64,000 nucleotides of DNA, taken from assembly GCA_030272155.1 (NCBI GenBank), contig CP126191.1:9012501-9076500 (forward strand), written 5' to 3'. Below the pieces are notes generated by a model that saw only the letters and a program-made list of their open reading frames with translations, did not search any database and was not told where the DNA came from. This DNA is from Tetradesmus obliquus. Its lineage: Eukaryota > Chlorophyta > Chlorophyceae > Sphaeropleales > Scenedesmaceae. Below are positions 1 to 64,000 of this stretch, piece after piece; within the stretch, counting starts at the first letter, position 1, and every line of letters starts with the position of its first letter. Position numbers and translations under genes: made by a program.

Positions 1-3000
1 GTAATGCCAGCACTCGTTTGTGAGCACCCTGGGATTTTACGTGGAACAGCCGGGCTGCGTTGCCGATTGGTTTGTCCAGGCAGGATCCTGCTGCCTACAA
101 CACAATGCTCCAGCAGTGTGCAACATTGCAGGGCGACCGTCGGGCCTGATTTGCTCACTGAGACGTCTGGCAGACGAATGCTACTAAATGACTAGTCAGT
201 ACTCCTGAAAGAACCTCAGACACTGACAGTTCACATAGCAACGACAGGGCGACCAGGAACAGCAGTATTGCAGTATACTGCAGTACGTACTGCATGAATC
301 ATGGTAGGCCGCTGCCCACACTGTTCTGAACTGACTGCTGTGATTCCGACTCTGAGTCAGCTCAGGGTCAGCGGTTTTCAAGAGTTGCGTATAGACTGGG
401 TAACCATGATGTTACAAAGCTAAGTTGCGGGCTGTTGCCTGCAAGGTTGACAGCAGCCCCGCGCGTAACGGCGTCACTCAGACACGGCAGCTGGCCAAGG
501 TACATGCAGCCAGGCTTGTGCTCAGTGGGGCCCACAAGGCTTGCACCCTTAGCCAGGCGCAATGCGGCCCGCTCAAGTTGCGCTGAGGCCAGTCAGCGCA
601 GAGCATTGGCCAGCCTGGCACTATGGAGCTGTGCGTAAGTGCAGCTCATCTCATGAGGATGAGGACAACCTGAACGCATGCAAGGCTGTGCCACGCACAT
701 GACGATGAAAGCAACTGATTGTCAAGATCACAGGCAAAAAACAAGCTGTCGAGAGAATTCACAATTCCAAGATCGTGCAGCTGCTATTGTACAACATGAC
801 ATACATGCACAGCCCGAACAAACCAATAAAAGCAGATGAATGCCCACAGCCACATAAGTATGTCAAGGTGGCCCCCTATTGCTGCTGCAAGGCACACGGA
901 TGCATCCCAAGGGGCTGGCGGCTGCTGCGCCCGCAGCCACTGAGCAACGCAGCAGCGTTGCATGGTGGGGTGGGAATGGGAGCGGGTCGGGGCAGGAGGC
1001 GGCGACGGGTGCAGAGCAGGGCACAGAAGAAGAGTGGGTGTTTGGTGGATGCGCCCTGGTGTGCTGGCACATCTGCTGCGGCGCTCAACTCGGGCAAGAA
1101 AGATGTGCAAGCATGGGTAAGGGCGGCCAGAGCACCCTGACGCGGCATCTTGGTCCGATGGAATGTCATATAACATGTTACAAGTAACAATCTGTAACAT
1201 GTAGCATGTCGCACGCACCGGGGCTTGTGGAGTGTCCTGGCACTGCATTACTCATTTGATGTGCCGAGTGAGCCGTGAATTGCTTTGTATGTCTTAAAGG
1301 CATGGTGGTCTGCATTCATCCTTACTGCAGGACGACAAAACTGCCCAGCATATCTATGTGCATGAGGAAATGTGCTGTCAGATGTTGCACATATCTGTAT
1401 GAGTTGTGTTGCGCGCAGTGTTGGCACTGCTGTGCTTTATGGAAGCGTCTTCAGCTCCTTACTGTGTGCGTACGACACACTTGATGTACAGCAATCGTGT
1501 ATAAGAGGGTGCTCCTGCTGTGTGTGGTGCAAAATGCGCCAAACTAGCGGCAGATGTCACCTGTGGGAGTGTGAAGGGAGTTCTGCTGATGTGCAGCACA
1601 GCAATTGCGGCGACTTGCTCCGCAGCCATGTCAGCCGCTGCCGCTGCGGTGCGATGTTGCCACGCTGCAAATGTTGGATACCTTGCTGTATGCTTGAGCA
1701 TTGGTATGGCTGCTGCCGACTGCATGCTGCGGCAGCACATCTGAGTGGGATTGCAACGGATACTGCTTGCTGCAGCAAGCCTGTTGAGTGTGTTGCCCCT
1801 GCGTAGGGGCAATCTGCGGTGCTATTGCACACCCCTGTACATTATGATGAAATTTGTCCTTTTTCATCACCCTGCACGGGCATGCTGGTTGTTGGTGCCC
1901 AGCCATTATCGGATTCGCCGCCTTTCGCTACATCAGGTGTAGTGTGCTCTGCATGCTTAGCCGGCCGTTAGCTACCTTTGCTTGCTGACAGAGCGGCAGC
2001 GCAAACGTGTTGTGGTGACAAACCTGCACTACAGGAGAAGGCTTCATGGTGCGTGCAGAGTGTACGTATGCTGAGTGCAATGAGAGTGTGCACGCGCGAG
2101 TTGCTTGCACCAGAGGCCAGCCGTTATCCTGAGCATGTATTGTACTATACTGTGTTGTATGTTGTGTTTGGAATTGATACGAGTTTCTAAGTTTGTGATG
2201 GCAAGTGTGACGCTGCACTCATGCATCGCCATTGCACCGTACTGTCCCGCTGACCCTGCTGCGCAGTGTGCAAAAACAGACAGGTTTCTTATCATGCATT
2301 GGCGGCGTTGGTCTGCCATGAGCACCAGTTTCTGGCAGTGTGCAATGCAAATGTGCACTCGGAGCATGCGTCTGCCACTTTGTATTGAGCTTGAGATGCT
2401 GCAGGCGCTGCATGCAACGCTGCAGCAGCAGGCCCTCGAGCCCAGCACCTCGCAGCTCAGCGCTTCCTCTGCAGGGACGCCTTTCCATGCAGACGCGTTT
2501 TGATGCGTGGCGCCTCAATCACAGCTGCTGTGTATGCGAGCTGCACATATGGGGCTTTCAGCAGCAGTTTTCAGCTGCAGTTTTCAGGAGCAGTTTTCAG
2601 CAGCAGTGTTCAGCAGCAAATTCCAGCAGTAGCACCACACTGCAAGGTCTACATGCAACGTGCAAGATGGATCTCCCAGCTGCTGGCTTGTGTGCTCATG
2701 CTTTGCATTGCTGAGTTAAGTTCCTACCTGTACGGGTCAGGGTGCGCTGTGGCTATGCGGTTGTACCCGCATGCTGTGAAAGATAGGGGGCACCTACACA
2801 GCCAAGGCAGGAGAAATTCACTGCAGCCCCCTCTGCTGCTGTTTCCTCGGCAAGCACTGGAAGCTGCAACGTGATGGCTGCTGCAGCGTGGCCCATAGTT
2901 GTGTGCAGCGGCTTGTTGTGGGTGTACCCTGACTGTCACCCAGATACGCTGAGAGGGCATCTCATATCAAGCGCTACGTTCCTTTTGTTACTTGTCACAA

Positions 3001-4735
3001 AGATAATAGCTGTGTTTTACGCTGGCTTCAGATAAGGTTGTTGGACTGGGCATGGGGATTGCACAGGCAGAGTGCAGGGTTTCTGGGCTGGCTGGTTGTG
3101 TGTGATCCTTACCGGATGTACAGGCTCACTGCCGGCAACAATCATTTCCATGATGCTTACACATGATCTTTAAGGTTGTTGCGCACATGTGGCAGTGGTG
3201 CAGTGGGGTCCCTGGTGGGCAGACACTGCATCCACTACGTGCCTGGGGTACCACCCAATTTGGGATTGGGTGCTCAGTGGTTTCAGCTGATACATGTTCA
3301 CATACCTTGAGTAGGCGGCAGGCAGCTGTGTGTGTTGTGTTATGCACTGTGGGGTGGGTGGGAGGGCATTAGGGGTTGGTGAGAACGTATCTACTCGACA
3401 GGTTTACAGCAGACCGTACCTAGTATGTTGTGCTGTTCTTGCAGGGCGTATGCCTGGTTGACACCGCTCATTACGTACTGCGCAAGCTGTGTATGCTGTG
3501 GTGTAGGTTGCCCTTCTACTGTTCTTGCTTTGGGGTGTCACAACGGGCTATGCAGGCATCCTCCTGTAGTGCAGTTGCTATCTGTGTGCATGTCGTTGCA
3601 GGAGCACAGGCAGCATGTGGCAGCTGCTGCCAGTGCAGGACTGCTGTGTGTTGCATCTGCCAGGTGCAACAGGTGTCGCTACCTGCCATCACCACATGCA
3701 GGATGCAACTGATCGGTAGATTTGTGTCTCCGTTGGTAGGGGTGTCAGGGGCCGAGTGGCTGCCCTGACAGTACACCAGATATGCATATGGCGCCATGGC
3801 ATACGGACCCATATGGCTACCAGCATTCTCTTGATCGATCTTTTTGGTGGTACTGGTTATGTGGTGGTCAGCCGCAAGTACGACCCGCATGCTGCTTTAA
3901 TTTTGCCGCTGATCCTGGCAGAAATGGGATTGGCGCATGGTGCATTGCCATGAGCCAGACATACACAGATGCTGCGGTGCCGCCTGGTACAGCGCATACC
4001 ATCTGATGGCATACAGCAGACACTCTGCCATCAGTTGAAGGCGCGCAGGTGCTGAGCATGTTTACAGCAGCTTGCATGCGGCACACCTTGTTCTGACCGC
4101 ATCTTTTATCATGAGCTTGGTGACAAAGTTGCGGCTCGTGCCGCAAATATTTGCCATTTTTTCCCCAGCTTGATGAGGGCTTGCGCTGCACATTTGCAGG
4201 CATGACAATGGCCGGAGTGGCAGCCTGCTTCACATAGGGCTGGTTGCTGCGCTGTTTGCGGCAGCTGCAGCTATGCTGGTATCACTGATTGTGTGCGGAT
4301 GTCAGCTGGGCAGGAGGCCTGACTGACTGTGCCGCATTGTGTACTGTTGCGTGGTGCACGCGGTCTGCAGTGTGCCGCGACTACCTGCCTGCCAGCTGGA
4401 TACGGGCATACATGTATGGGTTTTTGGTGTGTGTGTGAAATTTACTTTGATGTTGTGTGGCTGACCAAGCACTTTGAGAAATGAGATATGTATGCAAAGT
4501 ACTCTGATATTTGATGTTGGAGCGTTTCACGTCAAGCGATTTACTTCAAGCACAATCAGAGCACTGTGTGTTGTTTAGCAGCAGCACCCCCGTGCCATTG
4601 GAGTCGTGCTGTAAGATCTTTCAACTGGAAATAAAGCGCATGAAATTGTGCTGCTTCACCCATGCTGTGTGGAAGCACTGCATTTGGTACACAACTTGCA
4701 CCTGGTGTCCGGGAGGACTCACTGCACAATTTGCA
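1..4735. other. No supported gene (5' part of window)
   Basis: I read both strands and found only short open frames with no family motif, no chain of splice sites with matching phase and no codon pattern like that of the genes further right. The sequence is rich in TGTGTG and GCATGC words and has fewer CAG/CTG runs than the genic part. It may be intergenic DNA or long introns of a gene whose exons lie outside the window. Confidence 0.5.
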
Positions 4736-4739
4736 TTGT

Positions 4740-5000
4740 ACGGCCTGCAGCATGCTTTGTGGGGCCCTGCAGCATGCATCGTGCGGCCTGCATGATGCAT
4801 CGTGCGGCCTGCAACATGCATCCTGCGGCCTGCACCATGCATCATGCGGCCTGCAGCATGCTTTGTGCGGCCTGCAGCATGCTTTGTGCGGCCTGCAGCA
4901 TGCTTTGTGCGGCCTGCAGCATGCATTGTGCGGCCTGCAGCATCCACTGCAGGGCCTGCAGCATGCGTCTGTGCGGCCTGCAGCATGCATCCTCCGGCCT
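4740..5000. repeat. 21-bp minisatellite, about 12 units
   Basis: A tandem array with consensus unit GCGGCCTGCAGCATGCTTTGT. Units in the middle (about 4849-4920) are identical; flanking units differ at a few bases, mostly in the last six. Since 21 is a multiple of three, several frames stay open on both strands, giving heptapeptide-repeat ORFs such as HAAGRTK on the minus strand. Those ORFs are explained by the repeat and are not treated as genes. Confidence 0.9.
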
Positions 5001-8000
5001 GGGGCATTCTTTTTGGGGCGCTGCCAGTGCAGGGTGCTACGCGAAGATGCCCCCTGGCACCTGCATTTGTTAGTTGTTACTTGCATTTGCTCAAAACAGC
5101 GGCCTCAGTGCGGCAGTGCTGCAGTCTGCTGCAGCTGGCTGCTACCAGACAGCAGCTGGCAAAGTGCTGCAGAGCTGCGCGTGTTGGCCCAGCTTGCTTT
5201 TAGTACAGTCACAGGCAATAAGCAGTCGAATGTAGGCTGCCGCCTACAACTGCTGCTGATCACTGACGAGGATGCAGAGGCCGCACCTCTGCTGTTTTGC
5301 TGATGAGGACAATTAGGCAACCGCAGCCCAGCCGGCGCCTGTTTCCATAACAGCTGCGCTCAAGTTGGTGTGCAGAGTGCACTTTGAGCACTGCTGCTGT
5401 TTACTGCGGTGTCACCCGGACGCTGACCCTTTTTCTTCTCATGCTAATGCTCCGGGTGTTGACGATGCTGATGAGTTCTTTTTTGCTGTTTCTGCTGTTG
5501 TTCCTGGCATTGATCAACTGTTTCAATGTTTCTGTGCTATGAGCCTCTCGTTGGCTCCTGATAGGGGTTCCCACTCTTTGGTTGAGGTATCTGGCGCAAC
5601 GTAACACACTGGTTATGGCTGCCAGCATTGCTATTGAAATGCGTGCAGCCTGAGCTGTGCCATTCTTGACAGTTGAGGCCGCACAATTTAGTTTGCAGCA
5701 AAAGAGGATCTGCAATGCTCAATTCCCTGGTGTCTTTCAAGGCTGTTGTACTACTGTATCAAGACTTGCAGGAGATACAATTTGCAATAGTGTAGCATGG
5801 GCATGCGGCTTCCTGCTCCTGCATGACAATGCACCGGCAATGCTGCCTCGGGTTGTTAGCATGCTTATGAAAATGCGGGTGTGTTACACGTCGCGTTCAT
5901 CCCATGTTGACAGCGCTGAGGCAGTAGAAGCGCACCCTATGTTGCTGTATGTGTGTACCTTCATGTTGATTGAGTGGCTGCCTATGTGCGAGGAGAGACT
6001 TGGAGCAGCACTCCACATGCTTGAGTTGGTGGTGCATGCAGATGCAGAATTGGCTGTGACTGACGTTCAGAATTGCGGCAGCACTTCGCTTGGCTGCTTG
6101 TACACACACAAAGAAAGTTGCGGCAGTGTCACTCAAGCTTGCATGCGTTGTGTGGTGTTTACATTGAATGTTTTTGGAAGCATGTCACCTGTGCCGCAAC
6201 CAGTGCAGCCAGCCTATACACGGGAGGTGTACCTGTTAAACCACAAAAAAGAGGTGTACCTGTTACTTGTGTCTGTACATATCACGCCAGCTGGCCATCA
6301 GTAAGAACAGCTATGGAAGCACTGGCGCACTACTCCAAGTATCAACAGCAAGTGTGTACAACGCTGACTGCATGCAGCGCAGCAGCAGCATGTGGGCGGC
6401 ATGTGCACACCATGCGCCGTGCATACACGTGCAAGAAGATGCAAGAAGCAGCAGTGTGGCGTCTTTGCAAGAAATCATAAGCAACCAGAAGCAGGAGTCG
6501 ACCAACTTGGAGGAGGCTCCTGGAAGCACGCAGAGCTGCACTGCATGCACCCAAGAGGGCAGCTAGACATCCAAGAGATGACCAGAACACAAGGCTGAAC
6601 AACAAGAAACAACAATCTCAACAGCACTACTGGTAGTACCTGCAGCTGCCCGGGCGTGCTGCTTGGCATATGCAGCTATGCTTGACCCAGCCCCGAATGC
6701 AACCTGCCCACTACTAGCATCAGGGCCCTGCACAGCTGCTTGCACGCTGCCTGCCTGTACCCCTCACAGGAATGCGAGTGAATGCACACACAGAAATGCT
6801 GCCGAGAGTCTCCTTCTGCAGACTGCTGATACATGTATCAGAACACTTCCAACAAAACTTTCACCCACCCAGTACAGGAGGACCACCTTTGATGCGTAAC
6901 TGCGCATATCAAGCAGGTGCAGTGGCACTGCAGCATGGTGCCATGTGTGGTTGCGCATTCTTCATGTCCCAGCCAGAGCGTGCTACTGCACATGCAATGA
7001 AAGGGGATAAAGCAGCCGCAGCGCGCGCATGCTGTGGTGCCATCAGAAAGCAGCAGATATTGCCTGGGCTATCCTGTGCACTGACCTTGGCGGGTCTGTG
7101 CAGCAAGCATTGTTTCTGCGACGCCGTGACCTGCATTGAAACTGCATGCACAGCCACAACATCTGATAGCAAAACAGCAACTGTAAGTGTAACACATATT
7201 ATGCAATTCTGTAAAAGAAAACACATGCGACTCAAGCACTGCACCACCCAGAACCCCTTTTCCACACACATACAGCAAACAAAGCAGAACAAGCTGCTTA
7301 CATCACTTGTTGATGGTTGGGGCCGCACCATTGTTGCTCGGAATTGACATCCTCTTCACCCCTCACCAATAGAGAGGCAATAATAGTCATAGTTTCCGCT
7401 CCGTACGGGGCGCGGTTGCCGATGCCGATGACAAGGTATGGCTTACAAGAAGACTATTATCATTATTATCCTCTTCACATGGCAAGCAACGCCATGTTCT
7501 GTAAGGTTGGCTGCCGCAACTGCAGCATGCGAGCCAGCGGGCACTGCCGCAACTGCAGCATGCGAGCCAGCGGGCACAGCAGACATACCTGGCACAGCTC
7601 CATGCAGCAATTGCTGCATAGTTTGCAAACTAATCACATTTAAACACCACCACATGCCGAGTACGCAAAATCTGGAGCCACAAAAGAACCTGGGGGCCGC
7701 AGCATACATGAAAAAAGTTCTGCAATCTGACAAAAGACACAGACCCGGGTTTTGCCGCAGCACCATGCGTCAAGTGGTTGACAAGGAGCTCTCTTGCTGA
7801 CCGAACGAAAATGCAGCACCTAGACACACGCAAAGAACACAACTCTTTCAGCACCAGCCATGGAAGACCTTTGTCATCCGGGCACAAGAACTCAGGCTGA
7901 CTGACTCAAGCGCAAAATGCATTTGTATGCCATTGCAGCACACCACCAAGCGAAGTATGCAAGGGTACTATTGCGTTGTGCGAACTGCAACGCTGCATAA

Positions 8001-8871
8001 TGCACAAACCTACTGACTCTGTCGCTGGCGAGTGCAGTTTGTGCTGAAACTGAGACATAAAATGCCACAACTTCATGCACAGCTGAAAGAAGTATAGCTC
8101 AGCTGTTAGATTGTATATATGCACCCCCCAAACACACAGCATGCATGCACACAGATATGCTCACTGCTCGTAGCACACGCCCCACAACTGTACAACATGC
8201 GCCATTCCTCTTGCCCCGGGGACGAATCGCAAAGTGCCTGGTTTGCCCTAGAGTCGCTGTACATCAGCCACCAGCACACCACCCACCTCTGCCACATTTG
8301 AATCAGTTATGCAGATGCTACTGTACTTCTACTGACTTGCTGCAACAGTACTGACTTGAAGGTCAGCTGGCGCCCCCAGGCTTGCCAGCCAACCAACAGC
8401 AACAGCCCATGCATTCCAGCAGCTCCTGTACACGCCTCAAAAAAGCCGATGTGTGCACGCCTCCGTTGGCCAATAGGCCACACTCGACACTCCATGTTCT
8501 CTTTCTGTATCAGTTCATCAGCCGGAATAGACGCCTAACACACGTATGCACAAGTGAAATACAAGCAACACACCCATGCACAGGTCTTGTTGTTGTGCAA
8601 CAGTTTGATGATCCACGTAATAGCATCACACAATGCGCCTAGATCTGCAGATCAGTGAGAGCGACATACAGAGCACTGTTGCGCCCACCATGTGTTCACC
8701 GTTCACGTTGCTTTCGCCCACATTCCTCGCCCGCTGTGCTATAGTACTAGCTAATAGGGTAGCAAAGTCTGATGGTGTTCAGTACACACGACAATATGTG
8801 GTACACACCGCCCGCAAGGCAGGGTAGCTAAACTGATCCTCCAAACCACCCATGCGCACACTCCACAACAC
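5001..8871. other. No supported gene
   Basis: The longest open frame (5657-6304, plus) has no recognisable domain and is rich in Cys, His and Met, as expected for random frames in this composition. A 15-base word GAGGTGTACCTGTTA occurs twice close together (about 6225-6266). No tRNA, rRNA or transposon protein was recognised. Confidence 0.45.
7511..7576. repeat. Exact 33-bp tandem duplication
   Basis: Two adjacent identical 33-bp copies, each beginning CTGCCGCAACTGCAGCATGC. There is no sign that it is coding. Confidence 0.9.
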
Positions 8872-8981
<110 letters not shown>

Positions 8982-8995
8982 ATCACACGCTTGTG

Positions 8996-9196
8996 TCACC
9001 TGGTGCTCAGCGCATCCAGCTGCCGCTGCAGCAGCATCAAATCATGCTGTAGCTGCGCAGACAGCCCACTCGTGTTGCCAAACTGGGTCCTCACCCCACT
9101 CCTGGCTGACTGCATGCCTGCAGCTGCATTCACTGCATCGGCATCCACAGCGGCAGATGTGGCTGGCTGTCTCAGCACAAGGCTCGGGTGCTGCCG

Positions 9197-9231
<35 letters not shown>

Positions 9232-9407
9232 CAGATGCATTGTATGTGCTGCTGCTGCTGCTGAAGGCTGCAGGGGCTGCGGCACCACTCCTGTTCACTT
9301 GCTGTGCTGCTGCTGCTGCTGCCAGGGCCTGGTTAGCCGCCTGTTGCTGGCTGAGCACCGGGCTGTGGCTGGCTGCTGCAGCTGCTTGGGGCCCGCAGGG
9401 TGCCCCG

Positions 9408-9438
<31 letters not shown>

Positions 9439-10419
9439 GGCGCTGGCGCAACTGCAAAACAACAAAGTACAAAGTAAAGGGCATATGTCAAGCTTCCGTA
9501 CACATCTACCTGTGCGCAACATACCTGCACTGCACCTGCTTGTGCTGAGTAGGGTGTGCATTGACAAGGCTCTTGCAGCACAGGTGCAAGCAGCAAGCAG
9601 CACAGACACGAGACTGACACATTGTGAGCGCTGCTGACAGAGAGTTGTTTCGTCGTACACGTCAGCAGCGGACCAAAGCAGGCGTCAAAATGATGTATTA
9701 TACTTATTAGCATCACAGGTTTACCTTATGTGCTGACCATCTGGGCTCACCTGATGGAACCCAACAATCTCATCGCCTGAAGTGGGAGACAGGGGGCTGC
9801 CAGCTGGAGGGTGACTCAGCAAGCCAGGCAGCGGCTCGCTGTTGCTGAAGAAGCTAGGCTGCAATGCGTGGATGCGGCCTGTGTTGCTGCTGCTGCTGTT
9901 GTTGGCCACGGTGGGGTGCTGCATGCCGGGCACCATGGCTGAGCCGGCCAGCTGCTGCTGCAGATGCAGCAAATCCTCGTCCAATGTTGGTGGCAGAGGG
10001 GAGCTGAGGCTATCTCGCTGCTGCTGCTGCTGCTGGGGCAGCAGCTGCATTGCAAGCTGCTGCTGCCACTGCTCTCCGCCAAGTACCCGCGGCATAGACA
10101 GTGAGCCCATGATGCTGGCGTCTGTGTTGAGCATGCTACTGCGCGGGGCCAGGGCAAAGTCTGGGTGCCTCTGCGCAAACAAGCTCCTGCTGTGAATGTG
10201 GCCGCTGGAGCTGTGCTCCTGCAGCAGCTGCTGCTGCTGCTGCCGCTGCAACTGCTGCTGGTGCAGCTGCGGCAGCAGCAGGGCCTGTTGCGAGGCGCCC
10301 GCTAACTGCGCTGAGTGCTGGCTGCTGCTGGTTTGATGGGTGCTGCCGCTGGCACTGCCGCTGCCGCTGTGAGCACTGCTCGTGTGTGGTTGGCTGCCAA
10401 GGCTGCTCAGTGACATCAA

Positions 10420-10450
<31 letters not shown>

Positions 10451-10808
10451 AGTGCCAGCTGCAGGAGGTTGGTTGGTGGTGCCTCTGCTTCAGCTGAATG
10501 GCTGCTGCCAGACAGCTGCCGCATAAGCATGTTGAGCGAGCTGCTGTCAAGGCTTCTGCCGCTGCTGCTGTGCAGTCCTAGCTGCAGCTCTTGATGCATC
10601 TGGTGCAGAAGCTGCTGCTGCTGCTGCTGGTCCTGCTGTCTGTGTTGTGCAGCGAGCATGGGTCCGCACACTGCTGGCACTAGCGCTGGCCCTCCGCTGC
10701 CTGCTGCTTGCAGCACGTCTCTGCTGCCGCTGTTGTCCCACTCAGTGGCTAGCCCTGATGATCGGCTAACTGCCAGGGGTGACAGCTGCTGCTCAGCTGC
10801 AGCATCAG

Positions 10809-10845
<37 letters not shown>

Positions 10846-11297
10846 ATTGAGGATGGTGGGCTGCTCGCAGCTGAGCTGCCTGTGCAGTGCAGCAGCTGCC
10901 AAGCTGGGTGCTGCAGGGTCCTCCTGCAAGCTGTGTGTCCTCATCCAAGGGACGAGTGTTGCTGTAGGTGTGGAGCTGTCGAGTGCGGCAGCAGCTGCTG
11001 CTGCTGCTGCTGCCAGCTCACTGGGGTGATGCCAGGAAGCCAGGAGCGGCTGCTGGCCGGGCAAGCTGCATATGGCGTTGCTCTGTGCAGCACGCTGCTG
11101 CTGCTGCCGCTGCGGCTGCTGCGGCGGCGGCATCTGCAGCTTATTGTGCATGCGTGCTGCACGTGGCGGTGGTGGCGGTGGTGGTGGCGGCGGCTGGGGC
11201 AGCAGCGGTGGCGCAGCATTGCTTGCCCGGCTGCTCCTCCCGCTGTTGCTGCTGCTGCCTTGGGCTGGGATTTCTGTTTGATGATGGCAGCCTGGGA

Positions 11298-11330
<33 letters not shown>

Positions 11331-11509
11331 GGCTTTGTCTGAAGCTGCAACTGGCGGCACGCTGGCCACGCACAAACACAGCATCCCTGGCATGCCCTGT
11401 GGTCGGCATACTTATCTGATGTTGCCGCTGCTGCTGCTGCTGCTGCTGGCGTGTCATGCTGGTGCTGCCTGCTAAGGGGAAGGATTGTGTTGCTTGTTCA
11501 TGGCTGCAG

Positions 11510-11542
<33 letters not shown>

Positions 11543-11589
11543 GCCATCTGCAACCCTTGACAGTCGTTTCTAACCCCAGCAAAAAACAT
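8996..11589 (-). CDS. Gln/Ser/Ala-rich low-complexity protein, function unknown
   Basis: Two exons are supported on the minus strand: 11589-9751 and 9451-8996. They join in phase 0 across a GTGAGC donor and a TTTTGCAG acceptor, reading FHQ then LRQRLAAA, for about 764 residues. The protein is dominated by poly-Gln blocks, Ser runs, a poly-Pro block (about residues 130-145) and poly-Ala, all coded by CAG/CTG-type repeats. Short non-repetitive islands contain RQLS (twice) and a C-terminal amphipathic stretch LQHDLMLLQRQLDALSTR. I recognise no DNA-binding or catalytic domain. Composition like this is common in transcriptional coactivators and RNA-binding proteins of green algae, but that is only analogy. 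The start is uncertain: ATG at 11589 or the in-frame ATG at 11547. TTGCAG directly before the 11547 ATG could instead be an acceptor, in which case upstream exons with the real N-terminus are missing from this model. Confidence 0.6.
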
Positions 11590-14500
11590 TTGACGGCGCT
11601 GACTGGGGGTATGGTATGCGCGGCCGGTCTGTGCTGCTGCCTTGAGGCTGTGCCTGTAGTTCAGTTGGAGGCAGGTCTTGTACGTGCTGCAGGCCAGCTG
11701 TTGAATTCTTGCCGTGCATGCTGCCGAGCCTTTAGTTTTAGGCTTTTCAATTCAATTGATTGTGACCGCGATGATTGCCGAGCAACGTTCACTGCGTATC
11801 ACGTGCGGTGCCACTGCGACCACACGCATGCTTGCTAGCTACTCACTAGCGCAACCTACGCTGACTGTGGCGTACGCTGGAGTCTCTCCATCAACCCATC
11901 TATGCCAGCAGCCCATGCATTGCACAGCCCTGAGAGTCGGACACTGCGTGGTCGACCAGCAGATCCTCTGAAAGTGACAAAACTTACCACCAAGATTGAT
12001 GAACGCGCCTGCTTGGCGTTGTGCGCTGGCTGTGGTCGATTTCATGAGGTAAACCAACATTGAACGATATGCAGACTCTATGCTGCACTTCATGCACCGC
12101 TGAACATTCAGCGTCGAAGGGGTGACTCCCTCAGTTGTTCTCGTGAAGCTGCATAGAGTTGAACACCAAAAAGTTAGCAATTTAGATCCATTCTTGGCCG
12201 ATAAGTACCTACAGTACATGTACCCTGTAGTGTTCGTGTGCGGTCAACACAGCGAATGGTGGGGTGACACCCACAGTCACTGTGCCACTGAGTGGCACCG
12301 TCAGCCAGGCTGACAGCAGCCCTTAGAGCCCACACGTCATGTCTCAAATCGGTTTGTACGGCCAATGTGCTGCCATGTCACGCTTTGTGCTGCCTGCGTG
12401 TGGCTTGAAGAAGCACATGTGCATGCACGCCAGATGTCAGACTCCTTTCGTTTGGAACGCCGTTACATGGCTGATGAGTGCCACTGCTGGCCCAGCAGCC
12501 AGCTGCTGTTGGCAGTACAGGCATGCGCCCACTATGTGATACATCAATGGCCACGTGACGCAGTGCCAAGGCGGGAGCTTGCGCAAGCAATACTCGTGGC
12601 AGCTCCGCGCGTACTGTACTGCGATCCGTGCTTTGCTACGGCTCCCTACAGCACCACCAACCCACACGGCAGTTGTGTGTGCACTTGTCCACACACCACA
12701 ACCTGCCCATTGCTAAGGCAGATGCCTGCCTGCAAATAACACCTTCTTCGTCTGTAAACCGCAGTCAAAACCCTGAGCTACCATGCCAATGCAACACTCC
12801 AGGGGCCGAACGCCCTGGAATGACCGGCAAAACACAGACCACTCGCCATCAAGCTGGCACATGGCCAGCCAACGTTCACCCACTCAAGCAAGGATAAAAT
12901 CATTCGTCGTCATCATACTCCAAACTACGAATAGCAACAACAAGGATGCATGAAACCACACTCATCGCCAAAGCCATCAAGCCCATACTCTGATCATGCG
13001 GTGACCACCACACATCAGAAACAGCCGATGTATGTGTCCCAACACCAAACAGTCTGCCGCCATGGCAGCTGCTCCCTATTAGCAGGCAGATCATAACAAC
13101 TTGTTATTGTTTAAAACTGCACAGCTCAGCGGAGGTGCCAGCCAAGGCTCATGCACTGCATGCGAACCACCCTCAAACCGCAGCCTCCAGGGCCCCAGCA
13201 GTAAAGAGAACTGCAGGAAAGACAGTACTTTCTGCAACCGCTGCATGCAAGCAGGAGCTGCAAACACCGCTCGCTTCAAGCACACAAACACGCCCTGCTG
13301 CTGCTGCTGCTGCTGCTGGTGCTGCATTGCGCAGCTCTCTGAGCCGCAACCGCTGCCTAAGTGAGCGTGCGCCACATGCTCCTGCCCTGCTGAATCCACA
13401 CAATGACTCCAGCAAGCCGACTGCTACTACTAGCCCTGCAAAGGCATGCAGCCGCCGGCCTGCACACAATGCTGCACAGCATGCCTGGCTGCAGCCTTGC
13501 ACCGAGCTAGACCCGATAGACAACTTCAACCAAGCTGGCTGAGCTGCAGCAAGCTGCTGCAAGCTGCTGCTGACCTACACAGCCTGGGTGCAGGGCAGTG
13601 ATGCAAGCTGCTGCATAATGCAAGCCGCTGCGTGATCCGTGGTGCCTGCGCACGTGCAAGCAAGCTCAGCTCACGCCAGCAAGAAACAAGAGTTGCTGAG
13701 CTGCCTGCATGGTGCAAGCCACAGCGCCGCTGCCAACGCCTGCCAGAATCCTGTCAGCTGTACAATCCATGATTCGAGGCTATGTGCGTCGCGCAACAAT
13801 ACCCCGAGCAAGTGCGCACGCCTGCAGTCTGCTGCTGTGCAACTCCCCCACGTGCCCGGCCATCCGGCAGAGCCAAGCCAGAACGGCACAGAATCTGCAC
13901 CCAGTACCAGGAGAGAGCTGTGAATGGCAGCTCTACCAGTGCAGACAAAGCTACAAATGTGCTGCAGTGCATGCCGCACAACAGCACAAGATTGCTGTTG
14001 AACGGCGCCTGAGCAGACTTAGCCAGCGCTGCACACAACACCCAGTTTTGCAATACAGGCGTGGATAGGTACAAAAAAGGGCTGCACCCGCGATCGTAGA
14101 GCATGCACAGCCATATGTATGACTAGGCGAATCAAAAGCCCCGAAAGCGTTCTGCAGCAGTTGCCCATCGAGCACAGCCTGCAAATCGCACCCAACCTGT
14201 AGTAGCAAGCACCCAATGTGGTGTGCTGCAAAAGCAAAGCTAGCAGTACCAGCTGCTGCGTGACAATCATACACTGCGACTGTGTAGCATTGCAGAAGTG
14301 ACAACATGACATGACAAGTAACAAGTGCCTGCCTGGTTCACTCACAGCACACACCACTAGTCTCAAACCCCTGCCTGCCAGAACCCTGTCCTGCAAACCC
14401 TGCCGCCACCGTGAACCCCAACCCATGTCAGCATTTGAGTTCAGCATGGAAGCCAACAGCAGCAGCTGCATGCAGCCGCACACTGTACCAGCCTGTGCCT

Positions 14501-15065
14501 ACCGACTGGCTGCAGCAGATAGATGCATGACAGCAGCTCCTGTGCATGTGGCGCATAGAGAAATCGCAGAGTGACACTGCAGCCACACTGCCTGACACCC
14601 TGCCTTGCTGTAGACACCTGGCCCGACGCACAGCAGCAGCACAACAACGAGGCAGCGCGTACGCATTACCACAAGCCCATTGCAGGCTTGCCGCGCGTTG
14701 CTCGCCCAAACCAACACAAGATATGAGTTCTGGTGCTTGAATGGCTGCTCTGCAAGCAGCAGCAGCAGCAGCAGCTGGCCTGCTGGCAGCACGCTGATGA
14801 CCTGCTGCATGTGCATTGCACACGCCACAAGCCAGGCAGCTAGCCAGCTAACAAACAGCGAGCCAAGCGCAGCGCCTCGGTGCGCTACTAGCTGCTGCAG
14901 CTGCCCCCGCACGCGGCCGCAGCACGCAGCTGCTTTATGTCCCCACACTCCTCAGCACACCTCCACCTACCAGGTCACATGGTGATCACGCACACGCATA
15001 TAAACACACGCGCCCAGCCCTATGCGCGGCACCACCCAGCGCCGCACTGGCGCAGCGCCATCATG
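11590..15065. other. No supported gene
   Basis: This is about 3.5 kb between the Gln-rich gene and the minisatellite downstream of phytoene synthase. Minus-strand sequence near 11994 has a good donor (GGTAAGTTTT) that could belong to a 5' exon of the Gln-rich gene, but no matching start was identified. Small CTG/CAG runs occur at about 13297-13325 and 14755-14775. Open frames here show no domain. Confidence 0.4.
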
Positions 15066-15785
15066 GCCTGCTGAAAGGCTGGCTGCTGCTAGTTGCTGAG
15101 AGCTGTCGCACTGCCGCACAACCGCGCACCGCCATCATGGCCTGCTAAGGGCTGGTTGAATGGGTGCTGCCGCACTGCCGCACAACCTCGCGCCGCAGCA
15201 TTCAGCGCTGCACCGCCCCATCGTGGCCTGCTTAGACCTGGCTGCTGCTGGCTGCTGCTGAGTGCCGCTGCTGGCACTACCGCACCCAACCTCGAGCCGC
15301 AGCATTCAGCGCCGCATCGCCACCATGGCCTGCTTAGACCTGGCTGCTGCTGGCTGCTGCTGGCTGCTGCTGAGCGCTGCTGCCGGCATTACCGCACCCA
15401 ACCTCGAGCCGCAGCATTCAGCGCCGCATCGCCACCATGGCCTGCTTAGACCTGGCTGCTGCTGGCTGCTGCTGAGCGCCGCTGCTGGCACTACCGCACC
15501 CAACCTCGAGCCGCAGCATTCAGCGCCGCATCGCCACCATGGCCTGCTTAGACCTGGCTGCTGCTGGCTGCTGCTGGCTGCTGCTGAGCGCTGTTGCCGG
15601 CATTACCGCACACAAACTCGCGCTACAGCATTCAGCGCCGCACCGCCATCATGGCCTGCTCACAGCTGGCTGCTGCTAGTTTGGCGCTGCCGCTGCCGCT
15701 GCTGCAGCGCTGTACTGCAGGCTAGCGCCACAGTGCTGCCGCACAGCCTCGCGCCGCATTCAGCGCCGCACCGCCATCATGGCCT
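15066..15785. repeat. 102/112-bp minisatellite downstream of phytoene synthase
   Basis: About seven units, each beginning GCCTGCT on the plus strand and ending with a CGCCACCATG- or CGCCATCATG-like block. The four central units (starting near 15226, 15328, 15440 and 15542) alternate between about 102 and 112 bp and differ mainly by one extra GGCTGCTGCT block. The outer units are diverged. The right-hand edge overlaps the last codons of the phytoene synthase gene, which is transcribed leftwards, so the array lies in its 3' UTR or just beyond. Confidence 0.9.
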
Positions 15786-16749
15786 GGTAGTTGGGGTTGA
15801 GCTGCGGCAGTGCCGCCTTGCCAAACGCCAGCGGCAGGCTCGCAAACTTGCGCCACTTGGGCACGTACGCGCGCCGCGTGAAGTTGTCGTATCCGTTCGC
15901 CTCGATCGCATCCAGGATCTGGCGGTACAGGATCAGCGCAGACCAGACCGGCCAGCGGGCCTTTTGGTCCAGTAGGTCCACGCCGGCCTCTGCATCTGCG
16001 AAGAGCTGCCGCGCGCGCGCGATCTGGAAGGCCATGAAGCGCTGCCAGCGCTCATCCATGCGGCCGGTGGTGGGGCTGCAGCGAATGATAGGAGCAAGGA
16101 AGACGGGGCAGAATAAGGACCAGGTGTCGCAAGGGAGCAGGGTGGCAGCGGAGACACGCCGAGGAACGCACATCGCTGAAAGCAGCTGAAACAGGACCTC
16201 CTAAGCTGCCGCAGGCGCATGTACAGTCCCAAACAGCTGCTCCACTACCAGAGCAACAGCTATCCATACTGCTGTTGCTGCTGCCCCGCTGCTGGCGTCA
16301 GCTCTGTTGCAATGCCGCCCCAGCCGGCTCACCTGTACATGCCTCCCTGCAGGTCCTTCTCGCTGATGCCGTACTGCGCCAGCTCATCCAGCGGCAGGTA
16401 GATGCGGTTGCGCGTCTGCAGGTCCTCGCCCACGTCACGCAGGATGTTGGTCAGCTGGTTGGCGGTGCCCAGCGCCAGCGCGGCGCGGTACACCGGCTCC
16501 AGGGGGCCCTGCAGGTGAATAAGGTGGCGGCAGCAGCAGCAGCAGCAGCAGCAGGAGCAGCAAGGGTGAGCCGGCAGAGAGACACCTGGGCAGCAGCCAT
16601 TTGGGACACTGGCTCCAGGGGACCCTGCAGGTGATTGTGGCGGCAGCAAGAGTGCGGGTGAGACGACTTGTGGACGCACACCGAGCAGCCATGTTCATCA
16701 GCTGGTTGGCGGTACACCGGCTCCAGGGGACCCTGCAGGTAAATGGGGC

Positions 16750-16792
<43 letters not shown>

Positions 16793-17775
16793 TGAGCCGG
16801 CAGAGAGACACACGGGCAGCTGCCATTTGGGACTGGCTCCAGCGGGCTCAGCAGGAGGACGGCAGCAGCAGCAGCAGCAGCAGCAGCAAGAGTAAGAAGC
16901 CACGCAGACGTACATTGAGAGGCCACACAAGACACTGTTTCCGCGGGGCCATCCAGGGGCAGGCGGCAGCAGCAGCACACCGTGATCGCAATCAACTGCT
17001 CACAACCAAAAAACACTCAGATACAGCACCACCTCAATCCATTTACACCCCACAGCCAGACAGTCAATCGATCTACACCCCACAGCCCGACAGTCAGACA
17101 ACTACACATTCACTCAAACACACCCCACCTTGTAACCAGGGTCCACACCCATGACTGGCATGCTCATGAGCGCCACAGTGCCCGCCACACGGTAGCAGTA
17201 CTCGTACAGCTCGTCGTATGTCTCGTAGCGGCTCTTCACCAGGTCCATGCGCATGCCATCAACCATGTCCCTGAGGGGCGCGAGCAGTACAGGTGTAGCA
17301 GGCAGGCAGTACAGGCAGTGCATTTGGTGAGGCAGGGGTTGGTGAAGATTGCCAGGCTGAGGCTGTGGAACAGAGCGCTGACTGCTGTGGCAAGCTGCTG
17401 CTGCTGCTTTGCTGGTGATGGTGTGGTGATTGGGGCACAATGGCAGTTGGCACAATGCACAGCAGCAACATGCCGTATCAGATGGCGCCTCCACCTGCTA
17501 TCACCCTCCAGCAGCGCATGCTCCTGTACTGCTGCATCAGCAGCAACCAGCTGCTGCCTCTACTGCTGCTACCTCGTCTGATACTCCTGCAGCCGCCATT
17601 CAGTACTGCTGCTGCTGCTGCTGCTGAGTAACATACACTGCTGCTGCCGCGCACCTGAAGGGCTGGATCTCCACGGGGAACTGGCTGATGGTGTCTGTCA
17701 GCGCTGCATCCAGCTCATCATAGGGCCGGCCGTCAAACAGGGCCTCCAGGCGCTCCTCCCAGCGGTCCAGTGCCT

Positions 17776-17807
<32 letters not shown>

Positions 17808-18944
17808 GAGCCAAAGATGTAGTGAGGTAGTGCAGCAGCGCTGAGTGCATGTGGCTAATGAGCGGCTTGCAGGACAGAAGCTGAAGTTGGGCAATGCAGA
17901 TGGTTAGGGGTGCTAGTGGTGCTGCTTTTGGTGGGCTTGCTATATGCCGGTGCTGTGCAAAAGTTGAACAGTGTGACGGCTATCTTGAGCTTGTCTGCAC
18001 TGGTCGTAGTGACCAGCTATAAAGTGTTGCAGGCACTGGGGGCGCACTAAACTGGGCTGCAGCAACACGTCTGTAGTGTCTGCTCACTAGATGATTGTCA
18101 GCAGCTGCCGACACATGCAGTGAACGCACACCGTGCTATGCAGCGACCACTACAGGCGGAATATGCTGCAGCATATGCTGCAGTGCAAGCATCATCATGG
18201 CAACAGCAGCAAAAAACAGAGAACGCTGCAATACAGTCCTGCGCCAAGCTGCTGTGGAGCCCCTGCACAATGAATGCACATATGCCTGCTGCTGTGCCTG
18301 CAAGCATACAGACATGCGCTGCATTACTGGCTGTGGTGCTGACGACTTGCAGGAACAAAATGCAATCGCCCATCATGTTATGCTGCAGCCAACAGACCCT
18401 TGCAGGAACGCAAATGACCCCACCTGCAATGAACTCCTGCTGCTGCTGAACCCTAAAGTTCCTGCAGCCGTACCTTGGGTGTAATGCGTGACGCGTTTGG
18501 TCCGTCCACCAGCTCATCTGTGCGCCTGCACCAGACGTAGATAGCCCAGATGGCCTTGGCCTGCTGCGGCGTCATCAGCTGCGTGCCCAGGTAGAAGGTC
18601 TTTGCGTATTCGCTGGTGACCTCTGCGCATCTGCTGTATGCCTGCTCCAGCAGGTCCTTGCTCCAGCGCTGCATTGGGATGTTCATGCCGTTTGGGTTTG
18701 CCTGCTGCAGCTCGATGCAGCGCCACATGGCAGCCTCCTCTACCTCCCTGCCCCTCAGGCTCTTACTGGTGCGGTCCATTACGTCTGTTGCTGCTGCAGC
18801 GAGCCTGGTGGGGTCGGGGCCCACCAGGGTTGCTGCTACTCTGAGCCTGCGCCTGCAACTGCTGCATTGCCGCAAGCTGCTGCCGTTGGCTTGACGTCTG
18901 CTGCGGGTGCCCTCCAGGGCTGCTGCTGGGTGGCTGGCACGCAT
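15760..18944 (-). CDS. PSY: Phytoene synthase, plastid precursor
   Basis: It condenses two geranylgeranyl diphosphates head to head to make phytoene, the first committed step of carotenoid synthesis in the plastid. Five exons on the minus strand: 18944-18474, 17773-17655, 17270-17129, 16508-16333 and 16075-15760. All junctions keep phase and give 407 residues, a usual algal length. Residues 1-45 are rich in Arg, Ser and Ala like a chloroplast transit peptide, with a possible cleavage near RLRVAA. The two Asp-rich substrate/Mg2+ motifs are present: DELVD (about 143-147, in [16 protein letters not shown]) and DVGED (about 269-273, in NILRDVGED). [33 protein letters not shown] and [16 protein letters not shown] are family signatures. 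The start is the first ATG in frame with the family sequence; another ATG at 19038 opens a different frame with no splice route. The C-terminus (QAMMAVRR) is made from minisatellite sequence. Confidence 0.95.
16509..17128 (-). repeat. Phytoene synthase intron 3 with copies of an exon border
   Basis: The intron between exons 3 and 4 holds repeated pieces of the exon 4 acceptor region. The true junction (plus strand 16494-16515, GGCTCCAGGGGGCCCTGCAG) recurs with one or two changes at about 16611-16634 and 16698-16742. The second copy also contains the CAGCTGGTTGGCGGT of exon 4 but lacks the bases coding AALALGT, so it could not replace the exon in frame. A further shared block, GAGCCGGCAGAGAGACAC, lies at 16568 and 16794. 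(CAG)n runs separate the units. Next to the donor side there is a 30-bp tandem duplication (about 17042-17100). Confidence 0.8.
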
Positions 18945-19928
18945 CCTGCAGCGAGTGTGCCTGCAGTGCCGCAGCGTGTCGAGTGAGTCTGAAAGAAGCC
19001 TGCTGGGGACTGAGAGTGGCAGATGAGAACGTTAACATCTAAAGCATGCATAGATGCGTTGTTTGGGAGCAAATTGAAGGCATCACGCTGTCTGACACTC
19101 ACTGCTAGCCAAGCTTGGTTGAGAAAGCGTTCCTCACAGCCCAGACTTTGCAAGCCGGATCAACGCGAGATCAATCCACACCAATTGAAAATTGGCAAGA
19201 TGCAAACGTAGCGAAAAGGCGAAATCACTGGTTTGTAAAAGCAGACCCCAATTGATTCTGCAGTCTCACGAACAACAGGCTCACATGTCACTGTATGATG
19301 TCGTTGGGAGACGTAGCAGGTTTTGGTCGCCTGTCGTGAGTTGGATTCCCTGGTCTTGGAGGCGGGTCTTGGAGGGCGATGTGTCCGGAGGGAGGTTTTA
19401 GTTTACGTTGCTCGATCACCACAAATGAAACTCAACCCTATATTATGAAGGTACAAGTTACTTGAAGAGCGCAAACACGCTGCATTCAACGCCAGAATGT
19501 GAAGGACACCGTGGCCGTAGTTGACCCATTCAAACGAACCATGTACACCACAAGATCGCCGATTGCAGGGTTCAACGATCGTTAAGCTTCGTTTTAAGAG
19601 TATTCAGTGGCACTGACTCAGTGCCGTTACCAGGCGACAAAAAGGGACGTGATCTATCTGCAAACCTGTCCAAGGATGCGAGATGCAGGACTCTGCAATC
19701 TCTCACCAACTGCCTAGTATCACACTGCCCAGATGTCTATGCCATGCAGCACAGCAACATATGCATATCAAAGCCTGTTTTAGATCTGCAGCAGGCTTGC
19801 CTTCCCCACAACTGCAACAGGTTCAGCACGTTTGTTGCGAACCTGCACAGCAAACCTGTAATGCCAGTGGAGGCTACGCGCCAATACTCCCAATAAAAAT
19901 TTCCAAGATTGCACCGCAGCACACCAAG
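18945..19928. other. Intergenic region upstream of phytoene synthase
   Basis: About 1 kb between the phytoene synthase start and the stop of the Per1-like gene, both on the minus strand. It should contain the phytoene synthase promoter and the 3' UTR of the Per1-like gene. It is visibly more AT-rich than the coding parts and has no CAG/CTG run. No ORF with a recognisable domain and no clear promoter box was found. Confidence 0.5.
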
Positions 19929-21221
19929 TCACTGCTTTTGCTTTATGGATCCTGGATCTGCGCCATCTGCAGCAGTCCCGACCCCGCTGCCGTGCCCTGC
20001 TGCCAGCCACGCTACGTCTGCGAACACAAATTGGTACCACAGATAAGTGAGCGGTACAGTTGCTGCATGCCACAGCGCATGTGCGTCCAGCAGCCAAAAG
20101 AGCGGAGGGAAATCCAGCACTTCCAACAGCATCGCGACATGCACCAGTGCCATAAACTGGTACAGTATTCTTCTTCCAGGGTGCCGCACCCTGCTTACCC
20201 ACACAAGCCAGGTCAGAGCTGTTGCAAGCCCCACTGCTATACACAACTTCATGTTATAGCCGTAGTCAAACTTGATGAAAGCCATGTAGTATGCGTGCTG
20301 CAGCAGACCACCACCCAGCAACAATCCTAGCCCTAGCAGCTGCGGTGCGGTTTGCAGCGCCAGCACTCGCACCAGTGAAACACCCAGGCCTACAGTGACG
20401 GTGAGATCTGCTGAAAAGTAGTCGAACCGCTCGGTGATCCTTGTGTCTCTGCAGTGGAAGACAGAGCTCCACAGCCAGGCATTTGCGTTGACCAAGCTAT
20501 ACACCAGCCATAGCCAGTAGTAGGGGTACACACCGCCACCTCCACCACTGCTGGTGCTGCTGCTGTGGTGTGCATGTTGAAGGCCTGGCTGAGGGGAACT
20601 GCTTCTGCTCTTGCCCAGCAAACCAGCTGCTGCTGCTGCTGCTCCTGAGCTGCCGTTGCCACCAGCTGCTACTGACTTGGCCTGCAGGGACCGCATGTAG
20701 CGCAGGTAGCGCCGCATACAATGCATGTGTGCCAGCATGTTGGCGATGCTGAACAGCACACTGGCAAGCTCCTGGGCGCCAAGCACTCTAATGAACGGCC
20801 ACTTGCCAAAGTATTTGTAGACAGGACCTGCTGTTGATGCTGACTTTGGGCCCTCCAGCGCCCACATGCAATGATAGGAGCAGTCTGCTGCACAGTCCCA
20901 CTGCAAGAGGCGCAGCTGCAGGGGCGTGCTGTAGCTGTTGCGGCCCGGGCAGCTGACGTCGCACGTGTTGGCACTGCCTGGTGTCTTGGTGCAGCCTGTC
21001 TGCAGGCAGCTGGCATGGCACGTCTGGAACACGTGTGAAGCATCGCCCTCACTGCAACATGCCGGCTGCAGATGGCTTGCGTAAAGGGCGAGCAGCAGCA
21101 GCAGCAATAGGTGCAGCTGCTGCTGTGCTGGCCGTGGCCTGCTCGCCATGCTGGGGCCTGCTCGCCACCCCTGGGGCGTGCTTGTGTGACGTAAATGCAG
21201 TTTAGCCCCAAGTTCCGCCAT
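19929..21221 (-). CDS. Per1/PGAP3-like GPI-anchor remodelling membrane protein
   Basis: A single uninterrupted exon of 430 codons. The Per1/PGAP3 family acts in the ER/Golgi in fatty-acid remodelling of GPI anchors (removal of the sn-2 acyl chain) and belongs to the CREST superfamily of membrane hydrolases. Family features: a hydrophobic signal peptide (LHLLLLLLLALYASHLQ, about 37-53); a Cys-rich luminal part (CHASC, CDVSC, WDCAADCSYHCMW); the block YKYFGKWPFIRVLGAQELAS; VFHCRDTRITERFDYFSA; and near the end LEVLDFPPLFWLLDAHALWH followed by ATVPLTYLWYQFVFAD. The conserved His and Asp of the CREST core are visible in VFHCRD and DAHALWH. A Gly/Ser/Ala linker (about 185-235) is an insert. ATG at 21221 is the first in frame; ATG at 21149 puts the signal peptide closer to the N-terminus and may be the real start. 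Lack of introns is unusual here. Confidence 0.9.
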   Translation of the reverse strand: MAELGAKLHLRHTSTPQGWRAGPSMASRPRPAQQQLHLLLLLLLALYASHLQPACCSEGDASHVFQTCHASCLQTGCTKTPGSANTCDVSCPGRNSYSTPLQLRLLQWDCAADCSYHCMWALEGPKSASTAGPVYKYFGKWPFIRVLGAQELASVLFSIANMLAHMHCMRRYLRYMRSLQAKSVAAGGNGSSGAAAAAAGLLGKSRSSSPQPGLQHAHHSSSTSSGGGGGVYPYYWLWLVYSLVNANAWLWSSVFHCRDTRITERFDYFSADLTVTVGLGVSLVRVLALQTAPQLLGLGLLLGGGLLQHAYYMAFIKFDYGYNMKLCIAVGLATALTWLVWVSRVRHPGRRILYQFMALVHVAMLLEVLDFPPLFWLLDAHALWHAATVPLTYLWYQFVFADVAWLAAGHGSGVGTAADGADPGSIKQKQ

Positions 21222-21629
21222 AGTTGTAGAACTGTGGGAGACAGAAGAGCCAGCAGAGGATCAACACCCACAACAGACTAGCAAGTACTGCCAAGCAATA
21301 TGCTGGCGTATTCGCCGTATGGCTTTTGTTATAGCAGCGCTCACTGAGTGCCGAACAACCAGGAAATGAAGCTTAACTCAGCCTGAACTCAGCCTGAGGG
21401 CGTAAGAGTGTGGTGTCACTCGGCGAGGGTTTCGCAACTGTTTCGACTTTTTGTAAGCGTGTGACCCACAACAGCGGCCAAAACATTACTGGACAAACTA
21501 ATAACCCTTGCCTTAGTGGTTATACTTTTGTCTAGCACTGTGCATGCAACATGTGATGACAAGCAGTACAGCAGCAGCTGTACCAGTACTGCTGCACAGT
21601 CACATGCTTACCCTGCCCGTCTTTGCTCC
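21222..21629. promoter_or_regulatory. Divergent intergenic region, possible shared promoter
   Basis: About 410 bp separate the start of the Per1-like gene (minus) from the likely start of the cNMP-LRR gene (plus). Both genes must be driven from here or from inside it. I see no canonical TATA box at a fixed distance from either start. An in-frame ATG at 21516 would shorten the gap to about 295 bp. Confidence 0.4.
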
Positions 21630-24600
21630 ATGGCAGCAATGAAGGAGGATGACAGGACAAACCAGCGCCTGGAGTGGCTAGTGCAGCGCTTTGCACAAAG
21701 CAGGCTGTCTGCAACGTTTGCTGCTTGGAAGGTGGGATCCTGCTGTTTTGGAGGGAAGGCAGCAGCGCAGACCAGCAAAGATGTGCTGCACCATGCTGAA
21801 TCTGCTGTGCTCATCCCGCAGGAGGAAGCAGAGTTTGAACGCAGCGTGCATCAGCTGGATGCGCTGCTGCAGGGCTGCGAGGTGGGTCTTGCATAGGACC
21901 CTAGCTGGTCTGTGTCCTGCAAGCACGACACCATTAGCGCAGCTGCTTGTGCTCAAAGATTACGACTGCAACCTCCCTGCACCTGCCTACTAGTACGGAT
22001 CCCAAAGCTTCTCTACCCCCTCCGCATGCTTGCAGGATGTGTTTGACTTGCCGCCACATGAGCGCCGGCAGGCTGCAGTGTCAGCAGTGCTGCAGCTGCT
22101 GCAGCGCGTTCCGTTGCTGTCAGCGCTCTGCCCGGCCGCCCAGCAGTTTGTCGCTGCACATGCCAAGCTGCTGCTGCTGTCAGACGCAGTGGAGATGCCA
22201 ACGTAGGTGCAGCAGTTGCAGGAATGTTGGATGTCTGCTTGGACAGCCCGTATGAATATGTCTGCAACAAATGGGCTGCAAACAGCGGCAGAAGCACAAG
22301 CGCAGCAATAGCTGATGCTGATCACTGTTGCAGCACACTCTACACATTTCCCTTGTATGTTTCTGCCTCTCCTGCAGGTGCCCTGAGGACAGCCAGCAGC
22401 TGTATGCCGTGCTATGCGGCAATGTCTCATTAGTACATGGGGATGCAGCAGACCCCCAGCTGCAGCCGCTGCTGGCACAGGCAGCAGCCCATCAGCGGCA
22501 GCAACAGCAGCAACAGGCAGCTGGCGAGGCTGCAGCAGTGGCTGCTGCTGCAGCAGCTGCTTCCAGCGCTTCAGCAGAAGAATCGGCAGAGCTTGCCACA
22601 GGCAGTCACACACAGCAATGCAGTGGGGTAGGCCCCAGCCTTTGCAGGAACTCTGCCACAGGTGCCACGCAGCAGCCATGCCGCTGCCGCGGCATCTGGC
22701 GCCAGGTAAAGGAAGAAGTTAGTGCTGCGCAGAAGCGGCAGCTGCACAGCAGCACGGCTGGCCAGGCGCTTGGAGCCGCTCACTTGCAGCCAGCCAATGA
22801 CCGCAGTCAAGCAGCCGCTGCAGCAGCCAGCTCCCAGGCAGCAGCAGCAGCAGCGGCGGCAGGCAGTGCAGAGACAGGGTCAATGCTGCCAGGGTGTGAC
22901 GCTGCTGCGCTGCTGAAGAGCATTAGCCTGGGAGCAGCGGGGCCAGGCCAATGCTTCTGGTGGGTGCCAGCAGCACACAGCTGCAGCCGGCAACCCACAC
23001 ACCTGCAACAGATTGTCACAACGGTTGAAACAATACAGCACACACTTGCAACAGGACAACAAGACAGTACATCACAGGCGGGAGCAGCTGTGCCCAAGGT
23101 TGTTTGTGGGCGTCGCACGAGTTGCTGGGTTTGGCTGTAGTTGAGTATAAGTTCACCGAAGCCACCCCTGAGCCCATTGTATGTCTGCACTGCCTGTTTT
23201 GCAGTGGCTGCAAGTTTGCACAGAGCTGGTCCAGTGCCGCAGCTGCTGCTGCAGCAGCCTCCATGAACGACAGCCACAGCGGCGGCGACGAGGGTCTGTC
23301 GCATGTAGCGCTGCCGTGCAGCTGCCTGGCAGCAGTGGCTGAGTCCAATAAGGTTGTGGCACTGCTGGCTATCAGCCGGCCGGTGTACATGGAGGTGCGT
23401 GCGGTGCACAGCAACACCAGCATGCAGCTTGCAGTGGCATGCTGCTCTTAGCAGAGACATATGGGCGCTGCCAGGCACGGCACATGGAAGCGCCTGCTGC
23501 TGCTTGCTTTCAATATAAAGGTCCAGTCCATGCAGCAGTGTGCATGACGCTGGACGCTCTTGCTAGACGGCGTGCGTGCCTAGCAGCTCACCTTGGACTT
23601 CGGCCGGCCCTCATCACCAACCTACGCCTGCAGCCGGCCTGCATGACACTGTTACTGGCAGATGCCACAATCACAGTACTGGTGAGTCATGTCTGCTTGG
23701 TGAACTCTGCATGCCATGCCAGGCCTGCAGGCTGCACCGCGAAGCGCACGTGGCCCGCTTGGTTGACGCGCTGTGCCGGCTGCCGTGCCTGCGCCACACG
23801 CCCATCAAGGAGCTGCACAGGCTGGCCTGCCACCTCAAGGAGGCAACATACCAGCCAGGTGAGCTCGAAACGAGTGTGCTGATGCAAGCAGCACCTGGCA
23901 TGCAGCAGGAACAGCAGGCGCTGCAGGCGCTGAACTACACAGAGCTGGCAGGAGCGTCATGTGCAACGGCCAGCCAAAGGTCTTGCTGCACCTGCAACTG
24001 CGCGCTCCACTGCTTTGCTCGCAGGGGAGGCATGTGTTCAGTCTGGTAGCTGCATCTCAGCAAGGTGTGCATAGCTAAAAGTCTGTCTGCGGTCAGCGTT
24101 GCAGTAAGACGCAACCACGTGTGCGTGTGCTGCTGCTGCCAGGGCAAATGCTGCTGCACCAAGGCAGGGAGGTGCCAGACATCCACTTCCTCATCAGCGG
24201 CAGTGTGCTGCTGACATACTCTGCGCCGCTAGCAGCAGCAGCTAAGCCCGGCCACCTGCTGAGCAGCAACGGAGCCGCACTCGTGCTGCCATCGCTCGCA
24301 GCAGCAGCAGCAGCAGCAGCGCCTGCCGTGAGTGGGTTGCCGGCTGGGCCTGCGGCAGCAGCTGCAGCGGCCGTCGTTGCGGCTGTTGCAGCCGGCGGCA
24401 GCAGCAATGGCGGGCCGCGCAGCAGCGGCCTTGCAGACTTGCTGCGGCTGGGGCAGCAGGCGGTGCAGCCTGCTGCTGTGGTGGGGGTGAGGTGCGCGGC
24501 TGCGCTGCGGGCCAGCTTGCAGCGTTGCGCTGCTGCTGCTTTGCGTGCCAGTATGTGATCACTGGGCAGGGCATGTGCTTGCACTGCATGATGTTGAGGG

Positions 24601-27600
24601 GTGATTGTGCGGTGTGGTTACTGTGCCTGCCGGAGCAGCAGGCACAGGCTGCGTCACACGTCGCAGCAGCTTTCATGTAATACTCTGCGCGCGCACCGCC
24701 CCTGTGGCTCACATTATGCAATTGCAACATGAACTCTACGCAACTGCAGGGGCCCTGGGGCAGTGCTTGGTGACGATGCGCTGCGTGAGAGGCGCCTGGC
24801 GGTTGGCGTGCTGGCGGCAACAGCAGTGACCACCCTGAAGATAGAAGTGCTGAAGTTCATGTCATGCATGGATCCCCTGACATTGCGTCTGCTTGGGCGG
24901 CTGCAGCAGCAGCAGCTGCCAGAGCAGCAGCGCCTGATACAGGTGGGTAGGTATTGGCACATGATATACACACATGTATCCACTGCTTCAATGGCTTGAA
25001 CATGAGTGCCGCATTGGCAGAAGGGTCATGCAGTTCAATGTACTTCAAAGCAGCATCACCTGCACCTACTCAATCTTTGAACGAGCAGCACACCAGCAGT
25101 CACAGCACTGCCACATTCACAGGCGCCACAGAAGGCGCGTGCAAAACAGAGCCAGTTTGGCTGCACGTGCACACAACTACCTTGCTTCAACTCATCCACA
25201 CACGGCTGTGCATCCTTGCTGTTGTATGCTGCTGGCGCTGACGTGGCGCGGGTGTGTCTCCTGCAGGGCGTGCTGGAGGCAACAGACACCCGCAGCCACC
25301 CGCAGGCGCAGCAGCTGCACAGGTCAGCGATTCTTGCAGAGGTGTACCAGTCTACGCAGCTGCCTTCCACGCTTGTGAGGCCAGGCGATGACGCAGCCCA
25401 GTCTGTTGACGCACATACTGCTGAAGAAAAGCCAGCCTGGCATGCTGGCAGGGTCAGGGATCATGCTGCACATGGCACATGCAAAGGTGGCAGGGATGCA
25501 GGTGGCGGCACTGGTAGGAAGTCCCCGGCACGCACCAGCAGCCATGGAAACGGGCTCCAAATGCCAAGGCAGCAGGCACAAAGGTCTGCTGTTGCTTGTG
25601 CTGGTGCTGTGCATGACTCCAGAGAACTGCAGCAAGCTGCCGCAGGTGTGGTGCAGCGGCCTCGAGGTTTAGGATCTGGATCAGGGTCAGGGTCCAGGGT
25701 GCGGCTGAACCCTGAGGATGAGGCCTGGGAGGCTGGCCTGCCGCGGGGCTTGACCGTGGACAAGTGTGCCGGGCTGCCACAGAGTGCGTCAGTGCAGCAG
25801 TTGATGGAGGTGAGAGGAATGCAGCTCGGGGTTGGTTAGTAGGGGAAAGGCGGATGTGGGTGTGGACTGAGTTGACGGAACTTGGAAGAGAAGTGGACAG
25901 CAGCCCCATGTGGTGAGGGTGCAACCACTGCTGGCAGCTGGTGCCCTGCCTGATATGTTTGGGCTCAGCTGCAGCGCATTGCGCAGCAGCATGGCGATTG
26001 GTGGTTGGCTTCTCGCAGCATATGCCCATGCGTTGCAGCTGGGACGTCGGCATGCCGCTTGCAGTTTGCGGCAGCCGGTAACGCTGCATACTGTTGTTTA
26101 GACACACCAGCATGGCTCAGCTTCTAACGCCTGCTCCTTGTGCTGCCTGTTTCAACCTGTAGGCGATCAGGGATGTAGACGAGTTCAGGCGCATGCAAGG
26201 CTCACTGCTGCTGCACAGCAGCGACACAGTCAGCATGAACCTCGCACTGAACAGCATCGCACCAGCACAGAATGCGTCAACCACAGCAGGCCAAGCCAGC
26301 AGGGCCAGCGGCGCAGCAGACCTAGCGCCACCGCTGGCAACATTGCGGCTGCCGCGCATGCCACCAGGTCCTGCTGCAGCCGCAGCCGCACTCGGCAGCA
26401 GCGGCACGCTGAGTGCCGACGCAGCAGCAGCTGTAGCTGCAGCAGCTGCTGGCACTGGCGTGCATACAGAGCTGGTTGAGGCGTGTGGGGTTGCTGTGCT
26501 GCAGCTGTGTGTGCTGCCTGGGCAGGCTGTGGTGCCTGGAGGGGTGCTGGCGAGTGCACTGGAAGATGTGGCGGCTGCAGTGGCTGCTGTGTGCCATGAT
26601 GAGGGCCTGCAGCTCATCAGATGGGCAGCTAGGCGGTGGCTGCTGCTGGCGCAGCTGGAGCCAGGTGGGAGCTGTGTGGGCTGCTGCCGTTGCATATGCA
26701 TGCGTGTGTATTGCCTGGGGGCATGCTGCTTGACATGCGCGTAGGGCACAGCCTGACGTGCTGTTGCATAGGTTTGCTGCCTCTTATGGGGTGCAGGCGC
26801 CAACTAATTGCTCCCCCAATACTTGTGACATTGTGGTTGCAGCGTGCGAGTGCTTGACGCACTCACAGGACCTTCACATGGGCTCACGCAGTGACACAAG
26901 CTGCCGGCTGTGGTGCGGTGTGCCTGCGGTGTGCCTGCGTGGTTCTTGCAGGAAGCTCAAAGCGTGCTGGTCTGGAGGGCTTGGCAGATGCATTGCTGTC
27001 ATCAGCAGCCCGCATGGCTGGCGTGCTGTCACGCAGCGAGGGCTTGCCGGTGCTGGGCCTGGCTGCAGGCGTAGCAAGCGGCAGCTGCTTCGTGCAGTAC
27101 GAATGTGAGCGATTAGCGTACTGCAAAGAGCTGTAGCAGCTGCCAGCTGTATATCATAGATTGTTCAGTGATGGCCAAGTCCTGCAAGGTGCTGGTGACC
27201 AGCGGGATTGCAAGCTGGGTGAACTGATTGTGACTGACCTTGCTGCACCTGATGATCATCTGCAATTGATGCATCTGTCGCTGTTTTGCTGCAGCCGGCA
27301 ACTTCGTCTGCAGCATATCAGGCCACGCTTACGATGCAGCTGCCGAGCTATGCAGTGCAGCGCAGTCGATGCTTCTCACAGCAAGCATCAGCCCACCAGG
27401 CAGCACCAGCAGCAGCAGCAGCAGTCACGTGGCGCTGCTGCTGTCAGACGGCGCAGCAGGCTGCCTGCAGACAAACTTCTGCCTTGAAGCCTGTGCTGGC
27501 GGCTTCCTGCTGACATCAGCTCGAGCTGGCCTGCCAGCTGGACCTGCAACCGCCAGATCCACCTCAACCCTGAACCACCAAACCCTCGGCCCCGGCCGCC

Positions 27601-30600
27601 ACACCCTGCTGGGTGCGGCAGCAATGGGTGCTGCGCTGGGCGCTGCGACGCCTAAAACACCTGGAGTTGCTGCTGCCGCGGGGCGCAGGTGCGCTGGCAA
27701 GTCGCAGCAGCGGCGCCGCATGCGCAGGAAGTTTGAGGCGCTAGAAGACTTGCTGGCGGGTGCGTGTGATGTGCTGCCGCCGCCTCCTGAGCACCTGCTG
27801 ACTCAGCCACCGCCGGCATCTGGCAGCGGAGCTGCTAGTGAATTAGTCAGCCCTGCTGACGGCCGCAGCAGGGATGGGGCAGCAGCAGGCGGCAGGGCGC
27901 GCCGGCCCAACCTGAAGATTTCAGTTGTTGTGGATGGGGTTGCGGGGTTAGGCGGTGTTGGTGGTGTGAGTGCTGTGACTCCTGGTGGTGGTGGCAAGTC
28001 GGTTGAGCTGGGAGTGGCGGGGGAATGCGGGGCAGCAGATGCCCTGACGCCTACACTCATTATGGACAGCCCGCAGTGGGGAGTGCATTGTGGTGCAGCA
28101 GGTGGCCAGCATGGCAGCAGACAGCCGACAGGACAGCAATCAGCAAAGGCGGCCAAGTCAGGGCTACGCAGTCCTGCGCGGGCGAGTGTTGTAGCAGCTG
28201 GTGCAGCAGCAGGGGCAGATGGCGAAGCAGCCAGCAAGAGCAGTGCCACAACACCAGGCAGCACAGGCAGCAGTAGCAGCAGGCAAAGTCTGAGGCAGCA
28301 AGTGTGGCAGGAGGTGGCAGAGCTGCGCGAGCGGGAGGTGTCCATGGCAAATGGCTTGACAGTTGCTACTGCTACTGCTGCTGCCACACCATCTAGTTGC
28401 AGCAGCAGTCACAGCAGCAGCAGCAGCAGCACCAGCAGGCGGCCTGCGCTGCATCTGGCTGTTGGCTCAAATGCACAGCAAGGTCAATGCAGCAGCACTT
28501 ATCCTGCAGGCATTGCAGCAGCGCCTTCACAGCACGGCTTGCCGGGCAATACGTTTGATGGTAGCAGTGCCGGCAGGGCGGCTGCAGTGAGGTCAGCATT
28601 GAAGGTGACCTTCCAGTCACCACGCAGCAGCAGGGCACATGGTGCCAGCAGCAGCGGCAACACCAGCAGCGCTGGGAGCCGCAGCTCTCCATCTGTGCAA
28701 TCAGTCAATCACGCAGGGACAACTCTGCTGGCTAGCAAGCAGCAGCATCATCACCAGCAGAGCCGCGGCACTAGCCAGCAGCAACAGCAGCAGCAGGCGC
28801 TGCAGGAGGAGCCGAGCCTGCAGTCAGTCAACAGCTTGTCGATGTTCCCAGACCCGTCAGCTGGCTGCGGCTGCAGCAGCAAGGGTGCGGCTGGGCCAGC
28901 AGGCAGTGCACCCTTTGGGCCATCAAGCAGTGCGGGCAGGTTGCAGGAGGAGCGGCAGCATGCGCTGGTGGTGTCTGCCTGCAAGGCTTTGGGCAGCAAT
29001 GCTGCTGCTGACGCGTATGTGGCAGCATTGCCCGCTGGCCTTCTGGCGGTCAACCTGTCAGCCGCAGGTATGCTGTGGGCCGTTGGCGTATGCATGGAAC
29101 AGCCTGTCGTGCTGTGAAGTTTTCAACTGCAAAGCGGTGCAAGCCAGGTCGAAGTGATTGGCCTGGGCTGTGACCACGGCCTAACCGGACAGATATGTGT
29201 GTCAAACTATGCGAGATTCGCAGCCTGGCAGCATCCCAATGTGCCTGCTGTCGCGCAGCTTCACCCCTGTCGTGTTGTACGCGGCTGCAGCCTGCTAGGC
29301 AATGTTTGAGTCGGTTTGCGCTCGTACACTTGCTGTGACTGCCTGTATGGCTGATGGTGTGCTGTGCAGGCCTGGCACGGCTGCCAGTACTGCAGCACCT
29401 CACAGAGCTGGACAGCCTCGCTGCCTCCTTCAACAACATCAGCAGCCTGCCGCAGCTAGTGCCCGTGGATGCAGCGGCAGTGGCGGCAGCAATAACGGCA
29501 GCGGCCGACACTGGCAGCAGCAACAGCAGCAGCAGCAGCACAACAGGCGTGGAGGAAGCGGATATGGATCCAACGTGTTGTCCTGGAGCATCTGGGACAG
29601 CGCCACCTGCTGCTGTTGAGGTTGCGGCGCAGCTAGATGTGCTGCTTGTGTCCAAGGTGCCATCGGCACTGCCTGGCTGCCTGACACAGCTAGGGCTGGC
29701 TTACAACCAGCTGGCCTGCTTGCCATTGGAGCTGCCAGCTGCCCTGCCAAAGCTGACCTCTTTGGACTTGTCACACAACAAGTGAGCGCTCAATGCAGCT
29801 GCGCTTCTGTCAACTTTTTGCAAGTTGCTTCAGCTCCCTGGTCAGACACCTCAACCCCTTCACACGGTCTTTTCAGTTTTTCTGCAATGTTTCACATGCG
29901 TGTTTGTTCATGTGCAGTTTCAGAGGGCCGCCAGGTGGCTAGAAGTGCTACAAGGCATCAGCAGCAAGTTTATATGTCGTGCTGTGTGACCTGCAGGCTG
30001 CAGGAGCTGCCCTGCACGTTTGCGGCGCTGTCCTGCCTCAAGCTGCTGTTCCTGGCGCACAACCAGCTGGCAGCGCTGCCCAGCAACCTGACGCGCCTGT
30101 TCCTGCTGTCAACCCTGGATGTGAGCCACAACAAGCTGCAGCAGCTGCCGCAGGACCTGCAGCAGCTGCAGAGCCTGGCCCAGCTGAATGTGCAGCATAA
30201 TCAGCTGGTGCGATTACCGCAGGGGCTGTCTGGCCTCACTGGGCTAGTGAGCTTAGCAGTTGGGCATAACCAGGGGCTGCAGCTGCCGAGAGGCAGCTTA
30301 GCTGGACTGAGGGGTCTGACTTGTTTGCTGTTGGCTGGAGTGGGCCTGACTGATGACAGTTTAGATGCAGCAGTGCAGCAGGACAGCCCTCCAGATACCA
30401 CAACAGTGGCAGTAGCAGCAGCAGAAGCTGGCGCAGTGCATGCAAGCAGCAGCGTCATACCTGCATCAGTGGCACCCGATGCGGCCGCAGCAACAGCAAC
30501 AGCGGCGCCTGCAGGGGTGCCTGTGGCTGTGCTGCCGTCTTTGCGGGTGCTGGATGTTTCGCACAACCAGCTGCAGCTGCTGCCGCAGTGGCTGCCACCT

Positions 30601-30921
30601 TCGCTTTGCTGCCTGTGTGCAGCAGGCAACAGGATACGTGAAGCGTCGGGTGATGTGCTTGCAGGGCTAGCAGGCAATCTGCTGCAGCTGGACTTGCAGG
30701 ACAATGTGCTGCATGACGTGCCAGCACAGCTGCGGCTGCTGGTGCGGCTGCAGGTGTTGGCACTTCAGGGCAACCCTGGTTTGGACCCAGAGATAGCAGA
30801 CAAAGGCATGGGGCTGGGCTGGGCCTACAAGTGGTGGGCTACACGCAAGACTTCTGCTGCTTCTGCTGCACAAAGAGCAGCTGCACTGGCGGTGCAGCAG
30901 CGTGCACAGCAGCAGAGTTGA
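21630..30921 (+). CDS. Giant cNMP-binding-like / cyclase-like / LRR protein
   Basis: Sixteen exons, fifteen of them placed: 21630-21731, 21822-21881, 22036-22202, 22378-22959, 23205-23394, 23475-23681, 23723-23858, 24143-24491, 24750-24942, 25267-25809, 26163-26664, one unresolved exon between 26665 and 26951, 26952-27104, 27295-29067, 29370-29781 and 29997-30921. Every placed junction keeps phase, giving about 2,100 residues. Order: a short helical N-terminus, cNMP-binding-like domain 1 (split by a long Ala/Gln insert), domain 2, a low-complexity linker, a degenerate class III cyclase-like region, a long Ser/Gly/Gln linker with a basic patch (QQRRRMRRKFEALEDLL), and LRRs to the end. No transmembrane segment is evident, so a cytosolic role is likely. 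The start at 21630 has the context CCATGG; 21516 is an in-frame alternative. The reading across 26.66-26.95 kb is the weakest link; without it this could be two genes. Function is unknown; a cyclic-nucleotide signalling scaffold is inference. Confidence 0.75.
22036..23394 (+). other. cNMP-binding-like domain 1, interrupted by a low-complexity insert
   Basis: Exons 3-5 of the giant gene. LPPHERRQAAVSAVLQLLQR followed by VPLLSALCPAAQQFVA resembles the helical entry of cyclic nucleotide-binding domains. CPEDSQQLYAVLCGNVSLVHG matches the strand pair that normally reads G..(D/S)..(Y/F).(I/V)..G.V. The usual phosphate-binding cassette is not recognisable. After about 200 residues rich in Ala and Gln, LAAVAESNKVVALLAISRPVYME matches the closing strands and helix. 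It is probably a degenerate, non-binding copy. Confidence 0.5.
23723..24942 (+). other. cNMP-binding-like domain 2
   Basis: Exons 7-9 of the giant gene. Splicing 23858 to 24143 rebuilds a continuous motif: ATYQPGQMLLHQG followed directly by REVPDIHFLISGSV. This is a close match to the first half of a cyclic nucleotide-binding domain (PGE.L...G.....Y.I..G.V). An Ala-rich insert of about 90 residues follows. Then GPGAVLGDDALRERRLAVGV and LAATAVTTLKIEVLKFM match the second half, where the phosphate cassette normally reads FGE.AL....R.A.V. The cassette Glu is replaced (GDDAL) while Arg residues remain, so ligand binding is possible but not assured. Confidence 0.7.
26440..27480 (+). other. Degenerate class III nucleotidyl cyclase-like region
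   Basis: Exons 11-14 of the giant gene. The second half is the better match: LPVLGLAAGVASGSCFVQYE, then SGNFVCSISGHAYDAAAELC, then HVALLLSDGAAGCL. These correspond in order to the strands and helix that in soluble-adenylyl-cyclase-type domains read (V)(K)IGLAAG..., ..(V)IG.AV....L.. and ..I..S......L. The T|CC phase across 27104/27295 supports reading them as one chain. In the first half, GVAVLQLCVLPGQ and LIRWAARRWLLLAQLE sit where F(V/L)D(I/V).GFT and (I/L)KFAGDALLA(L/V)W are expected. Both metal-binding Asp positions are lost, so it is inferred to be catalytically dead. This rests on eye alignment only. Confidence 0.4.
29032..30780 (+). other. Leucine-rich repeat domain of the giant gene
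   Basis: Exons 14-16 (end of 27295-29067, then 29370-29781 and 29997-30921). About eleven LRRs of 22-23 residues with the pattern L..L.L..N.L..LP, for example LTSLDLSHNKLQELP, LKLLFLAHNQLAALP, LSTLDVSHNKLQQLP and LAQLNVQHNQLVRLP. Two Ala/Ser-rich inserts break the array. It ends with LALQGNPGLDPE and a short basic tail, like the cap of plant intracellular Ras-group LRR proteins. The first repeat is split by the 29067/29370 intron (VNLSAAG joined to LARLPVLQHL), which ties the LRRs to the upstream exon. Confidence 0.9.
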
Positions 30922-31664
30922 CATGGATGGTCAGGGGACTGGTGGGTGTGCTGCAATTGCTGCTGTGGCTTTCGCTCACTCTGATCAGATCTCATGAGCT
31001 GCGCACATGTTGATGTGGTTCAAATGGAAACGTGATGGTGCATGCATCAAGTCACGAGTTTTTTTTCACATGCATGCCATGTTGGAGGCTCGGCTCTGCC
31101 CAGCAGCTGACACGTAATGTTCTGTGTCAGGTCATGGGGTTATGTCTGGCCTGGCACTGCACTAAACTGCCTGAGTGACCTGTGTGCCTCAGGCTGCGCA
31201 GCTGTGCAACATCAGGTTCATACAAACCGTGTATTTTATTGCATTCTGACTACTGCGACGCCACCTGACCGAGTCTCCACGCTGGCAGCAGGCGTTGCCC
31301 CCCAGGTGACACGGGTGACAATGCTCCCGAGGCCGAGTGCCAGTTGCATGGACGGAATGGACCTTCGTACATGCCAATGATGTTGGTGCTACAGTGATGT
31401 TCTTTTTAGTGTCTGCTGATGATCATGGGCGACCGGGTGATCAGTCACGTAATCAAGATGCTCGCACCAGATCGTTTGGAAGGTGCCCGATCAGCCCAAC
31501 TAACAGGTAGCACGCGCCCAGCTCGACTTGCAGGACATGTACGGGGCGATCTATATTGGTTATATACATTATACAACTGTCTTTTGTGGCTCTGTACTGC
31601 GCATCTGAAACACCAGTACAACAGTCCACCCAGATCATCCAGCAGCAGACCCCCCGCGATCGCA
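30922..31664. other. Intergenic region
   Basis: About 740 bp between the stop of the LRR gene and the start of the small secreted protein gene, both on the plus strand. I see no TGTAA poly(A) motif after the LRR gene. No gene is recognisable. The promoter of the secreted-protein gene should lie in the right half; TATATT at about 31551 is AT-rich but some 115 bp from the ATG. Confidence 0.45.
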
Positions 31665-33807
31665 ATGGCTGTCCGCTCCGTCGCCCTGGTGGCGTTGGTT
31701 TTCGCTGCTTGCTCAGTAGTAGCATCAGGAAGGGTGATGAGCCCTGCAGGCTCCTACAAGGAGGTGAGGGCTGCCAGTCGTGCAGCACTAGGGCACTTGG
31801 GCCCAGCCATTCTCGCAGGTCGTAGCGGAGAACGCGCTGCACGAGCTGATGTTGGATAACTACCATTATGACAAGCTACCATCCGGGTTGTCTTGTCGTG
31901 TGCGTCGCTTCTTGCGTGGCACTACGAGCACTGCTGCTGCTGCTGCTGCTGCAATTCTCTGCTTCTGCTTTTGCCGCTGCACCTCCTGTCCTCTACCTTG
32001 TTCCAGATGCCCGTGCCCTGCTTCATGAAGTACTTCAATGGCTACTGCTACGTGGTGAACAACAAGGAGACATGCACCTTCTACTCATCGCCATCTTATG
32101 CGTGAGTCACTGGCACATTTGTGCTGCATGCCAGGCTGAGGCTCACCATGATCAGTCACAGAAGGAGCACTAGCAGCCCATGTGTTCAACCTGTTGCGGC
32201 TCACACCCTCTAATATGGTGCCAGGACCCACATGTAGCTATCCCTTCTCATGAGCTGCGCTCCTGACCGGTTTCAACTCTCCAGCACTGTTCTTGACATC
32301 GAGATCTGTTGTGACCTGACAACACTGTGCTGTTGCAGGACGTACAAGGCGTGTTCCGCCAGCGACAACATGGGTGAGTGCTGCTTGTGCGAGTGCAGTT
32401 AGCCACATTTTGTGGACCTGGTTAGTTTCAGTGCACGCCGCCGCATACTGCCATAATCTGGCTGCTTGCAACCAGCAGCGATCATCAACGTGATGCTCAG
32501 CCTCACAACTGCCCGTAAATATGCGCTACTGCTGCTACGCACGCTCGCGCAGCGCTGCACGTTGCACGTTGCCCCTCGGCTCATGCCTGTCAAGCGACGC
32601 GCTCACATCTTTGTGCTGCTGCTGCTGCTGCTGCTGCTGCCGTTGATCACTTGCAGGCAAGACCCTGAAGTGCAGCGGCCTGTCTGAGGCTGACAAGAAG
32701 AACGGCGACTTTGCCATGTGCGTGGACTCCGAGGCATCTGCCGCTGCCATGCTCAAGAAGGCCGGCGCAGCCGCCAAGCCGGCTGTGTTCACCAAGGCGG
32801 ACGGCAAGGACATCAAGGGCAGGGATGTGGCCTGCGCTGGCAAGGCCTTCTGCGAGGTGGGCTGCGACAGATCAATGTGGCCATGCCATGTGGCCATGCC
32901 ATGTGGCCATGCCATGTGGCCATGCCATGTGGCCATGCCATGTGGCCATGCCATGTGGCCATGCCATGTGGCCATGCCATGTGGCCGGCATGCATATACC
33001 GTGATCGTTGTGACTGCGCCATGCCCTCACAGGTCCCACACACAATGCAGGATGCCTAGTGGTGGGCTCTTGACAGCGCAGTGCCTTGGCTTGCTGTGCT
33101 GCAGACGCCACAGTGCTAGCTGCTGTGCTGTGGGTCAGTGGCGGGCTGATTCAATGGTGTTGTGATGTGTTGGCTTGCGGTTGGCCGCCCACACTCTCAA
33201 CATCTGAGAGAGGCAGCTTGTGCTGTTGCCGAGTGGCGGGCTGTTGAGCATGCATTGCCTTGGCTTGTTTTGTGACCAATAGTGTGAGCTGGCTTCAATG
33301 GCACCCTAGAGCCTGCTGCAGGCATAAACTGGCTGCTTGTGCTGCACATCAAAAAATGGTGCGTTGGCGTTCAAAATGCAATTTACCCGCCTCCTGCCAA
33401 GTGTTTTGTCTCCAATGCAACTGCAAATGCATTGGTGTGCCGCCCGCGTGTGCAGGTCTGCAAGCCCCTGAAGGAGGTGGAGGCGGCATGCGCCAAGACA
33501 GGCGGCTGCACTGCATTCACCTGGAACGGCAAGTGTGGCTACCTGAAGACACAGTGAGTTGCGGCCGCTCTCCAACTTGTTCAATCAACTTTTGCATTTG
33601 CTCCCGCAGACAGCCCCTTGTGCGTGTTGAAGTTGCACCCCTTTGCAGTGTCTGCTGCCGAGCGCTTATTGCTCCTGCAGCGCCCCGCTGCTGCAAGCTT
33701 GCTTGTTGAGCTGTGTTGCCTTTCCTGCTGTTGCTGTGTTTTGCAGGGTTTACAGCGGCGAGGTTGTGAGCCGCGCAGGCTGGACCTTGTTCCAGGTGAA
33801 GGCCTAG
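31665..33807 (+). CDS. Small secreted Cys-rich protein with PAN/Apple-like domain
   Basis: Seven exons: 31665-31763, 31819-31899, 32007-32101, 32339-32373, 32657-32856, 33456-33553 and 33747-33807. All are in phase and give 222 residues. The N-terminus MAVRSVALVALVFAACSVVASG is a clear signal peptide. The mature part has regularly spaced Cys (PVPCFMKYFNGYCYVV, KETC, YKACSAS, LKCSGLS, AMCVDS, VACAGKAFCE, VCKPL, EAACAKTGGCTAFTWN, GKCGYLKTQ). The run from VCKPL to GWTLFQVKA has the shape of a PAN/Apple module (A..C....GC.AF.W....C.LK). Such modules bind carbohydrate or protein, so a cell-wall or extracellular role is inferred. Codon use in exon 5 (AAG, GGC, GCC) is strongly biased, which suggests high expression. 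The 32857-33455 intron contains a 13-bp minisatellite. Confidence 0.8.
32875..32987. repeat. 13-bp minisatellite in an intron, about 8.6 units
   Basis: Unit ATGTGGCCATGCC, nearly perfect, beginning 18 bases after the exon 5 donor of the PAN-like gene. Because 13 is not a multiple of three, every frame reads the same 39-bp superperiod, which produces the MAWPHGMATWHGH-type ORFs on the minus strand. It has no spacers and is not a CRISPR array. Confidence 0.9.
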
Positions 33808-36008
33808 ATATGAGATAAAGTGAATAAATATGCTGCTGCTGGCAGCAGAGAGAAGTGCTGCGAGTATGATGACAGGGCCTGTCGCGGCCGGGTAATGAGA
33901 ATTGCTTGCATCGAGTACTTGGTGCATCCCATGCAGCTCAGGGTGTTCACAGCCGCTGATCGGCACAATGCATGAGCCTGGTATGCCTTGTCATGCAAAA
34001 CACCAATAAGCAGCGCGACACACTGTTTGAAGGTCTACGTGTGAAGCCGCCCACAGCTGCTCCACAGCAGCAGATTCGCGTGATGCTAGGCCAGTACACT
34101 CATGCTCGACCAGTGTTGCTTTGGGGTTTGAAGCGGCTCCCGCCTGGGGTTGCCACAGCATGCTGTTACAGCACAGTGCTGTTTAGCATGTCCATACAAT
34201 GTGAACATAAGCTTCCAGGGAACAGCAAAATATCAGGTGGCTGCGTCAGTCTGGCCGTTGTAATGGCTGCCCACGTGCTGTACAGCTGTCACTTGACGGC
34301 GTACACAGCTGATGCGAGTTTTTCTTGAAGCGATGGTTGGGACTGCGTGGGACACAGAGGTTGGCATTGGGTGTCATTTTGAACAGCACCGGGGTGCTGA
34401 ACGCTTGTGGGACATCTTATGTGCTGGGTGCATTTGCATGCCGGTGTTTTGAACGTTGTGTGGCTGCTGGCAGATGTGCATGTGCAAGCTGCTGCAGCAT
34501 ATCTGCATGCGCATGCTGCTGGTGCATGGTGAGTGCATTGGGGATGAGTGTCTGGGGGAGGTTGAGGAATGCGAAGAGGGGCGCAAGGGCACGCGGCGGA
34601 TGCAGTGCCACAAGCATGCCTTCGCGCCAAAACGGTATCCTACTATTTCGGAGCAGCAGGGCCCTGCAATGGCCCTGGAGGTGATTTTTGTGCACAACTT
34701 CAACTGCATGCAGGAGCAAACCCACTGCGTTATGTTTTCAGGCAGACACGAACGGCTGGCTGGTTGATGTTGTCTCAGCCTCATGGTTCCTCGAGTTGTA
34801 GATATGGTTGCACAGGTGGCCGCGTTCTTTATCAGATACAAACTATGGAAGGATTGATCGTGGTTTGCTGTGCTGCTCCGCATGTTGGCTTGCAGCTTCA
34901 TTTGAATGCCCAGGTGATGCGTTACCATAGCAACATGACAGTTCATCTTTGTTTTCTCAAAACAGCACACTACACGGTCTCCAGCTGCTGCACAGCACAC
35001 GCTTGATTGCACATGATGATATTATGCTGGCCCAGCACAGCAATGTGGCCAGTGACAGAAGGACAAGGCGGTCAGAAGTGCCGTGTGCTCTATGTAACTC
35101 AACGTGCTGGTTCTGCTGGCGTGTGTGCAGCTAGCTGCTCAGCTCTTTACGTCGAGATGGATGATTTGTTGAACACCGCTGATTTTGAATGTGTATACAC
35201 ATGTGTGCTGGCACTGTCAGGATGGTCGAGGTTGAGGCCCATCAGGGCTAAGGGTGTATCAGGGCAGGTGTCACTAGGGTTTTACATGTTCAAATTGAAG
35301 TACATTCAACAGTCGACGTGCGTGATGTTTGGTTTCGTTCAAGCAATGCCGCAATCGGCACGTCGCGATAATCAGCAAGCACACGAAATGCGATTGGTTT
35401 GACCCTGGCGATGCCACTCAGGCCAGTATCTGTCAGCAGAAAAGCACCAGCATTGCTTTAATATAGTAAAACTTGAAGTTTGACACTCTTGTTTCAGCGA
35501 TTGACGTGTGCTGGGGTTACAGCACACCCTCTGCACAGTACAGACTGTACTCCACTGCTGCCCGTTCACATGTGACTTCACGTGTCCCCGTGCCCGTGCC
35601 GATGACACAAAGGAATTGGTGAGTTATGTCGATGCCATGTGAGAGGGCGTCAGCGCGATACACCAGGCAGTGGACGGTATACTGTCAGCTGTACCAGCTG
35701 CTGCACAACCTCATGCTGCACAATGCTGCGGCTGTACGCAGCAGCTCGCATACGTCCAGCCACAGCTGGAACATTAAAAGCCACAAACCTTTGCTGATGG
35801 CAACTCGCAGGCATTATCATTGCTGGACGAGCCAGGATCTACCATTGCTGACATCGTGATCAACCTGCAGCAGGGCTGCAGCTCATCATTTGCTGTGCGG
35901 CAGCTCTCGAGCTGACAGATGACAACAGAAAGTCAGATAACCACTGTACTCAGCCAAACACCTAAATGAACAAGTCGTCAATTCAGCAGGACAGAGTGAA
36001 ACAGCAGC
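33808..36008. other. Intergenic region upstream of the ankyrin-kinase gene
   Basis: 2.2 kb with no recognisable gene. An AATAAA lies shortly after the PAN-like stop (about 33824), and a TGTAA at 34259-34263 is a possible but distant poly(A) signal for it. The right part should hold the promoter of the ankyrin-SPRY-kinase gene. Open frames here lack domains. Confidence 0.45.
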
Positions 36009-39000
36009 ATGCCTGAGGAGCAGCTGCCCCAGGACAAGCCAGATGGCTTGGAACAGCATGCAGTGCAGCCTGCCCCTGCTGCAGGCTTCCTGCAAGCAGC
36101 GATAGGTGCCCAGCAGCTGCCTCAAGAGCATCCAGCGTCAAAGCTGACAGAACACAGCATCAAAAAGGGTGCAGCAGGCATTGCAGCAGCAGGTGCTGCC
36201 ACCAGCGTGTCTGCTGTGTTGGCTGGCAGTAACCTCAGCGCCGTAAACAACGGCGCTACCATCAGCACCAGCAGCAGTAGCAGTGCTAACAGCACAGCAG
36301 TCAATGCAGGAGGAGGTCAGCTGGCTGCCCTGCCATTACCGGCAAGTAGCAAACCAACATCTGCAGGACCAGGAGGAACAGCAGCAACAGTAGCAGCTCA
36401 ACCCACTGGCAAGACAGCAGCACAGACAGCAGCAAACACCGCCTCAGCTATTGTAGCGGGTGTAATGGCTGCAGCCAGCAAAGGCAGCAGCAGCAGCAAT
36501 ACAGCTACGAGCAGCAACAGCACCAAAAATGCCCCAACAACACAACAAACTATGCCTGCAGCAGGAGCTGCCACCCCTGCCGCCACAAGTGGTGGAGCTG
36601 CTGCGGGTAGCATAGGTTCTGCTGGGGCGCCCGCTGCACCAGCAACCAGCGCAAACAGTACTACAGTAGCTGCTGCAGCCGCTGGCCAGCCATTGGTGCT
36701 GCAGCTGCCACAATCCAATGCAGCAGCGCAGGCAGCAGCAGGGCCAAGAGACGAAGAGGGCAACACCAAGCTGCACTTAGCAGCACGCTCAGGGGATGTG
36801 AGGGGTGTCGCCGCACTGCTGGCGGATGGCGCGGACGTTAACGTGCGGAACAGTCGGCAGCAGACGCCGCTGCACCTGGCAGCTGAGGCAGGCAAGATTG
36901 AAACAGTCGAGCAGCTTACGCAAGTGAGTGCCGTGGACATGGCAGCAGCCGTACCATGCAGGACACTCTTGTTGCTCTATCGAGACAAGCAGTCAATAGT
37001 GTAGCAGGTGACAATTATTATATATCCCTGCTATGCATTGCTGTTGGAACATTCCACATCAGCAGCATTCCACAAGCTCACAGGCTCTTGCAGGACAGTC
37101 CGACTGAAGCTGCCTGCGCTGTGGCAATGCCCCCTGCGCTGTGTTGTTTGCTGCTGTGCAGTGCGGGGCGTGCATGTGGCACGCGCTGGACCAGGACAGC
37201 CAGACGCCGCTGGTTGCTGCGGTGCATGCCGGCTGCCTTGAGGTGGTGGCGCTGCTGGGTGCTGAGCGCAGCCACATGCACTACAAGGTGCAGTGGGCAG
37301 CGCAGCACGGCCACCTGCAGGTAAGAAAGCATGGACACACCTTGTTCCGGGGTTGAGTTTGGCTGCAGCATGACATACTGTGCCACTGCTGATCCCCGTC
37401 TATATCAACAACGTGCAAATCACTTGCAGGCCATGCTGCGTGCGCAACTGCTGCATGCATCGCCGCAGCTGCTGTTGGCTTCACGCGCCTCATCTGCCTC
37501 ATGTGTGCACAGGTGCTGAAGGAGCTGCTGGATGTAGGCGCACCTGTTGACCTGACCTGTGAGGCTGGCTGGACGCCGCTGCACAGGGCCTGCTTCAGCG
37601 GCCATGCTGCAGTGGCACAGGAGCTGGTGGTGGCGCGCAAGGCCAACATGCTGGCAGCAACAAAAGATGGCAGGACGCCCATCCTACTGGCGGCACAAGG
37701 TGGGGCCAAGCTCTGGTCAAGAGCCGTCCATGTATGGCAGCTGCTTGTCGTTGTTTCCAGGGGCCACCAGCTTACGGCGTGCGGCGCAAGTGGCCGAGGA
37801 GTCCAGGAAACGCTTGCAGCCGAGGCACTGCCAGGCTGTGTTGACCGCATGTGTGGCATCCACCACTGCTGTCACAGCTGCTTTCTCTACTGTCGCTGCT
37901 GCTGCTAGGCGGCAATGCGGACATTGTGCGGCTGCTGCTGGAGAATGCCAGCAGGCTGCCCCAGGACTTCAAGACCAAGGAGGGCTGGAGCAGCAACCTG
38001 TTGCAGGTGCGGCGCGCTGACTTGCATGCCTGCAGGACAGCAGCACAGCTGAGCAGCTGAGGCCATAGAGCAGCAGACAGTGGCTGCCAGCAGCAGTGAG
38101 CGGTGTTGGTCTGTACGGCTCATGCTGTCAGGCGCTATCATGCAGCGGTGGCAACCATGGCACCAGCAGTAGCTCTGCCGCGTGTCGCAGAGGGTTCTGC
38201 CCTCACTCTGGCAAGAGGCATTGCCTGCCAGTTGTGCTTCTGTCTCGCCTTTTTTGTTCTGCAGCTTTGACTTCTAGATAGTATTCAACTATGTTCACAA
38301 CGCAAGCTGGGTATCTGATGCTCTTTCCCTCTGGCGTGGAATACATGCTTCTGCAGCACAAGACGCGCAACCCTGCCGATCCCAAAGACCCAGGGCTGAA
38401 CTTGCTGCTGCTTGGAGCTAAGCATGGTCACGCGGCAGTGGTGAAAGTGGCCATCCAGCACAGGTGAATGCAACAGATCTGCGGCAAGTATGACAGCCAC
38501 AGACAGTTCTAGCAGTAGATGGCTAGCTGGCTGGCTGGCTAGCCTTGCATGGCTCTGCAGCATCAGACGGCCATGCCTTGAGACCAGCCCCGGCAGTATG
38601 CATGCGAGGCATTGTGCAATGAGCTGCCAAACTCACTCTGGTTACTGTGCATGCTTTGTCTTTGCCGCCTGTCGCCAGGGCCAACCTGGGGGCTGTTGAC
38701 TCGCTGGGCCGCTCAGCGCTGCACCATGCCTGCCTGGGAGGGACCGCAGCACACCTGGCAGTTGTGAGGGTGAGCTGTGAACTGTTGGAAAGAGTAGTTC
38801 AGCAAACTGTACGGACCTGCCAACGGGTCTGCACACATGCACTGCAGTGCACTGCTTGCACATCGGCGCAGCTGCTGTCGCCGATGCGTCGTGAGCGGTG
38901 TTTACTGTGTGTCTTCCCGGCAGTCTATCGCTGCCGCATCTGTCATTCTGGTGTGTCCTGCAACCTGTGCTGTCCTGCAGGTCCTGATTGAGGCAGGCAT

Positions 39001-42000
39001 CACAAAGGACATGCTGGATCACAGCGGCAGGACGCCGCTGCTGCAGGCATACAAGCACCAGGAGTTCTGTGAGAGGCCTGACACATGCAAGCACCACGAG
39101 ATGGTGCAGGTGTGTTGGCGCAGCAATGAGAGAGGATAGTTGCATGTGGGTCCGGCACCATCTTGGCTGGTATGAGCCGCAACAGGTTGAACACATGGTC
39201 TGAGATCAGAAAGGAGAGTGAGCACCGCAGAACAAAATGCACACCCTTTAACGCCAATTCTCGCATGTTAGCAATGCTGCCGCCACCACAGCACTTGCTC
39301 ACTTCACGTAGCAGGCAGCATCTATGAGGCATGACACTCAGCGGCGACGATCACAATAAGCAACTTGCATGCCATTGAAGTGCATTTAAGGTTGGCTGGA
39401 GAATCTGTGCCCACCACCCGGCTGCTGCTGCTGCTGCTGTTTGTTCGTTGTGTCTGCAGGTGTTGCGCAGTGCTGGCGCTGTGATGCACTTCCACCTGCA
39501 CCTGGCAGCGCAGGAGGGCCAGTTGGACGTGGTGAAGGAAGAGCTGAGCTGCAGGTGACGCAGCACACAGCAACACAGGGCTGCAGCAGCATAGCAAGAG
39601 CAAGAGTATGGCAGCATGTGCTTCCCCACAGCATGCACTGCACGGTTGGCAGTACATCACTGGTTGTTGGTGGGTTTTCATGGCAGTGAGTTGTGTGCTA
39701 TGGTTTGGACGGGTCCACTTGTCGGCTTAGACAGCCAGCGCCTGCTGCACATGGCAGCCGAAGCATGCTGCGGGCTTCTCTGTGCTTGCAGCTATGCGGC
39801 TGCGGGCTTGCACACGTGCAACACTGACATGTGTGTCGTGCTGCTGTACACTCTGCCAGGTGTGAGTCGTGTGAGCAGGAGAGCTGCTGCAGGCTGTGCG
39901 ACCACAGGGGCTGGACAGCGCTGCACTCGGCCAGCCAGTGGGGCCACCATGATGTGGCAGTGGAGCTCATCAAGGCGCGTGAGCAGATATATGTATGTGA
40001 AGTTGATGGCTCTTCTGATGACGCCTGCGCCGGCCAAGCTGGGGCTGTGGTGGCGGGTTGTGCAAGCAGCCTGCATGGTGATGAATGGCTGTGCACACAC
40101 AAATCAGCGTTGGCGGTACATGGGGTGTGTTCGTTCTACATCGTTGCAGCAAGCTAGCCTCTGTGCAGTGAGTTTGCTACTGCCATATGTGTGCTGTAAG
40201 GTAGTAGTGGTAGCAGTTGTTGGGGCCTCTCAGTCATCGTGCTGTTGCTGCATCAAGCTGACTGGCTGGGCATACACAATGGCTCTGGTTTGCCGTGTGT
40301 GGTGATGCAGGCCGGCGCTGACGTGGATGCAGCCAATTTCAACGGCGTCACGCCCCTCATGCTGGCTGCCAAAGGCGGCCACGCTGCTGTGGTGAAGCTG
40401 CTGCTGGAGTCAGGCGCCTCTGTGTGGCTGCAGACAGAAGACAAGCGCACAGCACTGCACAAGGTGCGGCCACTTGGCTGGCTGGCTGGATTGGAAAGGG
40501 AACTGGTGGAGCTGATGCTGCATCCCACCTGCATATGGCTGTCATCAAGCCTATTTCCGACAACTGTTGCTGCCGTGTATGGCAGCATGCTGTTCCATCA
40601 AAGTCAGCCCATGCCAAACACATGCTGCCATGTTCTTGTGCAGGCCTGCAACCGCAAGCGGGACAGCCGCAAAGCCAAGTCCAAGAACAAGCAGAAGGCA
40701 AGCCATGTAGAGGTGGTGCGGCTGCTGCTGGAGGCTGCATTCAAGCTGCGGGATGCACCTGTAGAAGTGGAAGACAAGCAGCCGGCGGTGGGCAGTGGCG
40801 GCCTCACCATGGGTGAGTGCACTGCCCTGCTAGCTAGCTATAGACAACGGATGTCAGCTACCTGTGGTGCAACAGAGAAGCCAATGTTGCTACGGAATGG
40901 GCAGCAAGACTGCGGCACAGACTACGTCTGTGCTGCGGCAATTGTGCTGGCATGCCTGGGTGAAGCAGCGCTGCGGGTCCTCATTACCGCATTGTAGGCA
41001 GTGCCTCAAAAAGGACTGACTCAAATTGCACAAAGACGGCAGACAGGCTTGCCGCCGCGGCGGAGGCAACCACAGCTGCAGGTGTGATCAAGCAGTTCTG
41101 CTGCAATCGGCTAGAGGGCCTCTGCTGCAGAGCCGCAAACTGTCTGCCTGCCGTGGCAATCAGGCAGGCCAATTGGCGCTTGCAAGTGGTCAGCACGGTT
41201 ATTTGTGACATGTGTGCTTGTACCTGCTGTGCATGCAGGCGCCACCATGGGCGTGACAATGTCGGCGTCTGCTGCTCCCAGGACTGTGCTGCTCGACGAC
41301 CGCAAGGTCATAGACATGAGGGTGAGAGGCGCTACTGGTCTTTGAGCAATAATGAACAGCACCGTCAGTAATCGATGGCCGATGCAGCGTCATACACTGC
41401 TTCTGTGCATGGCGTGCGTGTGTTGGGTGCACACACGTGTTGTGTATGCAGATGGAAAGACGTTTCAAAGGCGGCACATCCAACACAAACATACTGCAAT
41501 AAAAAATGCCAAACATGATGTTTGCGCTGAATCTATGCGCTTGCTGTGTACGCGTGCTGGCGTGCTGCAGGACTCCAAGGACTTCACTGCTGTGAGCATG
41601 GCAGCCTTCAACGGCAGCGCAGACATTGTGGCCATGCTTATACGGGTTGGCAGGTGAGACCTGCACACCTTCACAAGAATATCCAAGCAGACATCGGTTG
41701 CAGACGCGTGTCGCCGCTCGCGCAGTGCCTGGTGCTGTCTAGTGTAGTTGTTGCTGGCGTGAAAGCATGTATGTTAGAGCAATAGACAGCCTGCAAGACG
41801 TGGCAGAATTGCGAGCACACCCAGCTGTGTGCACAGCACTTGTGTGCCCTGCTGTTTGCAGCTCAATATGAGCTGTGCTGTGCCTGCTGCTGCTGCTGCT
41901 GCCGGCAGGGCTGACATCCACATCTGTGACGTGAACGGCTACATGCCCATCCACAAGGCCGCCATGGAGGGCCACCTGGCAATAGTCAAGGAGCTGGTGG

Positions 42001-42229
42001 CAGGTGGCAGCCCAGTGAGGCCGCAGAACAACGAGGGTGCGGCGCAGCTGCTGCTGTAGCTGCAGCTACTGCTGCTGCTACTGCTGCTGCTGCTGTCTTC
42101 TGTCTGATAGTGCATAATGTGCTGGGCAGGCTGCTGCAGCACACTCGCGTGTGGTTGGGGCCGCTGGCACGGGGCAAATTGAAGTACATTGGATAGCACG
42201 TTGTGTGTATGCTGTCGTTTACTTTTCCC

Positions 42230-42263
<34 letters not shown>

Positions 42264-45200
42264 GCTGCTGCCTGCTCTGTGCCAGGCTGTGCGCCTCTGC
42301 ATTATGCTGCCAAGGGAGGGCACCTGGACATCTGCAAGTACCTGCTGGCTGCAAGGGTGAGCACTATGACCATGGCACCACCTTACTCCCTGGCACAGCA
42401 TGCACAGCCCTTTCTGCTCTGCCCCCGGTTTGCTTTCAGACTCTGGTTTTATCCCTTCGTGCAACTTCACACAGCTGGGGGAGGCCTGCAAGGCTCTGGA
42501 CAGGGTCAATGGCATCACGAGACCTGTTGACGCTGTGCATTGCCGCTGCAGGTGCGCAGCCCTGAAGACACAGATGAGACGCTCATCGACATGCAGACGG
42601 CAAAGGGCGTCACACCGCTGGCCATGGCAGCAGAGAAGGGCCGGCTGGAGGTGGTGCGGGACCTGCTGCAGCGCAAGGCTGACCCCTGCCACAGAGATGC
42701 AGGGGAGACTACGCCCCTGCACTTGGCTGCACAGGTGCTACAGTTGGCGGCTGAGCTGTGTGCATGGCCAGTCTGGGCTGCTTGTGGAGTGACAATGCTG
42801 GCTGCCGCAGCCATAGCATGTGTGCAGGGCTGGAGAGGCAGAGAGCGCAGAGCTGCATGATAGCTGCTTGTGGAGTGACAATGCTGGCTGCCGCAGCATG
42901 GGATGTGCTGTCTGCTGCTCTTCCCATCATGCGTGTTTACTCCCTTGCGAAGAGCGCTGATGTGCGTTCATCTCACATCGCGTGGCTTCTTGGTGCTGCT
43001 GCTGACACCTTGTATTGCCTGGTTGCCTGGATGCAGCACGGCCACCTGGATGTTGTTTGCGAGCTGCTGCCGCGTGTGGACACCATCGGCCAGAACATGG
43101 CGGGCATGTCGCCGCTGCACCTGGTGGTGGACAATGAGAAGCTGCCTGAGGACAGGTGCGGCGGCTGCTGCTGCTGCTGCTGCCGCTGCTGCTGCTGCTG
43201 CTGCCGCTGCTGCTGCTGCTAGTGCATTTGTGCTATGCTGTCAATTTGGTGTGCTTGATACAGCTTTGCATGATTGGAAATGCAAACAGAGTTGGCAGCT
43301 TCTGCCCGGCATATGTTCATAGAACCACTCAGTGCTGTGTCAGCCTCGCCCTCATGTGCGGCTATGTATGTGTGCTGTGTGTGTTGTGCGTGGCCAGGTG
43401 CCTGGCGGTGGTGCGCAAGCTGGTGGAGTTTTACGCCAGCAAGGAGGAGCAGCGCAAGCTGGTCAACCTCACTAACAAGACCAGCGTCACGCCGCTGCGC
43501 CTGGCAGTGGAGCGAGAGCGCACACAGGTGGGGCTGAGTGTTCGTCGCTGCCCACAGACCAGCGCTTGCAAGTGCAACGTCCGTCCTGATAGACGCGGAA
43601 GCATTGCTGTTCGCTTGCACACAGTGTACGGCACTGCCTGCAGCGCATGCCTGTGCTGCTGACCGCACAGTCAGCGCAGCTGTGCTCAGGGTATGCCATG
43701 TTGTGCACGTGCAGTGCGTCTGATTCTGACGCTGTGTCCTGCTGCTGCTTGTGTTGGCCAGGTGCTGCTGTACCTGCTGGAGAAGGGCGCCATTATCGAC
43801 TTGAGCGATGTGAGTGTGCTGTGCTGACGGCGCTACGACACAAGCAAGCCTGCCGTCAGCCAATGAGTAGCCGGTAGTACTGCAGCTGTGGCTTGCAGTT
43901 CAATGATGCACGCTCGGTGTTGAAGTTCAATGCCAAGCAAACAGGCCAGCTGCGAATAACCGCCTGTACACGCCATTGTGAGCTTGCCACTTTCCTGCTG
44001 CAGCTAGCATGCCAGCTGTGCCACCATCACCACCCACCGCTGCATGCCCAATGCTGTACCGCATCAATTTGCCGCGGGGGCAGAGGCACTTGTGCACAGC
44101 TAACATCCTGTTGTGCAAGGAAGCTGTTGCAATGAGCAGATGAAGTGTCACCATATGCATGAGTGCTGTAGTCAGCTGTGCCCTGCTCTCCTAAGAGCGC
44201 TCAACCCTTCCTACCATCGCATTCACCACTGCCACTAGTAGCCAAGATGTGCTGGTGGTTGTGATGCTGTCATGCAGGTCAACGATAGGACCTGCTTGCA
44301 CGCTGCTGCCTCCACTGGCAACGTGGATGTGCTCAACATGCTGCTGCAGCACAGCAGCTTTCAGCTGGTAGGACAGATGGCCTGGGCCGCGCTGGCTTGT
44401 CGTCTGCTGTTGTGTTGTTGTAGCATACTTACTGTGCACCAACGTGCAGCATACATGATCTAAAGTACTCGTAAGCTGTGCTGGGTCGTGCAGCAAAACA
44501 TCTGTGCAGTGTTGGCATCAGCTGCAGAGCGGAGCGGCACAATGCATGACACAGCCGCTCCCAGCCAGCTGTTCACAAGCTGGCCTGTGACTGCACAGCA
44601 TACTCCTGATCTGGCTTACCAAGCACAGCATACTTAATCCTGACGGCTGTTGCTGCTTGCTTGTAATTGATGTAGGTGTACAAGCGGGACTACCAGGGGG
44701 AGACAGCCATGCATATCGCAACACAGTATGGCAGCAAGGAGGCGCTGCGGTACATTGTACGGCGTGACATGGAGGACCCCAACACTGATGGCCTCCACAT
44801 CCTGAACAAGTAAGCTGCCCTATTTGCTTCGTCCATTCAAGTCAGTGCTGGAGATCAGACGGCAGATGCTTCAGCGTCTGAAAGGAAAAGAACAGCCCAA
44901 GCTTGCACTGAGGTTTGCAGCTGCATGCTGCATTACATGCAGAGTCACAACGTGGCTGCCTGGGCAACAGCATTGGTGTGTCTGCTGTAGGTTTGGCTGG
45001 GCGCCCATGCACACCAGTGCACAGTGGGGCAGGCTGCTGATCATGAAGATGCTCATAGAAGAGTTTGACGACGATGCTGAACGCATGACAACTAATGGGC
45101 GCACGCCTTTGCACGTGGCAGCAGCGTTTGGGCAGGTGAGGGGGCCTGACAGCAAACACCCGCTGGGCGCATGCTGATGAATGCATCATGTGTTCACAAT

Positions 45201-45385
45201 GCCAAGAGCATTTGCTCAGGTGTTACAGTGGCTTAGTTCCAGCACATGATCACATGCTGCACAGGCTTGCAGTTGGGCTGAACTGTCACCATGCTGTAGC
45301 ACACTTGTTGGTAGCTGTAATCACGCTTGCCCGTACATGGCTATGCATCTCAATCATCTGCAAGGTCATGTCTTGGCACATCAAA

Positions 45386-45420
<35 letters not shown>

Positions 45421-45497
45421 AGCCTGAAGTGGTCAGTTTCCTGTTGGAATCTAACTGTGACATGAACGTACAGTACAAGCCGCCTCCACCTAAGAAG
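36009..45497 (+). other. N-terminal low-complexity region and ankyrin array 1
   Basis: Exons 1-23: 36009-36923, 37162-37320, 37513-37699, 37909-38006, 38357-38463, 38679-38769, 38981-39109, 39460-39554, 39860-39992, 40311-40463, 40644-40812, 41239-41321, 41571-41653, 41909-42036, 42286-42356, 42552-42734, 43037-43155, 43398-43527, 43762-43809, 44278-44367, 44676-44809, 44991-45135 and 45423-45497. About 24 ankyrin repeats follow the Ala/Ser-rich leader. Clear ones are GNTKLHLAARSGDVRGVAAL, QTPLHLAAEAGKIETVEQL, GVTPLMLAAKGGHAAVVKLL and GRTPLHVAAAFGQPEVVSFL. Exon boundaries do not fall at one fixed place in the repeat, so simple exon-by-exon duplication does not explain the array. Some repeats are degenerate or carry inserts, for example KRDSRKAKSKNKQK (exon 11). 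Confidence 0.9.
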
Positions 45498-46860
45498 GTA
45501 AGCTGGGGCTCAAAGCAAAACGCTTGCAGCACAACTGCGCCCTGTCATCCCGCACTCGGTCATATGCAGTGGGGCAGCGTCGAGAACAGCTGACACAGCA
45601 AAGAGACAGGCACTGCCTAGTTCAGTGCTGACCTTTGCTTGGAGCTGCATTACAGTTTGCCGTGCTGTGGGTCATGATCTGGCAATGCGAGCAGGGCGCC
45701 AAACCACGCCGTGTGCGCTGGGCGTACGACAGCGACCGCTGCGCTGTGCATGGCGGCTACAAGCGCATCTGCCCTGCTGTAGAGGAGGACAACGTTGAGC
45801 ACGAGGTGGTGCCTGCCTGTGTGGTGTCATCGCTGCCGCCTGACCTGGGCTTCTCTTATTTTGAGGTGAGGCAAATTGTTGGCAGAGCGTTGATGTTTGA
45901 CAGTTGAGTATACGGTAACAGGCTGCCGCCGCCAAACTTGAAACAAGCTTGAATGTTGACAATACGCATTACTTCCTGAATGACAGCATCAGCATCATAA
46001 CTAGTCTGGACGGTGTGCTTTGGGGCTTCTGGTGTCTGCCTGCAGGTGACTATTGGTGAGATCATGAAGGAAGTCACTCACTTAGCAGCTGCATTGCCAG
46101 CAAAAGCAGCAGGTGCAGCTGCAGCAGGTGTCGGATCTGCAACAGGGGCAATCACTGCAGCAGGGTCAGCACCACCAACGCCAGGCGCTGCAGGGGCTAC
46201 AGCAGGACCTGCAGCAGCACGAGCAGTGGCAGGTGCTGCAGCAGCTGCTAGTAACGCTGCTACAGCAGCCGCAGGTGGCGGGGAAGCCAAGAAAGTAATG
46301 GCACCACAGCAGCAGCAGCAGCAGCAGAAAGCGCAGATCATTGCACCAAATATCAATGTCGGCATTGGCATAGACAAGGCCACGTATGATACACCACCAG
46401 GGCTGCGTGAGAACACCTTTTCGTACAGCAGCATCAACGGATACAAGTAAGTCGTGGGGCTGGGCTGCAGCGTGTTGTGTTTTTTCTGATAACTTCACTA
46501 TGCATGGCTTGCGTTGTGCTGCACATGTGCACATCACAAGGCTGCTGCTGCGGTCCTTGTGTGGTCTTCTGCTTAGCGTCGAGAGAAGATTGCTGTTACA
46601 GCAAATAATGGCCATTGCATGGCTCACGGTGTGCTGTGCTGTGCTGGCTGTGGCTCCTTGTGCTGGCAGGTACTCTGGGACAGTCAGCAGCGCCCGGCAG
46701 TATGGCCCCAAGTGGGGCGACGGAGACACAGTAGGTGAGGCGCGCAAATGTGCTGAGCGCGCTGCAGCAGTACATGCCGATTGTGCTGCTGGCATGCACG
46801 AGCCTTGATGTCTAGGCGGTTGATATGCCTCACAGCGTTGTGCAACTTTCTTTGGTGTTG

Positions 46861-46935
<75 letters not shown>

Positions 46936-49900
46936 AGGTGTTGTGTTCAACCGTGCCTACCGCAGCATCAGCTTCACCAAGAATGGGCAGCACCTGGGCG
47001 TGGCGGTGAGGGACAGGGACTTCCCTGACACACTCAACGCAGATGACCTGTGTGCCATGGTCGGCTGGCGCACCACGGGTGAGGCTGCAGGATGCGGCAG
47101 CTGTGGGTGCTGCAAAACTCCTGGCGGGGCTGCAAAGGCTTGTCTTGGAGTTACACGGCGATAGCTGTCTTTGCATGACTGCCTGCAAGAGCAAGCAGAG
47201 CAGCCAACACAACATGGTGCCGATACCAGTGAGCTGCAGTGCATGCTGCCGCCTGGCGTATGAGACATGTGCTTGGCCTGCATTTGGCCTTTTTGTTTCC
47301 AGCAGCATACACACAACCGGCCTGCTTCGTGCTATGACGCTGATGCTATGGCTTGATGGGTAACATGACGATGAACCGGCCTGCTTTGCCTGCCACGTGG
47401 CCTGCTCCGCCTGCTGGCCTTGCCTGCTGGCCATGCCTGCAGGCATCAAGGAGATCACTGCCAACTTTGGCCTGGACCCTGAGCTGCCTTTTGTGGCCAA
47501 TGTGGATGACCTGCTCATTGAGGAGGAGGCACTCAACAACCCAGGTGCGCCAGGGGATGATATGCGGCGTGCGTGCATGGCTGGGGGCAGTATGTGCCAG
47601 ATGCGGCTGCGGCTCGGCCACCAGGTGCATGTTGATGCAGTACAGGCGGCAGCATGTGCTGTGCTTGTGGCACTGCACAATTCACGTGTTGGTGCGCAGG
47701 CGTGTAAGCACAGCTGTGGTGTGCTGTGCTGCGTGCAGGCGACAAGGAGCCGTGGCGAATGAAGGACAAGGTGCACCCCATCCACCTGGCATGCTGCAGC
47801 AAGAACTCACAGGTGGGAGACGTGCGGCGCTGGCAGAGAGCAGTTGGCTGCGGCTCAATACGCAGCCTTGCAAGCATGCTCCGCTCTCACCAGTGATGAA
47901 GCTTTTGGAAAGCATGGTTGCGATACGTCTTTTGCTGCACGAGACAGGTCTGTTACAGGGCTGCATGGCTGCATTGTCACGTCTGTGCCGCAGGTGCTTG
48001 AGACGCTGCTGAAGGCTGGCGCAGACGTCTTCCGCAAGGACGCTGATGACTGGATGGCGCTGCACTTTGCAGGTGCGCCTGTGGCGTACAACTACATGTA
48101 GCCCCCCAACTTTCAGCTGCGCATTTGCAGCTGATGGGCTGCTAGCTGTTGACCCTAGATTTGCCTCACGCTTTGACTTTCCAACATATCGTCCGCCTGT
48201 CTTATGCTGACTGGGTGACTGCCCAGCGCACTTGCTACCTTGAGCAACTGCAAGCCTTGAGGCATGTGGTCTGACATTCTCACATGTGTGTGCTGTGCAG
48301 CGCTGGTGGGCTGGGACGTGGGAGTGGCGACACTGCTGAAGACGTGGAGGGACAGGAGGAAGGCCAAGGTGCGCCCTGCACACATCTTGTGCAATAGCAA
48401 TTTGCAGCAGCTCCATGGTGGCATGATGTTGCAGCTGATTAGTCATGAATCTCGTGCCTTGCACTATTGTGGCTATTCTGCAGGACTGCTGGGCAGCGCT
48501 TTGTGCCTGCCTTGTGTATTGCCCCAGTTCCGGGTTGTGGCTGTGCTGCTGCAGGCTGGGCTCACCAAGCAGCAACCTGCCAAGCCAGACCAGCCGGGCG
48601 CTGCAGGCCAGAAGCCATCCGATGCAATTCCGGGCCAGGTGAGCTGCACCGCAAACACATGCACGCCCAGATACAACAGATCATCATCAGCTATGGAGGC
48701 ACATGCCATGAACCACACCATCAGACAGGCTGGTACTTGAAACGCATGTCGTGTGTGAAGCGCAAGAGACAACGTTTGTATGCTGGGTCAGTCGTCAACT
48801 GCCTCTGCCAGCTCATGTTGCTGTTGTACTTGCTGTGCTGCATGCGCTGCAGCGGATCTGCTGGCGAGACAGTGCACATTCTGCATCATGATTGCGCACA
48901 CCACACACGCCTGTAGCCTGCTGTAGCTGTCAATCAATCTCTTCACTGGTGCTTGCACGCCCCTGCTCACTGGGAAATAACTGTAGTCACATCAGGTCAC
49001 ATGCAGATCCTGGTCCATTGTTGCACAGGCACGAGGCGGCGCCTTCTTTGTCGATGCGCGCACAAAGTACGGCTCCACGCCGCTGCTGTTTGCCATCAAG
49101 AACAGCCACAGCGAGGCCACGCGCATCTTGATTGAGGACGGCGGCGCTGACTGCAGCGTGACAGACAAGCAGGTGCACTGCTGCGGGGTTCGGCTGCATG
49201 ATTGTGGTTGGTAGTCATGCTGTGATGTGGTGTGCTGAGCTGAGCGTGTGCCCATCATGGCAGCAGATGCCGAGACACCGGCCAGCAGCCTGCAGCAGCG
49301 CAACTGCATGCTGCGCTGGTGCACAGCACGATGGTCAGGCTCTGAGAGAGATAGGTACGGCGTCTCTGCATTGTCCGCTGAAGATGGCCAAACACGCATG
49401 TGCTCTCTGCAACACATGTACTGCAGGGCCGCACGCTGCTGATGTGGGCGGCAGCCACAGGCAACGTGGACATCATGAACATGCTCATCCACCAGGTGCG
49501 CAGCCGGCAATGGCGCGGTCGTGATGGTAACTGCTGCACGCCAGTGGAGCTAGCTGCGCTGCCACAGGATGCAGTGACTTGCTTACATTGCAATACAGGG
49601 CTTGAAATGCAATCACCGTGGTACCGGCTGCTGCTTGACGTTGCAACTGACAGGCAGGCCGCAGTGAAGCATTGCGGGCTGGCAGACCTGCTGCTGGTTC
49701 TGCTGCAACCAAACTCACTGTTATCACCAATCGTAGTGTGTCTGGTGGCGTGCTGCGCTGCTGCTGCGCTGTGCTGCAGGGTGTGGCGGTGAAGACCAAG
49801 GACTACCTGGGGCGCACCGCCATGCAGTACGCCAGCAACGAGGCTGCCGCAGACTTCCTGGAGAAGCGCGCCAACCAGACCATCCCCTACGAGGGCCGCG

Positions 49901-51670
49901 AGTACCTGCAGCTGCGCGTGGACACAGAGGTCAGGAAGGGCGCAGGTGCGCCTGAGTTGCTGTTCTTGCAGACATGTGTGCGGCTCTTGCATCCACATGC
50001 TGTAGCACAGCCCTTCGGCAATGCGCTGAAGCATATGCCGAAGTTTGCGGAGCCAGAGGTCAAGAAGGGCGCAGGTGCAAGATGGGCCTGGGGGCTGGCG
50101 CTGCAGCAGCTTCAGCAGCTGCGTTGCCGTTGCCTGAACCAACCAATATGTGCTCTATTGCGGCATCGTGCATGCATGCATGCTCTTGCTGCTGTGCGCT
50201 GTTCTCAACCCTGCGAAGCCTGGGTGCGAAGCCTGGGTCAATGTTTGCTGCAGTCGGGCATGTGTATATGGCCAAGGCGACTGCCACGGGCGACCCGCTG
50301 GCCATCAAGTTCCACAACGCCAGCGCTGCACGTGACACCAGCTTTGATGTGTTGAAGAAGCTGGTCAACAAGGTCAGCCGGCAGTTCCTGGTGGCGCCGC
50401 CTGCCGGCATGAGCGACGCAGAGGTGCGGGAGGGCAGCTGCAACAGCGGCTGCGGCTGGCGTGACATGTGCAGGGCTGCAGCAGGCATGTGTGCACAGTT
50501 ACAATCGTGTATTCCCTTGGGTTGTAAAATTATGAATGTGCTGCCAGCGAGTTCTCATACATTCACGATGGTGAAGCTGCTTCCTGCTAGCTTGCTTGAT
50601 TGATTGGTCAGCAACAGCCGTGCTGTTGCCTGATATGTGTGTGCGCCACCACCCCACCTGCAGGTGAAGTTTGACGACTTCAAGCGTGACCCAGCTCACC
50701 CCTATGCCCTGGTCATGGAGGGGGGCGACCAGTGCCTGCAGGTGCGCAGCTGCGGCATGCACGGAGCAGCCAGCACCACGCAGCTTCACGCAGCATGTTG
50801 CTGTGTCTGTTGACGGCGTGCAAACAGTGTAGCTGTCCCCTGCTGCAACATATGTCTGCCAGACCACTGTGATATGTATGCCATATGGCAGCTTGTGAGC
50901 GGCTGTAGTGCAACGGTGTGTGCGGCTGTCAGCGGCGTGCCCAGCAGCCCAATCTGGTGCCGCCAGCTCTGCAGTTGATGAGCTGCCTGGCTGCTGCTGC
51001 TGCTGCCTCCTTGCAGGATGTGCTGGATGAGATTGGCCCCGCAGGCTTCTGCGCACCCATGTGAGCCGCCAGCAGCACACTGCCATTTCTTGCACATGAG
51101 TGCCTATGCCGCACGTCACACAGCAGTGTCTATTGTGCAGCAGTCTGCCATACACACCAGGCCAGTCAATGTGGCTGACGCATGTTGTACAGTTTGCTGA
51201 GTAGCAAAGCTGCTTGATGAGCCAGTAGCTGCGCTGGGTGCGTCTATGCGCCAAATCTCCACTATCACCATGGCGAACTCTCACCACTTGTTGTTGCTGT
51301 GGCCCCTGCAGTCCAGACAATCAGTGCCGTTTCATCTTTGAGAACATGGTGTCTGCACTGCACCACCTGCACTCACACGGCTACGGTGAGCATGTGCAGG
51401 CAGCAGGCATCAGCAAGTGCGCAGCCATGCAGGCACCACGATTGTATGGGTGCTCACGAGTCCCAAGCCTTTCTTCACTCCACCCCACTGTAGGGTAGCC
51501 TCCCATCTCACTAGACTTTTTCATGGCAAGACCAGACTAAGAGAGCAGGCACCAGCTACTGCTCCATAGTGGAATCGTGCGTGGGTGGTCGTTTCTCACC
51601 TCTTGCACATCCAGCCAAGCAGTATGTTGTTGACTTGAACACCATGACAGCCGCTGTTTGTTCACTACTG

Positions 51671-51712
<42 letters not shown>

Positions 51713-52004
51713 AGCGCACCACGACCTCAAGGCGCGCAACTGTGTGCGCTTCTTCAACGGCCACTACAAGCTCATCGACTTTGACAACTCGCGCTGCTTT
51801 GCGGATGAGCAGGTGATCAGCGGCAACCTGCAGCACAACTCTGTGATCCTGATGAGTAAAGCTGCTGCCTCATCCAGTTCAGCACTCACGGAACATGTGT
51901 GCTTACCACAGAGCCTCATGGGGCAAAGGCCAGCTGCAGCAAAGCTACACCTGAGCATTGCAGCCGGCAGCTGGCCCAGCACTGCAGCACACAAGTATCC
52001 GCCC

Positions 52005-52038
<34 letters not shown>

Positions 52039-53803
52039 GTGGTGGCTCCTCAGGAGATGGGCTTCACGTCTGCAGAGATCTGCAGCCCTGAGGTGGCCCG
52101 GTGCCTGCTGGCGCGCGGCAAGCTGCTGCGTAGCGACCCCTCCATGGACATGTGGGCGCTGGGCTGCGTGCTGTACCAGCTCACCACACACAGGTGCGCC
52201 CGGGCAGCTCCCTGCAGCCGCCGCACGGCGTGTATATGCGTGTGCACAGCTCAGTTGCGTGACCCATGATGCGCCATGAGCTGCATTTCTGATGCAGTCG
52301 CTGAACACAGACTGGCCCTTGGACACAGATATTCTCTGCATGCGGTCGTCAGGGCTCCCACACAGCAGATTGCCTTGTGTTGCTGCTGGCTGTCATGCTG
52401 CGCTGTGCTGCCGCCAGGCACCTGCTGCCTGACGTTGCCGGCTGGGAGCAGGACGAGGTCTACAAGCGGGGCAATGAGGAGGCCATGGAGGTGAGGGGCG
52501 GCCGCGGCACAGCTGCTGCGCTGAAGTGGACAGCACGTATGGCGTATGCGGCATAGACACCATCAGCACAGCAGCACAGCTGCAGAGTTGCAAGATGTCA
52601 GGCCCCAGCGTGCTGCACATGGAGTCCAGGGCCTCGGATGTATCGGCATGTGGCTTTGCAATCTCTTTGCAATTTGGCAAGATGCCTCTGCACCTCAACA
52701 TCTGCCTACGGCATCTCTCAAGCAGCCATGTTCCAGTCTTTGCACGTCCGCATTCGTCTGCCATTCGCACCAAATCAATGCGCCTCCTACCTGCTTGCGC
52801 ACTGGAGCAAAATCGCCAAATCGCCTCTGCAATAAACTGCTGCTGCTGTTATGCGCAGGCCTGGAAGCGGCTGGATGGCGACAAGCCCATCCGCAAGCTG
52901 CTGGACGAGCACTTGAAGAGTGGCGCAGACAACCCCGCCTACGAGCTGCTGCTGGGGCTGCTGCGGCCCAACCCCAAGGCGCGCTTCAGCATCGCTGATG
53001 TGACGGCCAGCACGTTTTTGACAGGCGGCGCGGCACTCAACACCATCTTGGGGGAGACCAAGGTGCGGTGGCCCGGCTCAAAATTGCCGTGTGCTGTGTG
53101 ACGTTTGGGTGCGCTGTGTCCGCTGCCGTCTCCGCAACGAGCCAGCGCGTGCGGCTTGTCTACCGCAAACCCACAAAATGTGCCAAGTGGCGCTGTCCTT
53201 GTTGACCCTGTCTCTGCAGCTGCAGAAGCTGAATGTGAAGATGGACCTGGTGGTAAACTGACATCATCACGTGGCTTCCAGCGGATGTACTGCATTGCTG
53301 GTGTAACTTGTGCACTATCGTAATGCTGCCGCAGAAGCTGAATGTGAAGATGGACCTGGTGGTGGCTGGCATCTCCGACCTGAAGGAGCGCATGGTCAAG
53401 CTGGAGGACCTGCCCGACCAGGTCAGGGCGGGCTTCAAGGACGTGGGCGGCCAGATCAGCAGCTTCAGGAAGATGGTGCTGCAGGTGCGCTGGCAGGCCT
53501 GTACAGGCCTGCTTGGGCTTAAATTATAAATCACGTAGGACGGAGCGTGGCAGGCGGCGTGAGCATGGATGGAGCATGAGCTTGCTTGTGTGTTGCGGCC
53601 TCAGCACGGGTAGCCGCTGTAGCAGCTGTCCACGTTTGTTTTGAATCTTCTGTGAGCGCCTCTGGCTAGACATGTAGTGCAGGGTGATGGGCGCGTTTTG
53701 ATGCTGAAGCAACTGGTGCGCATTGCAGGGCCATGCTTACAACTAGCTAGACCTTCGCTTGGCTAGCTGGGCAGTAGCATACTGCTGCGCCTGGCGTCAA
53801 CTC

Positions 53804-53841
<38 letters not shown>

Positions 53842-55117
53842 ATTACGATGGCATTGCATCCTGTAGGTGCACAAGGCTGAGTGCCCGGGCACGTTTGTGA
53901 TCGGCCCTGAGCTGAGCACTGCGGAGGCGCTGCAGCTGGCTGGCGGCGGCCCCTGCGCTGCACAGGATGCGCTCAGCAGCTGGACGGATGGCCTGGCTGC
54001 GATCTTCAAAGGTAATCGCTGGAATGTATAGTTCGGCTGCTTAGCACATATGCTGCTTGCGGTCTGGCGTGCCTGCTGCTTGTTGCCACACAGCTACTCC
54101 TGCTTTCACCATGATTACGACACAACAAGCAGCACTGCTGCTGCTAATCATGCTAGCCACTCCACAATCTACAGTCATTGAAAAACACACTCTGCTTCCT
54201 GCACCTGGTCCCCAACCCCACCCTGCCTGCCTGGCTGCCGCGCCCAGGCGAGATGAGCATGGGCGACTTTGCTGAAGGGCTGACGCACACCAAGTTCAAG
54301 CTGCGCCTGGTGTGCGAGTCATGCGGGGAGCCGCAGGGCGAGGGCTACAGCGTGAAGCAGCCCAAGGAGTGGGTGGCCACCATGCTGCCAGCAATGAAGG
54401 TGGGGGGCACATTATGCTTGCAGAGGATAGGTGTTGCAGGCAGGAGCCTGACAATGATTCAACACCCCAAGTTTGGCAGTGTGGTAGCGATATGAGCTTG
54501 CTTCAGTTGACAATTGACAGGAGGTGCTGCAAAACAACGCTGCGTTCCTTCAGGTGTCGTTGACGGTGGCCAAGATTGCCAATGTGGGGCTGGGCCTGGC
54601 CGGCTGCTTCTTCCCCGGCATCCCCAGCATCCCCGATGACGTGCTGGCCAAGGGCAGCGACATCCTGGCGGGGCTGGACCACAAGAGCAGCGCGGAGGAC
54701 TTTGCGTGCATACAGGTGCGGTGGTGTTGATGAGATAGAAGCAGGGTGGAAGCAGATGTCGCAGATGGGCTGGTGTACGCTGCTCTGAATGCATGCAGTT
54801 AGCTGTGTCGGCATACATGCTCATGTTGCTGAAGACAGGTGTAGGAAGGCGTTGGGAACTGTGGCGTGTGTGCTGACACTGTTGTGTATGCGTGCCCTGC
54901 AGGGGGCGCTGGACAGTGGGGCAACTGGAGGAGGCGCAGACGATCTGCAGAAGCAGGTGAGGCCTTGTACTGCGCCGACTGCGCTAAGCTTATGTCTGCC
55001 ACGTCAATGGCTTGTGGGGTAGTGCGCTGCACACTCGTTTACGTCGGCAAATTGTGTAGGTCAGACCGCATGCCTTGTTCAGAGCGTGCTGCTGTTGCAC
55101 TGAACGTCAGGACCGTG

Positions 55118-55153
<36 letters not shown>

Positions 55154-55425
55154 GCAGGTTGATGCTGGCTTGCGGCAGCTGCACGTGTTCCTGGACTCTG
55201 CCGACCCCACGCACACCTGGGGCGGCCTGGCCCTGGTGGACATGGGCGCAGAGCCAGCAGCAGGCAGCCACGGCAGCAGCGCAGTGCAAGGCAGCCGCAA
55301 GAGCTTCACTGCGGGCAAGGCAGGCAAAAGCAGTGGTGGGGCAGGCTGCGCGGATGGTGGCGCGGCAGATGAGATGCCAGAGTCGGTGCTGTGGGTATGC
55401 AAGGGATGCCTGATGGGCACCAAAT

Positions 55426-55458
<33 letters not shown>

Positions 55459-55982
55459 GCAGCGCTGGGGACTGGCTGATTGGTGCTGCGAAGGGCAAAG
55501 GCGCAGGCAGGGCCAGGCAGGCATCAAGCAGCGGCAGCAGTGCAGCAGCAGCAGCAGATGAGGTGCTGAGGCTGAAGGAGGGCATCAGGAGCCGAGACAT
55601 TGCTGTGCGGCTGCTGGTGAGGGAGCTGAAGCAGGCGGGGCTGCAGGTGCCAGCACTGCCGGCAGGTGTGGGCGCAGGGGATGCAGCCAGCAGCGGTGGC
55701 GGTGGGGGCAGTGGGGGCCGGCTGCTGGCACGGCTGACTGGCAGCTTTGGGCATGGCAGCGCAAGTGATGCAGTGCGGGCAGGTGCTGGAGGTGGTGCTG
55801 GTGTGCTGAATGACGGGGCGAAGCAAGCTGCTGCAGGTGGCGCTGTGGGTGGGAGGGGGGTGGCGGGGGCGAAGATTACTGCAGGGTCTGACAAGGGTGG
55901 TGCGAGCAGCGGCAGCGGCAGTGGCAGCGGTGGGGGGTGCTTGTGGCTGCGGGGTGCTGCTGCAGTGCATCCTGAGCCGTAA
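36009..55982 (+). CDS. Ankyrin-repeat / SPRY / protein kinase giant protein
   Basis: Fifty exons over 20 kb give about 2,559 residues. Every junction keeps phase; one (exon 46 to 47, 54025/54175) needs a weak GTATAG donor because the better GTAATC donor at 54011 breaks the frame. Order: an Ala/Ser/Thr-rich N-terminus (about 1-245), about 24 ankyrin repeats, a SPRY domain (about 1200-1480) with an Ala-rich insert, about five more ankyrin repeats, a kinase domain (about 1742-2035), then a C-terminal region of about 525 residues. No signal peptide or membrane span is evident, so it is probably cytosolic. Ankyrin and SPRY parts normally bind proteins, so it likely scaffolds partners for its own kinase. 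The start ATG has no competing upstream ATG in frame. A TGTAA motif follows the stop by 135 bp. Exon coordinates are in the domain entries. Substrate and pathway are unknown. Confidence 0.85.
45656..47544 (+). other. SPRY (B30.2-like) domain within the ankyrin array
   Basis: Exons 24-28: 45656-45865, 46046-46446, 46670-46734, 46938-47078 and 47443-47544. The domain opens with SSLPPDLGFSYFEVTI, the usual YFEV(T/K)I start. An Ala/Gln insert of about 90 residues follows, coded by the first part of exon 25. Then come INVGIGIDKATYDTPPGL, TFSYSSINGYKYSGT, KWGDGDTVGVVFNRAYRSIS, FTKNGQHLGVAV and ITANFGLDPELPFV, which match in order the SPRY strands (GD.(I/V)G...., FT.NG..LG.A and NFG..PF). Ankyrin repeats resume right after, with KVHPIHLACCSKNSQVLETL. 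Confidence 0.85.
46861..46937. repeat. (CTG)25 tract ending at a 3' splice site
   Basis: An uninterrupted CTG run of about 25 units whose last bases (CTGCAG) form the acceptor of exon 27 in the ankyrin-kinase gene. It is the longest CTG tract in the window. Confidence 0.9.
47739..49945 (+). other. Ankyrin array 2
   Basis: Exons 29-35: 47739-47812, 47994-48072, 48301-48368, 48528-48638, 49029-49172, 49427-49495 and 49780-49945. About five repeats: VHPIHLACCSKNSQVLETLL, DDWMALHFAALVGWDVGVAT, GSTPLLFAIKNSHSEATRIL, GRTLLMWAAATGNVDIMNML and GRTAMQYASNEAAADFLEKR. A Pro/Lys-rich loop (KQQPAKPDQPGAAGQKP) interrupts the second. The linker YEGREYLQLRVDTEVRKGA then leads into the kinase. Confidence 0.85.
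50006..50074 (+). other. Possible cassette exon 36
   Basis: A 69-nt exon candidate with a CTGTAG acceptor and a GCAG|GTGCAA donor. It reads AQPFGNALKHMPKFAEPEVK plus KGA. Its last bases (GAGGTCAAGAAGGGCGCAG) nearly repeat the end of exon 35 (GAGGTCAGGAAGGGCGCAG). Exon 35 can also splice directly to exon 37 in the same phase, so inclusion is optional for the frame. Confidence 0.5.
50254..53062 (+). other. Protein kinase domain
   Basis: Exons 37-44: 50254-50423, 50664-50741, 51017-51060, 51312-51385, 51715-51812, 52054-52193, 52418-52490 and 52859-53062. GAVGHVYMAK stands for the Gly-rich loop, LAIK carries the ATP-binding Lys (about 1760), and FENMVSALHHLHSHGYAH is helix E. HHDLKARN (about 1865-1872) is the catalytic loop with His replacing Arg of HRD. 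IDFDNSR replaces DFG with DFD (Asp about 1885 kept). CSPE stands for APE, DMWALGCVLYQL is helix F, and NPKARFSIADVTASTFL ends the C-lobe. The catalytic Asp, Asn and metal Asp are present, so it may be active. HHD and DFD are both unusual. No helix-C Glu could be assigned by eye. Subfamily undecided. Confidence 0.85.
53220..55982 (+). other. C-terminal region after the kinase
   Basis: Exons 45-50: 53335-53484, 53867-54025 (or -54011), 54175-54399, 54554-54715, 54903-54956 and 55158-55982, with a possible 33-nt extra exon at 53220-53252. A helical, heptad-like stretch (LNVKMDLVVAGISDLKERMV) may be a coiled coil. LRLVCESCGEPQGEGY, then QPKEWVATMLPAMK and LTVAKIANVGLGLAGCF, form a conserved-looking module. 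I recall similar ...CE....GY..P..W... modules at the C-termini of protist multidomain signalling proteins but cannot name a family. The end is Gly/Ser/Ala-rich with WVCKGCLMGTKC and DIAVRLLVRELKQAGLQVP. The stop is TAA at 55980-55982. Confidence 0.7.
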
Positions 55983-57813
55983 CTGGTGTGGGGGCTGCCG
56001 CAGCTGGACAGTCGAGGTGCATGCTACTCACATAGTATGTGACCGAGGGGTTTCCAACGATGAGCACCATTTGTAGCAGGTGTGGTGATGAGGGGCATAC
56101 CGCACATACATTCCAGTGTAAGGTTCCGTCAATAAAGACAACTCCTTTGCATGATCAGGCTTGCTGCAACACCCGCTTGGCTTTCTGCAGCATCTTGCTG
56201 TGGTGCAGAAGCAACTATCATGATGTGACTGCTTGCGTTTCTTACATTCAACATGTGGCTGCTTGCTTTTCGAAGCAGTAAAGAACTTTGCAACCTGCAC
56301 GCATGATGCAGGCCACGCCCCTTGTTGTTGTGTCCAAATGCCATTTGCCATGCCTCAAAGCCTGGGCTTGGCAGCGGCGCCATGCTGCATTGCCGGCACA
56401 CTCTTTTAGTGGCAGTGCATGCTGCGACTTTCTGAGCCACGTTTGCTCAGCAGTGCCGTTGTACGCTCCAGCAGTGCGGCATGGTGTTGCCGGCTGGCGG
56501 GTTGATCAAGCACAGCAGGCAGGACGGGTTTTCTCACAGCCAGTTGAAAGGCGGTACAGCGACGTACGTGTGCACTGAACTGGCCATAGCTTGACTTGTC
56601 ATCAAATGGGCAGCTGGGTTGGGCTTACCATCTATTAGGGTACCAAAGCATCTACTAAGGGTACTGAATCGTCAACGTTCCAACGGGTGGCAGCGGCGGC
56701 GTGCATTCAGTATGAAGAGTGCATTAAGTGTTGTTAGACCTTGAGGCCTCACAGCCTGTGTGAGGCTGCAGCAGCCACGACGACAGGCACTACAAAGTTT
56801 TTTGTCAGGAAGTGTTACCGCCTTCACCCTTCTTTTGCATCAGGCGCATGTGTCATGCTTGACACAGGCCTGCGTGCGACCGCTATGCTCCTTGGCATTG
56901 TAAGCATGTGTCCACGATTTCGTAGCATGCCGCAGATCAGAGGCGCATGTCTCACAACCGGTTACACCAACACGACAGTGCACAGCAGACCAGAAACTTG
57001 ATTCAAACCCCATGCTGAACCCACTTGGTGCAGGCAGCAGGTTTGACTGATTGCAACTGGTGGTGTTGCAGTGAAGTTAGCAGAGCCGCGTGACAAGCAT
57101 CCCTGGCAGCTGCAGCATGCCTGCAATGCAACCATGTGCTGTGGCCATTGCCGCTGCGCAGTGCTGCGAGGGACCACAGCATGCACAGCAACCACTGCTG
57201 CAGGTACAGGCGTAGGCTGGCGCCCACTAGCAATAGCACCTTGCAAGCTTGCGGCACATCAGCCCCATTCACTGTGCAGGCCTAATGCATGATTCAGGTG
57301 CAATCCGGTCCACAGCTGGCACAACACCACATCTGCTATGGCGCGTGTGCTACAAACACGCATTCGCACAGCGTGAAAGAGGCACAGCTACAGGCTGCCA
57401 CTGCCTCCACACATGCAAGGCAGGCAGCTTGTTGATGCGGCTAACTGCTACTTCACATGGCGCACATGCCACCACAAGCACAGCATGATTATGCAGACCT
57501 CCAGTGATGCCCAGCTGCATCGCTGTCCAATCACAAGCTCTGGCACACAAACTAATAGCATCACATGCACTGCCTGCAGCTGCGCTCATACCTGCTGCAC
57601 ACACTACTGGCTGTAGGTGTGCAAACACGCCACCTTGTCAACATAGCGGTTTGACTAGGCCAGACAGCCTGAGTGGCACAACCAAAACACATCCCAGCAG
57701 CACAACCAGCAGCGCGTCAAGCGCTGCAGTCCGAAACCCAAACCCCCTCCCCAAGTCAGTCTCTATGAAGCTGAAGCAATGCACTGTGCCCGCAGCAGCA
57801 GATTAGCAGCTGA
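55983..57813. other. Convergent intergenic region
   Basis: About 1.8 kb between the end of the ankyrin-kinase gene (plus) and the end of Sm D2 (minus). It should contain both 3' UTRs. Nothing else is recognised; short open frames on both strands lack domains. Confidence 0.5.
56117..56121 (+). terminator. Putative TGTAA polyadenylation signal
   Basis: TGTAA lies 135 bases after the stop codon of the ankyrin-SPRY-kinase gene, a usual 3' UTR distance in chlorophytes, which favour TGTAA over AATAAA. Confidence 0.5.
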
Positions 57814-58984
57814 TCACTTGGGGTTGCGCAGCACCAGAATGACGGAGTCTCCTCGCAGAAACATCTTGCTGATGAAGCGGTCCCTGTTCACCGGCCGTGA
57901 GGCCTTAGCACCCTTGCCTGTCTTGGGGATCTGCAGCAGCAGCAGCAGCAGCAGCAGCAGCGGCGGCAGCGGGGAGGCAGCGCGCAAGTGGTGTTGCAAA
58001 GCCGAGCAGCAGCTGTAGCGCAAGCATGCAAGTGTTCTGCGTCAAGCACTGTGGTGCGTGTGTGTATCTGGTGCAGTGCCTCCTGCTGCTCGCTTCTGCC
58101 CATTGCTCAGGTCTGTCAGCTGTGATCCTTGAGCAACACTGCTGCTGCTTTCACAAAGGCATCAGGACTCTCCTGCCGTGCAGCAGCTGGTCAGAGGACG
58201 CACTGCTACACAAGCGACTATGCCGACTTCGGCACTGGCCCGTCAATGATGCTGCAGAGCTGCTAATTCTGCTGCTGCCCCCTTTGCTGCTGCTTCCTGT
58301 GCTGCTAGCACTGCTGTTGCTGCTGCTGCTGCTGCTGCTGCTGATTCCCGTGCTGCTAGCGCTGCTGCCTCTGCTGGCTCACCTCTGTCCACATCTCCTT
58401 CACATTCTCCAGCACCATGTTGCAGTGCCTGTCGAAGGCCTTCACACGCCCCAGCAGCTTGTGGTTGTTGCGGCAGTTGATCAACACCTGGCGGCACACA
58501 CAGCCATGTAACAGAGTGCAAGGCAAGAGTGAGGTAAAAGCAGGCAGTGTGGTGAGGCGCGCGCTTGCAGTAGTGTGAAGGCAGCACAAAGGGGCGTGGG
58601 TTGGCAGCGCGTGCAGTGTGCCAAGCTGCTGCGCGCTCCTGCTGCAGTGAGGAGAGAGCAGCAATGCTGCTGCAGGCTGCTGATTGAGCTGTCTACACGG
58701 ATGTGTACGTTGTCTTCCAAGCCGATGCGCAAAAGGGGTGCAGCATAAGAGGCACAAGCAATCCGCTGCTGCTGCTACTGTTCCTGCTGCTACTGCTGCT
58801 GCTTTTCTCTTGCGCAGCTGCTACTGATGGCACTGCAGTGCTGCAACGAGCGTAACATCGAAAAGTTCGACACCTGTGAGTTTGTCTTCACGCTGGTGGT
58901 GAGCACTGATAGCGGGCCTGTGCGGAACTCCTCTGCCTCCTTTGCCTCCCGCTCATCCACACTCATCGGCTGTGCAGCAGCCAT
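57814..58984 (-). CDS. SMD2: Spliceosomal small nuclear ribonucleoprotein Sm D2
   Basis: Sm D2 is one of the seven core Sm proteins that form the ring around the Sm site of U1, U2, U4 and U5 snRNAs and is needed for snRNP assembly and pre-mRNA splicing. Three exons on the minus strand: 58984-58874, 58487-58383 and 57930-57814. All join in phase 0 and give 110 residues, slightly shorter than animal Sm D2. [16 protein letters not shown] is the D2-specific N-terminus. [20 protein letters not shown] followed by [15 protein letters not shown] is Sm motif 1, and [16 protein letters not shown] is Sm motif 2 with the RGD-type RNA-contact loop. The last intron ends in (CTG)nCAG directly at the splice site. 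The gene is divergent from the GNAT-like gene. Confidence 0.97.
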
Positions 58985-59359
58985 TGCTGCTGATTCCTTT
59001 TTAACGGTGATCTAATCAGTTTACCTAGCCTGTTGCCTGCGAGGCCCTCTTGGCAGCAGAGCAAACGAGCACGGGACCTTATGCCTTTACTTGTGGCTGC
59101 TGGACAGTGTGATCGGGGAGCTGGGAACAGTAGAAACTGTATAAAGCAAAGACGTTTCTTCTGCCGTGGCTCAGGCACAGGAGCTGATCTGTTCATGTCT
59201 AGTGACTGTCAGTCTGCTGTGACAGCAGGGTTTGTGTGTGCTGGCACTCTGATTGCTTGACAAGGAGCTCAGCGTGACAGCACGTTTCCCACTGCATATG
59301 CAAACGTTTCTGGTTACTTTTGTGCTTCCTAGTGCACGCCCTGCGAGTCGACAGACACC
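58985..59359. promoter_or_regulatory. Divergent intergenic region, possible shared promoter
   Basis: 375 bp between the start codons of Sm D2 (minus) and the GNAT-like gene (plus). It is free of CAG/CTG tracts, unlike its flanks. No specific element could be assigned. Confidence 0.4.
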
Positions 59360-59538
59360 ATGCTGCTACCAGCCAGTCACTGCTCTGCTGCTGGTCATCA
59401 GCGGGCGCCAGTCCTGGCATCATGCACAGCTGGTCCACAACACAGCGTTGGTGTAGCAAGACGCAGACGAGCACAGATAGCACAAGCCCCTCTATTGCAT
59501 CAGTGTCGCATGCAATGCAGAGCAGCTGCAGAGGAGCC

Positions 59539-59580
<42 letters not shown>

Positions 59581-59639
59581 CAGCAGCTCGCCAGCCAGTC
59601 TAGCCGAAAGTGCTCCATCAACATCTGGCAGAGATGAAA

Positions 59640-59685
<46 letters not shown>

Positions 59686-61875
59686 GGACCTGCTGACGTT
59701 TCAGGAGGTGACGCAGATAGCATCAGCTCGAGGGCTGCACCTCTCTGTGAAGACGCTCGGCCCTGGCTACCGCATCGTGTGCAGGGACGGTGCGTGCAGC
59801 GCAACCTTACAACAGCAGCACTTTGGTTTGCTAGCTCTGCAGTCAAAACAGAAAGCAGAAGCGCAGTGGAGTGCAACCTGCTAAGCTACATATATCCAGC
59901 AGGACTTCGGTATGCTGACTCTGCATTGAAAAGAAACAGCAGAAGCACAGTAGGTGAAACTTTGAGCAACGGCGCAGCCGGTTGTCCAGGCTGCATCATG
60001 AGGATGCCATGTAGGATTGCACGGCCACATTCTGCTTGTCAGCGTAGGGCAGTAGCCATCCTGCAGCTGCCGCGGGTGGCTCGCATGTGTTTTGCTGCAG
60101 TGCAGTGCAGCAGTGTTTCAGTATCCACCTTCAGCGCATGTGTTGCTGTGCAGGTGATGAGAATGGGCCAGTGCTGGGAGCTACGGCTGGCTTTGTGGCC
60201 CCTGCGTTTGGCCTGATGCACTGCGACACACTGCAAGTGTTTACCAGAGGGTGAGGCGTCACCAGGGTCACCGGCATCACCAGCGTCACCCGTGTCACTA
60301 GTTACACTGCGGTCTGCCCGGCACTGCTGCATGGCAGCTTGCATGCACACACACCAAACACAGCCGAGCGCAGCGTGCTACAGGGCAGCTGCATATGATC
60401 AAAGCAAGCGCGGCGACAAACAGCCGGATGAAATGCTGCTGCAACGCTGCCTGTGTGGTTACACTGGTGATGCATTTTCTCACCTGCTGCTGCTGCTGCT
60501 GTGCAGCATGCGGGGCGAGGCTGGCGACCGCATCCGCAAGAGCCCCCTGGGGCTGGGGCTGCTGCTGGGTGGTGCTGTGTTCAGCCATGGCAGGAGCTGC
60601 GGCTGCAGTAAAGCAGAGATCCTGGCCATCAATGATGATGGTGAGTGCGGCTGTAACATGTTACGTAACACATGCTGTGGCGGCGCTGCTGGGTGGTGCT
60701 GTTTTCAGCCATGGCGGGAGCTGCGGCTGCAGCAAAGCAGAGATCCTGGCCATACATTAAGACGGTGAGAACACTCCCAACACATGCGTAACTATGCATT
60801 TACCTCGGTCCTTCAAGATCCAGGATCCGTATACACTCATCCTTTGCCAGGTGCCTTTGTAACACATGCTGTACTGGCAAGTGCTGCGCGGGTGTTCAAG
60901 TCAGTGTGTGCCGTACATGCGTGCTAGTGACGCTGCATTCCCAGATTGCTGATGGGTGCCGGCCGCTGCTAGCAGCTTGCCAGGAGGCATATGTTGGCAC
61001 CACCGGCACAGCATTGCTGTGCACGTGCTGGCAGCTGTGGTAACATCAGTTGCTGCCGTCTTGGCACTGCTGCAGATGCGTGGCACGAGCGCTTGGTGCG
61101 CTATTACTCTTACTTCGCTGCTGCTGCTGCTGGTGCTGCTGCTGCTGCTGGTGCTGCTGCTGCTGCTGCTGCTGCTGCTGTCTTGGCGTTGCTGCAGATG
61201 CATGGCATGAGCGCTTGGTGCGCTACTACTCTTACTTTGGCTTCAAGCCGGTCTGCAAGGTGGGTGATGCAGCAGCGTACGGGGTACGGACGTCAGCCAT
61301 TCATCGCGCCTGAAGAGTTTGTCATGTGTGCCTAGCGCTGTCGCTTTGCGCACATCATTATGTTGACGGTGGCAGCGGCGAGGTTCATTATGCTGCGGAC
61401 TGCAGAGAGGTCAGCTTGCGCTTACGCTGCATCACTGCCATGCACGACAGCCTTCTGTTATGCCAGATTGTGGACAGGGTGGGCAGTGGGAGCGGTGCTC
61501 CATGTGCCTGCCTGCATGCCAGATCTGTTTGTTGATTCTGAAGTGCTATGCACTGGGCACATCAGTGGTGTGGACACACGCCAGTATGCCTTTTCAGCAC
61601 ACACACGTCATTCAATTCAATACCGCTGAGTTTTGATCGCTGCTGCCGCTGCTGCTGTGCTGCTCCAGGTTGGGGGCCGAGGTTTCTTCCAAGACCTGCC
61701 GCACCTGCTTGTGTGGGGAGGCGAGGGCACGCGCATGGATGCAGACATAGCGGAGGCTCTGGCCAGGTGGACGCCTGCGCTGCGGCAAAGCGTGGCCAGC
61801 AGAAAGCAGAGGGCAGCCGCGCAGGCGGCAGCTGCAGAAAGAAGCAGCAGCAGCAGCAGCAGCAGCAGCAGGTGA
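59360..61875 (+). CDS. GNAT-superfamily-like protein, probably plastid-targeted
   Basis: Five exons: 59360-59789, 60154-60250, 60507-60640, 61198-61259 and 61669-61875, all in phase, giving 309 residues. The N-terminus (MLLPASHCSAAGHQRAPVLA, then ARRRRAQIAQA) has a chloroplast transit-peptide composition, followed by two poly-Ser runs from CAG repeats. The core reads GYRIVCRDGDENGPVLGATA, then LMHCDTLQVFTRG, SPLGLGLLLGGAVFSHGRS, GCSKAEILAINDDAWHERLV and RYYSYFGFKPVCKVGG. This order (sheet with G.v.G...., hydrophobic .LQVF, a Gly-Leu-rich helix start, and .L.ryY...GF..V) is that of GNAT acetyltransferases. The acetyl-CoA loop (usually Q/RxxGxG/A) appears only as PLGLG, so activity is uncertain. 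DLPHLLVWGGEGTRMDAD near the C-terminus looks strongly conserved, but I cannot place it. The end is a Ser run. Introns 3 and upstream of exon 4 carry partial exon copies. Confidence 0.65.
59540..59689 (+). repeat. Two (CAG)n tracts coding poly-Ser in the GNAT-like gene
   Basis: Runs at about 59541-59577 and 59644-59682 read as AGC (Ser) in the gene frame and separate the presumed transit peptide from the core. They would be length-variable linkers. Confidence 0.85.
60687..60770 (+). pseudogene. Partial copy of GNAT-like exon 3 in its following intron
   Basis: This sequence repeats the second half of exon 3 including the donor region: exon GCTGCTGGGTGGTGCTGTGT against copy GCTGCTGGGTGGTGCTGTTT, and both continue AGCAGAGATCCTGGCCAT. 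The copy then reads ACATTAAGACGGTGAG where the exon has CAATGATGATGGTGAG, creating an in-frame TAA. It lacks a proper acceptor and is judged non-coding. Confidence 0.8.
61059..61115 (+). pseudogene. Partial upstream copy of GNAT-like exon 4
   Basis: GTCTTGGCACTGCTGCAG then ATGCGTGGCACGAGCGCTTG repeats the acceptor and first 40 bases of exon 4 (61181-61237), then runs into GCTGCTG repeats. The AG at 61075 is a usable acceptor in the right phase, but reading on would go through poly-Ala and out of the exon 4 frame. It is either a pseudoexon or a source of a truncated isoform. Confidence 0.75.
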
Positions 61876-63358
61876 TAGTCAGGATACTGCTTGCGGTTTC
61901 ATCGCCACTTCTGTACTGTTAGTGAATGCATTATGTGGCCGCCATTTGGTGGGTGTCAGCAGGTTGGCTGGTCAGGCATGCTGATGCAATAGATGCCTTG
62001 GCATTTTTGTTTGTTACATCTTGCCATAACCTGGTGGCATGCGCAACAAGGTTTCCCTGTCGAAACAGGGGCACAGCATGTGCTGCACTGGACTAGTGTT
62101 TTGCGGCGCTCCTGCACGCAGGCGCAGCAGCTTCGCAGGACATGTGGCAGCAGCTATACATTACTTGTGCTTTCACAGTGTGTTGTTCCCGTCATGGCGT
62201 GCTTGTATGTTGCCGGCAACAAGCTTGTGGTGTGCCCCCACCCATATGCCATCACATTTTCACATTCACTGAACATCACTGAACATCTGGCAGATGTTCT
62301 GCATGCCCAAAATAACAGAGATGCTGGTCCCTTGACACATTCCTTTCCGCAAGCTGCAGTTGCTCACATAGTGATAACGTCAGCGTTCCAGATGTGTAGC
62401 ACAGTTTCGTAATTGGCAGTCAACCTGCTGACTTTAGCATCTGTGTTGTACGTGCCTCACGGCGAATTCTCTTGGGGCGTGCCGTTGCCAGCTTGCTTCT
62501 AGCTGCTAATCTGAGGTTCAGCAGCCATGGTGCTGATGCATGGTGGCCTTTCGGGGAACCACTTCTTACCATGTGAGTACGCATTATGTTGCATTGTGCT
62601 TGTGCTTGTAATGAATGCAACCGGCAACTTTCTTTATATGCAGTTGCTCCAGCTGGCGCACTGCGGCGGCCGCTGCTGCACTGTTGCTGCCGGTGCAGCT
62701 GCCGCCCTGTTACGCATCGGCATACATGGTGGGAAGGATTTGCTCCAGGATTATTATCTGCATATTAGGAGAGCGCAGCTAGCAACGCAAGCCACTGGCT
62801 CACTGGTGCCAGCTGGTTCCGGAAATCAGATGCATGTCTGCCAGAACCCTACCGTAACCGCACGGAATATTACACGCCGAAAAACAGAAACCAGCTAACC
62901 GACATAGCAGCGTCTTCAAGCTCACACTTGTTAGTATTTACAGCGCTGAAGGAGGCCTGCTCGCCGCGGTTGTTTGCACTGTCGACACAGCCCGCTGTGC
63001 TGTCCAGGGGTTTCATCTGGGTATCATTGCTGTTGACTCCGTAGTACTGTTTGAAACAGCGATCGGTACGAAATAGTTGCCACGCTACACTGTCAAGCTT
63101 CTATCATGCTCGACAGCCCTGAGCAGCAGGCAGCAGGCACCAGCATCGGCTCAAGTCGCCCTTCTGGTTGCAGCAGAAGTGCACATCGGGACTGCCAGGT
63201 GCTTTCTGGTCACCTGATGTAGCGCTGAATGCTTAGACTGGCAGCGCGTGTGTCGGGCTAGCCCTGCAAAGGAAGAGGCCTCTTCAATGCTGCGCTGCTG
63301 CTGTCTTTCACAGCCACAGTAACAGGCGCCTGCGTCGTTGTGCAGCATGCTGTTTCGC
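61876..63358. other. Intergenic region
   Basis: About 1.5 kb between the GNAT-like stop and the next gene. A short two-exon reading can be made at 62527-62770 (MVLMHGGLSGNHFLP...), but it has no domain and weak splice support, so it is not annotated as a gene. Confidence 0.45.
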
Positions 63359-64000
63359 ATGGTGTTCATATCAAACCTGTCTTCTGCCCTGCAGGTGACG
63401 TCATTCCAGGCGTTGTGCACAGCCCTGCAGCACCCTGCAGTTACAGCAGACCCCCAGACAGTATGCTGCGTCCTGCAGACCTGCCGCAGCTGGCGCGCTG
63501 CAGTACAGCAGGCAGCAGCAGGCACCACAATCATCGACCTCCACAGCCTGCACAGCATCGCCAAGCTCTCGCAGTTTGCAGCCTGGATCCCGCGGCATGC
63601 AGGCATGCTGGCTGAGCTCTTCCTCACAGTGCCGCAGAGCGGCTGCGAGGGCCTCTCTGCAGAGAGCTACGCCACAGCAGCAGAACAGGTCCTGCTGCTG
63701 GCACTGCAGAACACCGCCGCTGCTGCTGGCGCACACGCAGTTTTTCCTGCAAGTCCTGCAAGCCCCCGGCCAGCAGTGCTGCAGCCGCTGCGCCTGCGCG
63801 TCTTCAGCACAGACTTCCTTTCAGGTCCTGGCCTGTTAGCTGCCCTTCCTGCAGCCACACTCACCAGCCTGGGGGTCAAGCACATGCAGGGCTACCCCTC
63901 CGCCAACAGCACAGCCATCTCGCACGCGCTTGCAGGACTCACTGCGCTGCGCCACCTCACCCTGGAGAACTACAACTGCGAGCACGGCAAGCTTGCAGGA
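63359..64000 (+). CDS. F-box-like / leucine-rich repeat protein, 3' truncated by window end
   Basis: An open frame of 214 codons runs off the right edge with no stop. It begins at ATG 63359 (MVFISNLSSALQVTSFQALC). Alternatively, CCTGCAG just before 63395 is an acceptor and earlier exons are missed. The first part, LCTALQHPAVTADPQTVCCV followed by LQTCRSWRAAVQQA, has the shape of the F-box end in algal proteins (L..AL..........V...CR.WR.AV). Later parts show LRR-like pieces: PLRLRVFSTDFLSG, AATLTSLGVKHMQGYP, and ALAGLTALRHLTLENYNCEH. F-box/LRR proteins usually pick substrates for SCF ubiquitin ligases, but the Skp1-contact half of the F-box is not evident here. Ala and Gln are frequent, as elsewhere in this genome. 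Confidence 0.65.
   Translation, partial: MVFISNLSSALQVTSFQALCTALQHPAVTADPQTVCCVLQTCRSWRAAVQQAAAGTTIIDLHSLHSIAKLSQFAAWIPRHAGMLAELFLTVPQSGCEGLSAESYATAAEQVLLLALQNTAAAAGAHAVFPASPASPRPAVLQPLRLRVFSTDFLSGPGLLAALPAATLTSLGVKHMQGYPSANSTAISHALAGLTALRHLTLENYNCEHGKLAG

What the first reader, a model, noticed from the sequence alone, without database searches (positions are those of the whole stretch)
21630..30921. One predicted protein joins two cNMP-binding-like domains, a dead cyclase-like region and LRRs
The domains are normally found in separate proteins; yeast adenylyl cyclase has LRRs with a cyclase but no cNMP-binding domains. Here the best cNMP motif (YQPGQMLLHQG then REVPDIHFLISGSV) is rebuilt exactly by splicing, and the cyclase-like exon runs straight into the first LRR. 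A receptor or scaffold that senses cyclic nucleotides with a pseudo-cyclase would be a new arrangement. Seen: motifs and phase. Known: family patterns. Inferred: function and lost catalysis.
Basis: partly seen in the sequence, partly recalled or inferred. Interest (0 to 1): 0.85.

Follow-up and report, generated by a model that had tools for sequence, protein, structure and literature searches.

The report
Algal scaffold with dead cyclase domain
A gene in a green alga appears to encode one large soluble protein that strings together two cyclic-nucleotide-binding-like domains, a cyclase-like domain without its catalytic acids, and leucine-rich repeats; this is a new-looking combination of known parts whose function is still a guess.

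Summary
Fourteen GT-AG exons (21630-30921, +) join into one 2,028-residue frame, and each exon scores best in that frame. LRRs are certain (LRR_8 3e-25). CNBD-B matches PF00027: 24.7 bits as it stands (cut-off 27.5), 30.2 with its Ala-rich loop left out. CNBD-A is degenerate: no Pfam match, but 0 of 200 shuffles reach its profile score. The cyclase-like region has no Pfam, PDB or NCBIfam cyclase match and fails against ordinary class III cyclases. Against a soluble-adenylyl-cyclase-type profile it is the one peak along the protein; 0 of 500 shuffles reach it. Both metal-site segments lack Asp/Glu, so catalysis is probably lost. About 490 low-complexity residues separate it from the LRRs. No paralog was found. 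Cyclase+'RNI-like' in Chlamydomonas and LRR+two CNBDs in trypanosome PKAR are in print; my searches found no report of all three modules together. Likely a non-catalytic scaffold: a new variant made of known modules, with ligand and partners untested.

The parts
21630..30921 (+). whole gene model, 14 coding exons: 21630-21731, 21822-21881, 22036-22202, 22378-22959, 23205-23394, 23723-23858, 24143-24491, 24750-24942, 25267-25809, 26163-26664, 26952-27104, 27295-29067, 29370-29781, 29997-30921
   Evidence: splice sites, phases, 2,028-aa open frame; codon score best in model frame in 14 of 14 exons
22087..23391 (+). CNBD-A, degenerate cNMP-binding-like domain (aa 72-366), exons 3-5, with a 156-residue Ala/Gln-rich insert at 22445-22912
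   Evidence: 0 of 200 shuffles reach its hhalign score; glocal z 3.0; 1 of 142 natural ORF pieces as good; no Pfam match
23759..24873 (+). CNBD-B, cNMP-binding domain (aa 380-570), exons 6-8, with an Ala-rich loop at 24226-24474
   Evidence: Pfam PF00027 2.3e-5, 4.4e-7 and over cut-off with the loop left out; PKG-I CNB 1e-3 in PDB
24751..24801 (+). phosphate-binding-cassette-like segment of CNBD-B (GPGAVLGDDALRERRLA, aa 530-546)
   Evidence: alignment to PKG-I
26469..27533 (+). sAC-type cyclase homology domain (aa 877-1072), exons 10-12, degenerate
   Evidence: not detected by Pfam, NCBIfam cyclase models or PDB sequence search
26490..26534 (+). segment at the first metal-Asp position, no Asp or Glu (VAVLQLCVLPGQAVV)
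26604..26648 (+). segment at the second metal-Asp position, no Asp or Glu (GLQLIRWAARRWLLL)
27534..29012 (+). low-complexity linker, 493 residues (aa 1073-1565)
   Evidence: sequence; no Pfam match
29013..30819 (+). leucine-rich repeats (aa 1566-1995), exons 12-14, nine repeat cores by pattern, with a long insert between repeats
   Evidence: Pfam LRR_8 3e-25; PDB best matches LRRD1 and SHOC2 with the inserts left out; pattern count

Best explanation
One gene encodes a soluble signalling scaffold: degenerate CNBD-A, better preserved CNBD-B, one catalytically dead cyclase homology domain of the soluble-adenylyl-cyclase (ADCY10) type, a long flexible linker and SHOC2-like LRRs. Shown: one spliced open frame (as a prediction), LRRs, CNBD-B, no acidic residue at either aligned metal position. 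Supported: sAC-type ancestry and CNBD-A. Inferred: CNBD-B binds a cyclic nucleotide or related purine ligand, the dead cyclase domain serves as a dimerisation or regulatory surface (alone or with a live cyclase of the same cell), and the LRRs hold a partner such as a small GTPase or phosphatase, so that the protein relays a ligand signal without making one.
For: gene model; LRR_8, PF00027; CNBD-A and CNBD-B against shuffles and natural ORF pieces; sAC-type profile: score 23.4-23.6, 110 columns in order, 0 of 500 shuffles, single peak along the protein; 0 of 49 other window chunks reach it; 7 of 300 bacterial chunks do, all 7 being cyclase or GGDEF pieces; no Asp/Glu at either metal site; the same genome holds matches to canonical CNBD and class III cyclase families, so cNMP signalling is likely there.
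Against: Pfam, NCBIfam and PDB sequence searches find no cyclase. Generic class III profile: hmmsearch nothing, 66 of 200 shuffles as good. First sAC profile weak, 27 of 300. Glocal test only z 2.8, with 3 of 600 shuffles and 2 of 117 natural ORF pieces as good, against z 9.8 for the human sAC C2 domain. HMMER with the very alignment that works in hhalign gives only 1.6 bits for the region and nothing useful on the whole protein. CNBD-A lacks a cassette; that of CNBD-B is short and has Asp for Glu. No transcript, ortholog or structure model.
Confidence: 0.55

Rival explanations
1. The cyclase-like region is not a cyclase relative but an Ala/Leu-rich linker that happens to align; the protein is a CNBD-CNBD-LRR protein.
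For: No Pfam, NCBIfam cyclase or PDB match; generic class III profile no better than shuffles; smaller sAC profile and glocal tests marginal; HMMER with the larger profile 1.6 bits.
Against: 0 of 500 shuffles and a single in-register peak with the 26-sequence sAC-type profile; at that score the 7 natural bacterial hits were true cyclase or GGDEF pieces; a full-length alignment through the main conserved blocks.
Confidence: 0.18
2. Two neighbouring genes: a CNBD protein ending near 25.8 kb and a separate cyclase-like/LRR protein.
For: The exon 9/10 junction is phase 0 and has the only TAG acceptor of 13; reading on into intron 9 meets a stop after 27 nt.
Against: Frame, splice sites and codon use run on without a break; no TGTAA signal between 24.7 and 31.7 kb, though the gene's own 3' end lacks one too, so this says little.
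Confidence: 0.1
3. The domain acts as the non-catalytic half of a cyclase heterodimer (as sAC C2 does for C1), so the protein is a regulatory subunit of a live cyclase rather than a passive scaffold.
For: Cyclase domains work as dimers (established knowledge); the genome holds other class III cyclase matches, 11 at 5 places.
Against: No partner is known; no interface test was possible.
Confidence: 0.2
4. A PKA-R-like regulator resembling kinetoplastid PKAR (LRR plus two CNBDs, not activated by cAMP).
For: LRR and two CNBDs in one protein are described for TbPKAR (PMC6440977); an RRxA sequence (RRQA) stands at aa 64, just before CNBD-A.
Against: Opposite order, extra cyclase-like domain, no RRx[ST] site anywhere in the protein; the RRQA lies only 8 residues before the aligned domain, closer than I recall for PKA-RI.
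Confidence: 0.06
5. A decaying pseudogene.
For: Both CNBD-A and the cyclase-like domain are degenerate; no second copy found.
Against: 2,028 codons open, 13 intact introns, codon bias in 14 of 14 exons.
Confidence: 0.05

Closest known systems
Trypanosoma brucei PKAR (PMC6440977, passages)
   Same: LRR region plus two CNB domains in one protein; altered residues in the ligand pockets
   Different: LRR is N-terminal there; has the RRTTV site; no cyclase-like domain described in the passages seen
Soluble adenylyl cyclase ADCY10 and its bacterial relatives (Chloroflexota loci)
   Same: nearest profile for the cyclase-like domain
   Different: one domain instead of the C1-C2 pair, no metal Asp, CNBDs in front and LRRs behind
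Chlamydomonas cyclases with 'RNI-like' partner domains (listed in PMC5632652, passage)
   Same: cyclase and an LRR-type fold in a green alga (that RNI-like means LRR-type is recalled)
   Different: no cNMP-binding domain among the 13 partners named there; those are counted as cyclases, this one looks dead
Fungal adenylyl cyclase CYR1 (recalled)
   Same: LRRs with a cyclase domain
   Different: LRR lies before an active cyclase there, with RA and PP2C domains; no CNBD
Toxoplasma PCR12 (PDB 9ya0; PMC12819142, passages)
   Same: best PDB sequence match of CNBD-B (2e-4); large structural protein with CNBDs
   Different: no shared architecture shown; several CNBD-like stretches in a conoid ring protein

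Membership tests
cNMP_binding (PF00027), CNBD-B | Pfam score over the curated cut-off | tested here: inconclusive
   24.7 bits as it stands (cut-off 27.5); 30.2 bits with the Ala-rich loop left out
cNMP_binding (PF00027), CNBD-B | phosphate-binding cassette with Glu and Arg at standard spacing (recalled) | tested here: inconclusive
   GDDALRERRLA: Asp for Glu, Arg present, segment shorter
cNMP_binding (PF00027), CNBD-A | Pfam match | tested here: not met
   none; only a home-made 9-sequence profile supports it
class III nucleotidyl cyclase (PF00211) | Pfam match | tested here: not met
   none, while human sAC C1 and C2 match at 2.1e-10 and 2.3e-11
class III nucleotidyl cyclase (PF00211) | two metal-binding Asp | tested here: not met
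   no Asp/Glu in either aligned segment
sAC-type cyclase homology domain | sequence profile similarity beyond chance | tested here: met
   0 of 500 shuffles, single peak; but smaller profile 27 of 300 and HMMER only 1.6 bits
ADCY10 / sAC protein | tandem C1-C2 domains and NTPase region (recalled) | tested here: not met
   one peak only along the protein; no Pfam domain over cut-off other than LRR in the pieces scanned, which together cover the protein
LRR proteins | Pfam LRR_8 over cut-off | tested here: met
   88.1 bits, 3.1e-25
PKA regulatory subunit | RRx[ST] or RRx[AG] inhibitor site before the tandem CNBDs (recalled) | tested here: inconclusive
   no RRx[ST] in the whole protein; RRQA at aa 64 stands 8 residues before the aligned CNBD-A; not evaluated further
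cyclase or CNB fold by structure | three-dimensional model | not tested

The most novel reading that the evidence does not exclude
A new class of cyclic-nucleotide pathway scaffold in green algae: the protein pairs its dead sAC-type domain with a living cyclase, reads the product through its own CNBD-B, and passes the state to an LRR-bound partner, giving feedback at the site of synthesis.
Probability: 0.15. Interest if true: 0.75.

Novelty: new variant of a known kind. Interest (0 to 1): 0.48.

Why it matters
If orthologs keep the order, green algae would have a protein that combines cyclic-nucleotide reading and a dead synthase domain with an adaptor, a testable route to the poorly known effectors of algal cAMP/cGMP signalling. 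Pseudo-cyclases outside the sAC C2 and membrane cyclase pairs are few (recalled). It also warns that Pfam at its cut-offs would show this gene only as an LRR protein.

Tried and rejected
Generic class III cyclase profile (21 sequences): hmmsearch nothing, hhalign 66 of 200 shuffles as good. First sAC profile (18 sequences): hhalign 27 of 300 as good. Glocal PSSM from 33 sAC-type sequences: 1 of 150, 3 of 600 and 4 of 400 shuffles as good, 1 of 400 with a Ser-rich loop shortened, 2 of 117 natural ORF pieces as good (these were not checked for true homologs). Only the 26-sequence alignment (25 of 32 loci listed, plus human) is clear, and only in hhalign; HMMER with it gives 1.6 bits. It is the third profile tried in hhalign, which should be weighed. 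The 300 bacterial control chunks were a random part of a set from which pieces with three cyclase motifs had been removed; 5 cyclase pieces slipped through the filter.

CNBD profile: only 9 of 30 fetched loci passed my motif filter and were used.

Viral collection hit L027: 33 residues at 48% in a phage contig; a search of the whole record with 603 residues found nothing; rejected as chance. An extra exon at about 23510-23681 was considered and dropped: it would need a ~41-nt intron and has poor codon scores. Paralog search with cyclase-like and CNBD-B regions: beyond the gene itself only hits with E above 0.3; a human sAC C2 query gave one hit at 0.26. Of the 14 other CNBD matches of this genome 8 loci were read and 7 of 8 show a canonical cassette. 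Poly(A) signal test uninformative. NCBIfam gave encapsulin 2B (3e-8, far below its cut-off) for CNBD-B, a family that I recall carries a cNMP-like domain. Papers: searches found no report of the three modules together. Seen: passages of PMC6440977, PMC5632652, PMC12819142, PMC11971395, PMC2447327 and PMC1592074 (the last three without use here); all others search listings only.
Full report
Setting. The window lies in a 104.7-Mb, 17-contig genome. GC is about 57%; green-algal, perhaps Sphaeropleales (Tetradesmus-like), is my recall, not a test. The gene is bounded upstream by a divergent Per1/PGAP3-like ORF on the minus strand (19929-21221; PF04080 9e-84) and downstream by a plus-strand frame beginning at about 31665, seen by eye.

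Gene model. I placed 14 exons by hand from the sequence and checked them by script. Codon scores trained on the other exons favour the model frame in 14 of 14 exons; exon 6 is marginal. The junctions inside the domains restore sense: YQPG|QMLLHQG in CNBD-B (exons 6/7) and the cyclase-like domain across exons 10/11/12. No transcript was available.

LRRs. Pfam LRR_8 3e-25, five stretches; nine repeat cores by pattern. The best solved relatives by sequence are LRRD1 and SHOC2 (inserts left out), which shows the type of repeat, not orthology.

CNBDs. CNBD-B matches PF00027 at 2.3e-5 (24.7 bits, cut-off 27.5) and at 4.4e-7 (30.2 bits, profile 3-86 of 89) when its Ala-rich loop is left out. Its PDB neighbours are Toxoplasma PCR12 (2e-4) and PKG-I (1e-3). 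CNBD-A has no Pfam match, yet with a 9-sequence bacterial CNBD profile 0 of 200 shuffles reach either domain, with or without the inserts (inserts left out: A 23.4 against shuffle maximum 22.05, B 30.2 against 21.65). In a glocal test A has z 3.0 and B 6.4, while neither resembles the cyclase profiles (z -1.2 to 0.9); 1 of 142 natural ORF pieces equals A and none equals B. A lacks a Gly-Glu...Arg-Ala cassette; B has GDDALRERRLA.

Cyclase-like domain. Standard searches fail: no PF00211, no PDB match, no NCBIfam cyclase (one unrelated hit at 0.21), while human sAC C1 and C2 match PF00211 easily. Against 21 ordinary class III cyclases it does no better than shuffles (66 of 200). By eye GLAAG...F.C.ISGHAYDAAAEL resembles sAC C1, so I collected sAC-type domains, most from Chloroflexota (70 of 151 genomes with a match). 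With 18 of them hhalign was weak (27 of 300 shuffles as good). A glocal test with 33 gave z 2.8 against 9.8 for human sAC C2 and 11.7 for a canonical cyclase of the same genome. With a 26-sequence alignment hhalign gives 23.4-23.6 over 110 columns in the right order; 0 of 500 shuffles reach it (maximum 22.97). Along the protein the 193-residue piece at 865 is the peak (23.5), the neighbours at 817, 913 and 961 give 17-20 and all others 14.3 or less. Against this, HMMER with the same alignment gives the region only 1.6 bits and the whole protein nothing useful. Of 49 other window chunks none reaches 23.5 (best 18.3); of 300 bacterial chunks 7 do, and on inspection 5 are pieces of the very cyclases that fetched the loci and 2 are GGDEF proteins (named by their motif, recalled). 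So at this score the method returned only cyclase-fold relatives in that sample. For scale, human sAC C2 scores 63.5 and the own cyclase 96.0. I take sAC-type ancestry as supported, not proven.

Catalysis. In the alignment the first metal Asp falls in VAVLQLCVLPGQAVV and the second in GLQLIRWAARRWLLL. Neither segment holds any Asp or Glu, so the loss does not hang on the exact register. Activity with a partner cannot be excluded.

Genome context. Searches with the cyclase-like and CNBD-B regions return only this gene plus chance-level hits. The genome has 14 PF00027 matches, 11 PF00211 matches at 5 places and at least 133 LRR_8 matches (150 of 441 candidates scored). By position none of the listed CNBD or cyclase places lies within 10 kb of a listed LRR (nearest seen: C17, about 13 kb, not examined). 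Exon-by-exon searching would miss divergent cases such as this gene, of which only one LRR exon appears in those lists.

Literature. Chlamydomonas is said to hold over 100 cyclases in over 20 domain combinations, with 'RNI-like' among 13 partners and no cNMP-binding domain among those named (PMC5632652, passages). T. brucei PKAR has an N-terminal LRR region and two CNB domains and is not activated by cAMP (PMC6440977, passages). Searches found no paper on all three together; the library is open-access only.

Conclusion. A new-looking combination of known modules in one predicted protein, with no second copy found in this genome. The likely role is a non-catalytic scaffold; ligand, partners and orthologs remain to be tested.

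Noticed in passing
window 19929-21221 (-): Single-ORF Per1/PGAP3-like gene (PF04080, 9e-84), head to head with the gene studied.
   Followed up: partly
window 9721-11589 (-): 622-codon ORF extremely rich in Gln and Ser; not tested for coding.
   Followed up: no
window 36009-37004 (+): ORF whose end looks like ankyrin repeats (TKLHLAARSGD, TPLHLAAEAGK) after a long Ala/Ser/Thr-rich stretch; named by eye.
   Followed up: no
G000:C11:2323209-2324237, C7:6069447-6070405, C2:7480483-7481453, C17:1414708-1416950, C10:2597326-2603541: Other cNMP-binding matches, several close together in pairs; 7 of 8 loci read show canonical cassettes (PKA-R/PKG-like by eye).
   Followed up: partly
window 24676: The only TGTAA inside the gene model lies in intron 7; none follows the stop codon up to 31.7 kb.
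   Followed up: partly
window aa 64 of the gene, in exon 3 (22036-22202): RRQA, an RRxA sequence 8 residues before CNBD-A, could be read as a PKA-RI-like pseudosubstrate; spacing looks wrong by recall.
   Followed up: no
L034:5262-5840 (-), L040:5776-6354 (-): GGDEF-type domains score 29-32 against a sAC-type cyclase profile, in line with the shared palm fold (recalled).
   Followed up: partly
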